From assembly GCA_021819205.1 (NCBI GenBank), contig JAKARV010000008.1, positions 1-64,000 on the forward strand: 64,000 bases of DNA, written 5' to 3'. Below, piece after piece: positions 1 through 64,000 of this stretch. The notes under the pieces were generated by a model, which worked only from the letters and a program-made list of their open reading frames with translations, had not been told where the DNA came from and searched no databases. Position 1 is the first letter of the stretch. Every line of letters begins with the position of its first letter. Source of the stretch: Actinomycetes bacterium (lineage in GTDB: Bacteria; Actinomycetota; Acidimicrobiia; Acidimicrobiales; Acidimicrobiaceae). Both the position numbers and the translations under genes were made by a program.

Positions 1-221
1 CTGGCATACAGCACGGTCACACGGTTTGACGGTGCATGGCGTGGAGCCAGGTGGCGCAGCTTTGCGAGGTCGTAGCGCCGTCGCCCTCCGGCGGTGCGTT
101 CCGGAGCATCGATCCGGCCCTCGGCTTCCCAGCGCCTAAGCGTGTCCGGGTGAACACCAAGTTCTCTTGCGGCGACACCAATAGAGACCGGCGTATAAGT
201 ATTATGCCGCCATGTGCGCAG
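1..221 (-). CDS. IS607-family serine recombinase TnpA, N-terminal part, cut by window edge
   Basis: Reading the minus strand from about 221 to 1 gives an open frame with a MerR-like helix-turn-helix (key residues GVAARELGVHPDTLRRWE), a basic GGRRRYDL wing, and then RVTVLYA at the window edge. This order, HTH followed at once by the first beta strand of a serine-recombinase domain (normally V-x-Y-A-R-V-S), is the hallmark of IS607-type transposases, so the catalytic domain should lie beyond position 1. No ATG, GTG or TTG lies between the in-frame stop at about 228-230 and the HTH. The only near-start is CTG at 221-219, so the gene may use a rare start or be decayed. A plain MerR regulator is less likely because of the RVTVLYA segment. 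Confidence 0.7.
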   Translation of the reverse strand, partial: MRTWRHNTYTPVSIGVAARELGVHPDTLRRWEAEGRIDAPERTAGGRRRYDLAKLRHLAPRHAPSNRVTVLYA

Positions 222-316
222 GAGTGCCTAGCTAGGTGCGATCAGTAAGTAGCCCGGTCAAGTCGGAGTGCCGGACGTTTCACCCCGGTGCCTGCTGGGC
301 AGCTAACGTGTCAGCT

Positions 317-3300
317 ATGGATTCAGCGAATGAAGCGCCTTCTGGAAGCATGCAGTCGGCGGTGCTGGCGCTGCAACGATACTGGGCTGAGCAGGGCTGC
401 ATGATCGGCCAACCGCTAAACACCGAGGTGGGTGCGGGGACGATGAACCCCGCTACGTTTCTCCGGGTTCTCGGTCCGGAGCCGTGGCGGATCGCTTACG
501 TAGAGCCAAGCGTCCGCCCGGACGACAGCCGCTACGGTGAGAACCCCAACCGCCTCCAAACTCACACCCAGTTCCAGGTGATTTTGAAGCCGGAACCGGG
601 AGACCCGCAGGAGCTTTTTCTCGGCTCGCTGGCGGCCCTTGGCGTCGACCCAAGGAGCCACGACATTCGTTTTGTCGAGGACAACTGGGCGCAGCCGGCG
701 ATCGGGGCTTGGGGGCTCGGTTGGGAGGTGTGGATCGACGGCATGGAGGCGACACAGTTCACATACTTCCAGCAGGTTGGGGGGCACCCTCTCGATCCGG
801 TATCGGTTGAGATCACCTACGGAATGGAGCGGATCTTGATGGCGCTCCAGGGGGTCTCGCACTTTCGGGATCTTGTCTACGCGCCGGGGATAACATACGG
901 CGAGATCTTTGGCGAGAGCGAGTACGAGATGTCCCGTTACTACCTGGACGCGGCGAGCGTCGAGCGGCAGCGGAACTTCTACCAGGAGTACATAGCCGAG
1001 GCGGAGCGGCTCATCGCTGAGCGGCTTCCGGTACCTGCCCACCTTTTCGTTCTCAAGTCCTCTCAAGCTTTCAACATTCTTGACAGCCGCGGAGCGATCA
1101 GCACTACCGAACGTGCCCAGGCTTTTGGGACCATGCGCCGTCTGGCGCGAGAAATATCCGGTCTCTGGATCGAGAAGCGTGAGCAGATCGGTTTTCCACT
1201 GCTCGCGCCTGTTGAAGAAGATGTCGCAGCCGAGGCTCTGCCCGCGGTGGTGGAGCAACCAACCGGTCCGGAGCGTTTTGTTCTCGAGATCGGCGTCGAG
1301 GAGCTGCCAGCAGCTGTGGTGGGGCAGACGGTGGCGGCAGTTCACGCCTTCTTCCTCTCTGAACTGGAACGTTCACGGCTCGATCACGGCACCGTGGAGG
1401 TAGAGGGAACTCCCCGCCGCATCGTAGTGGCCATCGCTGGAGTGGCTCCCGTGGAGCGCGAGGCGATCCGTACAGTCAAGGGCCCTAGGTCTGTCGCCGC
1501 CTTCGATGCGGAAGGAAGGCCGACTCGCGCGCTGGAAGGGTTCACGGCAAAGTGGGGACTATTGCCGTCCGACGCCTTCCGTATGACTGCCGACGGCGCT
1601 GAGGTTATGGCGGTTGAGGTACCGGAACCGTCGCGATCGGCTTTGGAGGTGCTCGGGGAGATCTCCAGCAAGGCGGTGCTGTCGCTACGGGCCGAGCGCA
1701 ACATGCGCTGGAGCAACCCTGCTCTTTCGTTTTCCCGTCCAATCCGGTGGCTGGTAGCACTGCTTGGCGCGCAGCTCGTAGAGGTAAATGTGCCGGGACT
1801 CGCCTCCGGCCGGACCACCCGCGTATTCAGGAGCGATTCGGAGCCGGTTCGGGTGGCGGAGAGCGCTGACGGAGTGTTGCGAATACACCGAGAGGCGGGG
1901 ATCGTGCTGAGCGTCGAAGAGCGGCGCACCATGGTAAGGGAGCAGGCGGCAGATCTTGCCGCGTCCGCGGGAGCGTACGTCGACCTTGTGCGGGAGTCCA
2001 CCCTGATTGATGAGGTGGCAAACCTGGTGGAGGCGCCGTTTGGCTTGCTGGGAAACTTTCCTCCGCAAATGTTGGAGCTCCCGGCCTGCGTACTTGAAGC
2101 GGTGATGCACAAGCACTTGCGTTACCTAGCTGTGCGCGATGATAACGGCGATCTGGCACCGGCGTTTATCGCTTTCGCCAATGGAAAGTGCGATGAAGAG
2201 GTGGTCAGGAGAGGCAACGAAGCGGTGATCCGGGCGCGCTTTGAAGATGCCTTGTTTTTTTGGCGCTCCGACCTCCAGACTCCGCTTGACGAGTTCTACC
2301 GCGAGCTGGAGAGGCTTACTTTTGAGACGCGGCTCGGGTCGATGAGGGAGCGCGCCGAGCGGATTAAGGGAGTTGCTGGGAAGATCGCCGAAGTGGTTGG
2401 ACTTGACGGTGGAGAGCTCAAGGTGCTTCGGAGAGCGGCCGAGATCGCCAAGTTCGACTTAGCCACCAAGATGGTAATTGAACTATCCAGCCTGGCCGGG
2501 GAGATGGCGGCTGAGTACGCGCGCCGAGCGGGTGAAGTCGAGGGAGTGGTGCAGGCGCTTCTAGGCATGGAGCTCCCTCGGACCGGTGTGGATGAGCTTC
2601 CTCCGACTCTTGCGGGGGCGGTCTTGGCGCTCGCTGATCGGGCGGACCTGCTGGTTTCGATGGCTGCGCTGGGTGAGAAGACCTCGGGCTCTTCGGACCC
2701 CTTTGGCCAACGCCGGGCCGCGATCGGTATAGTTCGGATCCTTCGGGACCGGGGAGAGCTCCAAGACCTCGGGATCCGGGAGCTGTTGACGCTGGCTGCT
2801 CCTGCCCTTGCCGAAAAGGGGTTTGAGATCACCGGAGAGCAGCTGGATGGAATCGTAGCCTTCGTGGTTTCCCGGCTCGAACAGCTGCTCAGGATCGAGG
2901 GAGCGGACAAGGCGCTCCTGGAGGCGTTCGATCTCTCTTATCCGGGTAGGGCGAGGGCGCTGATCGCAGAGGTTGAGCAGCTTCAGGGCGACCCAGCTTT
3001 TCTGGCGATGGTGCAGGCCATGAACCGGGTCAGCCAGATCGTTCCCGCCGACACGGTTGCGATCTTCGATCCGGTCCTGCTCGCTTCGGCGGAGGAGAGG
3101 CGGCTGGTCGGCGTGGTTTCGGCACTGGATGGATGCGATACCTTGACGGAGTGGGCCGCGACAAGCGATGAGCTGGTCGAAGCGGTTGCCGGGTTTTTCG
3201 ATGCGGTTCTGATCATGGACCTTGACGACTCGGTCAGAAGTTCTCGGCTTGGACTCCTGCGCTATATTACGGAGCTTGCGCCGTCTGGCGTGCGCTGGAA

Positions 3301-3346
3301 AGAGCTTTGGACGGCGCTATTTGCGATTCGCACCGAACGATCGTAG
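317..3346 (+). CDS. glyQS: glycyl-tRNA synthetase, alpha and beta subunits fused
   Basis: Charges tRNA-Gly with glycine in the cytoplasm. Residues 1 to about 300 are the class II catalytic alpha subunit (GlyQ: GMNPATFLRVLGPEPW-like start, GMERILMALQGV near the end). A linker of about 20 residues follows, then the beta subunit from about residue 320 (LEIGVEELPA), with the HD-like segment around FDLATKMVIELSSLAGE and a C-terminal tRNA-binding region. At about 1009 residues it matches the sum of separate GlyQ (about 300) and GlyS (about 690). ATG 317 is chosen because homology begins just after it. An in-frame upstream extension from GTG 236 has no family resemblance. Many actinobacteria instead use the unrelated single-chain alpha2 GlyRS, so the fused bacterial-type enzyme is notable. 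No T-box leader was seen in the roughly 95 bases upstream. Confidence 0.95.
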   Translation: MDSANEAPSGSMQSAVLALQRYWAEQGCMIGQPLNTEVGAGTMNPATFLRVLGPEPWRIAYVEPSVRPDDSRYGENPNRLQTHTQFQVILKPEPGDPQELFLGSLAALGVDPRSHDIRFVEDNWAQPAIGAWGLGWEVWIDGMEATQFTYFQQVGGHPLDPVSVEITYGMERILMALQGVSHFRDLVYAPGITYGEIFGESEYEMSRYYLDAASVERQRNFYQEYIAEAERLIAERLPVPAHLFVLKSSQAFNILDSRGAISTTERAQAFGTMRRLAREISGLWIEKREQIGFPLLAPVEEDVAAEALPAVVEQPTGPERFVLEIGVEELPAAVVGQTVAAVHAFFLSELERSRLDHGTVEVEGTPRRIVVAIAGVAPVEREAIRTVKGPRSVAAFDAEGRPTRALEGFTAKWGLLPSDAFRMTADGAEVMAVEVPEPSRSALEVLGEISSKAVLSLRAERNMRWSNPALSFSRPIRWLVALLGAQLVEVNVPGLASGRTTRVFRSDSEPVRVAESADGVLRIHREAGIVLSVEERRTMVREQAADLAASAGAYVDLVRESTLIDEVANLVEAPFGLLGNFPPQMLELPACVLEAVMHKHLRYLAVRDDNGDLAPAFIAFANGKCDEEVVRRGNEAVIRARFEDALFFWRSDLQTPLDEFYRELERLTFETRLGSMRERAERIKGVAGKIAEVVGLDGGELKVLRRAAEIAKFDLATKMVIELSSLAGEMAAEYARRAGEVEGVVQALLGMELPRTGVDELPPTLAGAVLALADRADLLVSMAALGEKTSGSSDPFGQRRAAIGIVRILRDRGELQDLGIRELLTLAAPALAEKGFEITGEQLDGIVAFVVSRLEQLLRIEGADKALLEAFDLSYPGRARALIAEVEQLQGDPAFLAMVQAMNRVSQIVPADTVAIFDPVLLASAEERRLVGVVSALDGCDTLTEWAATSDELVEAVAGFFDAVLIMDLDDSVRSSRLGLLRYITELAPSGVRWKELWTALFAIRTERS

Positions 3347-3422
3347 CAGCGCTAGCCGCCGCTGGCGTGCACGTGGATCGCCCTTGCCCCGCTGGCCAGG
3401 GAGGTCCCATTAGGCTGGTTGC

Positions 3423-4802
3423 GTGTCACGCCCGATCATCTCTTCGCTTAGGGAGCCTTCACCAGCCGCGTCCGCCGGTTTGGCCGTCGGTGACGCGATC
3501 ATATCGGTGGATGGGGTGGTGCCCAGGGATATCATCGACTATCACCAGCTAGTCGATGGCAAGGATCCGGAGTTCGAGATTGACCGGGCTGGTATCGCCC
3601 TTACCGTGGTGGTGGAGAAGCGGGAGGGGGAGCCAACCGGGATTGAGATCTCCGACGCCTTGTTTGATCGGGTTCGGACCTGCGACAATCACTGCGAGTT
3701 CTGCTTTATCTACCAACTTCCCAAGGGCTTGCGCCGCACGCTTTACGTGAAGGACGACGATTACCGGCTCTCGTTCCTGTACGGAAACTTCACCACGCTT
3801 ACCCGTTTTACGGAGGCTGATCTCGAGCGGGTCGTGACCGAGCGTTTGAGTCCGCTCTACGTCTCGATTCACACTACCGATCCGTTGTTGCGGGCGGAGA
3901 TTCTTCGCAATCCCCGTGGCGCTTACTCGCTGAGATGGCTGGAGGCCCTGCTTGCCGCGGGAATAGAGGTACACGGCCAAGTAGTCCTTCTTCCGGGCGT
4001 GAACGATGGCGAGGAGCTGGTTAAGACGCTTGCGGACGTAGCGTTGCGTTTCCCGGAGCTGGCTTCTGTGGGGGTGGTTCCGCTCGGTGTCTCCCGTTAC
4101 ACCAAGGAACCCCGGATGCGTGCGACGACGAAGGAAGAGGCGGCGCAGGCGATTGAGATCGTGAATGGTTTTCAGAGGGGTTTTGTCGAGCGGTTGGGCA
4201 GGCCGCTCGTCTACGCCTCCGATGAGTTTTATCTGATTGCCTGCGAGGAGTTTCCGGATTTGCAAAGCTACGGTGGGCTTCCACAGCTGGAGAACGGGGT
4301 TGGGGTATACCGGCAATTTGAGGCTGAGTTTTTGGGCCAGCGGGAACCGGAGCCGGGATCGCGCTCGGGTTTTTTTGCTTCGATTGACGGTGCTCCCGCG
4401 CTTGGCTACCGTGCGATCAGATTCTCCGCTCGGGGTAATCGGGCAGAGGGTATCCAGGGAGGGGTGAAGATTATCACGTCGGCTTATGGAAAGCTCGCGC
4501 TCGAGCGCCTTTCGGCGGTTTCGGGGGTAACGATGGACTTTGTCGAAGTTGAGAACCGCTTCTTCGGCGGGAACATCGCGGTAGCCGGGTTGATGGCCGG
4601 GGAAGACGTGGCCGGGGTGATCGCAGACGAGGACCGGACGAGGCTTCTTCTTCCCGATGTCTGCCTGAGCGAGGGGCGCTTCATCGACGGATGGGAGTTG
4701 GAGGCGCTTCCGCGCCAGGTCGAGGTGGTTCCGAGTGACGGAAGATCGCTCGCCCAAGCCCTTTCTGGAAGGCGGTTTCCCGCGGTTGGGAAGGCTTCAT
4801 GA
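3423..4802 (+). CDS. PDZ/radical-SAM DUF512 family protein
   Basis: Residues 1-60 form a PDZ-like domain (PSPAASAGLAVGDAIISVDG). It is followed by a radical-SAM core whose cluster ligands are Cys87, Cys91 and Cys94 (CxxxCxxC), then a C-terminal DUF512 region; 459 residues is normal for the family. Members probably bind a 4Fe-4S cluster and S-adenosylmethionine, but the reaction is not established to my knowledge. The start is GTG 3423, the PDZ domain beginning within about ten residues of it. The stop overlaps the start of der by 4 bases (ATGA), so the two are translationally coupled. A DUF512 gene next to der is a recurrent bacterial arrangement, which hints at a role linked to ribosome or RNA biology (inference). 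Confidence 0.9.
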   Translation: MSRPIISSLREPSPAASAGLAVGDAIISVDGVVPRDIIDYHQLVDGKDPEFEIDRAGIALTVVVEKREGEPTGIEISDALFDRVRTCDNHCEFCFIYQLPKGLRRTLYVKDDDYRLSFLYGNFTTLTRFTEADLERVVTERLSPLYVSIHTTDPLLRAEILRNPRGAYSLRWLEALLAAGIEVHGQVVLLPGVNDGEELVKTLADVALRFPELASVGVVPLGVSRYTKEPRMRATTKEEAAQAIEIVNGFQRGFVERLGRPLVYASDEFYLIACEEFPDLQSYGGLPQLENGVGVYRQFEAEFLGQREPEPGSRSGFFASIDGAPALGYRAIRFSARGNRAEGIQGGVKIITSAYGKLALERLSAVSGVTMDFVEVENRFFGGNIAVAGLMAGEDVAGVIADEDRTRLLLPDVCLSEGRFIDGWELEALPRQVEVVPSDGRSLAQALSGRRFPAVGKAS

Positions 4803-6130
4803 AGCCAGTGCGGATCCTGATCGTTGGACGTCCAAATGTGGGAAAGTCGGCCCTCTTCAACCGGCTGGTCTCTGGACGAATTGCGGTGGTCGAGGAGCGG
4901 GAGAAGGTAACTCGCGATGTGAAGGACGCGGTTACCACTTGGCGCGGACGCGACTTTGTAATCTCGGACTCCGGTGGCTGGCTCGATACCCAGGATCGCC
5001 TGGATCGCAAGGTTTCCGAGATGGTAGAGCGTTTTATTGACGAGACCGACCTGGTGTTATTCGTGGTTGACGTCCGTGCCGGTATCACCGGCGAAGATTT
5101 GGCCGTCTCGCGGCTGCTGCATCGGAGGGCGGTGCCGGTGATGCTGGTCGCCAACAAGGTGGACGGTGCAAGCCAAGAGGCCGGGATCTGGGAGTTTCTC
5201 CAGCTTGGTTTTGGCGACCCGATTCCGGTTTCGGCGATCCACGGCCGGAACAGTGGCGAGCTGCTCGATCTAATTGGGGAGGCTACCGGTGGTTTTGGCG
5301 AGGCCGAAGAGGAAGAGTCCACCGGGTCGCCGGGGGACGGTGCGGTTGACGCGGACGTGGTTTCGACGGAACTTAAGGTTGCCATTGTTGGCAGACAGAA
5401 CGCAGGCAAGTCGACTCTTTTCAACCGAATGGTGGGCCAGGAGCGCTCGGTGGTTTACGACCTTCCTGGCACTACGGTTGATACGGTTGACACGGTGGTC
5501 ATGACCGAGGATGGTCCGATCCGGTTTTTTGACACCGCAGGCTTGAGGAGGCGTTCCAAGTACGCCGAGGCTACCGAGTACTACTCGATGGTGAGGACCT
5601 TGGCGGCCATCGATGCTGCCGACGTCTCGATTTTGGTGATTGACGCGAGTGTTGGGGTGACCGGCTGGGACCAGCGGCTTGCCGAGCGGATTGATGCCGC
5701 CGGATCTCCGCTCGTTTTAGTGATGAATAAGTGGGACTTGCTGGGCGAAGAGCAGCGGCTGCGGGAGAACGCTGAGATCGAGGACCGGCTGGCTTTTATC
5801 AACGGCCTGACGCCGATTCGGGTATCGGCAAGAACCGGCAAAGGCGTTCACCGGATTCTTCCGGTGATCTACGAGGCCAAGCGAGCATACAACACCCGGA
5901 TTTCTACCGCCGAGCTGAACCGGTTCATCAAGGAAGTGCAGTCCCGGAACCCACCAAGCGAAGGGAAAATCCTTTATGCGGTTCAAGGAGCCGCAAATCC
6001 GCCCACGTTCACACTCTTTTCCAATCGGCCGATCCCCCCCGGCTACTTGCGCTTTCTTGAGAATCGGATGAGAGAGAAGTTCGGACTAGGGTCCACTCCG
6101 GTGAAGTTGCGGGTTCGGCGGCGGGATTGA
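4799..6130 (+). CDS. der: ribosome biogenesis GTPase Der (EngA)
   Basis: Double-Era GTPase needed for 50S ribosomal subunit maturation. It has two tandem G domains: the first P-loop GRPNVGKS at residues 10-17 with NKVD near 118, the second P-loop GRQNAGKS near 198-205 with DTAGLRRRSK and NKWD near 309. These precede a C-terminal KH-like domain. Length 443 is typical. The switch-I segment of the second domain reads PGTTVDTVDT where most Der proteins have PGTTRD, a small departure. The start ATG overlaps the DUF512 stop (ATGA). A following gene begins 18 bases after the stop and is probably in the same transcript. Confidence 0.95.
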   Translation: MKPVRILIVGRPNVGKSALFNRLVSGRIAVVEEREKVTRDVKDAVTTWRGRDFVISDSGGWLDTQDRLDRKVSEMVERFIDETDLVLFVVDVRAGITGEDLAVSRLLHRRAVPVMLVANKVDGASQEAGIWEFLQLGFGDPIPVSAIHGRNSGELLDLIGEATGGFGEAEEEESTGSPGDGAVDADVVSTELKVAIVGRQNAGKSTLFNRMVGQERSVVYDLPGTTVDTVDTVVMTEDGPIRFFDTAGLRRRSKYAEATEYYSMVRTLAAIDAADVSILVIDASVGVTGWDQRLAERIDAAGSPLVLVMNKWDLLGEEQRLRENAEIEDRLAFINGLTPIRVSARTGKGVHRILPVIYEAKRAYNTRISTAELNRFIKEVQSRNPPSEGKILYAVQGAANPPTFTLFSNRPIPPGYLRFLENRMREKFGLGSTPVKLRVRRRD

Positions 6131-6148
6131 TGCTTCGAGGAGGTACGT

Positions 6149-7669
6149 GTGCGCGACGACATTGTGACCAAGGCTGAGGCGATTCGCTATCGCTGGCCCC
6201 AGTCGGTACGCGAACGGCTTGAGAAGAGCCAGAAGTTGCACGCCCGGGAGCGGATCAGCTTGCTCGTCGACGAGCGTAGCTTTCGCGAGGATGGACTCTT
6301 TGCCAACTGCTTGGATCCATCTCTTCCTGCCGATGGCGTGATCACCGGTACCGGACTGGTAGATGGCCGCCCGGTGGCGATCATGGCGAACGACCAGACT
6401 GTAAAGGCGGGTTCCTGGGGGGCGCGCACCGTTGAGAAGATTGTTCGGCTCACCGAGCTTGCCTACCAGGAGATGCTTCCAGTGGTCTATCTTGTCGATT
6501 CCGCCGGAGCGCGGATCACCGACCAGGTGGAACTTTTCCCGGGACGAAGGGGCGCGGGTCGCATCTTTGCCAACCAGGTGCGACTTTCGGGTAGAGTTCC
6601 CCAGGTCTGCTGCCTCTTCGGGCCTTCGGCGGCGGGTGGGGCATATATCCCGGCCTTTTGCGATGTGGTCTTCATGGTTGAGGGGAACGCTTCCATGTAC
6701 TTGGGGTCTCCGAGGATGGCGGAGGTGGTAATTGGCGAACGGGTGACCCTGGAGGAGATGGGTGGGGCCCGGATGCATGCTACCGTTTCGGGCTGTGGGG
6801 ACAACCTGGTTCGCGACGATGCCGGCGCAATCGAGGCGGCACGTGCCTATCTTTCCTATCTTCCATCGAACTACCTTGATGACGCTCCAGACGAGGAGCC
6901 GGAAGAGCCGATCCGCGATTTTTTCGAAGGGCTGATCCCGGAGGCCGCGAGCCAGGGGTACGACATGCACCAGGTAGTCGAGTGCGTGGTCGATGCGGGG
7001 AGCTTTTTTGAGATCAAGCCGCTTTTCGCCGCTGAGATTATCGTTGGATTTGCCCGGCTGAAGGGGAGGGCGATCGCGGTTATCGCCAACAACCCGATGG
7101 TTAAGGGTGGCGTCCTTTTTGGCGACTCCGCGGACAAGGCTGCTCGATTCATATGGAATGCGGATGCCTTCAACGTACCGCTACTTTTTTTGGCTGACGT
7201 GCCAGGATTCATGATCGGTTCCGAGGTCGAGCGCCACGGCATCATCAGGCATGGAGCCAAGATGATCACGGCGGTAGCTGAGGCGACCGTGCCGAAGATA
7301 TCGGTGATAGTGCGAAAGGCCTACGGGGCGGGCCTGTATGCCATGTGCGGCCCGGGCTTCTCTCCAGATGCCACTATCGCGCTTCCACAGGCTTCGATCG
7401 CGGTGATGGGGCCGGAGCCGGCGGTGAACGCCGTCTATTACAACCGGATTGCGGAGATTGAAGATGTCGCGGCGAGGGAGCGGTTTATCCGGGAGCGGCG
7501 GGAGGAGTACGAGAAGGACGTAGATCTCTTTCGACTCGCCGCTGACTTGGTTGTCGACGCGGTGATCGACCCGGGCGGCCTCCGGGACGAACTTGCCGCG
7601 CGGTTTGGCCGGGCCACCCGCAAGGACAGACACTTTTCCGGGCGCCGCCATGGCGTGCCTCCGGTATAA
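6149..7669 (+). CDS. acyl-CoA carboxylase, carboxyltransferase (beta) subunit
   Basis: Transfers carboxyl from carboxybiotin to an acyl-CoA and would work with a biotin-carrying alpha subunit encoded outside this window. The crotonase-type carboxyltransferase fold is clear: the N half has oxyanion-hole segments around GPSAAGGAYIPAFCD, and the C half has NNPMVKGGVLFGDSADKAARF and RKAYGAGLYAMCG. Length 506 fits methylcrotonyl- and propionyl-CoA carboxylase beta chains. The AGGAYIPA segment leans towards the methylcrotonyl type. With the HMG-CoA-lyase-like gene at 11.4 kb, leucine breakdown is a reasonable but unproven guess. Start GTG 6149 is fixed by a strong GAGGAGG ribosome site at about 6137-6143. 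Confidence 0.88.
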   Translation: MRDDIVTKAEAIRYRWPQSVRERLEKSQKLHARERISLLVDERSFREDGLFANCLDPSLPADGVITGTGLVDGRPVAIMANDQTVKAGSWGARTVEKIVRLTELAYQEMLPVVYLVDSAGARITDQVELFPGRRGAGRIFANQVRLSGRVPQVCCLFGPSAAGGAYIPAFCDVVFMVEGNASMYLGSPRMAEVVIGERVTLEEMGGARMHATVSGCGDNLVRDDAGAIEAARAYLSYLPSNYLDDAPDEEPEEPIRDFFEGLIPEAASQGYDMHQVVECVVDAGSFFEIKPLFAAEIIVGFARLKGRAIAVIANNPMVKGGVLFGDSADKAARFIWNADAFNVPLLFLADVPGFMIGSEVERHGIIRHGAKMITAVAEATVPKISVIVRKAYGAGLYAMCGPGFSPDATIALPQASIAVMGPEPAVNAVYYNRIAEIEDVAARERFIRERREEYEKDVDLFRLAADLVVDAVIDPGGLRDELAARFGRATRKDRHFSGRRHGVPPV

Positions 7670-7697
7670 CCGTGGCCTTGGCGACTAGCCTCTACTT

Positions 7698-7895
7698 ATG
7701 CCTTGGTGTGAAAGCTGCGAGAGGTTCCAAGATAACTCTGAGGTGGACAAGGAGGGTCACTGTCCAAAATGCGGGAGCGTGATCGCACCTCCTAAGCGGG
7801 CTCCGTGGCACTTCAAGCTGTTGGTGGTGGCAACGATTATCTACTTAACGTACCGGTTGATTCAGCTCGTGATGTGGCTGCACCATGTCCTCTAG
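7698..7895 (+). CDS. zinc-ribbon membrane miniprotein, function unknown
   Basis: A 65-residue protein with two CxxC knuckles (CESC at residues 4-7, CPKC at 22-25), likely to bind one zinc ion. A single transmembrane helix spans roughly residues 38-60 (FKLLVVATIIYLTYRLIQLVMWL). It ends 11 bases inside the following MBL-fold gene, so the two are probably cotranslated. The composition, two clean zinc knuckles and coupling support a real gene. The function is not known to me; a small membrane adaptor is one possibility. Confidence 0.75.
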   Translation: MPWCESCERFQDNSEVDKEGHCPKCGSVIAPPKRAPWHFKLLVVATIIYLTYRLIQLVMWLHHVL

Positions 7896-8784
7896 CGCCC
7901 GTTTGAGCGAGGTTGCCGAGCGAGCGTATGCCTACATCCAGCCCGATGGCTCGTGGTTCGTGAACAACGCCGGGATTCTTGTCGGTTCGAGGCAGGGCGC
8001 GCTCGTCGACTCTTGCTCCACTGTCGACCGGACCCGAGAGCTGTTAAGCACTTCCAGAGGGGTGGGTTTATTACCAAAACCGCTGGTAGTGGCGACTCAC
8101 CACCATGCTGATCACACTAACGGACTATCGTTGGTTGAGCCGTCGGAGATTATTGCGCATGCCGAGGTTCCCGGAGAGATGGCAGCGGCGTTTTCCATCC
8201 CGCCTCCGGGACTTTTTGAGGAGGTGCGGTGGGGGGAGATTGAAGTCCGCTTTCCTACCATCACTTTTACCGATCGACTCTCCCTCGATCTTGGAGGGCT
8301 AGTTGCCCAGGTCGCATACTGCGGCGGGAACGCCCATACCCGCGGCGACAGCTACGTCTACCTTCCCGACTCTCGGGTTTTGTTCGCGGGGGATCTGGTG
8401 TTCAACGGGGTGACGCCTTTCGGGGCAATGGGGTCAATCTCTGGCTGGATTGAGGCGCTGTCAAGGTTGGCTGAGCTGAAATTCGAGGTGGTGATCCCTG
8501 GTCACGGTGAACTGTGCGGAGTAGAGGCTATCTGGGCGACGCAGCGTTACTTGCGGTTTATCTTGGAGATCGCCAAGGGCGCGGTCGAGGCGGGAGTTTC
8601 TCCACTTGAAGCGGCGCGGTCTGTACAGCTCGGAGAGTTTGACGACTGGCTAGACCAGGAACGAATCGTTGGGAACCTTCACGCGGCGATGGCAGAGCTG
8701 ACCGGGGGTGCGATCAACCTGATTGAGGTGTTTTTGGATATGAAGGAGTATGCGGGAGGCGGTTTGCTTCGCTGCATTGCGTAG
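7885..8784 (+). CDS. MBL-fold metallo-hydrolase
   Basis: Metallo-beta-lactamase fold protein of 299 residues. The metal-binding motif HHHADH occurs near residues 71-77 (T-H-H-H-A-D-H). A histidine in CGGNAHTRGD, an aspartate in FAGDLVF and PGHGE further along complete the usual set of metal ligands. The best-known enzymes with this layout are glyoxalase II-like and quorum-quenching hydrolases, and the substrate cannot be told from the sequence. The gene overlaps the preceding zinc-ribbon gene by 11 bases (ATG 7885). No signal peptide was seen, so it is probably cytoplasmic. Confidence 0.85.
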   Translation: MSSSARLSEVAERAYAYIQPDGSWFVNNAGILVGSRQGALVDSCSTVDRTRELLSTSRGVGLLPKPLVVATHHHADHTNGLSLVEPSEIIAHAEVPGEMAAAFSIPPPGLFEEVRWGEIEVRFPTITFTDRLSLDLGGLVAQVAYCGGNAHTRGDSYVYLPDSRVLFAGDLVFNGVTPFGAMGSISGWIEALSRLAELKFEVVIPGHGELCGVEAIWATQRYLRFILEIAKGAVEAGVSPLEAARSVQLGEFDDWLDQERIVGNLHAAMAELTGGAINLIEVFLDMKEYAGGGLLRCIA

Positions 8785-8852
8785 GAGAGGTGTGGCTGCG
8801 ATTGACGGGACAAGCAGCGGCGTCAGGTCTTGGGAATAGACTTACCAGATAT

Positions 8853-8930
8853 CGGGCTGTGGCGCAGCTTGGTTAGCGCGCTTGACTGGGGGTCAAGAGG
8901 TCGGAGGTTCAAATCCTCTCAGCCCGACCA
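8853..8930 (+). tRNA. tRNA-Pro (anticodon GGG)
   Basis: The acceptor stem CGGGCTG (8853-8859) pairs with CAGCCCG (8920-8926), followed by discriminator A and an encoded CCA (8928-8930). The anticodon arm CTTGA-CTGGGGG-TCAAG gives anticodon GGG. The T arm GGAGG-TTCAAAT-CCTCT (allowing the G-T pair) and D arm GCGCAGCTTGGTTAGCGC are normal. Confidence 0.96.
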
Positions 8931-8953
8931 TCAATAACTGGCTTAGAAATCTT

Positions 8954-8981
8954 CCGGTGCTTCCGCTTCTAGCGGGACCGG
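8954..8981 (+). terminator. possible stem-loop terminator after tRNA-Pro
   Basis: CCGGT (8954-8958) and ACCGG (8977-8981) pair, with an inner CCGC/GCGG stem. A run of T does not follow, so this is a weak terminator candidate or a processing hairpin. Confidence 0.3.
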
Positions 8982-9085
8982 ATTCACCTTCCCGGATTGG
9001 TATCGCGCGTCCGAAATTGCGTACCCAGTCCCGCGTTAGGAGCAAAATAAGTCGCAAGCGCTGATTGGATCCTTTATGTGAAGTT

Positions 9086-9172
9086 TGGTGTCGGAGGGGG
9101 GACTTGAACCCCCACGACCTTGCGGTCACTAGGCCCTCAACCTAGCGCGTCTACCTATTCCGCCACTCCGAC
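9086..9172 (-). tRNA. tRNA-Leu (anticodon GAG)
   Basis: On the minus strand the acceptor GTCGGAG pairs with CTCCGAC, then A and an encoded CCA (9088-9086). The anticodon arm CTAGG-TTGAGGG-CCTAG gives GAG. A long variable arm (TGACCGCAAGGTCG) is diagnostic of a class II tRNA, here Leu. It is convergent with tRNA-Pro, about 155 bases away. Confidence 0.96.
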
Positions 9173-9348
9173 TTGCAAGCGTTCATGCTACCAAGTTTGC
9201 CATCTTGAGCAGGCTAGCTTGCGGAAAAATCACTAGCAGTGCCTGTCATAGATGCAAGTATCACAGATCCTTACAAGCGCCGGTAACAAATAGGCGGTGC
9301 CGTCGCGACGCATATGCAGATGCCGGATAGCATGCACGGTGGGATCTA

Positions 9349-11394
9349 ATGAGAGGGGTAGTGGTGGCGCTGCTTGAGATCGAAAATCTTAGTACCCGAA
9401 TCCGGCTGCGCAAGGGAGAGGTCCGCGCGGTTGACAACATATCGTTTGAGGTTTCCGCCGGAGAAACCCTCGGTATCGTCGGGGAGTCGGGATGCGGCAA
9501 GACTATGACCGGCATGTCGATCCTTAAACTGCTTCCGCAGGGTGGTTATATTGCCGGTGGAAGCATCCGTTTTGAAGGTACCGATCTTGCTTCGCTCTCT
9601 AATGCCGAGATGCGGAGCTTTCGCGGTCACCAGATCGCCATGGTGTTTCAGGATCCGATGACCTCTCTGAATCCGTGCCTTACGGTCGGGGACCAAATAG
9701 CCGAGGTGTTGAGAGCCCATCTCTCCTATAACAAGGCGCAGGCGGAGGCGCGTGCGGTCGAGGTTTTGAACTTGGTGGGGATGCCTAATCCCAAGGAAAG
9801 GCTTCTGAGCTACCCACACCAGCTTTCGGGGGGTCTCCGCCAGCGCGTCATGATCGCCATGGCGCTGGCTTGCAATCCAAAGCTGCTCATTCTCGACGAG
9901 CCAACAACCGCTCTTGACGTCACGATTCAGGCGCAGATCCTGGAGCTTCTCGACGATTTGAAGGCGAAGCTGGGGATGGCGATGATACTGGTTACCCACG
10001 ATATGGGCGTCATTGCTGGTCGGGCCGATCGGGTATTGGTTATGTACGCCGGGGAGATCTTGGAGGCGTCGAGTGCCGACGAGCTTTTTAGGGACACCTA
10101 CCATCCATACACCGAGGCCCTGCTCGCGTCGATTCCTCCGCTGGTCGGGGAGCGGGTCGAGCGTCTCTATGCGATCCCGGGCCTTCCTCCGGACTTAACG
10201 CAGGGAATCTCGGGTTGCCGATTTGCGCCCAGATGCCAGTACGTCCAGCCACGCTGCCGGATCGACAAGCCAGAACTTGTGGCTCCAGACGGTTACCTTC
10301 ACAAGTTTGCCTGCTTCTATCCGGTGGGAGCGCCGAATCGGGTTTCGATTTCGATTAAGGAAAGGTCGGGAAGCACTGACTTCTTGGAACGTCGGCCAAT
10401 TCTGCAGCTGCGTCATGTCGTCAAGGAATATCCGGTCACCAAGGGCGCAATCGTACAGCGCAGAATTGGTACGGTCAAAGCGGTAACCGACGTATCGTTC
10501 GACATCTACGAGGGGGAGACTTTTGGGTTAGTGGGTGAATCTGGTTGTGGCAAATCGACCACAGGATCCATGATCGTCGGCCTGGAACCGGTGACGGCGG
10601 GTGACATTCTTTTTGAAGGCCGTTCCATTGTAAAGGAGCGGGGCTACCTGCGCGAGGTGCGCAAGGATCTGCAGTTGATGTTCCAGGATCCCTACGCATC
10701 TCTCGATCCGCGGATGCGGATTAAGGAAATCTTGGAGGAGCCACTGAACATTCACCATATCGGCACAAAACGCGAGCGTGAGGACGCTATTCGAAGGTTG
10801 CTTGAAGAGGTGGGCCTTTCGGCAGGCGCCGTTGAGCGCTACGCTCACGAGTTTTCGGGTGGACAGCGTCAGCGTATTGGATTGGCGCGATCGCTTACTT
10901 TGCAGCCGAAGCTGATAGTGGCGGATGAGCCTGTTTCGGCTCTTGACGTCTCCATCCGCTCGCAGGTGCTCAATCTCATGCGCGAGCTCCAGCTGCAGCA
11001 CAAACTCACTTACCTGATTATCTCCCACGACCTGAGCGTGGTCAGGTTCATGGCCGACCGGATAGGGGTTATGTACCTTGGGAAGCTGGTTGAAATTGGG
11101 TTGGAGTCGGAGATCTTCCAGTCGGCTAAGCATCCCTACACGCACATGCTTCTGGATGCAGTCCCCGAAGCAGATCCTGAGCTGGAGCGCAATCGGGCGC
11201 GCGGAGCGGTTAGGGGAGAGATACCGTCCTCGATAACGCCACCAAGCGGCTGCCGCTTCCGAACTCGGTGCAAGTTTGCGCAGCCGGTCTGTGCCGACCA
11301 GGAGCCGCCGCTAACCAGTTTTGGGGGTGAACACGCTGTCGCATGCCATTTCCCTATGGCCGTTGCTCCCCGCTTCGCGGGGATGGTGAGTTAG
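9349..11394 (+). CDS. peptide ABC transporter, two ATP-binding subunits fused (DppD-DppF type)
   Basis: Energises import of peptides or a similar substrate. Two complete ABC ATPases lie in one 681-residue chain. Walker A GESGCGKT is near residues 45-52, with LSGGLRQRV near 160 and LDEPTTALD in the first half. Walker A GESGCGKS is near 395-402, with FSGGQRQRI near 502 in the second. Each half ends in an oligopeptide-transporter C-terminal domain with a Cys cluster ([30 protein letters not shown]), as in DppD and DppF, which are usually separate proteins. GTG 9361 is an alternative start. The matching permeases and binding protein are on the opposite strand at 14.0-17.8 kb, beyond two other genes. 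The stop overlaps the end of the convergent HMG-CoA-lyase-like gene by 4 bases. Confidence 0.92.
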
Positions 11395-12296
11395 GAGGTA
11401 GTTGGGAACGGTCCTGCTTGGGCAACCATCGATGGTACTCTTCGCCCTAGCCGGTCCTCCAACATAGTTTTTATCGTTGCAGTCTTGGAGAGGTCGACGT
11501 TGCAGTCGTAGCCGCTTCGGGTAGCCATCCACACCAGGTCTTCGGTGGCGATGTTGCCGGTAGCTTTGGGGGCGAAGGGACAACCGCCGATTCCCCCCAT
11601 GCTGGCGTCGAAGATCCGCACGCCCGCCTCAAGCGCGGCCCACGCGTTGGCAATTCCCGAGTTGCGGGTGTTGTGCAGGTGAATTCGGACCGGGAGCGGT
11701 GCAATGGCTTCTGAGACCAGGCCGACCAGAAGTTTTACTTGTGGAGGGACTGCCGCGCCGATGGTATCCCCAAGCGCAATCTCAATTGGTCTCACCGATG
11801 CCAGCTTGGCAGCGATATCGACCACCGTGCTTGGGTCGATCTCTCCGTCGAAAGGGCACCCAAAGGCGACCGAGATGGTGGCGCTCGCACGCTGCCCGGA
11901 CGAGCGGGCATCCTCGATGATGGAGCAGGCCTCTTCGACCAAAGCGGCGCGGCTTGCTCCTTGGTTGGCTTCCGCAAAACCTTCGCTAGCGGCGACGACA
12001 ACGTTAATCTCTGGCACACCTGCGAGCTGGGACCGCTCGAGTCCGCGGCGGTTCAGCACCAGGCCGATGGCGCGCGCTTTGGCTTCGGAAGAAAGAGCTT
12101 CAAAGACCGCTTCTGCATCGGCCATCTGGGGCACCAGCTTCGGGTGTACGAAGCTGACAGCCTCGATCCGGTCAACTCCTGCTGCGACGCACGCCTCGAT
12201 TAGCAATACCTTGGTGCGAGTCGCAAACGGCACCGCCTCGTTCTGAAGTCCGTCCCGAGGTGATACCTCCACGACCTGGAAGTGCTCTGACGTCAC
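11391..12296 (-). CDS. hydroxymethylglutaryl-CoA lyase-like protein
   Basis: DRE-TIM metallolyase of about 301 residues. Metal and substrate motifs are SPRDGLQNE near the N terminus, HLHNTRNSG in the middle, and the glycine-rich cysteine loop GGIGGCPFAPKATGN, which in true HMG-CoA lyases carries the active-site Cys. The expected reaction is HMG-CoA to acetoacetate plus acetyl-CoA, the last step of leucine breakdown. With the acyl-CoA carboxylase beta subunit at 6.1 kb this fits a branched-chain catabolism role (inference). GTG 12296 is chosen because it lies just before the conserved VVEVSPRDG strand. An in-frame start at 12404 would overlap the LCP gene by 83 bases and adds an unconserved basic stretch. 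No strong ribosome site was seen. Confidence 0.85.
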   Translation of the reverse strand: MTSEHFQVVEVSPRDGLQNEAVPFATRTKVLLIEACVAAGVDRIEAVSFVHPKLVPQMADAEAVFEALSSEAKARAIGLVLNRRGLERSQLAGVPEINVVVAASEGFAEANQGASRAALVEEACSIIEDARSSGQRASATISVAFGCPFDGEIDPSTVVDIAAKLASVRPIEIALGDTIGAAVPPQVKLLVGLVSEAIAPLPVRIHLHNTRNSGIANAWAALEAGVRIFDASMGGIGGCPFAPKATGNIATEDLVWMATRSGYDCNVDLSKTATIKTMLEDRLGRRVPSMVAQAGPFPTTS

Positions 12297-12321
12297 CTTC
12301 TGGAGCTTAGCCGGTTCGTGC

Positions 12322-13920
12322 CTACTTCGTGGGACAGGCTTTCGGGTCCCACCAGGGGGCTTGGTGCGTCGCCGTCCAGAGTCCGTTGGCGGCAGTCTGC
12401 GCAACGGATGCGGCCGCTACCGCCTTTGTGGTGGTGGTGGTTGTTACCGCGCTCTGGGCGAGTGGCTGGGAGGTGTTCCCGGTCGCGGCGGCCTGCGCGG
12501 TGGCAGCTGGCGGATTGACCGAAAATGTCGATCCGGTTGTTACTACGATGTCTGCTCCTTGGCCAGAAGTTCCCTGAGCCATGATCGCCTGACCACCAAT
12601 CGTGGATAGCACCTTCTCTGCCTGGAGAATATCGCCGGGTTTATAGGTTACGACGGTCTCGGAGTCGGTTCCGGAGTAGGTTGCGTTGCCGGTCGAGTTG
12701 ATCCGGAAGCCCAGCTTTTTGAGTTGACTCGCAGTGGTGGCCGCCTGCCCGGAAACTCCAGATCCGTTCAGGACGGAGACGGTGACCGAAGATGGCGTGA
12801 CGTTGGCATAACGGAGCGCGCTTGATCCGAGAAACTGGGATATTGTCTGCAGATCCTGGGGTTGGAATGGTAGGACGATCGAGCCGGGTGCTTGATAGTT
12901 CGTGGGGTTTGCGTTGTCGCGGAAGGGCGTGCTGGGAATGATGACCGGAAGCGTTGCGCTGGGAATTGCTGCCGGATTGACGTGCTGAAACGCTAGTGCC
13001 AGGTTGACCATGGAGGAGAGGGTGAAACCTTTGTCCACCTTGAGCGATGGAACGATGGACCCGAGTAGCGCATTTGCTTGAAGCGGGTTGGAGAGGGCGG
13101 AACTTTTGACCTGGCTGGCTAGGACCCGGAGAAAGATGTGGGTACGCTCGATCCGGCCCAAGTCGCCGGTTCCGTCGTAGTTCCAGCTTCCAGTCGCCGG
13201 ATCGTAATAGTAGAGGTGGCGCGCGCGCACGAGAGCCAGGGCTTGGGCGCCGTTCAAGTGCTGGCACCCTGGTTGGGTGATGTTGAGTCCTGAGTAATGG
13301 TCAACCAGCTTGGTTGGGAAGTCGATAGTGATGCCGCCAAGCGTGTTTACCACCTGTTCGAAGGTGTAGAAGTTGAGCTCGACGTAGTGGTTGATTGGAA
13401 TGCCGAGATCCTGTTCGATCGCCTTCACCAAGAGGGTCGGTCCAAAGGGTAGGTGAAGGTAAGAGGTCTCGGCCGAGTTGAGCGAGTCGTCAACGCGGAG
13501 CTGCAGCCCATTTCCTCCAGGCATGGGCAGCCAAAGGTCTCGCGGGATGGAGAGCAGGTAAGCCTGGTGGTTGGCGGGGTCGACATGGAGGATCATGGTT
13601 ACATCGCTGCGTCCGCCGCCGACCTGCGAGCAGCTCCCAAAGTTTTGCTTGTGGCTGTTGTAGAAGCTGGCATACTTGGTGAGGGTGCAGCGGGAGTTGT
13701 CGCCAACGAGAAGGATGTTCTCCGGTTGGCCGGAAGAGCTGGCCACGTTGAGTCCGTTCACGTTGAGCCGCTGGATCTGGTCGTAACGGTACCTTACGTA
13801 CCCATACGCTACGGTTGCAATGACGATTATGGCCGCCAGGACGGAGGTCGCAACGATGACGAGGCGCCGCCGACGGCGCATGCGGCTGCTACGGATGGGT
13901 TTAGCGTTTTTGGAGTGCAC
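12322..13920 (-). CDS. LCP-family (LytR-CpsA-Psr) protein with LytR_C domain
   Basis: LCP enzymes transfer polyprenyl-linked glycopolymers onto peptidoglycan outside the membrane. The chain has a basic N terminus (RRRRR), one membrane helix near residues 19-42, and the LCP core with ILLVGDNSR, GGGRSDVTMILHV, SIPRDLWL (the Arg that binds the lipid pyrophosphate) and RARH. A C-terminal LytR_C domain follows (VTVSVLNGSGVSGQA), then an Ala/Thr-rich tail with a run of six threonines. Length 532. Start GTG 13920, or ATG 13881 at codon 14. It stands alone between the HMG-CoA-lyase-like gene and the peptide permeases. Confidence 0.93.
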   Translation of the reverse strand: MHSKNAKPIRSSRMRRRRRLVIVATSVLAAIIVIATVAYGYVRYRYDQIQRLNVNGLNVASSSGQPENILLVGDNSRCTLTKYASFYNSHKQNFGSCSQVGGGRSDVTMILHVDPANHQAYLLSIPRDLWLPMPGGNGLQLRVDDSLNSAETSYLHLPFGPTLLVKAIEQDLGIPINHYVELNFYTFEQVVNTLGGITIDFPTKLVDHYSGLNITQPGCQHLNGAQALALVRARHLYYYDPATGSWNYDGTGDLGRIERTHIFLRVLASQVKSSALSNPLQANALLGSIVPSLKVDKGFTLSSMVNLALAFQHVNPAAIPSATLPVIIPSTPFRDNANPTNYQAPGSIVLPFQPQDLQTISQFLGSSALRYANVTPSSVTVSVLNGSGVSGQAATTASQLKKLGFRINSTGNATYSGTDSETVVTYKPGDILQAEKVLSTIGGQAIMAQGTSGQGADIVVTTGSTFSVNPPAATAQAAATGNTSQPLAQSAVTTTTTTKAVAAASVAQTAANGLWTATHQAPWWDPKACPTK

Positions 13921-13995
13921 GATATCTATAGGTTAGCTGGTGGCCGGTCGTGCCGACTCTACCGAACCCCACCATCTCTAATCTTGAGTTCACGA

Positions 13996-14940
13996 CTACC
14001 TGCGCTGGAGGCGGACCTCCAGAGCGTCGCGAAGCGCATCGCCGATGAAGTTGAAGGCAAGAACCGTCAAGACGATCAACAAGCCGGCCGGATAGATCAG
14101 CCACCAGTAACCGTCGTAGATGTAGTTTACTCCGCCTGAGAGCATCGATCCCCAGTCGGCGGCTGGCGGTTCGAGACCGAATCCGAGGAAGCCAAGAGTT
14201 GCAAGGATGAGGATCGCATTGGCAACGGTAAACGTGGCTTGCACGACAACAACTCCAACGGTGTTGGGGATGATGTGGCGGTAGACGATTCGCCATCGGC
14301 TCCCGCCCATAACTTTGACCGCCCTCACAAACTCGCGAGCCCGAAGGGTCAGAGTTTCGCCCCGGACCAGCCTGGCCGCGGTCAGCCAAGAGACCGAGGA
14401 GATGGTCGCGATTAACAGGGTTACCGTCGGATGGTAGATGGTCTGCAGGTAGAGCAGGATGAAAATGGTCGGTATTGCGAGGAGCACGTCGACGATCCGC
14501 ATCATTACGGTGTCTACCGCGCCACCAAAGAAGCCGGCGATCGCACCCCAGAGAGTCCCGATGATGGTGGTAACGATCGCGGAGGCGATCCCGATTATCA
14601 GCGACGCCTGGCCCCCGAGCATCAGCCGTCCGAGGATGTCACGGCCGTTGCCGTCGGTGCCGAGGGGGTGTCCGGGGCCAGGCGGCAGGTTGATGGAGTA
14701 GTTGGCCACCAAAGTGTCCGAGTGATAGACAAAGGGTCCTATGAACGAGAAGAGAAGAAGCAACACGAGTAAGACCAGACCGACAAGGCCAAGCCGATTG
14801 TCAAAAAACGAGCGCATCGTTAGGCGCCAGGCGGCTCCGGTATAGGCGCTGGCGACCTCGCCGCCGGATGGGACGGTACCGGCGTCGAGTACGCCGCCTT
14901 CAAGGTCCGGGTTGAGGCTTTCAGCGATTGACATCTGCAA
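13996..14940 (-). CDS. peptide ABC transporter permease (DppC type)
   Basis: Membrane subunit of a peptide-type importer, 314 residues, with about six transmembrane helices. The N-terminal soluble stretch before the first helix is typical of DppC/OppC. The cytoplasmic coupling loop ARLVRGETLTLRAREFVRAV (EAA motif region) precedes GGSRWRIVYRHIIPNT. It follows the DppB gene by 17 bases and so is in the same transcript. The genes upstream in the transcript are dppB and the substrate-binding protein. Confidence 0.92.
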   Translation of the reverse strand: MQMSIAESLNPDLEGGVLDAGTVPSGGEVASAYTGAAWRLTMRSFFDNRLGLVGLVLLVLLLLFSFIGPFVYHSDTLVANYSINLPPGPGHPLGTDGNGRDILGRLMLGGQASLIIGIASAIVTTIIGTLWGAIAGFFGGAVDTVMMRIVDVLLAIPTIFILLYLQTIYHPTVTLLIATISSVSWLTAARLVRGETLTLRAREFVRAVKVMGGSRWRIVYRHIIPNTVGVVVVQATFTVANAILILATLGFLGFGLEPPAADWGSMLSGGVNYIYDGYWWLIYPAGLLIVLTVLAFNFIGDALRDALEVRLQRR

Positions 14941-14957
14941 GGTCTCCTATCGAGCTT

Positions 14958-15905
14958 TCAGTTGTAACGGACGCGAGGGTCGAGCACGGCGTAGGCGATA
15001 TCCGCGAGCAGGTTTCCGGCTACGGTGGCGATGGCGACTATCAGCGTTATCCCGAGTGCCGTCGGGTAGTCCTGCATGATTAAAGCGTTGACGTAGTCTG
15101 AGCCAATCCCGGGAAAGTTGAAGAGTGCTTCGGTTATCAGTCCGGCGGTGAAGACCGCCGGAAGCGAGAGGCCGACGATGGTCACTACAGGGATTAGGGC
15201 ATTTCGGAGCATATGTTTGTAAAGAATTACGCGCTGAGATAGACCTTTTGCTTGCGCGGTCCGGATGAAGTCTTGAGCCAACGCTTCGATTGCGCTCGAA
15301 CGCATGAAGCGGGAGTAACCGGCGTAGTTGACGAGGGTCAGGTTGGCTATCGGGAGGACCAACGCCATGGGTTGGGAGAGGATCTGGCCAATGGTTGCCC
15401 CTTGGGGCGCCTCGGCCGGGAAGAGGTGCAGGTACTCGGCGAAAGCCATGATCAGCAGCTCTCCCAGGAAGAATGTCGGCAGAGAGTAGAGGAGGAAGGA
15501 GAAGGCGGTAACGGCCTGGTCACCAAGCCGGTTGCGCTTCACAGCCTGGTAGACGCCGACCGGGATGGCGATGACGATGGCAAGGAGCAGGGCTACCCCC
15601 ACGAGGACAAGCGTCTTTGGAGTATCTCGGGCGAGTATCGATCCGACACTCTCGTTCAGCCGGTAGGAGAAGCCAAGATTAAGGCGGAATACAACCTGGT
15701 AGATGTAGTGCCAGAACTGCACATAAAACGGCTTGTTGAGTTCGTGCGATTTGATGAAGGCGTTCACCTGGGCCTGGCTGGCGTGGAAGCCGACGATCGC
15801 TCGCGCCGGGTTCGGCAGCAGGCTCTGCAGGATGAACATTATCAGCAGCACGCCCAAGGTCACGATTATGGACTGGAGCACGCGACGGATGATATAACCG
15901 ATCAT
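14958..15905 (-). CDS. peptide ABC transporter permease (DppB type)
   Basis: Membrane subunit of about 315 residues and six helices. It carries the N-terminal MIGYIIRRVLQSIIVTLGV helix and the coupling loop SSAIEALAQDFIRTAQAKGL typical of DppB/OppB. ATG 15905 is supported by AAGGAAG 5 bases upstream. An in-frame GTG further upstream (15977) would run into the hairpin at 15962-15995 and adds no conserved residues. It partners DppC immediately downstream and the binding protein upstream. Confidence 0.93.
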   Translation of the reverse strand: MIGYIIRRVLQSIIVTLGVLLIMFILQSLLPNPARAIVGFHASQAQVNAFIKSHELNKPFYVQFWHYIYQVVFRLNLGFSYRLNESVGSILARDTPKTLVLVGVALLLAIVIAIPVGVYQAVKRNRLGDQAVTAFSFLLYSLPTFFLGELLIMAFAEYLHLFPAEAPQGATIGQILSQPMALVLPIANLTLVNYAGYSRFMRSSAIEALAQDFIRTAQAKGLSQRVILYKHMLRNALIPVVTIVGLSLPAVFTAGLITEALFNFPGIGSDYVNALIMQDYPTALGITLIVAIATVAGNLLADIAYAVLDPRVRYN

Positions 15906-15961
15906 TGGCTTCCTTGACTTGCCAAGCCTGCGGATCGCAGGGTTTCCTTTAGCAACAAGAG

Positions 15962-15995
15962 TACCGCCCGCCAGCAAAAAAGCTGGCGGGCGGTA
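15962..15995 (-). other. perfect 14-bp stem-loop between binding-protein and permease genes
   Basis: TACCGCCCGCCAGC (15962-15975) and its exact complement (15982-15995) flank a six-base loop of A on the plus strand, which is UUUUUU in the minus-strand transcript. No U run follows the stem, so it is not a textbook terminator. It lies 11 bases past the binding-protein stop. Such hairpins commonly shield the upstream message from 3' exonucleases or attenuate downstream genes, which would give more binding protein than permease (inference). Confidence 0.75.
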
Positions 15996-16006
15996 GGGTC
16001 AGTCCC

Positions 16007-17842
16007 TTACTTTACGAAGTACCACTGCTCTGGGGTGAGGTTCAGATACGCGTTCTGGGTGACACCGCGGAGCTTCTTCGAGATCGCAGAGATCTGGTAG
16101 TTGGCGGCCGGCTGGAAGACAACCGGTAGCGCGCGGGCCATGTAGTCCTGGTAAGCGTTTAAGGAAGCCTGCGCGTTTGTCGCCGTGTGGGTCTGCTGGA
16201 TCAGGGTGTTGGTGGTGGGATCGTTCCAACTTCCGAAGTTCGACCCGGCTCCGGTCGCAAAGATCTCTCCGCCGGTCGGGTAGTTATCCGGGCTGTACTC
16301 CCAGCCTCCACCCCAGTTCTCCATCTCCCACTTGCACGAGGCTTGCGTCGGAGTACAGGGTGCTGCGTTGGTGATCACCTGGTTGAACGTTCCCGAGGAG
16401 AGGTTGATCTTGATTCCGGCCTGGGCTGCGGCGGACTGGTAGGCCGCCATCTCCTGTTGGGTTGCGGTAACTCCGGAGAGGTACTGCAAATTGAAAGTCA
16501 TGGTGGCTCCGGAGGCGATTCCAGCTCCACACTGGGTTGGGCCGGTTCCCGGGCTCTCGCAGGTCATCACCCCGTTAACCAGTTTCCAGCCGTGGGAGGC
16601 AAGCAGCGACTTTGCCGCCGATACCGAGTACGGGAAAAGGTTGTTCCGGGAGGACGAGTCGGCGAAGGGATTGGCCGGAGCCAGCGGGACTGGAGAGTAG
16701 CTCGGAACCGCGTATCCCTTGAGGAAGGTCGATATCCATGCCGGCTGGTCGACAAGGTGCTGAAGCGCCTGCCTCACGTAGGTCTGCTTGAAGATCGGGC
16801 CGACCGCGGGGTTGTTGAAGTTGACCACCCAGTAGTTGAAGCCAAAGTCGATCCACGGGGTCACGTTATAGCCCAGCGACTCGATGGTGCTCTTCTGGCT
16901 CAGATCGGAGACCGGTATGTATCCGAAGGAGATTGCCCCGCCTCCCGACCGGAGTACGTTGAACTCGGCCGAGTCGGCGGTGAAGGGCAGCTCGACAAAT
17001 TGGGAAAGGGACGGCTTGTTGGGTCCGGTGTACGACTTGTTGGGGACGAATACCGCCTTGCCTTCGGTGGTGAAGCTGGAGAGCTTCCAGGGGCCGTCGA
17101 CGACCGCCCAGATCGGGCTGGTAGCGTAGGTCGAAAGCGAGGTCGCCTGAGCATTCAGGAACTTATACACCGCTACCGCTCCCGATGGCGTGGTGTCCGG
17201 AAGGTTCGCCGCGGTCGGGCTTGGGGCTGGCTGCGATAGCGAGGTGCGGTCCCAGGCGATTGGCAGCGGAGTGATCTGGCTCAGCTCGTTGTAGGTGAAC
17301 CAGGTCGGGTTGTAGCTCTGGTTGAGCTGGAAGACCACCGTGGTCGCGTTCGGGGCAGAGTAGGAGACGACGTTGTCGGGAAATGCGCCGGGGACGTACG
17401 CTGCCCAGGCGGTTTTGTTCGCCTTGAGCAGGTTCATCCAGAAGATCACGTCCCGGGAGGTAACCTGTTCCCCGTCGGACCAGACGTAGTGCTTCAGAGT
17501 GATGGTGACGGTCTTGTTGCCGTTGGAGAAGACCGGCGGATTGGCGATCGAATCGGCGTAGTTGATGCCCGCGGCGTTGCCGACTCCGAAGAAGTAGAGC
17601 GGACGGTACATGAGGATTTGGAACTGCGCCAGGTTGTCGACCGAGAAGTTTGACGGCGGTGTTAGCGGGAAGATGTAGTTCGGGCTTGCCCCTGGTCCTT
17701 CGGCGAAGGTGGCGGTACCTCCGGTGACCCGGGTCGTGCTACTGCTCGACGACGTCGAGGAGCCACAGGCGGCGAGCAGCATAGCTGCAGCCGCTGTCGT
17801 TCCGATTAGCGCGATTGCGCGCTTCCTAGTAATTTGTTTCAC
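16007..17842 (-). CDS. peptide-type ABC substrate-binding lipoprotein (SBP family 5)
   Basis: Extracellular solute receptor of about 611 residues anchored as a lipoprotein. The signal peptide is basic (KQITRKR), then hydrophobic, with lipobox LLAAC and a Ser/Thr-rich linker. The mature part resembles DppA/OppA proteins (YFFGVGNAAGINY, LKHYVWSDGEQVTSRDVIFWMN, GGEIFATGAGSNFGSW). GTG 17842 is chosen because GGGAGG sits 7 bases upstream. An in-frame ATG at 17857 would overlap that ribosome site, and the frame opens further upstream without a signal peptide at its start. First gene of the unit with dppB and dppC; the ligand is unknown. Confidence 0.92.
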   Translation of the reverse strand: MKQITRKRAIALIGTTAAAAMLLAACGSSTSSSSSTTRVTGGTATFAEGPGASPNYIFPLTPPSNFSVDNLAQFQILMYRPLYFFGVGNAAGINYADSIANPPVFSNGNKTVTITLKHYVWSDGEQVTSRDVIFWMNLLKANKTAWAAYVPGAFPDNVVSYSAPNATTVVFQLNQSYNPTWFTYNELSQITPLPIAWDRTSLSQPAPSPTAANLPDTTPSGAVAVYKFLNAQATSLSTYATSPIWAVVDGPWKLSSFTTEGKAVFVPNKSYTGPNKPSLSQFVELPFTADSAEFNVLRSGGGAISFGYIPVSDLSQKSTIESLGYNVTPWIDFGFNYWVVNFNNPAVGPIFKQTYVRQALQHLVDQPAWISTFLKGYAVPSYSPVPLAPANPFADSSSRNNLFPYSVSAAKSLLASHGWKLVNGVMTCESPGTGPTQCGAGIASGATMTFNLQYLSGVTATQQEMAAYQSAAAQAGIKINLSSGTFNQVITNAAPCTPTQASCKWEMENWGGGWEYSPDNYPTGGEIFATGAGSNFGSWNDPTTNTLIQQTHTATNAQASLNAYQDYMARALPVVFQPAANYQISAISKKLRGVTQNAYLNLTPEQWYFVK

Positions 17843-17918
17843 CCAAGAACCTCCCATGATCAATGCCCCACTTGTTACCCACAGGTAAGGGACGGTTGCA
17901 ATATTACGCGATCTCTGT

Positions 17919-17946
17919 ATTAAAAGTACACCATTGGGCGTTTCAA
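17919..17946 (-). promoter_or_regulatory. predicted promoter of the binding-protein operon
   Basis: On the minus strand, TTGAAA (17946-17941) and TTTAAT (17924-17919) are separated by 16 bases, a close match to the housekeeping sigma consensus. The leader to the GTG start would be about 70 bases. Confidence 0.5.
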
Positions 17947-18108
17947 GATCGTAAATACCCGCGTCGGTAACCAGCGCGCTGCGCGCAGTTGGTGAATCCA
18001 TGCAGGCAAACCGCGTTGTTGCACTAGAATACCCTTCAGGTGTTTAAAGCTTCTCAGGCAACTATCAGGAAAATTGCGGAATAAATTTAACTACAGTAAG
18101 CTGCCTTG

Positions 18109-19305
18109 ATGGAGGGTGCTAGCAAGCCGGGCGGTGCCAAAGGCAAGATAGTGGTGCTCTCGGTTGCCGCCTCTACTGCTACTACTTTTCCGGTCTTTTT
18201 GACCGGGGCGCTTGCGGTGGTGATCAGTCGGCACCTTTCGATCAGCACCACCATGGTGGGCGTTCTAGTTGCAGGATTTTTTGCCGCCGCCGTTCCCAGC
18301 TCGGCGTATGTGGGTGGTGCTGTAGAGCGGATCGGATCGAAGATGGTGATGAGGGCATCCGCCATCGGTACGGCAGCCGCGGAGCTTTTCATCGTATTTT
18401 TTGCGCACGGTTTTGTGACTTTTCTTGGCGGTCTGGTGGTTGCTGGAGTGACCAATGGCGCCATGCAGCCGGCCGTCAATCTGATGCTGGCGCGGGCGAT
18501 CGATCGCAGGAAGCAGGGGGCCGCGTTTGGGATCAAGCAGGCGGCGATTCCAGTGGCGACGCTTCTCTCCGGATTGGCGGTACCGCTAGTCGCGTTGACG
18601 TTGGGATGGCGTTTTGCCTACCTCGGTGGTGCAGTGTTTGCGCTTGTGGTCGCGGTGGTGGTGCGGTCCGCAGCGACCGATTCGGGACGTCCAAAAGGTG
18701 GCGTAGCGGTTGCCGACTTTCGCTACACTCCCCTGATCGTCTTAGCCCTCGGCATGGCCCTTGGTGCCGGTGCCGCCAACTCGTTGGGGGCGTTTTTGGT
18801 TTCAGGGGCGGTGAAGGCGGGATTTTCGGTGGCAACGGCTGGATACTTGGCCGCGTACGGCTCGGCGGTGGGCGTCACCACGAGGGTCGTATCCGGCTAT
18901 CTCGCCGACCGGCGCAATGGACGGCACTTTTTGGTAGTGGTTGGCATGCTTGTCGGTGGCTCGCTCGGCTACCTCTTGCTTTCGCTGGGTACGGGCGTGG
19001 TATACGTCATTGCAGTGGGGGTGGCCTATGCAGCGGGCTGGGGGTGGAATGGTCTTTATAACTTTGCAGTCGTCGTGAACCACCCAGATGCCCCTGCCAA
19101 GGCAACCGGCATCACCCAAGCTGGCGCTTATGTGGGATCCGTGTTTGGGCCGGTTCTGTTCAGTATCTCCGTGGACCATTTCGGATTTGCCTTTTCGTGG
19201 CAAGCTGATGCTCTCGTGTCCCTGCTTGCGGCGGCGACCGTCTACGTAGGACGCTCCATTTTGATTACCGAACTTAGGCGGCGAGAAGCTACCGCAGGTA
19301 GTTGA
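18109..19305 (+). CDS. MFS transporter
   Basis: Major facilitator protein of about 398 residues with some twelve hydrophobic helices across its length. It has the MFS loop 2-3 region (YVGGAVERIGSKMVM) and the equivalent in the second half (SGYLADRRNGRHFLV). The start is ATG 18109, directly after a TTG at 18106 that could also be used. Substrate unknown. It is divergent from the binding-protein operon, and its last 17 bases overlap the end of the convergent PAP2 gene. Confidence 0.85.
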   Translation: MEGASKPGGAKGKIVVLSVAASTATTFPVFLTGALAVVISRHLSISTTMVGVLVAGFFAAAVPSSAYVGGAVERIGSKMVMRASAIGTAAAELFIVFFAHGFVTFLGGLVVAGVTNGAMQPAVNLMLARAIDRRKQGAAFGIKQAAIPVATLLSGLAVPLVALTLGWRFAYLGGAVFALVVAVVVRSAATDSGRPKGGVAVADFRYTPLIVLALGMALGAGAANSLGAFLVSGAVKAGFSVATAGYLAAYGSAVGVTTRVVSGYLADRRNGRHFLVVVGMLVGGSLGYLLLSLGTGVVYVIAVGVAYAAGWGWNGLYNFAVVVNHPDAPAKATGITQAGAYVGSVFGPVLFSISVDHFGFAFSWQADALVSLLAAATVYVGRSILITELRRREATAGS

Positions 19306-19867
19306 CTCCGGAGATCTGCACGCCAAGGCGGGTTACCCGCCAGACCGCGCCCGGGATCCGAGCGGATACCTTGGCGGCAGCGAAACCTACCGCTGCGCCT
19401 GCCAGGACGTCGGATGGCCAGTGGAGTTTGCTGTATATCCGCGATACGGCGACGATGCCGGCGAGTCCCGCCGCTGGCAGTTTCAGCCAGAGGGGCGCTC
19501 CGGCTAGCCCTACCGCGAAAGCTACGGCGCCCGCCGAGTGGTCGGAGGGGAACGAGGAGTCGTCTCGGTGTTCTACTAGTGGGGCAATCCCATCAGGACC
19601 GGAGAACGGGCGGCTTCGGTGGGTTGTGTGCGAGATTGCTTTTGCCAGGGCCACTGCGATGGTTCCGGCGGTTACCGAAGTGACAATTGCGAAGCGTGTC
19701 TCATCGTCGCCGCGCTTTGCCGCATACCAGGAGGCGATGAAGAGCGCCCCAAAAAGGTGCGGTGAGTAGGTTGTTACAAAGCGAACTGCGGGTTGGGCAA
19801 CCGAAAGCCGTTTTTCCAGGCGATCAGCGGTTTGGATAAGCCTCCGGTCGAGCCAACCCATGGGCAT
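19289..19867 (-). CDS. PAP2-family membrane phosphatase
   Basis: Type 2 phosphatidic acid phosphatase family, 192 residues with several membrane helices. The three signature motifs are present: KAISHTTHRSRP (K-x6-RP), PSDHSA (PSGH type with Asp at the third position) and SRIYSKLHWPSDV (SR-x5-H-x3-D). Likely substrates are lipid phosphates or undecaprenyl pyrophosphate; they cannot be separated from the sequence. It lies 14 bases beyond the end of the cydABDC genes and may be cotranscribed with them. Confidence 0.9.
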   Translation of the reverse strand: MPMGWLDRRLIQTADRLEKRLSVAQPAVRFVTTYSPHLFGALFIASWYAAKRGDDETRFAIVTSVTAGTIAVALAKAISHTTHRSRPFSGPDGIAPLVEHRDDSSFPSDHSAGAVAFAVGLAGAPLWLKLPAAGLAGIVAVSRIYSKLHWPSDVLAGAAVGFAAAKVSARIPGAVWRVTRLGVQISGVNYLR

Positions 19868-19881
19868 TCGGTCCTCTCTGT

Positions 19882-21537
19882 TCAGTTGAAGCCGCCAGCA
19901 AGATCCAGTCGGGTGTCGTAGCGGAGCCCCTCGGCGGCGACCTCGGAATGGGTAATGAATATACCAGTGGCTTTGGCGAACACGGTGTTGATGATCTCGA
20001 TCACAAGTTCTTCAGTGGCGCGGTCGAGTCTACTCGTTGGCTCATCCAGGATTACGTTCGCGCTTTTTGCCAGGACGATACGGGCGATTGCAATTCGCTG
20101 CGCTTCCCCCGTGGAGGTTGGTACTCCTCCCTGGCCGAGGTTGGTATTAAGCCCAAACGGCAGGGTGTGGAACCAACCGGCGAGGTCGACGGAGAAAAGG
20201 GCGGCAAGTAGTTCTTCGTCGCTGGCTTCCCGGTTGGCTATCCGCAAATTTGCCGCCAGCGTTGCCGCAAACAGGTGGGGGTTTGGTGGAAGATAGGTTA
20301 CCGCTCTCGCGATCTGCTCCTCGGAGAGCTCGTGGGTAGTGACTCCTCCAACGGTGATGGCGCCGCTTCCGGGGGTCCATACGCCAAGGACCAGATGGGC
20401 AAGGGTCGACTTTCCAGATCCGGTCGGACCGGTGAGAAGCACTTTCGCACCTGCGGGGAGGACAAGGTCGAGATTGTTTAAGACGGGTCTCGCCGCCAAG
20501 GGATAAGAGAAGCTCACGCCCGAGAACCGGATTTCCAGCGGAGTTCGGGTTGGAAGGTCCATGCCCTCGGGCGGCTTCTGCCTTCCTTCCAGCGAAAGCA
20601 GCGTCTCAAGACGTTTGACAGGCGCCGCGGCTGAGGCTGCTGTCGCAAATTCGGCGCCAAGCTGACCAAGGTTCTCAAGGAGGGCTAGGGCCATCATCGG
20701 AACTACTGCTAGGTCGACTGCGTTGAGGTTACCGACGGCGACCTCGTGGAGTCCGATTAGCAAGGTAGCGCCGAGAGTCGCTGCGGACGCGATCGATTGA
20801 GCGGAGTTGCTTGCCAGCTGTACTCGGTAGATGCGCCGCATCCCAGCTTGAAAACTTTGACGGGCGTTCTGCATCCGGTCCACGATCTTGGCGCCTTGCC
20901 GATTGCCAATACGCTCTTTAAAGGTGTCGCCCAAGAGCAGCGCTGCATCGTACGCTTGGCGCCGGGCTTCTTGAAACGGCCGGAGTTTGGCTAGGGTGAG
21001 GCGGTAGCTGACCCAGGGGATTCCAACGAGCGAGACCAGCGATGCGGCAAGTACGGCCAGACCGAGATCGACGGAGAAAGCGATGGCGGCCAGGGTTGCC
21101 AAAAAGGCTGCTACCAACGAGCCTGCTAGCGGACCGATAAGGCGCAATACCAGGTTTTGGACCTGCTCCAAGTCTCCGTTTAGCGAAGCCATCGCATCGG
21201 AGAAGGCGCGCGGCCGGAGCCGATAGGGTGCCGCTGCCTCCAAGCGGTCAAATAGTGCGACGCGAACCCTTGCGGAAAATGAGAGCGTTGATAGGTGTCC
21301 AAGCATTCGCTCGCCGTACTGGCTGGCTCCCCGCGATAGCGCAAAGAAGCGCACAGATCCAATAGCCACGCCCAGCGTGAGGATCCCTGGACGCAAGGCC
21401 GCCTTTGAGAGGAGATAAGCCGAAAATCCAAAGAGGGCTGCTGGAGAGAGGGCGGCAAATACCGCGGAACCCGCGTAGCCCCAAGCGGCTCCCGGTGCGC
21501 TGCGGTACTGCTCTGCACCAAGGTGGAGAAGTTTCAT
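19882..21537 (-). CDS. cydC: ABC exporter subunit CydC (thiol export, cytochrome bd assembly)
   Basis: Half-transporter of about 551 residues: an ABC membrane domain with six helices, then an ATPase with Walker A GPTGSGKS, a signature that reads STGEAQRIA, and VILDEPTSRLD. CydDC exports glutathione or cysteine and is needed to assemble cytochrome bd. The ATG at 21537 overlaps the cydD stop (ATGA); the frame is open upstream but that region lies inside cydD. The signature STGEAQRIA replaces the usual LSGGQ core, as often seen in CydC. Confidence 0.88.
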   Translation of the reverse strand: MKLLHLGAEQYRSAPGAAWGYAGSAVFAALSPAALFGFSAYLLSKAALRPGILTLGVAIGSVRFFALSRGASQYGERMLGHLSTLSFSARVRVALFDRLEAAAPYRLRPRAFSDAMASLNGDLEQVQNLVLRLIGPLAGSLVAAFLATLAAIAFSVDLGLAVLAASLVSLVGIPWVSYRLTLAKLRPFQEARRQAYDAALLLGDTFKERIGNRQGAKIVDRMQNARQSFQAGMRRIYRVQLASNSAQSIASAATLGATLLIGLHEVAVGNLNAVDLAVVPMMALALLENLGQLGAEFATAASAAAPVKRLETLLSLEGRQKPPEGMDLPTRTPLEIRFSGVSFSYPLAARPVLNNLDLVLPAGAKVLLTGPTGSGKSTLAHLVLGVWTPGSGAITVGGVTTHELSEEQIARAVTYLPPNPHLFAATLAANLRIANREASDEELLAALFSVDLAGWFHTLPFGLNTNLGQGGVPTSTGEAQRIAIARIVLAKSANVILDEPTSRLDRATEELVIEIINTVFAKATGIFITHSEVAAEGLRYDTRLDLAGGFN

Positions 21538-23207
21538 GACGACTCCTTTACGAGGGAGATCTTGATGGCAGCCGCCTCCTGCAATACGCGCGAGTGGGTA
21601 GCGAAAATAATAGCTGCGTCGTTCGCCAGCGATTGGAGCCCGCCGGCTAGCCGGCACGTGGACGCGGTGTCGAGATGAGCGGAAGGCTCGTCGAGTAGCA
21701 CGAAGTCCGGACGGAAGGCAAAGGCGCGGATCAGTCCGAGCTTCTGCCGTTCGCCCGAACTCAGGTTGATCGCTGCCGGCAGGAGTTGTTCGTCTAAACG
21801 ATTCATTATCGCTTGCCCGCCAAGGAGGCGTGCCACCTGCTCTAGGTAGTCGAGATCGGGTGGCCCATTGAAGAGGCAGATATTGTCAAGGATGGTTCCG
21901 CTGGTGAAGGCGGGTTCCGCCGGAAGGTAGGAGAGAGCGTTGTGCTCGAAGTGTTGCTGGTCCGCGCGCCCAGGCAAGTAGATGCTTCCCGTGGTCGGAT
22001 TGATCCCGGCCAGACCATCGAGCCATGCGGTTTTCCCTGCACCACTTGGTCCGGTTACGGCTATGAGCTGCCCGGCTCGTGCAGTAACGGTCAGCGGTGT
22101 GGTGATTGCTCCTCCCGGCAGGAGCACCGCGAAGTCCACCAGTTCGAGAAGGGGTTTGTTGGCGGAGTTGTTACTGGCGCAAAGGGTGTGCGTCACCTGG
22201 TGATTGCGTTGAGTGGAGGTTGGCGTGGTCGCTCGGGTTATGCGGTCGGCGACCGCCCTGGCGTCCTGGGTTGCGTGGTACTGCAAGGCGGCAATTCGGA
22301 TCGGGGCAAAGACTTCAGGAGTTATGAAGAGTACCGCCGCGCCGTTGGCGAGCGAGAGCGAGTCATCGTTGAGTCGGATGCCGATGGAGACCGCCACTAA
22401 AGCGACGATGACCGCAACAAGAAGGTCGAGGGAGACGCCGGAGGCAAATGCAGTCCTGAGAACGGTCATGGTCCGGAGTTTCAGTGCCTCTGCGGCTTTA
22501 GCGATCGCGTCGCGTTGGAGCCTGGCCTTGGCGAAGGCTTTGAGCACAGCAATCCCGGCGAGAGTATCAAGGTAGAGAGTGTTTATGTGGATGGTGGCAT
22601 CGAGGGCCTCGTCCGCCTTTGACTTGGTCGCCTTTCCGATGACGATCATCAAGACTGGCAGCGCAGCGAGCCCGAGCACCATCTCGGCAAAGGCGATTGG
22701 GATCGTAGCCAGTGTAAAAACAAGAAGTACCGGCGTCACGATGGCCGCCGCGATGGCCGCCGGGATGAACCGAGAGGCATAAGGGAGCATGGAGTCGGCT
22801 CCATCTATTGCCAGGTATGCGATCTCTACCCCTGCAACCGGAACCTCAGTCGAGGCATGAACTAGGTCGTTGGAGATCGAGGAGGAGAGCGATAAGCCCA
22901 GCCGGTTTCCTAGGTGGCTGGTGAGCTTGGATAACAGCATGCGGATTGCGAGAACACCGGTAAACCAGATCGCATAACCGGTTGCGGCCCGGATACGGTG
23001 GTTAATTACGGTTTGCTGGAGGGTGGAGCCAAAGAGAAGCGCAGCCGCGATCAGGGCGGTTACCGAGAGCACTTGCAGAAACGCCAGCGCACCCGCCAGC
23101 GCCACCCGCTCCCGTGACCCGGAGAATATCCGGCGTTCAAGAGAGGGCCCCTTTGCTCTGCCGGGAGTTGGCGAAGAGGAGGGCCCGCTTTCTGATTCGA
23201 GCTTCAC
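21534..23207 (-). CDS. cydD: ABC exporter subunit CydD
   Basis: Half-transporter of 557 residues with an N-terminal membrane domain (helices from about residue 37) and a C-terminal ATPase: Walker A GPSGAGKT, signature LSSGERQKLG, and FVLLDEPSAHLD. It partners CydC, with which it is coupled by ATGA. Start GTG 23207 overlaps the cydB stop (GTGA). Position within cydABDC makes the assignment firm even though many ABC exporters look alike. Confidence 0.88.
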   Translation of the reverse strand: MKLESESGPSSSPTPGRAKGPSLERRIFSGSRERVALAGALAFLQVLSVTALIAAALLFGSTLQQTVINHRIRAATGYAIWFTGVLAIRMLLSKLTSHLGNRLGLSLSSSISNDLVHASTEVPVAGVEIAYLAIDGADSMLPYASRFIPAAIAAAIVTPVLLVFTLATIPIAFAEMVLGLAALPVLMIVIGKATKSKADEALDATIHINTLYLDTLAGIAVLKAFAKARLQRDAIAKAAEALKLRTMTVLRTAFASGVSLDLLVAVIVALVAVSIGIRLNDDSLSLANGAAVLFITPEVFAPIRIAALQYHATQDARAVADRITRATTPTSTQRNHQVTHTLCASNNSANKPLLELVDFAVLLPGGAITTPLTVTARAGQLIAVTGPSGAGKTAWLDGLAGINPTTGSIYLPGRADQQHFEHNALSYLPAEPAFTSGTILDNICLFNGPPDLDYLEQVARLLGGQAIMNRLDEQLLPAAINLSSGERQKLGLIRAFAFRPDFVLLDEPSAHLDTASTCRLAGGLQSLANDAAIIFATHSRVLQEAAAIKISLVKESS

Positions 23208-24244
23208 CGTACCTGTTCGGGCTCGCTATTGGTGTTCCGTGGAACCTCGATTCGCTTGCGGAAGATCCAGTAGGTCCAAGCCTGGTAGACGAGGACCAGC
23301 GGGGTGAAGATCGCGGCGACGATGGTCATGACGTTTAGGGTGTAGGGCTGGGACGCGGCGCGCGTTATTGATAGCGAGAGCGCCGGCCGGATCGACGACA
23401 TGATCGTATCGGGGTAGAGCGTCATGAAAACCGTTGCAGTAAGCGCAAGAATGGCGGCTCCGGTAGCCACGAAAGCCCATCCAAAAAGCCGTTCTCGGGA
23501 TAGCCAGGTAACGGCAACGATAAGAACTAGCGCTGCTACTGGGATCATGCCGGGTACGTCTCCGCTGTGGCCGTCTGATCTCGCGATCAGATAGGTAATC
23601 GACAAATATACGAAGAGGACGAGTGCTGTTACTGGCGCGATCCGGCGTACGTAAGCGTTGACCCGCCCTCGCAAGTACCCGCCGACCTTTAGGGAGAGGA
23701 AGACGGAGCCGTGGAGAGTAAATACCGCAAGGGTGGTAAGGCCGGTGAGCAGCGCATAAGGGGTAACGATGCCGGAAATGCCGCCGACTACGGTTCCGGA
23801 GGCAGTCAGCGGCACTCCCTTGATCAGATCTCCGAAGAGCAATCCCCAGAGGAAGGCCGGTAGCGCAGAGCCGATGAAGATCGCTAAATCGAAGTTCCTC
23901 CTCCAGCGTGCAGAGTCGCGTTTTCCTCTCCACTCAAAAGCGACTCCACGAAGGATCAGCGCGACGATAACAGTGAAAAAAAGTAGATAGAGGTTGGACA
24001 GCATTTCGGAGTACCAGAGCGGAAAGGCGGCAAATGTCGCTCCAATCGCTACGATGACCCACACTTCGTTCCCGTCCCAGATTGGCCCGATGCAGTTGAT
24101 CAGGGCTCTCCTCTCGGGATCGTTCCGCCCGATGAAGGGGAGGAGGATGCCGACGCCGAAGTCGAAGCCCTCGAGAAAGAAGTAGCCGGCCCAAAGGACT
24201 CCAACGAGGATGAACCAAAGCAGTTGTTCGGCGGTTACGTGCAT
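23204..24244 (-). CDS. cydB: cytochrome bd ubiquinol/menaquinol oxidase subunit II
   Basis: Second subunit of the bd-type quinol oxidase, about 346 residues with some nine membrane helices. It opens with the family hallmark GYFFLEGFDFGVGILLPF and then IGPIWDGNEVWVI. The second of two adjacent ATGs (24244) is preferred since GGAG lies 5 bases upstream of it and only 2 from the first (24247). Start follows the cydA stop by 13 bases; stop overlaps cydD (GTGA). Confidence 0.95.
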   Translation of the reverse strand: MHVTAEQLLWFILVGVLWAGYFFLEGFDFGVGILLPFIGRNDPERRALINCIGPIWDGNEVWVIVAIGATFAAFPLWYSEMLSNLYLLFFTVIVALILRGVAFEWRGKRDSARWRRNFDLAIFIGSALPAFLWGLLFGDLIKGVPLTASGTVVGGISGIVTPYALLTGLTTLAVFTLHGSVFLSLKVGGYLRGRVNAYVRRIAPVTALVLFVYLSITYLIARSDGHSGDVPGMIPVAALVLIVAVTWLSRERLFGWAFVATGAAILALTATVFMTLYPDTIMSSIRPALSLSITRAASQPYTLNVMTIVAAIFTPLVLVYQAWTYWIFRKRIEVPRNTNSEPEQVR

Positions 24245-24257
24245 CATCGCTCCAATT

Positions 24258-25673
24258 TCAGTAGACCAACGAACCGATATCGCCGTGTTCGTGGAGTCCG
24301 GGATCGGGCTCGTCAAGCGAGGCGGTCTCCTTCTTGGCTGCCCTTGCCATCAGCGAGATATCGATCCAGGCGAGGATTGCGTAGAGTACCGTGAAGCCGG
24401 TCAAGCTGATGATAACGGTGGTGGGAGAGATTCGGGAGACGCCGTTGGCGGTTTTCAGAAGGCCATAGACTACCCAAGGCTGGCGCCCGGTCTCGGTGAA
24501 AATCCACCCGGTGGTATTGGCGATGAACGGAAGCGGGATGCCGATCAGTGCGGCCCTCCGAAACCATTTGGAGGCGTCTAAGCGTTTGCGGTACATGAGC
24601 CACATTCCCCAAGAAGCAATCCCAAGGATCGCAACCCCAATTCCGGCCATGATCCTGAAGCTCCAGTAATCGAGCCAGATAACCGGAACGTAGTTTCCGG
24701 GGCCGTACTTGGCGACATCCTGCGCCTGCAGCTGGTTGATTCCCTGCACGGTCCCGTTCCACTTGTCGGTGGCCAGGAGGGAGAGGAGGTGCGGCACCCG
24801 GATCTGGAAGATTACCTGGTCGTGAAGGTTGCCAATGGTCAGTAGCGACTCCGAGGCTCCCTTGGTTGTGTTGTAGAGGGCCTCGCCGGCAGCCATCTTC
24901 ATCGGCTGGTCCTGGACCAATACTTGGCCCTGTACGTGACCATCCAGGGCCATAGCCAGCGAAGACGCGAACAGTACAATCAAGGAGATACGAACGCCGA
25001 GGGCGAAAATTGGCCGGGTGCTTTCTCGCCGCATCTGGTAAAAGGAGATTCCTAGCACGAGGGCGGCGCCGGTCATCATCGCTGCGAGCAGAGTATGGAA
25101 GAGGGTGACTACGAATATCGAGTTGGTCAGGATTGCCCAGAAGTTGGTCATTATGGCTTGGTGGGTCGAAGGGAGGATTCGGTACCCGACCGGGTGCTGC
25201 ATCCACGAGTTGGCGGAGAGGATGAAGGCCGCCGACAGGATAGTTCCCAGCGAGGCCATCCAGATCGACAGAAGGTGGATCTTCGGTGACACCCGGTCTT
25301 TGCCAAATATCCAAAGACCCAAAAAGACCGACTCCATGAAAAAGGCGAGCAACCCCTCAATCGCTAGAGGTGGCCCAAAGATGTTGCCGACAAAGGCAGA
25401 GTACTGGGCCCAGTCCATTCCAAACTGGAACTCTTGAACAATACCGGTTACGACCCCGATGGCGAAGTTAATCAGAAAAAGCTTGCCAAAGAAACCGACG
25501 AGCCGTTCGTACCTTGGATCGCCGGTGAAGTAATGAGCGGTCTGGACGATGGCCACCACCACCCCGAGGCCGATCGTGACCGGAACGAATACAAAATGGT
25601 AAATAGTGGTGGTCGCAAACTGCCAACGAGCCAGCGTTAGCGTGATGTTGGCGTCGAGCATTTGCAGCTCCAT
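24258..25673 (-). CDS. cydA: cytochrome bd quinol oxidase subunit I
   Basis: Heme- and quinol-binding subunit, 471 residues, reducing oxygen to water at the membrane. Diagnostic pieces: the N-terminal helix ARWQFATTTIYHFVFVPVTI with a heme-ligand His, HTLLAAMMTG with another His, the quinol-loop PMKMAAGEALY, and GRQPWVVYGLL near residue 396. The short Q-loop fits the actinobacterial and Bacillus-like type rather than the long E. coli form. It is first in cydABDC. The enzyme suits life at low oxygen. Confidence 0.96.
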   Translation of the reverse strand: MELQMLDANITLTLARWQFATTTIYHFVFVPVTIGLGVVVAIVQTAHYFTGDPRYERLVGFFGKLFLINFAIGVVTGIVQEFQFGMDWAQYSAFVGNIFGPPLAIEGLLAFFMESVFLGLWIFGKDRVSPKIHLLSIWMASLGTILSAAFILSANSWMQHPVGYRILPSTHQAIMTNFWAILTNSIFVVTLFHTLLAAMMTGAALVLGISFYQMRRESTRPIFALGVRISLIVLFASSLAMALDGHVQGQVLVQDQPMKMAAGEALYNTTKGASESLLTIGNLHDQVIFQIRVPHLLSLLATDKWNGTVQGINQLQAQDVAKYGPGNYVPVIWLDYWSFRIMAGIGVAILGIASWGMWLMYRKRLDASKWFRRAALIGIPLPFIANTTGWIFTETGRQPWVVYGLLKTANGVSRISPTTVIISLTGFTVLYAILAWIDISLMARAAKKETASLDEPDPGLHEHGDIGSLVY

Positions 25674-25975
25674 TTCTAGGACTCGGCACTGCTTCTGGCA
25701 AGTCTAAAAGTCGGGTTTGCCTCAAGTTTAGGGTCTTTTGTCACTCTAGGTCGCTCAACCGAGAGGGTGCTTTCACATCGTTGCTCTTCTTGAATCGGAG
25801 ACGGGGCAGTATAGGACCCATAAAAGAGGTTGGGGAATGCCGATCTGTTCTGGAGCAAGGAGCGCGCTCAACGTTGTAACAATTATCAAGCGATTAAGGA
25901 GGGCTATCACGCTGATGATGGAGGAGTCTTGCAACTTCAGGGATTAATAAACCCTCAGTCTATGCCGCGGCACTC

Positions 25976-26039
25976 GGCGAAATTTAGTCGACGTGGCTTT
26001 CGAAAGTGGTGCGCGGGTTTGGTGGTGGGCGAAATTTAG
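25976..26039. repeat. 12-bp direct repeat GGCGAAATTTAG
   Basis: The identical 12-mer occurs at 25976-25987 and 26028-26039, starts 52 bases apart, in the intergenic region between cydA and the M50 protease. Each copy holds the palindrome AAATTT. They could be paired regulator sites or the scar of an insertion. Confidence 0.6.
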
Positions 26040-26135
26040 GTAGCGGCGCGGCGCAGACCGGTTGAGTCCCGGGTGTGTTTGCAAAGCTGAAATGGCCCAG
26101 CGGAATTATTCCGGGTGTCTCTATCTCTATCCAAC

Positions 26136-26168
26136 TTGCTCTCCTTGGTATCTGGCCGAGGAGAGCAA
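26136..26168 (-). terminator. hairpin after the M50 protease gene
   Basis: TTGCTCTCCTTGG (26136-26148) pairs with CCGAGGAGAGCAA (26156-26168) through 13 pairs with one G-T wobble and a 7-base loop. It lies 15 bases past the M50 stop on the minus strand. No clear U run follows, so it may end transcription weakly or protect the 3' end. Confidence 0.55.
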
Positions 26169-26183
26169 CTGATAAAACCGTCA

Positions 26184-26897
26184 TCATGCCCCGGTGAAGA
26201 TCCGCAACCATAGCGACTCGAAGGGGGAGTAGATCGCTTGGAGTACTCCCGGCGCCAGAACGGCAACAAGCACTATCACAACAATGAAATAGGTTCGGAA
26301 GCGCAGGTAAGAACTCCAGGCGGCATGGGGGAGGAGGCGCTCGAGTATGGCCGACCCGTCAAGTGGGGGAATCGGGATCAGATTGAAGACGGCAAGAAGC
26401 AGGTTTACAACACCGGCGTAGAAGAGGGCCATGAACCCCGCCCCGATGCTTCCGTTGGTCGTCAGGAGCTGAGACAGGAACCCTCGAAGTGCAATCCCGG
26501 AGGCGATCGAGATCAACAGGTTTGTCGCCGGCCCTGCCAGTGCAACGATGACGACGGTGTTTCGGCGATTGCGCAGCCGCGTCACATCGACGGGTACCGG
26601 CTTCGCGTAGCCGATCGGCGGCATTCCGAGGAGAGCGAGGAGGCTGGGAAGGATTAGCGATCCGAAGGGATCGAGATGAACGAGGGGGTTTAGGGTCAGT
26701 CGTCCACGCTCTTTTGCTGTCGGATCGCCGAAGTGGTTCGCAACGATACCATGGGATATCTCGTGGAGAATGACAGAAGGAACCAAAACGGCTATGGCCA
26801 GCAGCAGATTCAAAGTAAGCGCGTGGCCAATAAGGGCGGCGATGAGGATCACGGCGGCTATGGCAAGGATGACCAGGCGGTCGCGCCTCATCGGCAT
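26184..26897 (-). CDS. M50 family site-2-protease-like membrane metalloprotease
   Basis: Intramembrane zinc protease fold of 237 residues. The zinc site HEISH lies at residues 45-49 inside a membrane helix, and the third-ligand motif N172-x2-P-x4-D180-G181 lies in FNLIPIPPLDG. Five or six helices; no PDZ domain, so it is the short rhomboid-sized M50 type common in Gram-positive and archaeal genomes. The substrate is unknown. Its start overlaps the end of xerD by 10 bases, which ties it to the nadK-recN-pyrG-Nudix-xerD unit. Confidence 0.9.
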   Translation of the reverse strand: MPMRRDRLVILAIAAVILIAALIGHALTLNLLLAIAVLVPSVILHEISHGIVANHFGDPTAKERGRLTLNPLVHLDPFGSLILPSLLALLGMPPIGYAKPVPVDVTRLRNRRNTVVIVALAGPATNLLISIASGIALRGFLSQLLTTNGSIGAGFMALFYAGVVNLLLAVFNLIPIPPLDGSAILERLLPHAAWSSYLRFRTYFIVVIVLVAVLAPGVLQAIYSPFESLWLRIFTGA

Positions 26898-27814
26898 CTC
26901 CTATTCGTTTCCAAGGCGCGGGGGTGTGCGCGAGAGTATACGGCAGATAGGTGAGCGACGGAGACCTTTGTGTACAGCTCCGTGGTAGACAAGGAGGCAT
27001 GCCCGAGCAACTCCTGTACCACCCGAAGATCGGCGCCGGCCTCAACCATATGAGTGGCCATCGAATGGCGCAGGACGTGAGGAGAGAAGAGGGGACCCAC
27101 GCCGGCAGCTGTTGCCCTTCCTTTCAAGGCGTACCACGCTCCTTGGCGGGTAAGCCTGGCACCGCGCGAGTTCAAGAAGACGGCGCCGGTTGCACGCTTG
27201 GCGAGCCGGGTTCGCCCACGCTCCAGATACTCCTCCATCGCTTGTTCCGCAAGCGGCGAGATCGGAACGAGCCGCTCCTTGTTGCCTTTGCCGGTGACGA
27301 GGATCCAACCTGGCTCGGCAACTAGCTGCCCCAGGTCTAGAGAGGTCAGTTCGCTGATTCGCATTCCCGATGCGTAAAGAATCTCAAGCATCGCCCGGTC
27401 GCGGAGTCCGATCGGGCCCGCGGCCGGTACCGACTCTATGAGGTTGGCAACCTGATCTATTCGGAGCGCTTTCGGAATTGGCTGGGCGGTACCGGGTAGG
27501 CGTAGGTTCTCGGTCGGGTCGATGGCTATTTCGCCGGTGAGCAGAAGGTACCGGTACAGACCGCGGATGCTGGACGCACGCCTGGCGATAGTCCGCGGAG
27601 AGAGAGGGGTAGTGGGATCGCTGCAGAAGTTGACTATCTCCACGGAGGTAGCTTCGACGATGCCGAGGCCAAGAGGACGCAGGTATTGCTCGAAAGCATC
27701 GAGATCGTGGCCGTAAGCGCTGGCGGTTGCGTCTGAGCGCCCAAAGACAACCACGATATAGGTCAGGAAGTCTTCAATTGCGGCGCAGCGGATGTGCTCA
27801 CCGGGGGAGGGCAA
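26888..27814 (-). CDS. xerD: tyrosine recombinase XerD
   Basis: Site-specific recombinase resolving chromosome dimers at dif with XerC. It has an N-terminal SAM-like core-binding domain (residues 1-100) and a catalytic domain with the full set Arg152 (SGMRISEL), Lys176, His246, Arg249, His272 and Tyr281. Length 308 matches XerD. Its position after the Nudix gene and pyrG is the usual actinobacterial xerD location, which favours a housekeeping Xer protein over a phage integrase. Start overlaps the Nudix gene by 17 bases. Confidence 0.92.
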   Translation of the reverse strand: MPSPGEHIRCAAIEDFLTYIVVVFGRSDATASAYGHDLDAFEQYLRPLGLGIVEATSVEIVNFCSDPTTPLSPRTIARRASSIRGLYRYLLLTGEIAIDPTENLRLPGTAQPIPKALRIDQVANLIESVPAAGPIGLRDRAMLEILYASGMRISELTSLDLGQLVAEPGWILVTGKGNKERLVPISPLAEQAMEEYLERGRTRLAKRATGAVFLNSRGARLTRQGAWYALKGRATAAGVGPLFSPHVLRHSMATHMVEAGADLRVVQELLGHASLSTTELYTKVSVAHLSAVYSRAHPRALETNRRCR

Positions 27815-28400
27815 GCGGTGGCTCCACGAGACTGTCGCTCACGCCCTTGGCGGCGGCAACTCCGTTTGGGGTGGCGAGGAAGTCGCGGGCGATGGTTAGC
27901 CCGATGATCGACTTGCCGTCGATGAGCGCCCCCGACGCCACCAGTTCGTATACTCGATCGAGCCTGACCGAGACGACATCGGCTGCCGCCTCTTCAGGGG
28001 ATTGTGGCGAGCGCGGGACGGAGGTCAACCCGAGCGCCAGGAAGATCTCCGTGGACTCGTCGGTAAAGCCCGGGGAGTTGAGGAAGTGGCAAAGCCGTAT
28101 CAGCTTGCTGGCAGCAACCCCGCACTCTTCGGCTAATTCGCGACGTGCGGTCTCTTTGGCTGGCTCGCCGTCCACATCGCGCTTTCCCGCCGGAAGCTCG
28201 GTCACCCAGGCATTTGCGGCGAGGCGGAACTGCCTGATCAAAATGGCGTGCCCGCTAGTAGTCACCGGAACGACGACGACGGCACCCAGGTGGGTTACGA
28301 CCGTCCTCGTGATGAGCTGGTCGTCAAGCGATGCAGTACGCTCGACCATTTTGATGAAGCCGGCGTCGAACAGAAGCCGGTCATTGAGTTCGGCCGTCAA
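27798..28400 (-). CDS. Nudix hydrolase, ADP-ribose pyrophosphatase-like
   Basis: Hydrolyses nucleoside diphosphate-X compounds, with ADP-ribose the likeliest substrate. The Nudix box spans residues 72-94 (G-x5-E-x7-RELAEECG). A proline-containing SPGFTDE segment follows about 16-20 residues later, as in ADP-ribose pyrophosphatases. 200 residues. Start overlaps the pyrG stop by 4 bases (ATGA), and the stop overlaps xerD. Confidence 0.9.
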   Translation of the reverse strand: MTAELNDRLLFDAGFIKMVERTASLDDQLITRTVVTHLGAVVVVPVTTSGHAILIRQFRLAANAWVTELPAGKRDVDGEPAKETARRELAEECGVAASKLIRLCHFLNSPGFTDESTEIFLALGLTSVPRSPQSPEEAAADVVSVRLDRVYELVASGALIDGKSIIGLTIARDFLATPNGVAAAKGVSDSLVEPPLALPR

Positions 28401-30004
28401 TGGTCTTTTGCTCGGCGGACCGCGGCTTCAACCAGTCCGGCAAAGAGTGGATGGGGTCTATTCGGCCTTGATTGAAACTCCGGATGGGCCTGGGTGCCAA
28501 CCCAGAAGGGGTGCTCAGGAAGCTCGGTAAACTCGATCAGGCGGCCGTCGGGAGAGGTTCCCGAAAGGACAAGTCCAGCCTCCTGGATGCGGGAAGTGAA
28601 CTTCTGGTTCACTTCAAAACGATGGCGATGCCGTTCGTATACGATCTCTTCGCCGTAGAGGGCTGCTACCCGCGACCCGGGAAGGAGGCGGGCTGGATAA
28701 GTCCCAAGCCTCATGGTCCCGCCCATTTCGGTAACGCTCTTCTGGTCATCCATCAGATCAATAACCAGGTAGGGTGCTTCGGGGTCGAACTCGCGCGAGT
28801 GCGCCCCGTCAAGTCCGGCAAGGTGCCTGGCTACGTCGATCACCATGGCCTGGAGTCCGAGGCAGATCCCCAGGCAAGGGATGCCACTCTCTCGGGTCAC
28901 CATTGCAGTGGTGATCTTTCCCTCGATCCCGCGTGATCCGAAACCGCCGGGAATTACCACGCCGTCAATCCCCTCGAACATCTCTTGGGCCATCATCGGG
29001 GTGACGTCTTCCGCCGATATCCAATCGACGTTTACCTTGACGTCGCTCGCCAGCCCCCCATGCCGGAGAGCTTCGACGACCGAAAGGTAGGCGTCGGGAT
29101 GGTCGATGTACTTGCCGATAATTCCGACGGTAACCTCGCCCGAAGGAGTCCGCGCCCTGTCGGCGATCGAACGCCACTCGTCGAGCCGAAGATCCGAGAC
29201 GGGGCTAATCCCAAGAAGCTGCGCGATGTAGTCGTCCAACCCTTCGCCGTGGAGCATCAACGGCACTTCGTAGAGGTTGTCGGTATCGAGCGCTGCAACT
29301 ACGCCGCGTTCGGGGACATCGCAAAACATCGAGATCTTTTGCCTGACCGATTTGGAGAGTTCGCGATCCGAGCGGCAGACGATGATGTCCGGCTGGATCC
29401 CCCGAGAGCGGAGATCGGTGACCGAGTGCTGGGTCGGTTTGGTCTTCTCCTCCTGAGACGGTCCGATGTGGGGGACCAAGGTCACGTGGATGAAGCAGAC
29501 CTCGTTCTTGCCCACCTCATTACGGAACTGCCGCAAGGCCTCCAAGAACGGGAGGATCTCGATATCTCCGACAGTGCCGCCGATCTCGGTTATCACGACG
29601 TCCACGTCTTCTTGGGCAAGCGCACGTATCCGCGACTTGATCTCATCGGTAACGTGGGGAATCACCTGTACCGTTCGGCCGAGGTAGTCTCCCCTGCGCT
29701 CCCTCTCGATCACGCTCCGGTAGATGGAGCCCGTGGTAACCGAGGATCCCCTTCGCAGCGAGACGTCCACAAAACGTTCGTAGTGGCCTAGGTCAAGGTC
29801 GGTCTCGGCGCCGTCGGCGGTGACGAACACCTCTCCATGCTCGAAGGGGTTCATGGTGCCGGGATCGACGTTGATGTAGGGGTCGAGCTTTTGGAGAGTT
29901 ACCCGTAGCCCCCTGGATTTCAGGAGCCTTCCGACAGAGGAGGCAGTGATTCCCTTGCCCAACGAACTCGCAACTCCGCCTGTGACGAAGATATGCTTGG
30001 TCAA
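28397..30004 (-). CDS. pyrG: CTP synthase
   Basis: Makes CTP from UTP, ATP and glutamine. The amidoligase domain occupies residues 1 to about 270 (TKHIFVTGGVASSLGKGI with the P-loop). The class I glutamine amidotransferase domain, from about 290, has the nucleophile Cys in CLGICLGLQ near residue 380 and the His-x-Glu pair in QAHPEFQSRP. 535 residues is typical. It lies between recN and the Nudix gene, as in many actinobacteria. Confidence 0.97.
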   Translation of the reverse strand: MTKHIFVTGGVASSLGKGITASSVGRLLKSRGLRVTLQKLDPYINVDPGTMNPFEHGEVFVTADGAETDLDLGHYERFVDVSLRRGSSVTTGSIYRSVIERERRGDYLGRTVQVIPHVTDEIKSRIRALAQEDVDVVITEIGGTVGDIEILPFLEALRQFRNEVGKNEVCFIHVTLVPHIGPSQEEKTKPTQHSVTDLRSRGIQPDIIVCRSDRELSKSVRQKISMFCDVPERGVVAALDTDNLYEVPLMLHGEGLDDYIAQLLGISPVSDLRLDEWRSIADRARTPSGEVTVGIIGKYIDHPDAYLSVVEALRHGGLASDVKVNVDWISAEDVTPMMAQEMFEGIDGVVIPGGFGSRGIEGKITTAMVTRESGIPCLGICLGLQAMVIDVARHLAGLDGAHSREFDPEAPYLVIDLMDDQKSVTEMGGTMRLGTYPARLLPGSRVAALYGEEIVYERHRHRFEVNQKFTSRIQEAGLVLSGTSPDGRLIEFTELPEHPFWVGTQAHPEFQSRPNRPHPLFAGLVEAAVRRAKDH

Positions 30005-30046
30005 CCTGGCTCCTATCTCGCGCGTCCCCTACAGTCTATGTCGATA

Positions 30047-31615
30047 TCAGTCCGCGAAGCTCGAAAGCAGATCTCTCGCGTGCTCCCTTGCAAGTACAGA
30101 AGCAGGTTGCCCGGAGAGCATCCTCGCAATCTCGGCGACGCGTTCCTCGCCGTGGAGGCGGCTTACGGCAGTGCCGGATAGGTCGTTCTCTACGGTTTTG
30201 GTCACCAGGAGCTGTTGGTCTGCTGCCGCCGCAATCTGGGGCAAGTGCGTGACGACGATCACCTGGCGTTCCCTGCCCAAGGATCGCAGAGTCTTTGCGA
30301 TTGACAAGCCTGTAGCGCCGCCGATTCCGGCATCGACTTCGTCGAAAACCAGGCTAGGCGCGTCGGATCCGAGGACGGTCGCGAGCGCAAGCATCAGCCT
30401 CGAAAGCTCCCCGCCTGAGGCCACCCGCGATATTGGTTCCGCCGGGAAGCCGACGTTGGCGGAGAACTCGAAATGGGGTTGGATCGACTCTTCCCCATCG
30501 AAAGCTACCTGGAATAACGCTCCCCCAAGGGCTACCGATGGAAGCAACGCCGATATCGAGGCAGAAAGGCGGCTTGCCGCCTTCTGCCTGCAGCTTCGTA
30601 GCCGAGCTTTGCTTTTGGCAACTTGTTGCTCGAGTTCCTGGAGTCGCTCGTGGCCGGTGAACGCGCTCCGCTCCTCGACCTCGATCTCCCCCAGCTCGGA
30701 GCGTATCTGTTCGCGCCGTTCAATCGCGTCGCCAAGGGTAGGTCCAAAGCGCCGTTTGATGCGTACCAGCAAATTGAGCCGCTCGTCGAGAGCGGCGATC
30801 CGCTCTGGATCGTCGGTGAGTGACTCATTGCGGCCGCGCAGTTCATGAGCCAGATCGTCAAGTTCGCTGGCCAGGTCGGAGATCCGCCTGGAAAGCTCGG
30901 GGTCCAGCCGGCGCCACTGTCCGGCAGCTTGGTGAAGCATTCCAACGGCTCCCTCCTCTCCAGCGAGGGAGTCGTGTAGGGATGCGAGGAGTATGCGCTG
31001 CTCGGAGAGCGTTCCAAGCCGTTCCAGCTCATCAGAGATCCGCGCGTCCTCGTTAGGGTCGATGACTGCGGCGGCATCCAACTCCCCGATTTCGTACTCA
31101 AGAAGCGTGCGGCGTTTTTGCCGGCTCTCTTGCTCAATCTCCAGGCGCTGGAGGTGCTCTTTTAGCGTTGCCAGTTCGCGGGAGTTCAGTTGGAGTTCTG
31201 ATTGGTCGCAACCGCCGAATCGGTCGAGGAGGCGTACCTGTTCGGTGTTTGACGAAAGCCGAATGGAGAGGTGCTGGCCAAAGAGCTGAATGGCGCGTGA
31301 AGTTCGGTTACTGAGCTCGGCTAGCGAAACGAGCGTGCCGTCGAGGCGTGCGCGACTGCGGCCGGAGGCGGTAATCTCGCGTTCGGCGGTAAACTCTTCG
31401 CCGTCGAGCGACAGAAGCGCTCTGACCTTCGCGGTATCAGAGGCCGGACCGATTAGTTCGGAGCCGCCACGCTGTCCAAGCAGCAGACTCAGAGCGGTAG
31501 TCAGGAGTGTCTTCCCGGCACCGGTCTCACCGGTTATGGCGACTAACCCGTCGGACATCTCGGTCTCGACATCGCGGATTACTCCGAGATTCGATACTAC
31601 GAGCGCCTCAATCAT
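30047..31615 (-). CDS. recN: DNA repair protein RecN
   Basis: SMC-like ATPase acting at double-strand breaks. Walker A GETGAGKT is at residues 29-36, a coiled-coil-rich middle (about 150-350) follows, and the C-terminal ABC signature RVASGGELSRLMLAL and Walker B SLVFDEVDAGIGG complete the head. At 522 residues it is slightly shorter than E. coli RecN (about 553), the loss being in the coiled coil. Start overlaps the nadK stop by 8 bases. Confidence 0.95.
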   Translation of the reverse strand: MIEALVVSNLGVIRDVETEMSDGLVAITGETGAGKTLLTTALSLLLGQRGGSELIGPASDTAKVRALLSLDGEEFTAEREITASGRSRARLDGTLVSLAELSNRTSRAIQLFGQHLSIRLSSNTEQVRLLDRFGGCDQSELQLNSRELATLKEHLQRLEIEQESRQKRRTLLEYEIGELDAAAVIDPNEDARISDELERLGTLSEQRILLASLHDSLAGEEGAVGMLHQAAGQWRRLDPELSRRISDLASELDDLAHELRGRNESLTDDPERIAALDERLNLLVRIKRRFGPTLGDAIERREQIRSELGEIEVEERSAFTGHERLQELEQQVAKSKARLRSCRQKAASRLSASISALLPSVALGGALFQVAFDGEESIQPHFEFSANVGFPAEPISRVASGGELSRLMLALATVLGSDAPSLVFDEVDAGIGGATGLSIAKTLRSLGRERQVIVVTHLPQIAAAADQQLLVTKTVENDLSGTAVSRLHGEERVAEIARMLSGQPASVLAREHARDLLSSFAD

Positions 31616-32441
31616 CGCGCATCCGGGGGTCGTCAGACAGCCGGAACTTTCGCTTGAGAACTTGATGAAAAGGAATGTTTACCAGTTTGATTAGTTGAAC
31701 CTTCTCCTTCGCGACGGTGATCCGGACCCGTTCTCCCGGATGAAGGTTGCACTGCACGGCTCCATCTACCATCAGCGAAGCGATAGGGCCCTCTGCAAGT
31801 TGGATTTCCACGGACTCTTGGGGGGATAGGACCATAGAGCGGTCAAAGAGCATGTGTGGCGAGAGTGGGGTTAGTGCGAGTCCGATCGCTTGAGGGGAGA
31901 GGATCGGCCCGCGGGCGGAGAGGTTGTAGGCGGTCGATCCGGTCGGGGTGGAGACGATGATTCCGTCGGCTTCGTAGCGGAGGAAGAAGTGGCCAGCGAT
32001 GTAGACATCCCCGCGGATAACGTGCCCAGACGACTGCCGCTCAACAACGATCTCGTTAACCGCAAGATAGCGCTGCTTGGCGTGGGTCGAAGATACCACC
32101 GCTTCGGCAACGATGCGTTGGTCGAGGTCGAAGGTCCCGTCAAGGAGGCATTCCAGCGCACTCTTGATCTCCTCGGGCTCTACCTCCGCGAGGTATCCGA
32201 GGTGGCCGAGATTGACCCCTAGAACCGGAGAGCTCAGCTTCATGCCGAGTGCCATGGAGCGCAACATGGTGCCATCGCCGCCAATCGAGACGATCGCAAT
32301 CGGGTTCTCGTTCCCCTCGGCACCTGCGGGACCGATCACGAAAGCGTCTACGCCGCGACCGGATAGAAAGCCGTGGGAGAGACGGTAAAGCCTCTCCGCC
32401 TCGGGATGACCGGAGTGGAGGACAAAGCCAACAGATGCCAC
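31608..32441 (-). CDS. nadK: NAD kinase
   Basis: Phosphorylates NAD to NADP. The diagnostic GGDGT lies at residues 54-58, followed by NLGHLGYL, and the C-terminal GSTAYNLSARGPI segment binds the nucleotide. 277 residues. It is first in the nadK-recN-pyrG order; a TlyA-type methyltransferase often precedes nadK in actinobacteria but is not here. Divergent from the CtaG-like gene. Confidence 0.95.
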   Translation of the reverse strand: MASVGFVLHSGHPEAERLYRLSHGFLSGRGVDAFVIGPAGAEGNENPIAIVSIGGDGTMLRSMALGMKLSSPVLGVNLGHLGYLAEVEPEEIKSALECLLDGTFDLDQRIVAEAVVSSTHAKQRYLAVNEIVVERQSSGHVIRGDVYIAGHFFLRYEADGIIVSTPTGSTAYNLSARGPILSPQAIGLALTPLSPHMLFDRSMVLSPQESVEIQLAEGPIASLMVDGAVQCNLHPGERVRITVAKEKVQLIKLVNIPFHQVLKRKFRLSDDPRMRDD

Positions 32442-32533
32442 GGCTCCAGCCTACAGCCGGCGCGGTGGCTCGTGCGGTTCACCGGGAAGTTCGTCGGCTG
32501 CGGGGTTCTTTGGCGTAGCGCGTCCAGTCGCGT

Positions 32534-33544
32534 ATGTTGGATAGAGATTGGAGGTTGAGGGGTATTCCTGCTCTAAGCGTTCATTCACTGGTGCTGGCCT
32601 GGTCGCTTGCTCCCTTTCCGGCAGCAGTGCTCATCATCTCCGTTTTGTTGTCATGGTGGTACCTTGACGGGGTTGCCAAGGTCCGAAGGAAGCACCGCGA
32701 GTGGGAAAATCGTCGAGTTGCGGCGTTTCTCTTGGGTCTGGTCTTTGCAGATTATGCGCTGGCCGGTCCCGTTGGCGAATACGTAATGAGTTCGTTTGTG
32801 GCCCACGTGATTCAGCATTTGACACTGATGATCGTGACGCCGGCCCTGCTTTCGATGGCGGCTCCGGTGACGCTTGCTCTCCAGACGCTTCCTGGAGGTG
32901 GTCGCCGGCAGCTGTCAAGATTTCTCCACTCGAGACTTCTCCACTGGGTGACCTTTCCCGTCGTGGTGTTCGCCCTTTACTATGGGGTCATGTGGTGGTT
33001 CTTCACCACCAGCGTCATCGGGTTTGCGATGAATCGCATGTGGATCATGGACCTGTTCAATCTTCTGTTTTTTCTTGGAGGCGTACTGTTCTGGTGGCCC
33101 CTCGTTGGAAAGGATCCCATTCTGCACTGGCGGATGGGGTTTGGAGCGAGGTTGGCGACGCTGGTGATCGGGATTCCGTTTGAGTCCTTTCTTGGTCTTG
33201 CGATTTCGGGGACGGTAACGCCACCAGCGCCCATCTACACGCCCCAACAGTGGTACGCGGGGGGGCAACTTCTTTGGGGTGTTGGAGAGTTGCTGACTAC
33301 GATTGCGATCGCCGTCGTGGTGGGAAACTGGCTGGCATCAGAGGAGAGGGCGGCGGCACGGATGAGCCGCTCGAGTGCTGCGGTGCCGTTGTCGGGAAGG
33401 GTCGATGGTACCCCCAAGGAGTACTTCTGGGCAAAGAAGGTGGTCGCTCGAGGAGCAACCGGCACTCCGATTTACCGGGAAGCGATGGAGGTTATCGCGC
33501 GCCTTGAGGGCGGCATGGCCGGCAATGACGGCAAGTCGGAGTGA
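32534..33544 (+). CDS. CtaG-family (caa3_CtaG) membrane protein
   Basis: Multi-pass membrane protein of 336 residues with about seven to eight helices. It has the caa3-type CtaG features HVIQHLTLMIVTPALLSMAAPV and NLLFFLGGVLFWWPLVG, with conserved His in the second and later helices. CtaG of this type helps assemble cytochrome c oxidase, probably through copper. No oxidase genes of that type are in the window. ATG 32534 opens the frame, but GGAGG at about 32550-32554 lies just inside it, so translation might start a few codons later. Confidence 0.85.
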   Translation: MLDRDWRLRGIPALSVHSLVLAWSLAPFPAAVLIISVLLSWWYLDGVAKVRRKHREWENRRVAAFLLGLVFADYALAGPVGEYVMSSFVAHVIQHLTLMIVTPALLSMAAPVTLALQTLPGGGRRQLSRFLHSRLLHWVTFPVVVFALYYGVMWWFFTTSVIGFAMNRMWIMDLFNLLFFLGGVLFWWPLVGKDPILHWRMGFGARLATLVIGIPFESFLGLAISGTVTPPAPIYTPQQWYAGGQLLWGVGELLTTIAIAVVVGNWLASEERAAARMSRSSAAVPLSGRVDGTPKEYFWAKKVVARGATGTPIYREAMEVIARLEGGMAGNDGKSE

Positions 33545-33679
33545 GGCTGTTTAGCACGATCTTCCGATGGCAGCGGCGCCGAGATTGTGTCTCCGGCAGA
33601 AGCACAAGGACAGCTTAAGGCTAGCGTACCGGAAGTGGTCACGGCGGCTCGGTAGAATCGTTTGAACGCGTAGTGAGAG

Positions 33680-35098
33680 ATGGCATGCTCTGCCTTGTCG
33701 CGTGGGCATGCAGAGAGAGTGCAGAGGGAATTGGTAGCATCGGGAAGTTCTCAGCGCTCTTTGCAGAGGTCGGCTAGCAATCCTCGGAGGGGAGCGGGCG
33801 AAGGTCGGCTAGGCCTGTTTTTGTTCGTTCTGGGAGTCGGGTTTGGTGCAGCTCTCGGGGCACCCCTGTTCGATGGTTCTATCCGGGAGATTCATGCTCC
33901 GGGCGGTTGGACACTATTCCTCTCTACGGCGTCCGGGTTGGTGGGGACCTACTTGGCGCTGCTCATGGTAGTGATGGCCGCACGGATACCGGTATTGGAG
34001 CGGGTGGCTGGTCGCGGAGTTGTGATGGGGTGGCACCGGCACCTCTCCATCTGGGCACTGTCATTGATCTTCGTGCACGTTGTGCTCTCGGTGGTGGCCT
34101 ACGCCAGTGTTGCCCGCGTTGGATTCGTCCAAGAGTTCGGAACGCTCACGTCTACATACCCGTATATGTGGGAAGCTACGGCTGCGGTAGGGATAATGCT
34201 TGTTATCGGAGTGGTATCCGTTCCACTTGTAAGGGGCAGGATCTCCCGGGAGAGTTGGTGGCTTCTTCACCTTTTCATGTACGCGGCGGTTGCCATCTCC
34301 TTTCTTCATGAGATTGTTCTTGGCCCCGACTTCGTCGGCCATCCCGGGGCACAGCTCGCCTGGTCGGCAGTCTGGATTTTGGCCGGTCTTGCAGTCGTCG
34401 TGTTTCGGCTCGGGCTTCCCGCGTTCCGGTCGTTGCGACATGATCTCCGGGTGGTGGATGTAGCTTCGATTGGCCCAAATGCGCTCTCGGTGATCCTCGA
34501 GGGACGGAATCTTGATGAGCTTGGTGTTTTGGGGGGGCAATTCTTTGAGTGGCGGTTCCTGACCCGGGGAAGGTGGTGGCAAGCTCACCCGTTCACGATG
34601 TCGGGTTGGGTTGGTCGGGATCGCTTTCGGCTAACTATCGAGATGGTGGGTGACTTTACCGAGGGAATTGCTTCACTTCCGATCGGAACCCGCGTTGCCT
34701 TCGAGGGTCCGTACGGTTCGTTCACGACGCGCGTTCGGCGCCACCGCCGGGCGCTGCTGATCGCTGGTGGCGTGGGCGCGACTGCAATACGGTCTCTGCT
34801 CGAGGATATCCCATCCGAGGCCGAACCAGTGGTGGTCATGCGGGCGAGGAGCCGTGAACACCTTCTCCTTTTGGAAGAGATCGAAGAGATGGCCGAGCGC
34901 CGTAACGGCAGGGTATACCTTCTTCTGGGTCCCCGTGATCAGGTGTTTCTCCAGACGATCGCGGATACCGTCTCCGACTTTAGGGAACGCGACATCTTTA
35001 TCGCCGGTTCAGAGGGTTTTGTGGGCTCGTTGAGCGCTATTTTGTACCAACTCGGGGCGAGGAAGGCCAGCGTGCACGTGGAGGCGTATGAGATCTAA
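33680..35098 (+). CDS. ferric-reductase-like membrane flavocytochrome
   Basis: Moves electrons across the membrane from a cytoplasmic nicotinamide. About six helices (residues 45-250) carry paired heme ligands: His119/His121 with His133, and His197 with His210. A ferredoxin-reductase-type module follows with an FAD segment (WWQAHPFTMSG), GPYGSFT, and the nucleotide-binding GGVGATAIRSLLEDI. 472 residues. It stands first in a three-gene set with an FMN-binding protein and ApbE, spaced 9 and 4 bases apart. A TAGAAT at 33653-33658, about 21 bases before the ATG, may be the -10 box. Ferric iron is one possible acceptor, not shown. Confidence 0.88.
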   Translation: MACSALSRGHAERVQRELVASGSSQRSLQRSASNPRRGAGEGRLGLFLFVLGVGFGAALGAPLFDGSIREIHAPGGWTLFLSTASGLVGTYLALLMVVMAARIPVLERVAGRGVVMGWHRHLSIWALSLIFVHVVLSVVAYASVARVGFVQEFGTLTSTYPYMWEATAAVGIMLVIGVVSVPLVRGRISRESWWLLHLFMYAAVAISFLHEIVLGPDFVGHPGAQLAWSAVWILAGLAVVVFRLGLPAFRSLRHDLRVVDVASIGPNALSVILEGRNLDELGVLGGQFFEWRFLTRGRWWQAHPFTMSGWVGRDRFRLTIEMVGDFTEGIASLPIGTRVAFEGPYGSFTTRVRRHRRALLIAGGVGATAIRSLLEDIPSEAEPVVVMRARSREHLLLLEEIEEMAERRNGRVYLLLGPRDQVFLQTIADTVSDFRERDIFIAGSEGFVGSLSAILYQLGARKASVHVEAYEI

Positions 35099-35107
35099 GC
35101 GAGTTTC

Positions 35108-35572
35108 ATGAGAAGGGCGCTTACATTCGTGTTTGGCGCAGCTGCCGGCTTGCTGGCGCTGGCGACAGTGGAGACCCGGGCAAGTTCGGTAGGGGCTTCA
35201 CCTGCCAACTCTCGTCGTTCGACCTCAACTGGCTCGTCCCAGGCTCACAAGGCGATCAGCAATTCCACTGCAACGCCGAATAAGTATCCAACAGGGCCAG
35301 AGACGGTTGTTGGACCGCTGGTCAACTTTGGCTATGGGGAGATCTCGGTCCAAGTCGCGATTGCAAACGGTAGGATTGCCCGAGTGTCGGTGAGGTCTTT
35401 CAAGACCCTTGACTCCTATTCGACGCAGCTGGGGCAGATCGCGATCCCAATATTGGAAAAAGAGGTTTTGACCGCCCAGGGCCTTCCGATCAGGGTCGTC
35501 TCTGGTGCAACCTACACAAGCGAGGGGTACGCGTCGTCGGTCTACTCGATTTTGAAGAAGCTCAAGGGGTAG
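35108..35572 (+). CDS. exported FMN-binding (FMN_bind) protein
   Basis: 154 residues with an N-terminal signal or membrane segment (residues 3-22, ending near TRAS). A Ser/Thr-rich linker and one FMN_bind domain follow. The flavin attachment motif SGATYT is at residues 132-137, with Thr137 the expected acceptor of covalently bound FMN. It is a likely outer-face electron carrier fed by the flavocytochrome upstream and flavinylated by the ApbE encoded 4 bases downstream. Confidence 0.9.
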   Translation: MRRALTFVFGAAAGLLALATVETRASSVGASPANSRRSTSTGSSQAHKAISNSTATPNKYPTGPETVVGPLVNFGYGEISVQVAIANGRIARVSVRSFKTLDSYSTQLGQIAIPILEKEVLTAQGLPIRVVSGATYTSEGYASSVYSILKKLKG

Positions 35573-35576
35573 CGGG

Positions 35577-36353
35577 ATGCTTATTGGAGATCGCATCGCT
35601 GGCGCAGTTTTTGGCGGAGCAGGGGATGTGGGGGACCCCTTGGCGATCGAAGCCATGGGAACCGTCTTCACCTATCACCTTACGGGACCGTGTGATCGTA
35701 CGGAGGCGATTCAAAGGGTCGCAACCGAGCTGGAGCGGATCGAGGGCCGGTTCAGCCCTTTCCGAGCGGAGAGCGAGCTTACCCGTTTAAACCGCGGAAG
35801 AGTCGGCGCCATCTCGGTGGAGATGGAGGAGATTATCTGGCTTTGCGAGCGTGCCAAGGAGGCGACCTTTGGCTACTTTGATCCCTGGGGCGGCGCAGCG
35901 GGTTTCGATCCGAGCGGCCTGGTAAAGGGGTACGCGGTCGAAAAGACCCTTGAGCTGTTGCTTTCTATGGGCTTTGAGGAAGTTGTCGCCAATGGAGGTG
36001 GAGACATTGCGCTATCAACCGCGGCTCGCGAACCCGTGGGGATAAGGCATCCTTTCCTTGGCGACTCTCTGTGCGCGGTGGTACTTTGCGACACTGCAGT
36101 AGCCAGCTCCGGGTTGTACGAACGGGGAATGCACATCTACAACCCGTTTGGGGCAGGATTGGGAGCGGTTGCCGCTACCGTGGTCGGTTCGCCGCTTTGG
36201 CTGGGGGACGCTATGGCTACCGCGTTGGTGGCGGCTGGTCCTCGGCTGCTCACGGCGCTAGGCGTTGGTTTCGAAGGATTTGTTGTCGATTCAAGCGGCG
36301 AAATGACCTTTACCCGGAAGTTTCCGTTTGCCGCCGGGGTTGACGGCGCCTGA
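35577..36353 (+). CDS. apbE: FAD:protein FMN transferase (ApbE family)
   Basis: Attaches FMN covalently to a Thr of FMN_bind domains using FAD. Core motifs: FDPSGLVKGYAV (residues 110-121), NGGGD (139-143) and DAMATAL near the C terminus, the last two being the Mg/FAD site. It is short (258 residues against about 320) since it lacks the lipoprotein or Tat leader many ApbE proteins have, so its compartment is unclear. The usual H-x2-D-P-x-T-G reads HIYNPFGAG, a mild divergence. Its target is almost certainly the preceding gene product. Confidence 0.88.
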   Translation: MLIGDRIAGAVFGGAGDVGDPLAIEAMGTVFTYHLTGPCDRTEAIQRVATELERIEGRFSPFRAESELTRLNRGRVGAISVEMEEIIWLCERAKEATFGYFDPWGGAAGFDPSGLVKGYAVEKTLELLLSMGFEEVVANGGGDIALSTAAREPVGIRHPFLGDSLCAVVLCDTAVASSGLYERGMHIYNPFGAGLGAVAATVVGSPLWLGDAMATALVAAGPRLLTALGVGFEGFVVDSSGEMTFTRKFPFAAGVDGA

Positions 36354-36412
36354 GCATCGTCGCGGAGGACGCGGCACAACACCGGTTGCTTGCTCGGCTG
36401 GGCAGAGAGCAG

Positions 36413-36448
36413 CTATAGCCTCCGTGGCGATTGCAACGGAGGCTATAG
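36413..36448. terminator. bidirectional stem-loop terminator
   Basis: CTATAGCCTCCGT (36413-36425) and its exact complement (36436-36448) form a 13-bp stem with a 10-base loop. It sits between the convergent apbE and DHA2 transporter genes and can serve both strands, although no long T run follows. Confidence 0.7.
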
Positions 36449-36466
36449 TTCAGTCCAAGTGACGAG

Positions 36467-37945
36467 TTAGGCGAATTCGCCACCAGCTACGGTCTCCTCG
36501 CTTGGATCTAGCCGGAGAGAGCGAATCGCGATGGTCGCGATGAGGAATGCCGAGATCCCGAAGAGTGCCGCCAGTCGGAAGGCCATGTCCCAGCCGTGGA
36601 CAGTCGCGGTGGTCGTCGCCTGCGTTAGGGAGACGAGATGCTGCTCGATGGATGGTCGGAGCGCGCCAAAGTCCCGAATCCCGGATGCTACCGCCTCGGT
36701 GACCAAAACCGTAAGTCCAATAGTACCTCCTACCTGTTGGCCCACGTTTACCAGGGCAGATGCCATCCCCGCCTGGTGTTGAGGTACATTGTGCGTCGCC
36801 AGCGGAAAGATTGAGACGAAAGACATGCCTGCGCCAATCGCCAGGGACAGTAGAGGGAAGAGCGTATCGAGGTAGCCCGACGATGGAGTAAGGAATGAAA
36901 GCCAGTACATAGCTCCCGCGATCATCAGCGAGCCAAGCATCAGGAACGGTTTTGGCCCGACCTTATGCACCAAGCGGGAGGCGAGCTGTGCCGAAGCCAT
37001 GATTCCAAGTGTCATTGGCAGGAATGCGATGCCGGCCTTGGTTGGGGAGTAGCCCATCACCTCTTGCATGAACTGGGTGAGAAAGAAGAATACGCCAAAC
37101 ATCCCGGCGGTGACGAAAAGGATCATAGCTACTGCGCCACCGCGATCCCGATCCTGAAGAATCGCAAAGTTAATCAGCGGTTCCTTTATTTTCAGTTCAG
37201 TGAAAACAAAAGCGGTGAGCAGTATCACCCCGGTAACCAAGAAGCCAAGGGTGGTCGAGTTGGTCCACGAGGTTGTGGAGGCGTGGATAAGGCCGTATAC
37301 CAGGGTTGCTAGCCCTGCGGTGCCGAGAACGGCCCCGACGTAGTCGATGCTTCCTTTCACCCGCTCGCTCTCCGAGAGCACGGACATGCTCAGGAAGACC
37401 AGCAGAACTGCGATAGGGGTGTTTACAAAGAATACCCACCGCCAGGACAGGTACTGAGTGAGCGCGCCCCCTGCAAGGAGGCCGATTGCAGCCCCGCCCG
37501 CAGAGACCGCAGAATAGATTGCAAAGGCCCGGGCCCGCTCGTGGAGTTCAGAGAAGTTGCTGGATATGAGCGCCAGGGCGGTCGGAGAGGCGATAGCGGC
37601 GCCGATGCCCTGAATTGCGCGGCCCGCGAGCAGCCAGCCGGACGATGTGGCCATACCGCCAAAGAGGCTGGCGGCGGCAAAAATCGTAATTCCGGTGATG
37701 AACATCTTTCTTCTGCCAAAGATGTCGCCCGATCGCCCTCCGAGCAGAAGAAGGCCGCCAAACACCAGCGTGTATGCGTTGACAATCCAGGAGAGTCCGG
37801 TCGGGGAGAAGTGAAGGGCGTTGCGTATTGTCGGCAACGCGACGTTCACGATAGTCATGTCCAGTACGATCATGAGCTGCGCTCCGGCGATCACGGCGAT
37901 TGCCAGTCCGCCGTGGCGCTTGTGTGGTGTCGGTGTCTCGTTCAC
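36467..37945 (-). CDS. MFS drug:H+ antiporter, DHA2 (EmrB/QacA) family
   Basis: 492 residues with fourteen hydrophobic helices. DHA2 signatures are motif D1 VLDMTIVNVALPTI, motif A GGRSGDIFGRRKMF, motif B GRAIQGIGAAI and motif C-like GLLAGGALTQYLSWRW. It exports drugs or other amphipathic compounds using the proton gradient; the substrate is unknown. Its start faces an AT-rich intergenic region with a TATAAT box. No TetR regulator adjoins it. Confidence 0.92.
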   Translation of the reverse strand: MNETPTPHKRHGGLAIAVIAGAQLMIVLDMTIVNVALPTIRNALHFSPTGLSWIVNAYTLVFGGLLLLGGRSGDIFGRRKMFITGITIFAAASLFGGMATSSGWLLAGRAIQGIGAAIASPTALALISSNFSELHERARAFAIYSAVSAGGAAIGLLAGGALTQYLSWRWVFFVNTPIAVLLVFLSMSVLSESERVKGSIDYVGAVLGTAGLATLVYGLIHASTTSWTNSTTLGFLVTGVILLTAFVFTELKIKEPLINFAILQDRDRGGAVAMILFVTAGMFGVFFFLTQFMQEVMGYSPTKAGIAFLPMTLGIMASAQLASRLVHKVGPKPFLMLGSLMIAGAMYWLSFLTPSSGYLDTLFPLLSLAIGAGMSFVSIFPLATHNVPQHQAGMASALVNVGQQVGGTIGLTVLVTEAVASGIRDFGALRPSIEQHLVSLTQATTTATVHGWDMAFRLAALFGISAFLIATIAIRSLRLDPSEETVAGGEFA

Positions 37946-38013
37946 GCGTTTCCCTTCGTTATACTTCTTCTGCCCGGTTCAAACGCCGCAATTATGGGTT
38001 GTATTCCACAATA

Positions 38014-38019
38014 ATTATA
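38014..38019 (-). promoter_or_regulatory. -10 box TATAAT for the DHA2 transporter gene
   Basis: Perfect TATAAT on the minus strand in an AT-rich stretch, about 70 bases before the start codon; no clear -35 at standard spacing (TTAACA lies at 19 bases). Confidence 0.4.
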
Positions 38020-38088
38020 AAACAACAACAAACACACTTGTTAACTGCGGCGATGAATCACTAAAGGGTAACTTAAGCGCGGACCCCT

Positions 38089-38094
38089 TATAAT
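38089..38094 (+). promoter_or_regulatory. -10 box TATAAT for ccdA, possibly leaderless
   Basis: Perfect TATAAT whose last base is 7 bases before GTG 38102, the spacing at which the transcript would begin at or next to the start codon. No good -35 was seen. Confidence 0.4.
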
Positions 38095-38101
38095 CGACTG
38101 G

Positions 38102-38851
38102 GTGGGATCGGCGATGATTTATGTGATCGCCTTTGGCGGAGGGCTATTGTCGTTTCTTTCTCCCTGCGTGCTTCCGCTGGTTCCGGCCTACCTCTCGGTC
38201 GTATCGGGCATCGACGCTCCGGAGATGGCGAAGGGTGGCGGCAAAGAGCTTGGAAAGGTTGCGGTCTCAACTGCGCTTTTTATCTCCGGCTTTACCCTGG
38301 TCTTCACGCTCCTCGGGCTTTCGGCCTCCGCCCTTGGCGAGGTGCTAAGCCGTTACCATCTGGTGATCGAGCGGATCGGCGGAGCAGTCCTCGTCGGCAT
38401 GGCTCTCTACTTAGTGGCCACGAGGTTCTCGGATCGGCCGCTCTTTTTTATCGAGCGGAGATTCCACCCAAATCTTGGAAGGTTCGGCAGGTTCGGAGCG
38501 CCAGTGGCCGGAATGGCTTTCGGCTTCGGCTGGACTCCATGCATAGGGCCGATCTTGGCTTCGATTCTCGCAGTTGCCGCCAATTCGGCGCGCGTTGGCG
38601 AGGGAGCGTTGTTGCTGGCCGCCTACTCGCTTGGTCTCGGGGTTCCATTTTTGCTGACAGGGTTGCTGCTGGCGAGGGCTTTTGGCGCGTTCGGTTTTAT
38701 CAAGCGGCATTTTGGGGCGATAAACCTCGCCTCGGCGGCGGTGCTCCTGCTTTTTGGCGGGTTGATGCTTTTTAACGACTTTTTTTGGGTTACGGTTCAT
38801 CTTCAGGAGTTGGCATCGGCTATGGGGCTGTCTTTTCTGAACAATCTCTAG
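38102..38851 (+). CDS. ccdA: cytochrome c biogenesis / thiol transport protein CcdA
   Basis: Carries reducing equivalents from cytoplasmic thioredoxin to the outside for cytochrome c maturation or disulfide control. The 249-residue chain has six helices and the redox cysteine pair Cys22 (SFLSPCVLP) and Cys147 (GFGWTPCIGP), each in a conserved proline context. GTG 38102 is retained because a TATAAT lies just upstream and could give a leaderless message; ATG 38114 (codon 5) is equally possible. No thioredoxin-like or ResB partner is in the window. Confidence 0.92.
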   Translation: MGSAMIYVIAFGGGLLSFLSPCVLPLVPAYLSVVSGIDAPEMAKGGGKELGKVAVSTALFISGFTLVFTLLGLSASALGEVLSRYHLVIERIGGAVLVGMALYLVATRFSDRPLFFIERRFHPNLGRFGRFGAPVAGMAFGFGWTPCIGPILASILAVAANSARVGEGALLLAAYSLGLGVPFLLTGLLLARAFGAFGFIKRHFGAINLASAAVLLLFGGLMLFNDFFWVTVHLQELASAMGLSFLNNL

Positions 38852-38901
38852 ACGTCTTGACTTCGGGAGTATTTGCGGCAAAGTTCATTAGCATGTAGGC
38901 G

Positions 38902-39405
38902 ATGGTAGAGGTTGAGGTAGCAGGCGTAAAGGTAGATCTGCGATCGAATTCGCCAGTGCTTCTTCTGCAGGAACGTTCGTCTCCATACCGGGTCGTGCCA
39001 ATTTTCATTGGAGTTCCGGAGGCTAACGCAATCGACTTGGTGCTCTCCCGCGTAGAGCCTCAACGACCGCTGACGCACGATCTGATAAAGCTTGTCATGG
39101 ATGAACTCGATGCCCAGATCGAGAGGGTGGTGGTGACGGAACTTCGGAACGGTACCTACTTTGCCGATCTGGTGATGCTTGCGGGCGGGATCGACCGGGT
39201 TATCAGCGCCAGACCGTCCGACGCTATCGCCATCGCTCTGCGGAGCGATGCTCCGATATTCGTTTCGGATGCGATCATGAACGCGGAGGGTACGGTTATC
39301 GAAGAGGGGGAGCCCGAGGAGGCGGACGAGGGATCCCAGGAGACGATTGTCGGGCAGTTTCGCGAATTTCTCAACGAGATTCGGCCAGAGGACTTTTCTG
39401 AGTGA
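38902..39405 (+). CDS. bifunctional nuclease family protein (DUF151)
   Basis: 167 residues. The DUF151 core is clear: PIFIGVPEANAIDL, RPLTHDLIKLVMDELDAQIERVVV and SARPSDAIAIALR. It is followed by an acidic tail. Plant and bacterial homologues are reported to have nuclease activity, but the physiological role in actinobacteria is unclear. In many actinobacteria the gene directly adjoins the MerR-FHA-gcvH block. Here a frameshifted small gene and a decayed TnpB gene lie between. Confidence 0.9.
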   Translation: MVEVEVAGVKVDLRSNSPVLLLQERSSPYRVVPIFIGVPEANAIDLVLSRVEPQRPLTHDLIKLVMDELDAQIERVVVTELRNGTYFADLVMLAGGIDRVISARPSDAIAIALRSDAPIFVSDAIMNAEGTVIEEGEPEEADEGSQETIVGQFREFLNEIRPEDFSE

Positions 39406-39472
39406 GGTAATCGCACTTCAAAATGCTCTCATATTGATCGGATAGGTTCAGGCTTTCTGGTTAGGAGACGTG

Positions 39473-39872
39473 ATGGGGAAGAAAGGCGTGGTCGGTATGG
39501 TCGCCGTTGGGTCCGCCTTGATAGCTGGGGGTTTCTCGGTTTCGGCCTCGCTGGGTATAGCTGCAAGCATCGGATTAACATTTTCGGTGGCCGTGGCGTT
39601 ATTGGCGGTGGTTTCCCAGCGCCGATCCAAGGCTAGCGGGGGAGAGTGGTACGGAGACGGTTAGCTACGAAAATGGTCGCCAGCGAACCATCCTTTACGG
39701 CGGAGATCGGGGAGGCGACTCCTGGTTGGGCTGGTTCTGGCGTTCGATCTACCGTATTCAGGATGCGGATGGTGCGGCCCGGCCGACGCCGCTAGGTACG
39801 ACCGAAGCCAGAGCGATTTGTTCCGTAGCAGTGCTGGACCAGATCCGGAATGAAAACAATCGATTAGCTTGA
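39473..39872 (+). pseudogene. small membrane protein gene with an apparent +1 frameshift at a G5 run
   Basis: From ATG 39473 (GGAG 5 bases upstream) the frame encodes a hydrophobic N-terminal half with one or two helices and stops at 39664. Dropping one G from the run GGGGG at 39638-39642 continues it for 76 more codons to TGA 39870-39872. The added part reads like real protein (GGDRGGDSWLGWFWRSIYRI, then LDQIRNENNRLA) and itself has no start codon. The restored product would be about 132 residues: a membrane segment plus a soluble tail of unknown function. An assembly error, a true mutation or programmed slippage could each explain it. Confidence 0.6.
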
Positions 39873-39929
39873 CCCCACATCGGCTGAGGGTTTTGGCCCC
39901 ACCGCTGCTCGTGTAGCATGGCGCAGGGA

Positions 39930-40575
39930 AGCTCTTGCACCTGAGTTTCGAGACCGGTTGCTCTGGGGTGGTTTCTCTTTCAGCAGGCACTGGCTGAACG
40001 TGGCGTATCAGAACTTTTCCAATTCGGTCACTGCCAAACGCAAAAGACGCAAGCTTGCCCCTTTGCACGTCTGTCGTCGTGGGCTTCACTCATATTGGGA
40101 TCCTTGGCGACGGATCCAATATCAGCACTCTCCGCTTCCTGCGGTAGTAGGAGAGGAAGCTTAAGTGCGCAACAGCTTGAGCAATCTCGCACCCCTAAGG
40201 GATTGGCGGACAGGCTTAGGCAGGGCTGAACATCGCTAGTACATGCCCAGGTGGGCGATGCACGGCGCGAGCTTTACAGCATCGACAGAGTTGTGCCAAC
40301 CCAGCCAGGTGTGCTCGGTATCCGTCGCCAAGGACGGTCCGCAAACCACTGCGTGCCCGAGAGTGGACCTTGGACGGGCGTGAAGTCGTTCTTGAGCGGG
40401 AGATCAACGTGGCAAGGGACGCCGGCTGGGGGTGTCAGCGCTGTTGAGCGCGGGCAAGGCCACGGCTTGCTGTGGCGCAGTGCGAGGAAGCAGGAACCAT
40501 TTGAGGTGCCTCGCGATGGGTCACGGCAGGGATTTCCCTGCTTTAGGCGGGAGAGGACGTCAACGTGGCGGTGAC
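39930..40575 (+). pseudogene. decayed tnpB (IS200/IS605-IS607 accessory RNA-guided nuclease)
   Basis: Protein pieces of TnpB appear in order across shifting frames. First comes LFQQAL, then LNVAYQNFSNSVTAKRKRRKLAP (expected LRNLxxAYxNFFxSxxGKRKGRKxxxP; about 39975-40065). Then a badly eroded middle. Then ELYSIDRVVPT and SQVCSVSVAKDGP (expected xxIDRxxPSSQxCSxCGxxxGP; about 40270-40340), LRAREWTLDG, and LEREINVARD (the RuvC-III motif DRDxNAARN; about 40375-40420). Last come KQEP and RQGFP, then EDVN at about 40555. Zinc-ribbon cysteines are largely lost and several frameshifts are needed, so it is dead. The end overlaps the merR 3' end by about 15 bases. Start of the relic is approximate. Confidence 0.75.
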
Positions 40576-41366
40576 GCAACGCCGTGCAGATTGCTCATCG
40601 CGTTTTCAAGAAGAAGGGAGCGCAGCTGCGTCCCGGCGCTCTTCATCTCCTCGAGGCGAGCCAAAGCGCTGGCTCGCGATTCGGGGCTGCGCTGCCGAAG
40701 GAGAGGCGTAATAACCTGCTCGAGAAACCCGGCCTCACGCTCTGCGGAGCTTCGGTAGAGGCGTAGGTGCCGCGGTTCGATGCCGAGCTTGCAGAAGCGT
40801 TGTGCAGCTTTCACCGTCTCTAATTCGAGAGGAGTGAAATGTAGGCGTCCGGCTACGTTGATACCGCGAACCAAGCCGTGAGCGATCATCTCGCGAATGA
40901 GGTCGGGCGTTGTTTCGGCAATCTCGGCGACCTCGTCGGCGTCGTAGAACTCAGGGCGCCTGTTCTGGGGTTCCGGGGGGGACACCTCTTGTGGCGGTTC
41001 CGAAAAAAGTTCTTCTTGTCGTTGCGTGCTGTCAAGGTGATCTTTGATCTTCTTCAACGGCATAAAAGTGTTCTTCTGAATATCGAGGATGGTGGCCAAA
41101 CGCTCTATGTCGCTTTGATAGAAGCGCCTGTAGCCTGCTGCAGAGCGTTCGGGCGCTATCAACCCTTGGCTCTCCAGGAATCGGATCTTCGAAATGGTGA
41201 CTTCGGGAAAGTCTCGCTGGAGGAGAGAAAGAACCTCTTTGATGGAGTATTCGGTCCCGCTCTCGCCTGCGATCACGGCTAACTGCGGGGGGGCTACGGC
41301 CTTGAAGCCGGTGTCCTCACGAACAGAAAGCGGTACTTGCCGATTTGAATCTCGTTGCCGTGCCAC
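40560..41366 (-). CDS. MerR-family regulator (FtsR-like)
   Basis: 268-residue DNA-binding protein. The winged-helix part is at about residues 40-100 (YSIKEVLSLLQRDFPEVTISKIRFLESQGLI, then RSAAGYRRFYQSDIERL). A second HTH-like segment lies near 145-190 (YDADEVAEIAETTPDLIREMI). This twin arrangement and the gcvH-FHA neighbours match the actinobacterial FtsR type, implicated in control of cell division genes. GTG 41366 has a clear GAGGAGG 7 bases upstream, although it overlaps the FHA gene by 73 bases; GTG 41276 is the fallback. The last codons and stop lie within the TnpB relic, so the C terminus (VASPPR) may be acquired. Confidence 0.85.
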   Translation of the reverse strand: MARQRDSNRQVPLSVREDTGFKAVAPPQLAVIAGESGTEYSIKEVLSLLQRDFPEVTISKIRFLESQGLIAPERSAAGYRRFYQSDIERLATILDIQKNTFMPLKKIKDHLDSTQRQEELFSEPPQEVSPPEPQNRRPEFYDADEVAEIAETTPDLIREMIAHGLVRGINVAGRLHFTPLELETVKAAQRFCKLGIEPRHLRLYRSSAEREAGFLEQVITPLLRQRSPESRASALARLEEMKSAGTQLRSLLLENAMSNLHGVASPPR

Positions 41367-41779
41367 AGTTGGGCCTCCTCAACCCGTTGATAATTTACAT
41401 AGGTTCCGTTTAACGATCCCACGTCGACCAGAAGATACCCTTCGTCGTTCCGGCGGATCTCCGCGTGCCGCCGCGATACGGTTACGTTGTTCAGGAAAAC
41501 ATCACTGTCAGGATGCCTGCCAATGGTTATAACCGGGCGGTCGAGCCCGTACCAGGATCCAGCTTCGGGACCGGTGCGGAGGATGAGAAGGGCATACTCT
41601 CCGGTGGGGGGAATGGGGAAATCGTTTTGCGTATCCTCGCCCCGGTTTGGCTGGCTCGCCTCGACTATGCCCAGGGTATGGGTGGCTTCATCCTGGCCAG
41701 TCTCGAGCGGTGTCCCGCAGGAGGAGCAGTACTTGGCGTCGTCCGCGTTGGAGTGGCGGCAATGGCTGCAGACTGTCAA
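41294..41779 (-). CDS. zinc-ribbon FHA protein (GarA/OdhI-like)
   Basis: 161 residues. A zinc ribbon with Cys4, Cys7, Cys18 and Cys21 opens the chain. A linker with a Thr pair (EATHTLG) sits where GarA/OdhI proteins carry the kinase target. An FHA domain follows from about 75 to 155 (GRHPDSDVFLNNVTVSRRHAEI and GSLNGTYVN), which binds phosphothreonine. GarA/OdhI proteins switch 2-oxoglutarate metabolism under PknB/PknG control; that role here is inferred from domains and context. Start TTG 41779 puts the zinc ribbon at the N terminus. Confidence 0.88.
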   Translation of the reverse strand: MTVCSHCRHSNADDAKYCSSCGTPLETGQDEATHTLGIVEASQPNRGEDTQNDFPIPPTGEYALLILRTGPEAGSWYGLDRPVITIGRHPDSDVFLNNVTVSRRHAEIRRNDEGYLLVDVGSLNGTYVNYQRVEEAQLWHGNEIQIGKYRFLFVRTPASRP

Positions 41780-41825
41780 ATCAAACCCTTTGCACTACCA
41801 ATTGCCCGTCACCCCGAAAAACCCG

Positions 41826-42203
41826 CTATCGTTGCTGAATTAACGCGCGGTAACCCTGCTGGTCAAGCACGGTCGATAAGTCGACGGTCCCAGCAATCTT
41901 GCATATCCAACCTTCGCCGTACGGGTCTTCGTTAATTAGTTCCGGCCGCTCGTTTAGCGCATCATTGATCTCGGTTATGGTGCCAGTTAGCGGCGCGTAA
42001 ACATCGGACACCGACTTGGTGGACTCGATCTCCGCAATCGAGTCTCCGGCAGCAACCTCCTTGCCAATTTGGGGCAGCCCGACGTAGACGACATCTCCGA
42101 GTGCATCCTGCGCATAATCGGTAACGCCGACAGTTACCGCATCCGCTCCAGCGTCTAGCCACTCATGGTCGGAGGTGTAGTTGAGGTGCTCAGGGAAGTT
42201 CAT
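41826..42203 (-). CDS. gcvH: glycine cleavage system H protein
   Basis: Lipoyl carrier shuttling the aminomethyl group between P, T and L proteins. 125 residues with the lipoylation Lys63 in IESTKSVSDVYAP and the flanking GDSIAEIE hairpin. The usual DHEWL is present near residue 12. It is in the FHA-MerR direction, 46 bases ahead of the FHA gene. The T and P genes are on the other strand at 46-50 kb. The L protein is not in the window. Confidence 0.96.
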   Translation of the reverse strand: MNFPEHLNYTSDHEWLDAGADAVTVGVTDYAQDALGDVVYVGLPQIGKEVAAGDSIAEIESTKSVSDVYAPLTGTITEINDALNERPELINEDPYGEGWICKIAGTVDLSTVLDQQGYRALIQQR

Positions 42204-42269
42204 ATTTGCTTAGGTTAGCTTGGCGGAAGTTGCGCCGCTTCAAAGTTCGTGAAAATTTGTGAGCCCAGT

Positions 42270-44771
42270 TCAGATTCCGCGGGCAGAGGCGACCCTAGTT
42301 TTAACCTCTTCTAGCAGGGACTCCGCTTGTTCTCGATCGGGTGCTCCGGCCCAGAGTCGCATTAGAGGCTCGGAGTGGTCCGGTGCGGCGAACCAGAAAG
42401 ATCCTCCCCTATCGACTCGGATGCCGTCGATGGCGAGAAGCTGATCGTGCGGGAGGTTTTCAGCGGCGGCTCGCAGGTTTCGCATCGTTATCCCCATGCT
42501 TCCGTAGGAGACCGGGACCGATCCGTCTACTACAGCCGGGACGGAAAGGTGGAGTCGCAGATCGGAGAGGCGCTGTCCGGTTGCGGCGAGGCCGGATAAC
42601 AGGAGACGTAGTGCAGCGGTTGCGTCTGGCGAGGAGGTGCAGCCAGAGAGGTAAAATATCCCTTCCGAAGAGACCCCAAGGCTGATCTGTTCCCTGCCCT
42701 CCACCGACGCCGCAATTTCGCTCGGGTTTATGCCGCACCACTCAAAATCGAGTTCCAGCTCGGCCGCGAGCAATGCGATATTGGCCGGCATGTTTACCGG
42801 ACAGGTGATTCGGGAGACCGTGCCGGCGATACCGGTCACCCGCACGAGTACCGAAGCCAACTCGGCATCGGGGACGGGTGATCCGCGGTCGTCGATGATC
42901 CGGAGCCGTTCACCGCTCTGGTCGACTATCAAGCCCAAGTCGGCTTTGGACGCGGCGACAAGATCGGCTACCGAAGCCATCTGCTGGGGCAAAGAGAGCT
43001 CGATCGCCCTCGCTGTCGAGGCGTAAGGGTTTATGGCGAGGGCGTCCATCTGCCACGATGCAAGGATTTGGGGCAGGGTGATCGCACCGAGGCCGAAAGA
43101 GTAGTCAACCACGATTCGGAACTGGGCTTCGCGAACTCGGTAGGAGTCGGGAGCCGATGTAATCTCGGACTTCCAAGCATCTAACGAGCGTGACTGCAAC
43201 CGCAGATCTCCGATTTCGGAGGCGGACACGCGGCGGAAGTCCTCGCGTTCGAGGGCACGCTCTACCTTCCGCCTCTCCTGGCTGGTCAAGTCGACGCCAT
43301 GGGCGTTGAGGAGGTGGATCACCAGCGACTGGGGGTCCGCGGGGTCGAGAGAGACGTGAACACCGGCAGAAGCGTCGGTATTTGCAACCGAGTGGCGCAG
43401 GATCGGTTTGATGGTGGCCTCGAGATCGATCACGTCTAGCCCGACGGAGTTGAAACCCACCATCAGCGCGCGTTTGATGACCCGTGCGGCCCTGGACGTA
43501 TCACGAGAGCAAAATACTGAGCCGTGGGGCGGGAGAACGGACGCAAAGGCCATGGCTATCCGGGTTGCAAGTTCTGGGTTGATGTCGATGTTGGCCAATC
43601 CGGAGATCCCGAGTGGTCCAAAAACAGTGCGAGTTGAGCCGGTCTCCCAGACGATCGAGTTGGTAACCGTGGACATGGGTTCGACCGTCTTTGCTGGATA
43701 AACCTTAAGATCGGGGTTGATGACGGCATCCCGGCCCACGTACACGTTGTCGCCAAGAACGACCATGTCGTTGATGACCGCTCGGTTGCGAATGTCGGCG
43801 CTCCTCCCGACGATGGCACTTCGTAGACGAACCTCTTCGCCGAGGAAGGCGTGGTCGTAAAGGATTGCCCCATCAATCACGGTGTCGGAACCAATCCGGA
43901 CGTTCTCGCCGACTACCGAGTAGGGGAGGATCCGTGCACCCGGACCGACTTTGACGAAGTCTCCAATGAGCGCTGGCCCGACGATGAGCGCGGTAGGGTC
44001 GATGTCGCAGTTGTTGCCGATGACCACGTTGCTGTCGAAACGGAAGCCGCCGGTCTCGACCTTTACCCGGTTGTCGAGGACATCGCGGTGGGCCTGGAGG
44101 TAACCGTTGAAGGTTCCGACGTCCGCCCAGTATCCTTCGGCGACATAACCGCTCAACTTCTCCTTGTTGGCGAGGATCGCCGGGAAAACATCCTCGGAAA
44201 AGTCGACCGGCTTGCCTTCAGGGATGCGATCAAGAACGTTGGGTTCGAGCACGTAGATACCGGTGTTCGCGGTGTCGCTAAACACTTCGCCCCACGACGG
44301 CTTCTCGACCAACTGCTTGACTCGCCCGTGGTCATCGGTAGCCACTATCCCAAATTCGATCGGGGACTCAACGGCGGTCAAAACCATAGTTGCCAGGGCC
44401 TTGCGTTCTAGATGGAAGGCGACCGCTTTCGACAGATCTATATCGGTCAACACGTCACCGCTGAGCACGATGAACGTCCCTTCAATCAGTTCCTTCGCGT
44501 TTGCAACCGCTCCGGCGGTTCCTAGGGGCGTCTCCTCCTGAAGGTAGCGGATGTGAACGCCGAACTCGCTTCCGTCGCCTAGGTAATTTCGGATCGAGTT
44601 CCCGAGATAGGCCACGGTTACGATGATGTCATCGAATCCGTAGGAGGCCAGCAGGTTGACCACGTGGGCGATCATCGGCCGGTTGGCGATGGGAAGGAGC
44701 GGTTTCGGAACCGTGGAGGTGAGCGGACGAAGTCGTGTTCCCTCCCCTCCGGCGATGATGACTGCTTGCAC
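42270..44771 (-). CDS. sugar nucleotidyltransferase / phosphomannomutase-like fusion
   Basis: 833 residues in three parts. Residues 1-230 form a nucleotidyltransferase (GGEGTRLRPLTSTVPKPLLP, then LSGDVLTDIDL). Residues about 240-370 form a left-handed beta-helix of hexapeptide repeats (VVIGNNCDIDP, VKVGPGARILP, VRIGSDTVIDG). Residues about 375-833 form a phosphohexomutase-like region. It resembles proteins named mannose-1-phosphate guanylyltransferase/phosphomannomutase. In the mutase part I cannot find the usual phosphoserine loop (T-x-SHNP); the matching place reads AGVHVSLDPADPQ, so that part may be inactive or regulatory. GTG 44771 has GGAGG upstream and overlaps the previous stop by one base. 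It probably supplies an activated hexose. Confidence 0.85.
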   Translation of the reverse strand: MQAVIIAGGEGTRLRPLTSTVPKPLLPIANRPMIAHVVNLLASYGFDDIIVTVAYLGNSIRNYLGDGSEFGVHIRYLQEETPLGTAGAVANAKELIEGTFIVLSGDVLTDIDLSKAVAFHLERKALATMVLTAVESPIEFGIVATDDHGRVKQLVEKPSWGEVFSDTANTGIYVLEPNVLDRIPEGKPVDFSEDVFPAILANKEKLSGYVAEGYWADVGTFNGYLQAHRDVLDNRVKVETGGFRFDSNVVIGNNCDIDPTALIVGPALIGDFVKVGPGARILPYSVVGENVRIGSDTVIDGAILYDHAFLGEEVRLRSAIVGRSADIRNRAVINDMVVLGDNVYVGRDAVINPDLKVYPAKTVEPMSTVTNSIVWETGSTRTVFGPLGISGLANIDINPELATRIAMAFASVLPPHGSVFCSRDTSRAARVIKRALMVGFNSVGLDVIDLEATIKPILRHSVANTDASAGVHVSLDPADPQSLVIHLLNAHGVDLTSQERRKVERALEREDFRRVSASEIGDLRLQSRSLDAWKSEITSAPDSYRVREAQFRIVVDYSFGLGAITLPQILASWQMDALAINPYASTARAIELSLPQQMASVADLVAASKADLGLIVDQSGERLRIIDDRGSPVPDAELASVLVRVTGIAGTVSRITCPVNMPANIALLAAELELDFEWCGINPSEIAASVEGREQISLGVSSEGIFYLSGCTSSPDATAALRLLLSGLAATGQRLSDLRLHLSVPAVVDGSVPVSYGSMGITMRNLRAAAENLPHDQLLAIDGIRVDRGGSFWFAAPDHSEPLMRLWAGAPDREQAESLLEEVKTRVASARGI

Positions 44772-45376
44772 TAATCCTCCATCGGTTTAGAGGCGCCGTG
44801 CCCCCCCGCCGCCAAAGCTAGCAATCCTCGAGCGTAGCTGAGCAGGGCGCCGTAGAGGAGACCTGTCGATATCCAAAGGATAGCGAGAGTTGCTGAGCGG
44901 ATTGCCGGGCCGGCGTAGAATCGCGCAAACAGCGCGGCCGGGAAGCCGGTAAGCAGGCCCAAGGTCCCGGCCTTTCCGGTAATGATTACGTTCACCCGCT
45001 TCCGGTAGATCGCCAACTCGATCAGGACGGTGATTGCCACGAGAACCTCTCGGAGCAGCACGGCAAGAATTAGCAGTTCGGGTAGTAGGTTCATCTTCAG
45101 CAGGATGATTGCAAGCGCGATCAGCACTACTCGATCAGAGGTCGGGTCGATGACTTTTCCAAAAGTGGTGACCGCGTTCATTCGGCGGGCGATGAATCCG
45201 TCGAGAAAGTCGGTAAATCCCATGATTGCGAGGACTACGGTAGCTGGAACGGGTTTGGGTTGGGGAACCAGAAAACCGTATAGGGGAACGAGAAGCAGCA
45301 ACCGGACGATGGTTACGGCAGATGGAAGGTATCGTTTCACCCGTGAATATGCCAGCCAGGGACCCACGGGGCACAT
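44771..45376 (-). CDS. CDP-alcohol phosphatidyltransferase family protein (PgsA-like)
   Basis: Membrane enzyme of 201 residues moving a phosphatidyl group from CDP-diacylglycerol to an alcohol. The full motif D-G-x2-A-R-x8-G-x3-D-x3-D is present (from DFLDGFIARR to FGKVIDPTSDR). About five to six helices. Glycerol-3-phosphate (PgsA) and inositol phosphate are both possible acceptors. The coupled hexose-nucleotide gene downstream, joined by a TAGTG overlap, would suit a glycolipid route but does not prove it. ATG 45376 is used; GTG 45340 would drop 12 unconserved residues. Confidence 0.85.
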   Translation of the reverse strand: MCPVGPWLAYSRVKRYLPSAVTIVRLLLLVPLYGFLVPQPKPVPATVVLAIMGFTDFLDGFIARRMNAVTTFGKVIDPTSDRVVLIALAIILLKMNLLPELLILAVLLREVLVAITVLIELAIYRKRVNVIITGKAGTLGLLTGFPAALFARFYAGPAIRSATLAILWISTGLLYGALLSYARGLLALAAGGHGASKPMED

Positions 45377-45444
45377 TGTACCTGTCCGGCAGGCCGGTCA
45401 AAGTTAGCTCAATTAGACGCGACAGTGCGCCTAAACTCTTTAAC

Positions 45445-45897
45445 ATGCCGGAGGGGAACTCTATAGCACTGGTTATTTTTCCGTCGCTGCTGTTGTTCGG
45501 CGGCTTGACCGCGCTGGTGATCGGTCTGGTTAGGCACCGGCGTTTTATGGAGCGGCTTCGGCGAAAACGGGCGATTGAGTCGACCGTGAGGCGAACCAGC
45601 TCGGCTCTCGCACGCGGTCCGCAAATCGTGCTGACCAACGTCATGGCCGACAGCGGCACTTTGCTGGTCGCATACGAGCCCTTGGGCTCTTTTGACAGCC
45701 TTGGCGAAGGGGACTCTGGAACCTTCGTTGCGTTCGATCCCGATGGCCGGGCGCTTGGAAAGCTGGACTCTTGGTGCCGGTCGCGTGCGTGCGTCAGGGT
45801 GGAGGTCGACTACTCGGTCAGCCGGCTCCGGGTCGCCCACCTCGGGGATTCGGAGCAGCTCGAGCTTTCGATCGCGCCGGAGGCCACCAACTCCTAA
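45445..45897 (+). CDS. single-pass membrane protein, function unknown
   Basis: About 150 residues. One transmembrane helix near residues 8-28 (LVIFPSLLLFGGLTALVIGL) is followed by a basic patch (RHRRFMERLRRKR) that should face the cytoplasm. A soluble domain of mixed strands follows (IVLTNVMADSGTLLVAYEPLG; SRLRVAHLGDSEQLELS). ATG 45445 begins just before the helix; a frame open from 45322 overlaps the divergent pgsA-like gene and adds nothing recognisable. 52 bases upstream of gcvT and probably cotranscribed. I do not recognise the family. Confidence 0.65.
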   Translation: MPEGNSIALVIFPSLLLFGGLTALVIGLVRHRRFMERLRRKRAIESTVRRTSSALARGPQIVLTNVMADSGTLLVAYEPLGSFDSLGEGDSGTFVAFDPDGRALGKLDSWCRSRACVRVEVDYSVSRLRVAHLGDSEQLELSIAPEATNS

Positions 45898-45949
45898 CCG
45901 CCCATGCGCGGGTGTCCTCAAAGTGCCGCAGTGGCGTTTGCTTGCTAGT

Positions 45950-47011
45950 ATGGCGGTTGTGGATAAGAGGACTGCACTATACGGCACCCACCTTGACCTA
46001 GGTGCAAAGATGACGAAGTTTAGCGGCTTTAGCATGCCTCTCTCTTATGACAAAGGAACCATCGAAGAGCATCTTGCTGTCAGGCGTGCAAGCGGGGTGT
46101 TTGACGTCAGCCATCTGGGAACGGTGGAGATCTCCGGGGATGATGCCTTCGATCGCCTTCAAGCACAACTGACCAACGATTTGAGAAAGATCGGGCCGGG
46201 GCGTACCCAATACACCCATCTGCTCGACGAGACGGGGTCTGTCGTGGACGACATCATTGTATGGTGGCTCGAAGAGCAGCTTTTCCACGTGATGCCAAAT
46301 GCGGCGAACACGGACAACGTGACCGGCGCAATCGGAGGGCAAGATATTACCGGAAGCCGGGTGGTCATCGCCATTCAGGGCCCCGCGGCCCGGGCCGCGC
46401 TTGCGGCTGTCGCCGGGACGTCTGGCCCGTTGCACAATCATGTTGCAGCGTTCGATTTTGCTGGTGCTGCCGGTTACGTTGCGGGTACCGGCTACACGGG
46501 TGGCGACGGTATTGAGGTTGAGATTGGAGTTGAGGCGGGGATTGAACTTTTCAGGGCTCTAATCAAGCACGGAGTTGCTCCGTGTGGGCTGGGGGCCAGG
46601 GATACTTTAAGGCTTGAGGCGGGACTGCCACTGCACGGGCATGAGCTTGGCGGTGGCATTACGCCGCTAAACGCGAATCTTGGTTGGGTAGTTGCCTTCG
46701 GCAAAGAAGGATTTCCGGGGAAAGAGGCGCTGCTTCGACAGAAAGAGCACGGTGTCGACCCGATTCTTGCCGGCTTTGCCACCGGGTCGCGCCAGCCGCT
46801 TCGCGATGGCGACCGGCTCTTTGGGGAAGACGGAACCGAAGCGGGTTGGATATCCAGCGGGGGGTTTTCACCGATGCGAAGGGAGGGGATCGGGCTGGGC
46901 TTTGTCCATCCAGACTCTCGCGGTCGTCAGGACTTGACGGTGGTGCGGGGGGACCGCAAGGTTCCGGTGCAACCGGTTCCTTATCCCTTTGTCGATTTGA
47001 AGTCAAGGTAG
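45950..47011 (+). CDS. gcvT: glycine cleavage system aminomethyltransferase (T protein)
   Basis: Transfers the one-carbon unit from H protein to tetrahydrofolate, releasing ammonia. About 353 residues. The folate-binding fold is shown by SGFSMPLSYDKGTIEEHLAVRR, GVFDVSHLGTVEISG with the catalytic Asp nearby, YTGGDGIEVE, and LGARDTLRLEAGLPLHGHE. ATG 45950 precedes the usual TALYGTHLDLGAKMTKFSGF start; in-frame codons upstream overlap the preceding gene. gcvPA follows 33 bases downstream. No glycine riboswitch was seen in the short leader. Confidence 0.95.
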   Translation: MAVVDKRTALYGTHLDLGAKMTKFSGFSMPLSYDKGTIEEHLAVRRASGVFDVSHLGTVEISGDDAFDRLQAQLTNDLRKIGPGRTQYTHLLDETGSVVDDIIVWWLEEQLFHVMPNAANTDNVTGAIGGQDITGSRVVIAIQGPAARAALAAVAGTSGPLHNHVAAFDFAGAAGYVAGTGYTGGDGIEVEIGVEAGIELFRALIKHGVAPCGLGARDTLRLEAGLPLHGHELGGGITPLNANLGWVVAFGKEGFPGKEALLRQKEHGVDPILAGFATGSRQPLRDGDRLFGEDGTEAGWISSGGFSPMRREGIGLGFVHPDSRGRQDLTVVRGDRKVPVQPVPYPFVDLKSR

Positions 47012-47044
47012 CCGGTGCGGCGATCCTGCAGATAGGAGTGGTTG

Positions 47045-48364
47045 TTGCCAAGTTTCACACCGCATACGCATGAAGAGGTTCAGGAGATGCTGGGCGATCT
47101 TGGAATGGCATCATTGGATGATCTTTTTGCCCACGTACCTCCAGGGATCAAATTACAGCAACCACTGCCGTTCGATCCTGGGAAGTCGGAGTTTGACGTA
47201 TTGGAGTGGTTTTCGGGCATGGCGAAGCGCAACTTGGCGGCACGCCGAGACCTCGTCATCTTTGCTGGAGGAGGTGCGTACGATCACGACATTTCAGCGG
47301 CTGCCCGGTCACTGGGGAGCCAGGGCGCGTTCGTTACCGCTTACACCCCGTACCAGCCCGAGGTTTCCCAGGGTGTGCTCGAGGCCGTGTTCGAGTATCA
47401 GACGATGGTGGCGCGGATATTTGGCACCGACGTAGCCAATGCTTCGCTCTACGATGGCGCTGCGGCGCTTGTGGAGGCGGTTAACCTTGCGGTCGGGGTG
47501 ACTGGGCGGAATCGTGTATTGGTGTCTGGCGGCATTAATCCGGCTTATCTGGAGACTCTCGCTACTTTCGGGGCGGGCCGGTCATTGACTTTGGAGATCG
47601 CCGTCACCAACAACCGCGAGGCGACGGAGTGGGAAGCTGCCGCGGGCGCTGCAGCAGCTGTGGTGGTGGGGTACCCAAACTACTTTGGAACTATCGAGGA
47701 TCTTTCGCAGGCTCGGGCGGTAGCTGACAGCTTGGGAGCGCTGCTGGTGGTCGTCGCCGATCCAATTGCACTGGCCATGCTCGAGGCGCCCGGATCTCTG
47801 GGGGCAGACATCGTGGTAGGCGAGGGCCAGGCGCTCGGGATCCCGTTAAGTTTCGGAGGACCCTACCTTGGCCTCTTCGGGGCATCCAGCCGGTATCTTC
47901 GTCATATCCCGGGCAGACTGGTTGGCGAGACCGTAGATGCCGATGGGCGGGTTGCCTTTGTGACCACGTTGCGCACCAGGGAGCAGGACATCCGGCGGGA
48001 GAAGGCGACATCCAACGTTTGCACGAACCAAACGCTGATGGCAATTCAAGCGGCAATCCATCTGTCGTGGCTGGGCAAGTCGGGCTTTCGCGAAGTCTCG
48101 CGGAAGTGCTACAATAGCGCACACTACCTGGCCAGCCTTCTTGAGTCGCTCGGGCTTACGGTCACCTCGGCTCCATTTTTTCGGGAGTTCGTCGTTGAGC
48201 TGCCGGTTCCCGCGCAAAAAGTTAGAGATCGACTCTTGGGGCAGGGATTTCTTGCCGGCTTGGGGCTCAAAGGCCGGCCGAACCATCTGTTGTTAACAGC
48301 GACGGAGGTGCACACCCGTGAGGAGATCGATAGCTTTTCGGATTTGATTGCGAAGGAGATTTGA
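47045..48364 (+). CDS. gcvPA: glycine dehydrogenase (decarboxylating) subunit 1
   Basis: N-terminal half of the split P protein, about 439 residues, pairing with GcvPB. Family features are PSFTPHTHEEVQEMLGDLG, SFGGPYLGLF, and TLRTREQDIRREKATSNVCTNQ near residue 320. This half is PLP-fold but lacks the PLP lysine. TTG 47045 is chosen because AGGAG ends 6 bases before it; an adjacent TTG at 47042 is closer than ideal. The stop overlaps the region of the gcvPB start. Confidence 0.95.
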   Translation: MPSFTPHTHEEVQEMLGDLGMASLDDLFAHVPPGIKLQQPLPFDPGKSEFDVLEWFSGMAKRNLAARRDLVIFAGGGAYDHDISAAARSLGSQGAFVTAYTPYQPEVSQGVLEAVFEYQTMVARIFGTDVANASLYDGAAALVEAVNLAVGVTGRNRVLVSGGINPAYLETLATFGAGRSLTLEIAVTNNREATEWEAAAGAAAAVVVGYPNYFGTIEDLSQARAVADSLGALLVVVADPIALAMLEAPGSLGADIVVGEGQALGIPLSFGGPYLGLFGASSRYLRHIPGRLVGETVDADGRVAFVTTLRTREQDIRREKATSNVCTNQTLMAIQAAIHLSWLGKSGFREVSRKCYNSAHYLASLLESLGLTVTSAPFFREFVVELPVPAQKVRDRLLGQGFLAGLGLKGRPNHLLLTATEVHTREEIDSFSDLIAKEI

Positions 48365-48366
48365 CG

Positions 48367-49878
48367 ATGCCGGTTAAAGGAGTATTTGCCGGCGGGCGGG
48401 CTTCGTCAGCTCCGCTTGTGGGACAGGCTAGTGAACCAACGATCTTCGAACTCTCGGTACCGGGACGCAGTGCCTACTCCGGCCGGAACACGGAGGTGCC
48501 GGAGTGGCCGATTGACGCTATCGAAGCCCACCTTCGGCCAGAGGCGGTGGAGCTTCCTGAGGTGTCGGAGCGTGATTTGGTGGCGCACTTCACCCGGCTC
48601 GCCTCCCGAAACTATTCGGTAGACCTAGGGGCGTATCCGCTTGGTTCGTGCACCATGAAGTACAATCCAAGGTTTGCCGACCAGGTTGCGGCGATGGATG
48701 GGATCTCTGGAGTTCATCCGGGGACTCCCGAGAACGGCATCCAGGGTTGGCTTGAGATCTTTAGCGTCCTCGAGTCCTACATATGCGCTATTACTGGCAT
48801 GGCGGCGGCAACGCTGCAACCGCCTGCTGGAGCCGCTGGTGAACTTACCGGGCTTCTCCTGATGAGGGCCTATCACCGTTCCAAAGGTCGGAATCCGCAG
48901 AAGGTGCTCATTCCTGACTCTGCGCACGGAACCAATCCGGCGTCGGTAACCCTCGCCGGGTACAATGCGGTGACGGTTCCCTCCGGGCCGGATGGCCTGG
49001 TGTCGGTTGATGGGTTGCGCCAACTGGTGGATGAGGATGTCGCTGGCATCATGCTCACCAATCCGAATACCCTTGGTCTCTTTGAAACGGAGATCGTCGA
49101 GATTCTCGAGTTGGTTCATTCGGTTGATGGACTTGCCTACTATGACGGTGCCAACCTAAACGCCATTGTCGGGATCGTCAGGCCCGGCGACATGGGCTTC
49201 GACATTGTTCACTCCAATCTTCACAAGACCTTTGCAACGCCTCACGGCGGTGGTGGGCCCGGTGCCGGGCCAGTTGCGGTAGCGGAGAAGCTTGCGCGAT
49301 TTCTACCCGGTTCGCTGGCGCGGGTTGCCGCGGACGGCAGCTTAGGTTGGTTCGTCCCGGAGGAGTCGATCGGAAGAGTCCACGGCTTCTACGGCAATGC
49401 GGTCGTGCTAGCCCGGGCCCTCTCCTTCATGCAGTATCTTGGCGGGGATGGGCTCAAGCGGATGTCGGAGTTGGCGGTCCTCAATGCGAATTGGCTCAAG
49501 TCTCGGATCGAGGACAGCTACTTCATTCCTTATGGCCAGGTTTGCATGCACGAGTTTGTAGCGTCGGCCGCGAACATCAAGAAGCAATGGGGAGTTAGGG
49601 CGCTAGACATTGCGAAATCCCTAATGGAGGAGGGATTTCACGCTCCTACGGTTTACTTTCCCCTCGTTGTCGAAGAGGCGCTGATGATCGAGCCGACGGA
49701 GACGGAGTCGCCGCAGACATTGGCGGCTTTGGCCGAGTCGCTGATTCACCTTGCGGAGCTTGCCGAAGGCAATCCGGAAGTTCTTGCCGCGGCACCGGCG
49801 AGAACGCCCGTGCGGAGGCTTGATGAAGCGCGGGCGGCGCGCAAGCCGATCCTTACCGAGGATCAGCGGACTGGGTAG
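48367..49878 (+). CDS. gcvPB: glycine dehydrogenase (decarboxylating) subunit 2
   Basis: PLP-carrying half of the split P protein, about 503 residues; decarboxylates glycine and loads the aminomethyl group on GcvH. The PLP lysine is in SNLHKTFATPHGGGGPGAG, near residue 286. Other signs are YPLGSCTMKYNP and SAHGTNPAS. ATG 48367 has AAGGAG 7 bases upstream, placed over the gcvPA stop. The 3' end overlaps the convergent PsiE-like gene by 26 bases. Confidence 0.96.
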   Translation: MPVKGVFAGGRASSAPLVGQASEPTIFELSVPGRSAYSGRNTEVPEWPIDAIEAHLRPEAVELPEVSERDLVAHFTRLASRNYSVDLGAYPLGSCTMKYNPRFADQVAAMDGISGVHPGTPENGIQGWLEIFSVLESYICAITGMAAATLQPPAGAAGELTGLLLMRAYHRSKGRNPQKVLIPDSAHGTNPASVTLAGYNAVTVPSGPDGLVSVDGLRQLVDEDVAGIMLTNPNTLGLFETEIVEILELVHSVDGLAYYDGANLNAIVGIVRPGDMGFDIVHSNLHKTFATPHGGGGPGAGPVAVAEKLARFLPGSLARVAADGSLGWFVPEESIGRVHGFYGNAVVLARALSFMQYLGGDGLKRMSELAVLNANWLKSRIEDSYFIPYGQVCMHEFVASAANIKKQWGVRALDIAKSLMEEGFHAPTVYFPLVVEEALMIEPTETESPQTLAALAESLIHLAELAEGNPEVLAAAPARTPVRRLDEARAARKPILTEDQRTG

Positions 49879-50356
49879 AACGCCGAGCGGTAAATTTCGG
49901 CCTCTTGGTCTTGCTGTAGATGTACAGAGCGAAGCTAAGCGTTAGGATCACCACCGCATCGACTGCGAGTTCGAGCAGTGCCCTCTCTACGGGCCCTGTG
50001 ACGGCCAGTGATCGCGACGTGGAGAGCTGGGCGCCAAGAACGAGGATTCGCCTCACCGACGAGACAATTCCGATGATCAAAAATGGCCGGAGTTGAAAAC
50101 CGCCTTCGCGCAGGTGATTGATGACAGTGCCGAGAAGCTCCAAAAGGATGATGACAAAGAGTACGCCATTGAGCGCGGAGACCAGGTGATCGGAGAGGCT
50201 TGTTCCGGAAGGAACGATCCAAAGCGATTTAACGGTCACGTACAGGGATTCCAGCGCCATGAACGCTAAAAGAAATGCGATCAGCAGGTAGATTGCACTC
50301 TCTAACCGGTAAACGGTTGTAATGGATTTAGAACGGATTTGGGTGAGTGGTCTCAT
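49853..50356 (-). CDS. PsiE-family membrane protein
   Basis: About 167 residues with four helices. The central stretch LELLGTVINHLREGGFQLRPFLIIGIVSSVRRILV is typical of the phosphate-starvation-inducible PsiE family, whose function is not established. ATG 50356 is preferred; the frame opens at 50416, but that would overlap the divergent transporter start at 50396. No clear ribosome site was seen. Confidence 0.8.
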   Translation of the reverse strand: MRPLTQIRSKSITTVYRLESAIYLLIAFLLAFMALESLYVTVKSLWIVPSGTSLSDHLVSALNGVLFVIILLELLGTVINHLREGGFQLRPFLIIGIVSSVRRILVLGAQLSTSRSLAVTGPVERALLELAVDAVVILTLSFALYIYSKTKRPKFTARRSTQSADPR

Positions 50357-50395
50357 GCGTTTGGCCAGCTTAATGGGAGCCAAGGCAGTAGCTGC

Positions 50396-51307
50396 ATGAA
50401 TAGCAAGGGCGCGCAAGACAAGATCCGGGCCAGGGTTGCCATAACCAGCGTTACCGCTCTTTGGGGCGCCACGTTCACCTTGAACAAACTGGCTCTAGTC
50501 TCGATGCCGGCCCCCACCTTGACTCTTTGGAGGTTCGTGCTCGCCGCGGCGGTGATCGGCTTGGGATGGGGTGCGAAACGGTCTTTCTGGAGGGGCATGT
50601 CGCGCCGCGAGGTTGCTCTCGGGCTGCTGACTGGCGCGCTTCTTTTTGGCGGGTATATTCTTCAGCTCGAGGGGCAATACTATGTATCTCCGTCGGTCTC
50701 CGGTTTTATCACCGGACTTTCCGTTGTCCTTGTTCCGATATTTCTTCTCGTTTACCGGGTAAGCCTTCGGCCGTCGCACGTGATTGGGGCTGTTGGAGCC
50801 GCGGTGGGTCTGTATCTGCTCGCCAATCCCAGCGGGAAGGTCTCGGTTACCGGGGCGGTGCTGACGGTAGTAGCGGCCGCTTTTTTCGGGCTCCAGATAG
50901 TGGTGGTTGAGCAGTGGTGGAACGGGGAGAGCCCTTTTCGCTTCGTGTTCATCCAGATGGCCTGGGTGGCGCTGTTCTCTGCCATTGCTTGCCCGCTGCT
51001 CGGGGCGCCATTTGTCACGGCCAAAGCTCAACCGATTGCGTGGATCTCTGTAGTAGTGGACGGAGTAGGTGCATCGGCATTGGCTTTTGTCACCCAGGCG
51101 TGGGCGCTTAGCAAACTGTCGTCGTTGGAGATTGCGGTCATCTACTCCCTCGAGCCAATCTTTGCGGTTTTGGTCGCCGGATTGGTGCTCGGGGTGGTTA
51201 TGAGTATGCTGGGGTGGTTAGGGGGGATCATAATAATCGGAGCGATGAGCCTTGTTGCGCTTGCGCCGCCGGTGGCGGGCCGAAAGTCATCGCCTTCTTC
51301 GGATTAG
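50396..51307 (+). CDS. DMT-superfamily transporter (EamA type)
   Basis: About 303 residues and ten helices arranged as two EamA repeats, each opening with a small-residue helix (SVTALWGATFTLNKLAL; TVVAAAFFGLQIVVVEQW) and ending in SLEPIFAVLVAGLVLGVV. Exports small metabolites such as amino acids in characterised relatives; substrate unknown. ATG 50396 starts just before the first helix. Divergent from the PsiE-like gene, leaving only about 40 bases for both promoters. Confidence 0.88.
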   Translation: MNSKGAQDKIRARVAITSVTALWGATFTLNKLALVSMPAPTLTLWRFVLAAAVIGLGWGAKRSFWRGMSRREVALGLLTGALLFGGYILQLEGQYYVSPSVSGFITGLSVVLVPIFLLVYRVSLRPSHVIGAVGAAVGLYLLANPSGKVSVTGAVLTVVAAAFFGLQIVVVEQWWNGESPFRFVFIQMAWVALFSAIACPLLGAPFVTAKAQPIAWISVVVDGVGASALAFVTQAWALSKLSSLEIAVIYSLEPIFAVLVAGLVLGVVMSMLGWLGGIIIIGAMSLVALAPPVAGRKSSPSSD

Positions 51308-51362
51308 GTCTACTAAACGTTTTAGACCTTGCCAAGCGGAAGGCGGCTGACTAGGGTATTAG

Positions 51363-51899
51363 TTGGTCGACAAGGAGTGGACCTTGGAGGAGTTTATCGG
51401 AGAAGAGGTTGTTCCCCCGGTCAGGTTCTTCCGTGACTTTGTCGAGATCGATCTCGATTGGGAAGTGGGCGCGCAGCTTCTGCTGGAGCAGCCCCACGCC
51501 TGGCTTGGTGATCTAGCTACCGGCGCAGCGTTAGCTCGCGAGCCGATGAGGGCGAAGATTGGTCTCAGGGCTGGTGGCATCTTCGGCGCCAAAGTAACGG
51601 TGACCATAGCGTCTCCATCTCGGGAGAGGGACGGCGTGACCATCCCTCTTACCTGGGTAGGAGCCTCCAGTTCTTGGCTTTTTCCCCGTCTCGATGGGCT
51701 TTTGGGACTGTCGAAAATTGGAGAGGGGCAGTCTCAGCTTTGGTTGGAGGGGAGTTACCGAGCTCCCTTCGGACGGCCGGGCCAGTTGATGGATCAGGCG
51801 GTTATGCATCGTGTTGCCGATTCGACTATCAGAGGCTTCTTGGACAGGGTGGCGAAGTCGTTGGTAGAGCTTGTCGAGCGGGGAGTTGGGGGAAGTTAA
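51363..51899 (+). CDS. SRPBCC-like small-ligand-binding fold protein (tentative)
   Basis: 178 residues, soluble, with alternating strands. It ends in a long helix (YRAPFGRPGQLMDQAVMHRVADSTIRGFLDRVA) of the kind that closes the pocket in START/SRPBCC proteins, where an LxxLG/DRxLxHRVAExTVRDFLxRxA-like helix is common in actinobacterial members. The assignment rests on this pattern only. The frame begins at TTG 51363 with no strong ribosome site. Separate from its neighbours; function unknown. Confidence 0.6.
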   Translation: MVDKEWTLEEFIGEEVVPPVRFFRDFVEIDLDWEVGAQLLLEQPHAWLGDLATGAALAREPMRAKIGLRAGGIFGAKVTVTIASPSRERDGVTIPLTWVGASSSWLFPRLDGLLGLSKIGEGQSQLWLEGSYRAPFGRPGQLMDQAVMHRVADSTIRGFLDRVAKSLVELVERGVGGS

Positions 51900-51988
51900 G
51901 GTCGATGAATCTGCCCGCTGGCTAGTGGGTGTAGCGTTGACGCAGGCTAGCGTAGGTGCGATGGATCTCAATCTGCCATCGGGGTACC

Positions 51989-53470
51989 GTGACGGCTTTT
52001 AGGAAGACCAAGATTGTCTGCAGCATCGGTCCGGCGTCATCGTCTCCAGCGATATTAGCGGAGATGGTCCAGGCGGGTATGGATGTTGCCCGGATCAACA
52101 TGTCCCACGGTAGCTATGAGGAGCATTCGGCTTCGATCGCGAACGTGCGCGTCGCCTCCGAGCGTTTCGGTCGCATTGTCGCCATTCTGGGAGATCTATG
52201 CGGTCCCAAGCTTCGGATCGTCTCGCTCCCGGAGGAGTTCCGAATGGTGGCTACCGGCCAACGCATGCGGATCGTCGAGGGAGAGGGAGCAGCTGGGCCA
52301 GGAGTGGTGTCGATCACACCGCTTGGCGTAGTGCCCAGCGTGCAGCCGGGCGAAGTCATCGCCTTTGCCGATGGCGCGGTGAAGGTGCTTGTTCAAGAGA
52401 ACGTAGACGGGGAGCTGTTGGCGATCGTCACTCAGGCGGGTTCTTTGGCGCCACGCAAGGGGGTGAACTTTCCCGACTCGACGTTTTCGATTCCGGCTAT
52501 GACGGAGAAGGACTACGCGGATCTCGGCTTCTTGCTCGATGAAGGAGTGGACTTTGTTGCCCTCTCCTTCGTGGGTTCGGCGAGAGATATTACCGAAGCC
52601 AAAAATTACATCGCCAATCAGGTGCCGTTTCAGGAAGCTCCACGGGTCATTGCAAAGATTGAGCGCAAAGAGGCATTGCGCCGGATTACGGAGATCGTCA
52701 GAGCGTCAGACGGAGTAATGGTTGCCCGTGGCGACTTGGGGGTGGAGACCCCCGTGGAGCGGGTTCCGATTGAGCAAAAGCGGATCATCCATCTAGCAAA
52801 CGAGTATGGAAAGCCGGTGATTACCGCGACCCAAATGTTGGAGTCGATGGTTTCGAGCGCCAGCCCGACCCGAGCCGAGGCGTCAGACGTAGCGAACGCG
52901 ATTTTTGACGGCACCGATGCGATCATGTTGTCGGCGGAGACCGCCGTGGGCAGCTTTCCTGCTGAGGCGGTCGCGTATATGGACCGGATCGCCGTAGCCA
53001 CCGAGGGAGAGGTTGGGGATCGCGAGCTTTCCCGGGTCGATGTGCCGATTCCATCGATAGTGTCGGTTGCCGACTCGATTGGAAGCGCTGCTCAGACCGT
53101 GGCGCGCAGCCTTCCCGTCACGGTAATTGTGGCGGTGACCGAGTCGGGTCATAGTGCTCGGGTGATCTCTCGGTTCAGGCCAAACGTAGCCATCGTTGGC
53201 GCCACTCCCAACCCGCGTGCCGCCCGGTCGCTTGCCTTGAGCTATGGGGTGGTCCCGGCGGTTATCGGGCGCTCGCCATCTACCGAGGTTGTGGTGCAAG
53301 ATGCCATCGCAGCTGGTGTCGGCCTAGGACTTTGCGATCCGGGAGATCTGTGCGTCCTAGTTGCAGGCATCCCTTTTGGCGTAAGGGGAACTACCAATTT
53401 GGTGAAGGTTCAGGCGGTTGGCGAAGGTTTTCTTTCCAATGGTGACCTTCGGGAAATCGATTTCGAGTAG
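51989..53470 (+). CDS. pyk: pyruvate kinase
   Basis: Converts phosphoenolpyruvate and ADP to pyruvate and ATP. About 493 residues with RKTKIVCSIGPAS at the N terminus, VARINMSHGSYEEH, DLCGPKLRI, the B domain, KIERKEALRRI with the catalytic Lys, RGDLGVETPVE (Mg site) and ITATQMLESM. An intact C-terminal allosteric domain follows. GTG 51989 gives the expected start; GTG 51956 is in frame but adds an unconserved stretch. Confidence 0.96.
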   Translation: MTAFRKTKIVCSIGPASSSPAILAEMVQAGMDVARINMSHGSYEEHSASIANVRVASERFGRIVAILGDLCGPKLRIVSLPEEFRMVATGQRMRIVEGEGAAGPGVVSITPLGVVPSVQPGEVIAFADGAVKVLVQENVDGELLAIVTQAGSLAPRKGVNFPDSTFSIPAMTEKDYADLGFLLDEGVDFVALSFVGSARDITEAKNYIANQVPFQEAPRVIAKIERKEALRRITEIVRASDGVMVARGDLGVETPVERVPIEQKRIIHLANEYGKPVITATQMLESMVSSASPTRAEASDVANAIFDGTDAIMLSAETAVGSFPAEAVAYMDRIAVATEGEVGDRELSRVDVPIPSIVSVADSIGSAAQTVARSLPVTVIVAVTESGHSARVISRFRPNVAIVGATPNPRAARSLALSYGVVPAVIGRSPSTEVVVQDAIAAGVGLGLCDPGDLCVLVAGIPFGVRGTTNLVKVQAVGEGFLSNGDLREIDFE

Positions 53471-53620
53471 ATGTCGGCGAAACTGGGAGTTGGTGGCGCC
53501 GACGGGGATCTCCGGTTTTCCGGCTGCTGGAGGAGCCAGTGGCCGGAGGCCGATTAAATAGTTGCTCAGTGCGGCAACCGCCCGGTCGTTTGCTGGAAAA
53601 TCCGTCATCTGGGGGAGTTT

Positions 53621-54277
53621 ATGAGAAAGCGATTATTGCGGTCCTCGAACTGGCTGAAGGGTGCGCGTGTCGCCGCGGCGGCCGGCGTGCTGTCGATGCT
53701 CCAACTGGGCGCTGATCCGGTGCATGAAACAACCGTCTCGGCCTCTACTTCTCAAGGTGTTCCGGTGGCGATTGGTGGAGTGCTGCTGGGTGGCCAGACG
53801 CGGACCCTTCCTACATCGGAGAGCGTGCAGTTCCAGGCTGGAATCCAGAATCTCTGGAACGCTATTGTCGAGGGACGTCCATCCCTTGCCGCTTCGCTAT
53901 TTTTTCCGCTCCCCGCTTACGTAGCGGTAAAGGCGATCAATAACGGCGTGCAGGAGTGGACCACCAGGCTAATGGTGTTCTACAAAATGGATATCATGGC
54001 CGCGCACGCTTACTTGGGCGCCGGAGCAGCGTCGGACAAGCTTGTCGGAGTTTGGGTCCCGCGGAGCTCGGCAGTGTGGGTGAAGCCCGGGGTAGAGCTG
54101 AATAAGGGGTCGTACTGGAGGGTTTACGGTTCGAGACTCCTTTACCTCTCCGGTGGAGTGGTGAAGTCGCTGGGCATCCGATCGCTGATCTCTTGGAAGG
54201 GGGAGTGGTACGTAGTTCACCTGGGGCACATAGCGCGGGCAACCTTCAGCGGCAACCTCTACGAGCCATACGGTTAG
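53621..54277 (+). CDS. exported protein, function unknown
   Basis: 218 residues. The N terminus has a basic start (MRKRLLRSSNWLKGARVA) and a weak hydrophobic stretch (AAAAGVLSMLQLGA), consistent with export. The mature part has alternating strands and repeated aromatic pairs (FFPLPAYVAVKAINNGVQEW; SYWRVYGSRLLYLSGG; WKGEWYVVHLG). Several sections resemble a lysozyme- or NTF2-like small domain only vaguely, and I do not assign it. It stands alone between pyk and the convergent GtrA gene. Confidence 0.7.
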   Translation: MRKRLLRSSNWLKGARVAAAAGVLSMLQLGADPVHETTVSASTSQGVPVAIGGVLLGGQTRTLPTSESVQFQAGIQNLWNAIVEGRPSLAASLFFPLPAYVAVKAINNGVQEWTTRLMVFYKMDIMAAHAYLGAGAASDKLVGVWVPRSSAVWVKPGVELNKGSYWRVYGSRLLYLSGGVVKSLGIRSLISWKGEWYVVHLGHIARATFSGNLYEPYG

Positions 54278-54285
54278 TACGCGCG

Positions 54286-54825
54286 TTACTGCGTAGAGCC
54301 GGTGCGGTCGGGTGCCGTAGGTGCATTGAAAAGCCAGCGGTGCATAACTGCAAATTTTCCAAACCAGAGGATTACGAAGGAGCCAAGGTAAGAACCTTGA
54401 ACCACAATGTCTTGGACCAATCTCGAAGTTCCAAAAACGGTCACGTTGCTATGGGCCCAGTCAACTGCCCAAGTGGAGAAGATCAGACCGGCAATCGCCA
54501 TCGCAAAGTATGGAAGAACCTCTTTATGCAGGGATGACCTGCCACTACGGCCCCATGCCCAGTTCCGGTTGAGAAAGTATGATGGCACCGCCCCGGCGAG
54601 AGTGGCTGTAATCGCAGCGCCTCGGGGGCTTTCGAGCCTGAGGATCGAGTAGGTGAGAAGCAGCACTAGCTGGGAGAAGATGGCCGAGATCGCCGACCCG
54701 GTGGCGTACTTCCAAAATCTAGACCAGAGGTTGATGAGTTTTTCGGTGCGTTGCTCGCCGACGACGCGGGCCAGAGTCATCTGGAGACTTAGGCTCAGGC
54801 CATTAGGCCTCTCTACAGGTTCCAT
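54286..54825 (-). CDS. GtrA-family membrane protein
   Basis: 179 residues, four helices. The hallmark GAVPSYFLNRNWAWG loop follows the second helix, as in GtrA proteins that flip or present lipid-linked sugars for cell-surface glycosylation. ATG 54825 is used, with ATG at codon 16 a possible later start. It converges with the unknown exported protein; its stop lies 8 bases beyond that gene. The sugar-nucleotide epimerase-like gene is divergent upstream, so a shared cell-surface glycan role is plausible (inference). Confidence 0.88.
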   Translation of the reverse strand: MEPVERPNGLSLSLQMTLARVVGEQRTEKLINLWSRFWKYATGSAISAIFSQLVLLLTYSILRLESPRGAAITATLAGAVPSYFLNRNWAWGRSGRSSLHKEVLPYFAMAIAGLIFSTWAVDWAHSNVTVFGTSRLVQDIVVQGSYLGSFVILWFGKFAVMHRWLFNAPTAPDRTGSTQ

Positions 54826-55015
54826 GCTGCGGCTCAGCCTAATGGGAGCTTGGTTCGATACCGTGAAGTAAGTCCGAATTTCGCAGCAGGTGACGTGTTA
54901 CTGTTCGGTTAGGAAAAGTAGGGGTAAAGACCGGCTTGCGGATGGGGAGCAGATAGGTTGTATTTATCTGAAGCGACGGTAAGAGAGTGCAGTTACAACG
55001 GTGTTCTCGCTCTCA

Positions 55016-55981
55016 ATGGCAAGGATGGTGCTAGTGGAACGTAGCGAGTCGGAGTCGATCAAGGGGGTTATTATTACCGGTGGATCCGGTTTCATCGGGT
55101 CCCATATGACGGTGGCGTTGAGAAGCCGGGGTGTTCCGGTAGCCATCGTCGATCGCAACTCGCCACCCTTGGTTGACGTGAACCTATTCGTCAAAGGGGC
55201 AATTGAGGACGAATCTACTTGGGTCCGGCTCGGCAATGAGCTTTCTTTCGAGGTGGACACGCTCTTTCACCTTGCGGCTCGGACCTCGGTTCTCGAGTCC
55301 ATAAATGACCCTTCGGACGTTTTCGAGTCAAACCTTGTGGGATTTCACAAAGCACTTGAATTCTGTCGCCGTAGCGGCATTGGACGTGTTGGCTTTGCTT
55401 CAACCAACGCAGCAGTTGGGAACGGTACGACCGGCATCATTACCGAGGAGGCGCCGCTTTTGCCGCTCACTCCCTATGGAGCGACCAAGGCTGCTGGCGA
55501 GATGCTAGCTTCGGCCTATACGGCTTCCTACGGCATTGATGTGGCGTCGGTGCGCTTGACCAATGTTTACGGTCCAGGAATGTGGCGCAAAGACTCGATC
55601 GTCCCGCGGCTATTCCGCCACGCGGTTGGTTTGAGCGACTTTGCGATCTATGGAGATGGGCAGCAGTTCCGGGATTTTGTCTACGTCAAGGATGTCGTCG
55701 ACGCCTTTCTTACGCTTGCGGAGTGCCGGTTCTCGGGTCCTGTCTCTTTTGGATCTGGCTCGAGTGTGACAGTTAACGAGCTGGTCAAGTTTGTTGGGGA
55801 AACCTCTGGCATTTCGATCAAGCCGCGGCGGATTCCGCCCAAGCCTGGAGAGATGGCGGGAGTCGAGATAAGCCTTGAGCTTGCGAGCAAGCTAGGGCTC
55901 CGCAGCGAGGTATCGCTGCGGGATGGTTTGAAGATGGCCTGGGAGAACTTCCAGGAGGAGCAGGGGCAGGCGGCGGGCTAA
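55016..55981 (+). CDS. NAD-dependent epimerase/dehydratase (extended SDR)
   Basis: About 321 residues. Rossmann motif TGGSGFIG is near the N terminus, LFHLAARTSV follows, then the active-site Ser/Thr region ASTNAAVGNGTTG, YGATKAAGE with the catalytic Tyr and Lys, and RLTNVYGPGM. This places it with UDP-glucose 4-epimerase-like and sugar dehydratase enzymes; the exact sugar is not determinable. ATG 55016 is one of several starts (GTG 55001, ATG 55025, GTG 55028), none with a convincing ribosome site. It converges with and overlaps the plsC-type gene by 4 bases. Confidence 0.85.
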   Translation: MARMVLVERSESESIKGVIITGGSGFIGSHMTVALRSRGVPVAIVDRNSPPLVDVNLFVKGAIEDESTWVRLGNELSFEVDTLFHLAARTSVLESINDPSDVFESNLVGFHKALEFCRRSGIGRVGFASTNAAVGNGTTGIITEEAPLLPLTPYGATKAAGEMLASAYTASYGIDVASVRLTNVYGPGMWRKDSIVPRLFRHAVGLSDFAIYGDGQQFRDFVYVKDVVDAFLTLAECRFSGPVSFGSGSSVTVNELVKFVGETSGISIKPRRIPPKPGEMAGVEISLELASKLGLRSEVSLRDGLKMAWENFQEEQGQAAG

Positions 55982-56883
55982 TCGCGACCGCCGGGCCGTG
56001 ACGATCCAAATAGCCGCGGCCAGCTAGACGTTTCTTTGGCCGGATAGCGGTGGGAGCGGTCAAGCCAGACTTCCCTCCAGCCGCGGCTACTGGGAGGAAA
56101 GTGGCGACCGCGAGGTTGCGACCGGGCTTTCCAAAAGTCAGTCGCCGCCTCTGCGCGAAGTACCTCCAGCTGTTGCCGGACGACCTCGATGAGCGCTTGA
56201 GGGCGCATTCCCGTTTGGGGGTGTATTGGCTTGCCGCAAATGACCTTGGTTTTTCCGGGCTGTAAGCGGCTGTTGTCTTTGCCCAGAAGCTCGTAGGTGC
56301 CGTCCAGGTAGATTGGCAGAATCGGTACCCCGACTTTCAGCGCGACCTGCGCCGCACCGGCCTTTAACTCTTGCGGGAGGCCATCGGGAGTTCTTCCGCC
56401 CTCCGGGAAGAGGATGAGATTCCAGCCCTTCTGGAGCAACTCGACCGATAGGTCTGATGATCGCCGCGATACTTTGGTCCGCTCAATCGGAATTGCCCCC
56501 AGAAGGAGCGCGGAGAGGAATCCTTTCGTTCTTCGGTCAAAGAAGTAATCCGCTCCGGCTCCGATGACGGCACGCTCGCGAATGCGGCGAGGAAGGACCG
56601 AAAGCAACAGAAGGGTGTCAAGATGGCTTTCGTGGTTGGAGACTATAACCGCTGGAGTCTCAAGGGTGTCGAGAACGTCCTGGTTGATTAGGGTTGGCGT
56701 GGCGATTTGACGTGTCACTGGCGCGATCAAGTACTCCAAGGCCAGGGATCTAAAGATGCGTGCAGGCGGGGTGCGGGAAAAAGCGGTATCGTAGTCGGCG
56801 CCGGTCGAGTGGGCGCGCGTTCGCAGGTATGAGCCGGGCAAACTGGGGCGGCGGAGGATATAGTGCAGCTTTGATTGGGTCAT
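55978..56883 (-). CDS. PlsC-type acyltransferase
   Basis: 1-acylglycerol-3-phosphate O-acyltransferase family, 301 residues. The catalytic motif NHESHLD (NHx4D) is near residue 83, the substrate motif FPEGGRTPDG near 160, and VPILPIYLDGT follows. A C-terminal tail of about 60 residues rich in Arg, Ser, Trp and Pro is unusual. Last gene of the minus-strand operon with the reductase-HAD fusion, the alcohol dehydrogenase and the LarA-like protein, 23 bases after the latter. It should acylate an alcohol or phospho-alcohol made or used by that set. Confidence 0.88.
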   Translation of the reverse strand: MTQSKLHYILRRPSLPGSYLRTRAHSTGADYDTAFSRTPPARIFRSLALEYLIAPVTRQIATPTLINQDVLDTLETPAVIVSNHESHLDTLLLLSVLPRRIRERAVIGAGADYFFDRRTKGFLSALLLGAIPIERTKVSRRSSDLSVELLQKGWNLILFPEGGRTPDGLPQELKAGAAQVALKVGVPILPIYLDGTYELLGKDNSRLQPGKTKVICGKPIHPQTGMRPQALIEVVRQQLEVLRAEAATDFWKARSQPRGRHFPPSSRGWREVWLDRSHRYPAKETSSWPRLFGSSRPGGRD

Positions 56884-56906
56884 GGTGTCCTCTCTGTCGT
56901 CTTGGA

Positions 56907-58496
56907 TCAGTAGACGTCCGCCATAACCAGCGGTGGGGAGTGCAAGTGGGTGACGGTCGGGTTAGCCCCAACGATACTTCCTGCCATTTCCAAGGCATCA
57001 TTGAGGGTCGAGGCGGGCTTGAAGCCGAGGCGCCGGACGGTTTTCGGATCGCCGCCCATTACGATTACGCCCCCGAGATGGTCGAGGGCGTGGGCGCCCC
57101 AGTACCACATATAAAAAGGGTGGACACCATGGTACGCGTTTCCAGTACGGTAAAGATGGATGTACCACGGGTCGCGGGCGAAGGTCTCCTCGTACTTTTG
57201 CTCGATGATCAAAGGATCGGTGGTCTCGGTTAGGACTTGTTCGTAGAAGTCAATGTAGCTGGGGTGAAACGCGGGATCGAACTCGGGCCTGGTTGGGTGA
57301 GAGATGATCACTACGCCACCCTTTCGCACCAGCGGCTTGTGGCGGTACATATTGAAGAAATAACCGAGTGAAAGGCAGTAGACGAGGATTGGGTTCATAA
57401 TCGAATTGACGTTGTACGGACCGACAAATGGGAGACCCATCGTGAGGATGTCGGTTTGGCCCTCAACTCGGACCAACTGTTGCTCGAACACCTTAGCCAA
57501 GGTTAAATCGTGCACCGCTTCGACCTCTCCCGCGTTGACCCCGGTGACTCCGTAAGGCGAGCGTATCGAGTGGAAGATCTGCCGGGCGAGCGCTGGCGGC
57601 GTCTTTGCAAGGGCTCCATTAGCCGCCACAAAGGAAGCGCGGTCCCGCAGGTCCCACTCCCACTCGCGACGCTGGAGGAAGCGGAAGCTGTCTGGAAAGG
57701 TGTTTGTGTTGAGCGTGGTCTCAATTTGGAAAATTTTGATTCCCGCATCCTTGATAAGGCGTCCCATGCGCCAGTTGGACGAGTGAAGCTCGCTACTATG
57801 CCGGTCCATGAACGATCGGGACTGGACCATGGTCTTTACGTTGTGGTGGTGTCGAATTGAGGCGTAGCTTGCAAGTCCGGTGGCGACGCTCTTGTGGCCG
57901 CCGTCCATCGAGACCAGGTTGATATTCACGTACACCAAAAGGTCGCTTTCGGCTGCCCGCCGGTTGATCTCCACCAGCTCGCCTTGGTCGGTGTGGCCGA
58001 TCTCAAGCATGTTGGCTTGATCCTCGGCATCGTGCTGGGTTAAAAGTCCGCGAGGTTTTAAGGCGTTGTATGCGCGCTTCCCGACTGCGTGCTTCAGCTC
58101 CCCCTCGGTCATTCGTCGATGAAGGGCAAGCGCTGCCACGAGTTGAACGTCTTCAACGCCGGCTTGCGCGGCGCGCTCGAGCACGGCTTCGATCACCAGC
58201 GAGCGAATATCTGGTGCGGTCATCTGCGGAAGCGGCAACGATACATCGTCAAAGGCGATGGTCAGCTGCATGCCCGGAAAGAGCAGCGCATCTAGCGGCT
58301 TTTGATCTCCGGCTGGATTGTCGAGGGCGTTCTCGATTGCTGTCCGCACATCTCTAATTGCTGGAAGCGGTTCGGGGGGGTAAAGGATTCGCGAACTGCG
58401 TGGCAAACGCTCAAGCCGGAAGTTTTCCCCATACCAGAAAAGTGTGGGTGGGGTGGAGCGGTCTACCTCCAGGACAAATCCAGGCCTAGCCGTCAT
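56907..58496 (-). CDS. LarA-like (lactate racemase family, DUF2088) protein, substrate unknown
   Basis: 529 residues, about 100 more than LarA of lactobacilli. LarA-type motifs: AFDDVSLPLPQM (residues 81-92) for the S-D-x-T-R-P-x-P strand; ALALHRRMTEGELKHAVG (124-139) with His126 where LarA has its proton-transfer His; and DGGHKSVATGL (198-208) with Lys202 at the place where LarA links its nickel-pincer nucleotide, followed by HHHN (216-219). These suggest it can carry the NPN cofactor and move a hydride at an alpha-hydroxy carbon. The maturation genes larB, larC and larE are not in the window. It overlaps the alcohol dehydrogenase stop by 11 bases. Confidence 0.75.
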   Translation of the reverse strand: MTARPGFVLEVDRSTPPTLFWYGENFRLERLPRSSRILYPPEPLPAIRDVRTAIENALDNPAGDQKPLDALLFPGMQLTIAFDDVSLPLPQMTAPDIRSLVIEAVLERAAQAGVEDVQLVAALALHRRMTEGELKHAVGKRAYNALKPRGLLTQHDAEDQANMLEIGHTDQGELVEINRRAAESDLLVYVNINLVSMDGGHKSVATGLASYASIRHHHNVKTMVQSRSFMDRHSSELHSSNWRMGRLIKDAGIKIFQIETTLNTNTFPDSFRFLQRREWEWDLRDRASFVAANGALAKTPPALARQIFHSIRSPYGVTGVNAGEVEAVHDLTLAKVFEQQLVRVEGQTDILTMGLPFVGPYNVNSIMNPILVYCLSLGYFFNMYRHKPLVRKGGVVIISHPTRPEFDPAFHPSYIDFYEQVLTETTDPLIIEQKYEETFARDPWYIHLYRTGNAYHGVHPFYMWYWGAHALDHLGGVIVMGGDPKTVRRLGFKPASTLNDALEMAGSIVGANPTVTHLHSPPLVMADVY

Positions 58497-59691
58497 GCTT
58501 TACCTTCCTCATGTCGAACACCACCTTGACGGCGTCCTCTTTTCCTCCAGCGCGAGCCTTCGAGATTGCCTCGACGTACTCGGACAGGCGGAACTTGTGG
58601 GTGACCAGGGCGCCAATGTTTGCGGACTTCGCCAGCGCGATTGCAAGGCTAAAAGTTCTGATCGATTGCGGCTGATTTAGCCGCGTTGCGATCTCTGGGC
58701 CCAGCACCTCGGTTCCGTAAGCGTAGCTTCCCTTGAGATTTATCTCCCGATGCCAAAGCGGAGCAAGATCCAAATGGGTGGTTGCCGGCATGCCTGCCGC
58801 AACGACCTCGCCTCCCGGAGCGGTTGAGAGGATGGCCGATTCGAGAGAGCCCGCCGACCCCACAGCGTCGATGGTGGAGTCGAAGCCTCCCCCCAAGTAG
58901 CTCCCCGCCCGGTTGGCCTTGGCAGCGCTTCGCGCCCTTCGGGCCAGCTCAGAAGGGTCGATCACGGCATCGGCGCCGAGCTGCCGGGCGAGTTCGCGCT
59001 GGATCGGATGTTTGGCGGCGACGGTAATCGAAGAGTAGCACCCAAGGGCTTTTGCGGCCGCCAGAATGCTCAGCCCTACGGTGCCAGCGCCCACAATTGC
59101 CAGTGATCCGCTGCGGCGTGCCGGCCTGAGCGCCGCGTGAATGGCACAGGCGAAGGGCTCGATCATTACCGACTCTTCCAGCGTGTACTCGGCTGGGAGG
59201 CGGTGGAGCGTGTCTTTGTGGGCCAGGAACTCGGTAGACCAGCCGCCGCCGGTTGAGCTGCAGAACCCGGTTTGAATCCCTTCGGCAAGGTCGCCGAAGG
59301 TGGTGTTGGAACAGAGTTGGGTGTTGCCGCTTGCGCACGCGTTGCAGGGCGGGGTCCCCCTCACTGAGCAGGTGAGGGCGGGCTCCAAGACAAAGCGGAC
59401 TCCTGGATCTTCGGGTAGTTCGACTACCACCTCGTGGCCGGGAGTGAAGGGGAAGGATGTCATCGGGTCGAAGTACCGTGAAGCCTCGAAGAATATGGTG
59501 GCGAGATCCGAGCCGCAGATGCCGGAGAGGATCGGGACCGCACGCCTCCAATCGGAGTTCGGCGGCTGCTTCGGGGGACCGTCCCGCAGCGTTAACGGAC
59601 CAGACTCCACGGCACGTTCAACCGCGAAGCGGGATAGCAGCCTGGCGGTTGCAAAACGGGCCGGGGTACGGGAAACGACAAGTGATCTCAT
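58486..59691 (-). CDS. zinc-dependent alcohol dehydrogenase (MDR family)
   Basis: About 401 residues. Catalytic-zinc ligands appear in ICGSD and PGHEVV, and structural-zinc cysteines in CSVRGTPPCNACASGNTQLC. The NAD(P) fold is VGAGTVGLSILAAAKALG. The substrate is not defined; a long-chain alcohol or aldehyde is the natural guess from its neighbours. ATG 59691 overlaps the reductase-HAD stop (ATGA), while codons upstream lie inside that gene. The stop lies within the start of the LarA-like gene. No leader peptide; cytoplasmic. Confidence 0.9.
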   Translation of the reverse strand: MRSLVVSRTPARFATARLLSRFAVERAVESGPLTLRDGPPKQPPNSDWRRAVPILSGICGSDLATIFFEASRYFDPMTSFPFTPGHEVVVELPEDPGVRFVLEPALTCSVRGTPPCNACASGNTQLCSNTTFGDLAEGIQTGFCSSTGGGWSTEFLAHKDTLHRLPAEYTLEESVMIEPFACAIHAALRPARRSGSLAIVGAGTVGLSILAAAKALGCYSSITVAAKHPIQRELARQLGADAVIDPSELARRARSAAKANRAGSYLGGGFDSTIDAVGSAGSLESAILSTAPGGEVVAAGMPATTHLDLAPLWHREINLKGSYAYGTEVLGPEIATRLNQPQSIRTFSLAIALAKSANIGALVTHKFRLSEYVEAISKARAGGKEDAVKVVFDMRKVKHDG

Positions 59692-62000
59692 AGTTGGCTC
59701 CCGAGGGGGAGGAAAAGCGAGGGGTATCCCGGGGAGCGCGACCACTCTTCGATAAGCCACCCGCGCCTCCGTGCGAGCTGGCGCAGTCGGGGGTCGGGGT
59801 TGACGGCAACGGCCACCCCGGCCGCCTCGAGCAGTGGGAGATCGCTGGTGGAGTCGGCGTATGCGATACTGTCCTCCTCACCGTAGCCATGACTCCGCGC
59901 GAGCTGGCGGAGCAGATCGGCCCGCGCCTCGCCGATCGGAAGGGCACCCCGGATCTCTCCGGTCAGTCGCCCTTCGTCTTGGGGCATCTCTAGCGCAACG
60001 ATCTCGTCGAAGAGTGGAGCTATGGGTTCAACGATGAACGACAGGGCTCCAGTGACGAGGACGGTATAGTGGCCGGCTGCCCGGTGGGCCCGAACCCTTG
60101 CAAGTCCTTTGGGGAAGGATTTTCGAAGGAGGAAGGCGGTCATGAACCGTGTTGATTGATCCTCGAGTTCGGCGATGTCGGCCCCACGGTATCTGCGGTA
60201 AAAGTATCGTAGGAAGTCGGAACGATCCCGGGCATCGAGCGAGAGGAGCTTAGGGGCTTCGGCGAGAAGGGTTGTTGCAATAATGCCCTTCCTGCCAGGG
60301 CTGGAGCGTTCGGTGGCCAGCCAGGCGAAGGAGTCCACCACGTTGGCGGCGATCAGCGTGTTCTCCAGGTCGAATACGACTATCCGTCTCCCGGTGAGGA
60401 GCGATCGGCGGAGACGATCTTCTCGGCTCTCGCCGCGCTGCCTGGTCGGCGAGGTTTTCGCACGGGCGTGTTCCACGACCGACGGCAGATGGGTTTCAAG
60501 AATGAACCGTTCCCAATCGATCTCCCTGGGATCGACGCTGAGGAGCTGGCGGTCTGCCGGGTCGAGGTTGGCAGTAATCCGCAGCAGGTTGGAGAAAAGA
60601 TAGTTGGCCTCGCACTCTGCGTAGGCTCCGTAGAGCTCGACGTAGGACTGCGCTCTTTCGAGGGTTACCCGGGTCTCTGCTAACCGATCTTGGTAATCGA
60701 GCAGGGTTCCACGGAGGGGTAGCCGGGTCATCAAGCGGTTTAACGCTCGGAGAAGTTCCTTGCTGCGGTTTAGCTTGGACTCCACCTCGCCGCGTCCGGG
60801 ATAGGTCCACTCGGGGATTTTGATGGCCGATCCGCGGTCGTCGTAGAGGGGGTGGTCGCTGAAGTACTTGCGTACTAGGGTTACCAGTTTGGAGTACCGG
60901 AGCGGGTTGAGGGAGCCGGAGGCGGAGTGGTAGAAGGTGATCTCTGGCGGAGGTGGGGACGCCGCAACCGCGAGCAGGGCGCCGACCACGTAGTCGACCG
61001 GAATTACGTCGATCACAGCTTCGGCGGCACCGGGAAAGTCCTTTAACAGTCCACGGGCGAATGAGATGATGATCGGTTCTGCCATCCGAAAGCCACGAAT
61101 CCACCCCGGATACGGCTCCGAGACCGCGGACTCAATGATCGATGGCCGAATGACCGATACCGGGATCGTGGCGGCGAGTTCTTCGAGGGCTTGCTCTCCG
61201 AGCGCCTTGGTCATTGCGTAGGCGTCGGGCCAACCCAAGCTCTGAGCACGCGCTCTTCCCAGCGAGACCATCTCGCTCTTCACCCAATCAAGCCGCAGCC
61301 GTTCGGTTCGTTCTGCAAGAAGGGCAACGCCGGCCGGCCCAAGCTCCTCTTCGGCAGCGCTGCGGAAGTGGAGGAGGCGTTTTGCTTCCCGGCTCCGTTG
61401 TTCGACGAGGCGCCGCAACTCCCTCGCGCTGGTTACTTCGTCTTTCCATGACACCCGGGGGTAGTGGGGCTGTCTCGACAACGAGGTTTCGGCAGCATCG
61501 CCCTTTCTGGAACCCGCAACGTACGCGGTAGAGACAGAGACGAAATGTGCGCTCAAAGTCGCCGAACGCAGTTCCCGGTAGGTGCTCAGCACTCGTCCCG
61601 GACCGAGAAGGTTTATCTCCACAGCCTGGTCCAAGGTGGCGTCAAAGCTCACTGTGGCTGCGGAGTGGATCACCACGTCGGCTTCGGCCAGAAGCTCGCG
61701 GCCGGCTTCGTCTAGACCAAGACCATCGATGGAGACGTCGCCGGCAACAGGCAGGAGCCGGTTGCGCACGGTGTCGCGGAAGCCGTCGGCTCCGAGCTCC
61801 GAGCGAAGACGGTCGAAGCAGCTGTTGCGGAGGATATCACGCTCCAAGCGCTTGGCTGCACTTGCGTTTCGTCCGGGGCGAATTAGAACTGCAAGACGAG
61901 TGTCGGGGAGCTTTCTGAGCGCGCTCTCAATAAAAGCCGTACCAAGAAAGCCGGTTCCGCCGGTAACAAAAACAGTCTTGCCCTTTAAGACGTCGAACAC
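59688..62000 (-). CDS. acyl (thioester) reductase fused to HAD-IB phosphatase
   Basis: 770 residues. Residues 1 to about 350 are an extended SDR of the fatty acyl-CoA reductase/thioester-reductase type: TGGTGFLG (13-20), SVSTAYVAG, and Tyr261/Lys265 in YAMTK. Residues 350-510 are a helical 'sterile'-like region. Residues 540-770 are a HAD phosphatase with nucleophile motif FDLENTL (Asp544), the Thr motif VTGAL, and ADSTSDLPLL. In motif I the second Asp of DxD is Glu546. Predicted roles: reduce an acyl thioester to aldehyde or alcohol, and remove a phosphate. First gene of the operon; no promoter identified. Confidence 0.85.
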   Translation of the reverse strand: MFDVLKGKTVFVTGGTGFLGTAFIESALRKLPDTRLAVLIRPGRNASAAKRLERDILRNSCFDRLRSELGADGFRDTVRNRLLPVAGDVSIDGLGLDEAGRELLAEADVVIHSAATVSFDATLDQAVEINLLGPGRVLSTYRELRSATLSAHFVSVSTAYVAGSRKGDAAETSLSRQPHYPRVSWKDEVTSARELRRLVEQRSREAKRLLHFRSAAEEELGPAGVALLAERTERLRLDWVKSEMVSLGRARAQSLGWPDAYAMTKALGEQALEELAATIPVSVIRPSIIESAVSEPYPGWIRGFRMAEPIIISFARGLLKDFPGAAEAVIDVIPVDYVVGALLAVAASPPPPEITFYHSASGSLNPLRYSKLVTLVRKYFSDHPLYDDRGSAIKIPEWTYPGRGEVESKLNRSKELLRALNRLMTRLPLRGTLLDYQDRLAETRVTLERAQSYVELYGAYAECEANYLFSNLLRITANLDPADRQLLSVDPREIDWERFILETHLPSVVEHARAKTSPTRQRGESREDRLRRSLLTGRRIVVFDLENTLIAANVVDSFAWLATERSSPGRKGIIATTLLAEAPKLLSLDARDRSDFLRYFYRRYRGADIAELEDQSTRFMTAFLLRKSFPKGLARVRAHRAAGHYTVLVTGALSFIVEPIAPLFDEIVALEMPQDEGRLTGEIRGALPIGEARADLLRQLARSHGYGEEDSIAYADSTSDLPLLEAAGVAVAVNPDPRLRQLARRRGWLIEEWSRSPGYPSLFLPLGSQL

Positions 62001-62058
62001 TTTATCCTTTTGCCAAACCGGGCCTAAGTGTGGCCGAAACCCCAGCCGAAGTCCAAGA

Positions 62059-62535
62059 CTACCCGCTCTTTCGTCGGCCGGGCCGCCGCTTCGGAGGCGT
62101 GTAGCGCTTAGAGGCTTCCGGCGAGTGTCGCTCTAGCGGCAAGGGAGCGCCGGCCTTAGCAGCGCGCCTCGCCATTCTTGCCTGCCTTCGAGCCTCCACC
62201 TCCGCCTTGTCGACCTTGAATCCGACAAATACCCCCCAGGCCAGCAATGGGAAGGCAAGCAGAACGAGGTTGCCCCAGCCTGCGCCTAGCGCCTCCAACA
62301 TGGCAAAGGCTCCGGCGATACGACGCTTGTCGCGGTAGATCATGAAAGCGGCAATTGCGAGCAAGGCCAGACCCTCGGGAATTGCGAATACCGGTGTGTC
62401 CAGGAACGGCAACTTTGGGGATACCTTGACCCTGCCGAGCAGGACTGGAGACCATATCGCCAGATAGGCGGCGCCGGTCAATCCGATAATGGCGTAACCG
62501 ATCTGTCGTTCGCGCCGTGTTATAGATGCAGCCAT
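62059..62535 (-). CDS. small multi-pass membrane protein with basic tail
   Basis: 158 residues, three helices (about 13-30, 52-66, 87-106), then a charged, Arg/Lys-rich C-terminal tail from residue 108 (EARRQARMARRAAKAG, then PPKRRPGRRKSG). Such tails often touch nucleic acid, ribosomes or anionic lipid. I do not recognise the family. It lies 58 bases upstream of the reductase-HAD operon on the same strand and could be its first gene. Confidence 0.7.
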   Translation of the reverse strand: MAASITRRERQIGYAIIGLTGAAYLAIWSPVLLGRVKVSPKLPFLDTPVFAIPEGLALLAIAAFMIYRDKRRIAGAFAMLEALGAGWGNLVLLAFPLLAWGVFVGFKVDKAEVEARRQARMARRAAKAGAPLPLERHSPEASKRYTPPKRRPGRRKSG

Positions 62536-62622
62536 ACGCGAGTTAGCATAGCCACTTCGCAGGGGGGCCGTTGTTGGAGTTGGCGAGTGTAACCCGGATA
62601 TGGGGTCCTAAACTCGAAGCTT

Positions 62623-63780
62623 GTGGAATTTACCGGTGATACCGATGGCGGCTGCGTCGATCGAGTCCGAGCGCGAAGGCGAGGATCGGTCAAGTGGACC
62701 GAGTACGAAGATGATGTAATCCCTGTGTGGGTAGCGGATATGGACTTTCCTCCGCCGGATTGTGCAATGGACGCGATTTCGGAGGTTGTCGCGCGTGGCG
62801 ACGTTGGCTATCCGGCGATGGCGTACCGCGAAGCCTACGAGGCTGCGTACACCGACTGGGCGAAAGAGCGGTTCGGGGCGGCGCCAATGGCGTTGAAATT
62901 TCTTCCCGACGTTGTCACCGGGCTGTTCTGGACGATGCGCACACTAGCCCCGGCGGGGAGCGGCGTGGCCATTCTGGTGCCGAGCTACCCGCCTTTTTAC
63001 GAGGCGATCGAGGCTACGGGCCACCGGGTTGCTCCGGTACCTATTGTAGAAGTCGGCGGGCGCTTTGAGATCGATTTTGAAAGCATGTCGTGCGTGCTTG
63101 CCGATCCTGGAGTGGCATCGATGATACTGTGCAACCCGCACAATCCTACTGGCCGCGTCTTCTCCAGGGAGGAGTTGATTGCGCTGGCTGACCTGGCTCT
63201 AGCCAACCGGGTGACGGTTATTTCGGACGAGATCCACCATGACATCATCGGTAGCGGATACGCGCACATTCCTTTCAACTCGCTCGATCACGAGGCAGCG
63301 GCGCGTTCGGTGGTGATTTCCGCACCGTCAAAAACTTTCAATTTGGCTGGCCTAAAGGCTGCGCACCTGGAGGTTGGCGATCCGGGGATATCTCGGCAGC
63401 TTTCCGAAATCCCTGATCACGAGCGTGGAGAGTCGTCTCTCCTTGGGCTGGTTGCCGCTACCGCGGCCTACCGGTATGGGTCTCAGTGGCTAGACGAGAC
63501 GCTAGATGCCATTAGAAGTAATACTGAGTTGGCGCTTTCGGTTCTTCGAGGTACCGGCAGGATTGGGGCCCACGAGCCCGAAGGCACCTACCTATTGTGG
63601 GGCAATGTCGAAAATCTTGGTTCTGGGAGCGCCTTCGACTTTTTCCTGGAAAAGGCTCGGGTTGCGGTCTCTCCGGGAGAGAGCTTTGACGCCAAGTCGT
63701 CTAGCTGGTTTCGGCTCAACTTGGCTACCTACCCCGAAGTAATGTCGGAGATCCTCAACCGGATGGCCGCGGCGTTTTAG
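62623..63780 (+). CDS. PatB/MalY-type aminotransferase class I/II (C-S lyase-like)
   Basis: PLP enzyme of 385 residues. MalY/PatB features: WVADMDFPPPDCAMDAI near the N terminus, CNPHNPTGRVFSREEL in the middle, ISDEIHHDII, and the PLP lysine in SAPSKTFNLAGLK near residue 237. The family includes cystathionine beta-lyases and related C-S lyases, so release of a thiol from cystathionine or another cysteine conjugate is the likely reaction. GTG 62623 matches the expected start. No neighbours suggest a partner. Confidence 0.88.
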   Translation: MEFTGDTDGGCVDRVRARRRGSVKWTEYEDDVIPVWVADMDFPPPDCAMDAISEVVARGDVGYPAMAYREAYEAAYTDWAKERFGAAPMALKFLPDVVTGLFWTMRTLAPAGSGVAILVPSYPPFYEAIEATGHRVAPVPIVEVGGRFEIDFESMSCVLADPGVASMILCNPHNPTGRVFSREELIALADLALANRVTVISDEIHHDIIGSGYAHIPFNSLDHEAAARSVVISAPSKTFNLAGLKAAHLEVGDPGISRQLSEIPDHERGESSLLGLVAATAAYRYGSQWLDETLDAIRSNTELALSVLRGTGRIGAHEPEGTYLLWGNVENLGSGSAFDFFLEKARVAVSPGESFDAKSSSWFRLNLATYPEVMSEILNRMAAAF

Positions 63781-63798
63781 TAGTGGGAAATCGGCAAG

Positions 63799-64000
63799 CT
63801 AGAACCCATGATCTCGGAGGGCGCGAATGGCTAGTTTGTTCGAGGCGGCGGTCTCGATAAGCGCAGGAAGCGCGTCCAGTGTTGCTCGAAACGCACCTGG
63901 ATACGAGGTGCAGTCGGAGTCGTGAAGCAAGACGGTCGAGCCCGGCTTTAGCCGGTGCCTAAGGTCTGCCATAACCGAGACGGGCGTGGCAGTTTTGCGC
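63799..64000 (-). CDS. polysaccharide deacetylase-family protein, C-terminal fragment
   Basis: The minus strand from 64000 to the TAG at 63801-63799 is open. It ends with the segment LKPGSTVLLHDSDCTSYPGAFRATLDALPALIE, the last strand and helix of a NodB-type deacetylase (G-S-x-V-L-L-H-D and the ALP helix). The catalytic part lies beyond the window edge. About 66 residues are visible. Likely a carbohydrate esterase or deacetylase acting on a cell-surface glycan. Confidence 0.7.
   Translation of the reverse strand, partial: RKTATPVSVMADLRHRLKPGSTVLLHDSDCTSYPGAFRATLDALPALIETAASNKLAIRALRDHGF

Follow-up and report, generated by a model that had tools for sequence, protein, structure and literature searches.

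A single-histidine LarA-like protein in a conserved operon of lipid enzymes in Acidimicrobiales and related Actinomycetota, a candidate route to ether-type glycerolipids

LarA is lactate racemase, a rare nickel enzyme. To our knowledge, structures exist for LarA proteins with a single catalytic histidine, but no reaction is known for them and their genomic context is loosely that of carbohydrates. The nearest solved relatives are encoded among carbohydrate genes and contain a ligand of 316.5 Da modelled as a phosphorylated aldose (PMC12611868). According to the main text of the 2020 survey of the family, LarAH14 from Frankia was assayed and activity was not found, and the related group 16 was dropped since the residues for the nickel-pincer cofactor (NPN) are not conserved (PMC7583248). 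Regarding lipids, the closest described gene set is the elb ether-lipid operon of Myxococcus xanthus, in which ElbB is a HAD protein, ElbD combines FAR1, ACS, ACP and AGPAT, and ElbE belongs to the NAD-epimerase family (PMC9131029). For Rubrobacterales, mixed ether/ester lipids are reported as the dominant membrane lipids (Sinninghe Damste 2023, doi 10.1016/j.syapm.2023.126404, as cited in PMC11150832).

The four-gene operon and its conservation

Within the window, by which we mean the whole analysed stretch of 64,000 nucleotides, four genes form one conserved operon (Table 1). The initial annotation described them as overlapping or closely spaced, and all four reading frames are indeed open on the minus strand. 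Read directly from the sequence, the FAR-HAD/ADH junction is a 4-base overlap (ATGA), ADH and the LarA-like gene overlap by 11 bases, and 23 bases separate the latter from PlsC. The Pfam domains of the four proteins (NAD_binding_4 with HAD, ADH_N with ADH_zinc_N, Lar_N, and Acyltransferase) all exceed their cut-offs.

Table 1. Genes of the operon and the adjacent small gene in the window
Feature	Coordinates	Strand	Description
FAR-HAD fusion	59688..62000	-	GTG start, 770 aa; N-terminal fatty acyl-CoA reductase, C-terminal HAD-IB phosphatase-like domain
Zinc-dependent medium-chain dehydrogenase (ADH)	58486..59691	-	ATG start, 401 aa; ADH_N + ADH_zinc_N
LarA-like protein	56907..58496	-	529 aa; LarAH14/15/16 family, single catalytic histidine type; Lar_N
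PlsC-type lysophosphatidate/glycerolipid acyltransferase	55978..56883	-	301 aa; PF01553
Small protein without known family	62059..62535	-	158 aa; 58 bases upstream of FAR-HAD

The set is conserved outside the source genome, which passes the conservation test set by the initial annotation. Using tblastn, we recovered all four genes with order and orientation unchanged in 60 of 60 named loci, nearly all from Acidimicrobiales, and in 32 of 33 loci from a phylum sample of other Actinomycetota, both counts being restricted to loci whose contigs reach far enough to show the flanks. Gene presence was scored by tblastn because ORF calling in high-GC DNA yields spurious shadow ORFs. An order this constant places the arrangement beyond chance. 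Rubrobacter-like genomes display the order PlsY-FAR/HAD-ADH-(other genes)-LarA, in which PlsY (PF02660) immediately precedes FAR-HAD-ADH and LarA follows further downstream. Two unrelated glycerol-phosphate acyltransferases, PlsC and PlsY, thus partner the same core. The single candidate for a fusion among the four genes, ADH-LarA at locus L128, is maybe a sequencing artefact.

The small protein had no match in Pfam or NCBIfam. Homologues occur in 45 loci, in every case upstream of FAR-HAD and oriented alike, and the gene may be a fifth member of the operon in the window.

The LarA-like protein and the genes for the nickel-pincer cofactor

The LarA-like protein matches NF052592 (LarAH14/15/16) over residues 7-528 with 876.7 bits against a cut-off of 740. 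Its AF2 model (pLDDT 90) has the two-domain LarA fold, aligning over 383-453 residues with lactate/malate racemase-type LarA structures (Z 27-39); the best match is LarA from S. plurextorum (9q3k; Z 39.4, 453 residues, 26% identity). Four residues, K202, H218, H126 and D84, are invariant in 140 sequences. K202 and H218 correspond to LarA K184, the NPN thioamide lysine, and H200, the fourth nickel ligand, with the same 16-residue spacing, and H126 retains the first catalytic histidine (LarA H108). Judged by its sequence, the protein is a true LarA family member that retains both the lysine and the nickel ligands, so the pincer site proposed in the initial annotation is not disrupted. The accompanying suggestion of an undescribed system needs qualifying, as the LarA-like family itself is already catalogued under NF052592.

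The rest of the active site is different. The second catalytic histidine (LarA H174) is absent, with Asn191 and Asn193 at that loop, and the position of LarA Arg75 is occupied by Leu87 here and, in almost every member, by some hydrophobic residue. In LarA, Arg75 binds the carboxylate of 2-hydroxy acids and helps to bind the cofactor phosphate. Owing to both losses the protein is not expected to act as an ordinary 2-hydroxyacid racemase, which weakens a racemase role on hydroxy-acyl substrates. The same residues bear on a hydroxy-lipid or long-chain diol pathway, in which the substrate would be a 2-hydroxyacyl thioester or its diol, FAR would reduce C1, the LarA-like protein would either transfer a hydride between positions C2 and C1 or invert C2, and PlsC would acylate the diol. 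LarA enzymes act on 2-hydroxy acids, and FAR and PlsC are compatible with such a route. However, the carboxylate-binding arginine is replaced, and the acyltransferase paired with the set in Rubrobacter is PlsY, which acts in glycerol-3-phosphate acylation, so we consider this pathway unlikely.

Regarding the cofactor, the genome search suggested in the initial annotation was successful for larB and larC, which are adjacent in the source genome, but not for larE, which was not found in the 92.6% complete assembly with either TIGR00268 or the A. ferrooxidans larE as query. In the other operon-bearing genomes of the order, larE is present in 18 of 20. When order and class are taken together, larC occurs in 19/21 genomes with the operon and larE in 18/21, as opposed to 0/17 without the operon for each, and LarAH14 is the sole Lar_N protein over the cut-off in 18 of the 21.

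Could the protein have abandoned NPN and serve as a structural or otherwise acting subunit of an ordinary FAR/PlsC system? The lost equivalents of Arg75 and His174, the exclusion of group 16 from the 2020 study, the missing larE of the source genome, and two genomes (G263 and G294) that retain the LarA-like gene with neither larC nor larE all speak for it. Use of NPN is further weakened by the absence of larC from 11 of 92 operon genomes. Against this, the cofactor lysine and the nickel-ligand histidine are invariant in 140/140 sequences, larC and larE follow the operon within the order and class, and the LarA-like protein is usually the one possible NPN client in its genome. H126 and D84 are likewise invariant, and the closest fold, 9q3k, is NPN-loaded. 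We regard NPN use as the more probable reading; an NPN-free subunit seems improbable.

The lipid enzymes and a candidate ether-lipid pathway

The FAR domain was recognised by PF07993 (NAD_binding_4, 193 bits) and the Sterile domain is weak. Its motifs TGxxGF(L/V)G and YxxxK are invariant across aligned relatives, and the closest PDB relatives of the fusion are 7eoz (fatty acyl-CoA reductase) and 3fvv (HAD). The HAD domain scores above the cut-off of TIGR01490, with Asp544, Asp716 and Asp720 invariant across aligned relatives. However, motif I reads DLENT in the window protein and in most members, instead of the DxDxT expected of a HAD-IB phosphatase. The D+2 position is Glu in 102 loci and Asp in 13, including the Rubrobacter-like ones, and phosphatase activity is therefore doubtful in most members. 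In PlsC the HX4D and FPEGxR motifs are invariant or nearly so. Pfam detected no ACS or ACP domain in the four proteins.

In the ADH, Cys59, His86, Glu87 and Glu178 are invariant and the structural Cys cluster stands at 91%. The best-scoring models are polyol/secondary-alcohol dehydrogenases (idonate, inosose and threonine dehydrogenases), but every such score falls far under its cut-off. These hits could point to a sugar or polyol headgroup pathway, with the LarA-like protein and ADH acting on a phosphorylated polyol, HAD removing the phosphate, PlsC acylating the product, and FAR giving a reduced chain or using another thioester. The carbohydrate context and aldose-like ligand of the nearest solved LarA relatives (PMC12611868) would agree with it. 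However, besides the low ADH scores, the window protein lacks His306 and Lys76 of the solved relative, and no conserved sugar kinase or transporter was recognised beside the operon among the loci compared. We regard such a pathway as doubtful.

An operon for fatty alcohol or wax-ester storage, the latter also named in the initial annotation, has in its favour the FAR-type reductase and the WS/DGAT genes of many Acidimicrobiales. However, WS/DGAT (PF03007) is absent from the operon-bearing source genome, the complete A. ferrooxidans (Acidimicrobium ferrooxidans), five other operon genomes (G069, G102, G123, G263 and G390) and all four Rubrobacter-like genomes, which also bear the operon, and it occurs in many genomes without the operon. 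Wax-ester synthesis is mostly refuted by this distribution, and a storage role is very unlikely.

Our preferred reading is that the operon makes a glycerolipid with a reduced (alkyl, ether-type) chain, with the LarA-like nickel-pincer enzyme as an integral step; we hold it as plausible, at somewhat less than an even chance. A lipid product, as first proposed, is the best reading of the four-gene set. By analogy with the parts of the elb operon and the ether lipids reported for Rubrobacter, its class is likely an ether-type membrane lipid. The ether model is favoured because FAR, HAD and acyltransferase together match elb, and because the gene order is conserved and both PlsC and PlsY join the same core. 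It is weakened by the lack of ACS/ACP or AGPS in the operon, which leaves the ether-forming step to the LarA-like enzyme. Our literature search found no ether lipids in Acidimicrobiales, which counts against the model, and the chemotaxonomic account of A. ferrooxidans lists fatty acids alone (PMC3035218).

Other ether-forming enzymes were searched for as well. PF06050, typical of PlsA/Ger, is missing from 11/11 genomes tested, and we rejected an ester reductase of this type as the enzyme that forms the ether here. A non-exhaustive look at three FAD-oxidase_C loci of the source genome revealed no AGPS. The first lies inside a glycolate-oxidase operon and has glycolate oxidase as its best PDB match; the other two, a contig-end fragment adjoining a thiamine-PP enzyme and a gene adjoining amino-acid catabolism, are unlike AGPS by their context as read from the sequence.

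Under the ether model, the FAR domain would reduce acyl-CoA to fatty aldehyde or alcohol, PlsC (PlsY in Rubrobacter-like genomes) would supply or complete the acyl-glycerol-phosphate, the polyol-type ADH could act either on the fatty aldehyde or on a ketone/alcohol of glycerol, and, in lineages whose DxD motif is intact, HAD might strip off a phosphate. More speculatively, the LarA-like enzyme would take a hydride from a secondary alcohol group within the glycerol unit, returning it on the same face (a hidden redox step), and this transient oxidation would activate the neighbouring carbon so that the acyl group could be exchanged for a fatty alcohol. The step would then replace both AGPS, a flavin enzyme, and the reductase that goes with it. 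That a single-histidine NPN enzyme forms the ether bond of bacterial alkyl-glycerolipids in this way is a conjecture to which we give a low probability.

In agreement with the initial annotation, the literature consulted contained no published route with a LarA family enzyme in lipid chemistry, although the supplement of the 2020 LarA study and the Rubrobacter lipid paper (doi 10.1016/j.syapm.2023.126404) may mention part of it. One single-histidine LarA group is now bound, almost without exception in Acidimicrobiales and related Actinomycetota, to defined lipid enzymes, which provides glycerolipids as a candidate substrate class and culturable organisms for testing. If the ether reading is true, the protein would be the missing ether-lipid enzyme of aerobic Actinomycetota without PlsA/Ger. 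If transient oxidation is also true, lipid synthesis would gain its first NPN enzyme, which would also be the first that is neither racemase nor epimerase, on a new ether-lipid route without AGPS, PlsA or Ger.

Comparison with known systems

With the eukaryote-type alkyl-glycerol pathway (FAR1, GNPAT, AGPS and a reductase) the locus shares a fatty alcohol-forming reductase and a glycerol-phosphate acyltransferase; AGPS was not found among the source-genome FAD-oxidases looked at, and its replacement by the LarA-like protein is hypothetical. The elb operon likewise combines FAR, a HAD phosphohydrolase and a glycerolipid acyltransferase. However, ACS and ACP are missing from the four genes, the zinc dehydrogenase and the LarA-like protein are extra, and FAR is fused to HAD in the window and to the acyltransferase in elb.

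The window protein belongs to the same family as Frankia LarAH14 (NF052592) and, like it, has no second histidine. The main text of the LarAH14 publication makes no mention of close linkage to FAR-HAD/ADH/PlsC operons (PMC7583248). Compared with the single-histidine LarA proteins of Streptococcus plurextorum and Blautia wexlerae (9q3k, 9q2u and 9q3j), the window protein keeps the lysine, the nickel-ligand histidine, the first catalytic histidine and the equivalents of Tyr307 and His401, but Lys76 is replaced by Leu87 and His306 by Pro360, and the Asn185 loop is shorter. Moreover, its neighbours are lipid genes, whereas theirs are carbohydrate genes.

Gene order and conservation of the operon

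The junctions of the four genes are, in order, an ATGA overlap (FAR-HAD/ADH), an 11-base overlap (ADH/LarA-like) and a 23-base gap (LarA-like/PlsC), and in the sequence they match exactly those described in the initial annotation. The window lies on contig C16 of a genome of 2.13 Mb in 64 contigs with 92.6 % completeness. The small gene upstream is a candidate fifth member of the operon.

Features of the operon and of its Rubrobacter-like variant
Feature	Position	Strand	Remark
FAR-HAD	62000-59688	minus	first gene of four
ADH	59691-58486	minus	second gene
LarA-like	58496-56907	minus	third gene
PlsC	56883-55978	minus	fourth gene
Small protein, no known family	62059-62535	minus	upstream of FAR-HAD; same orientation in 45 loci
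PlsY in place of PlsC			upstream of FAR-HAD in the Rubrobacter-like loci L078-L081, L084, L095 and L096

The LarA-like protein was found in about 90 genomes (92 in a later count) of 396 in the phylum, with 51-100 % identity, and in most of these genomes an independent search placed FAR-HAD close to it on the same contig. Gene order was counted by tblastn on loci whose contig extended far enough. Among the genome_contigs loci 60/60 carried all four genes with identical order and orientation, and among the phylum loci 32/33 did; the single exception (L058 in genome G263) is without ADH. The set is conserved outside this genome and is almost certainly a real functional unit. The relatives in named records are nearly all Acidimicrobiales, the nearest among the searched genomes being Acidimicrobium ferrooxidans; labels outside the named records are partly our assumption. 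Eight LarA relatives are more distant (about 37-42 % identity), and tblastn showed no partner beside any of them; the operon thus marks a specific LarA subgroup. Two distant proteins (L099 and L103, 42 % identity) form a separate LarAH branch adjoining a CoA-transferase family III gene, a neighbour which suggests an acyl-CoA-linked hydroxy acid for this branch. Many operon loci have a TetR-type regulator nearby. At one locus in 123 (L128, 3983-7000) ADH and LarA share one open frame, a possible fusion.

PlsC is missing from the neighbourhood of the nine Rubrobacter-like loci (family f25). Seven of them have PlsY (PF02660, 176 bits) immediately before FAR-HAD and ADH. LarA follows 0-2.5 kb beyond ADH, and a protoglobin gene stands between ADH and LarA in L078, L084 and L096.

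The LarA-like protein and the cofactor genes

NCBIfam assigns the protein to LarAH14/15/16 (877 bits against a cut-off of 740), and its AlphaFold2 model (pLDDT 90) matches LarA structures over nearly the full length. The top match was 9q3k, the single-histidine LarA of S. plurextorum loaded with the nickel-pincer cofactor (NPN; Z 39.4, rmsd 2.4, 453 residues), with lactate racemase ranking lower (Z 29). In the alignment, Asp73, His115, Lys195, His211, Tyr307 and His401 of 9q3k correspond to Asp84, His126, Lys202, His218, Tyr361 and His459, all invariant among 20 aligned LarA-like sequences. Other positions differ: Lys76 of 9q3k (Arg in lactate racemase) is replaced by Leu87 and His306 by Pro360, and a shortened Asn185 loop bears Asn191/Asn193. 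From these matches and the conservation tables, the protein has kept the cofactor lysine, the nickel ligand and a single catalytic histidine but lost the second one, together with the arginine that binds the carboxylate. For LarA groups that lack this second histidine no reaction is known (PMC12611868, PMC7583248), and hydride transfer to an adjacent site has been suggested for them (PMC7583248).

Regarding the cofactor genes named in the initial annotation, larB and larC are present side by side in the window's genome; larE gave no match in this assembly, although absence from one genome is weak evidence because MAG assemblies are incomplete. Within the order and class (38 genomes), larC was found in 19/21 with the operon versus 0/17 others, and larE over the cut-off in 18/21 versus 0/17 (Fisher p about 1e-8 and 4e-8, ignoring shared ancestry, as the genomes are not independent). 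Phylum-wide, larC occurs in 81/92 operon genomes versus 167/304 without the operon. In 18 of the 21 operon genomes of the order and class, no Lar_N protein other than the LarA-like one scores over the cut-off, which makes it in practice the sole NPN client there. It probably uses NPN. Both larC and larE are missing from the operon genomes G263 and G294, yet their LarA-like proteins (L058, L056) keep intact cofactor residues; may this reflect cofactor salvage, or loss in progress? The larE of A. ferrooxidans (L206, 8274-9131) adjoins a transposase-like gene, with no counterpart found in the window's genome.

Partner enzymes and the probable lipid product

For the reductase domain of FAR-HAD the closest structure is fatty acyl-CoA reductase 7eoz, and for the HAD domain it is 3fvv; the catalytic motifs of FAR and the nucleophile of HAD are conserved. 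In HAD motif I, Glu replaces the second Asp, the general acid (residue 546), at 102 of 115 loci, the window reading DLENT; Asp is kept in Rubrobacter-like loci and a few others, including family f23. ADH retains its catalytic zinc ligands. It looks more like a polyol/secondary-alcohol dehydrogenase than a fatty-aldehyde reductase, with scores far under every cut-off. HX4D and FPEGxR are intact in PlsC. The product is likely to be a glycerolipid or some lipid that carries a reduced chain.

As for the nickel step, we infer that the LarA-like enzyme might transiently oxidise a glycerol hydroxyl and hand the hydride back on the same face, for which one histidine would be enough. The oxidation would make the neighbouring position exchangeable, combining the work of AGPS, the flavin enzyme of the eukaryote-type alkyl-glycerol pathway, and a keto-reductase. 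Ether formation by this route is a long shot.

A 2023 paper on Rubrobacterales lipids reportedly mentions in its abstract a putative operon for 1-O-alkyl-glycerol phosphate. Wax-ester synthase (WS/DGAT, PF03007) was found neither in the window's genome nor in A. ferrooxidans, and neither it nor a PlsA/Ger-type (PF06050) gene was found in Rubrobacter-like genomes with FAR-HAD, ADH, LarA and PlsY. Mixed ether/ester membrane lipids are dominant in Rubrobacterales according to the title of that paper, as cited in PMC11150832. For these reasons, and because the core parts of the ether-lipid operon elb of Myxococcus xanthus, namely FAR, HAD and a glycerolipid acyltransferase, are likewise present in the window operon (PMC9131029), we tentatively favour an alkyl-ether glycerolipid as the product, with all functions assigned by homology.
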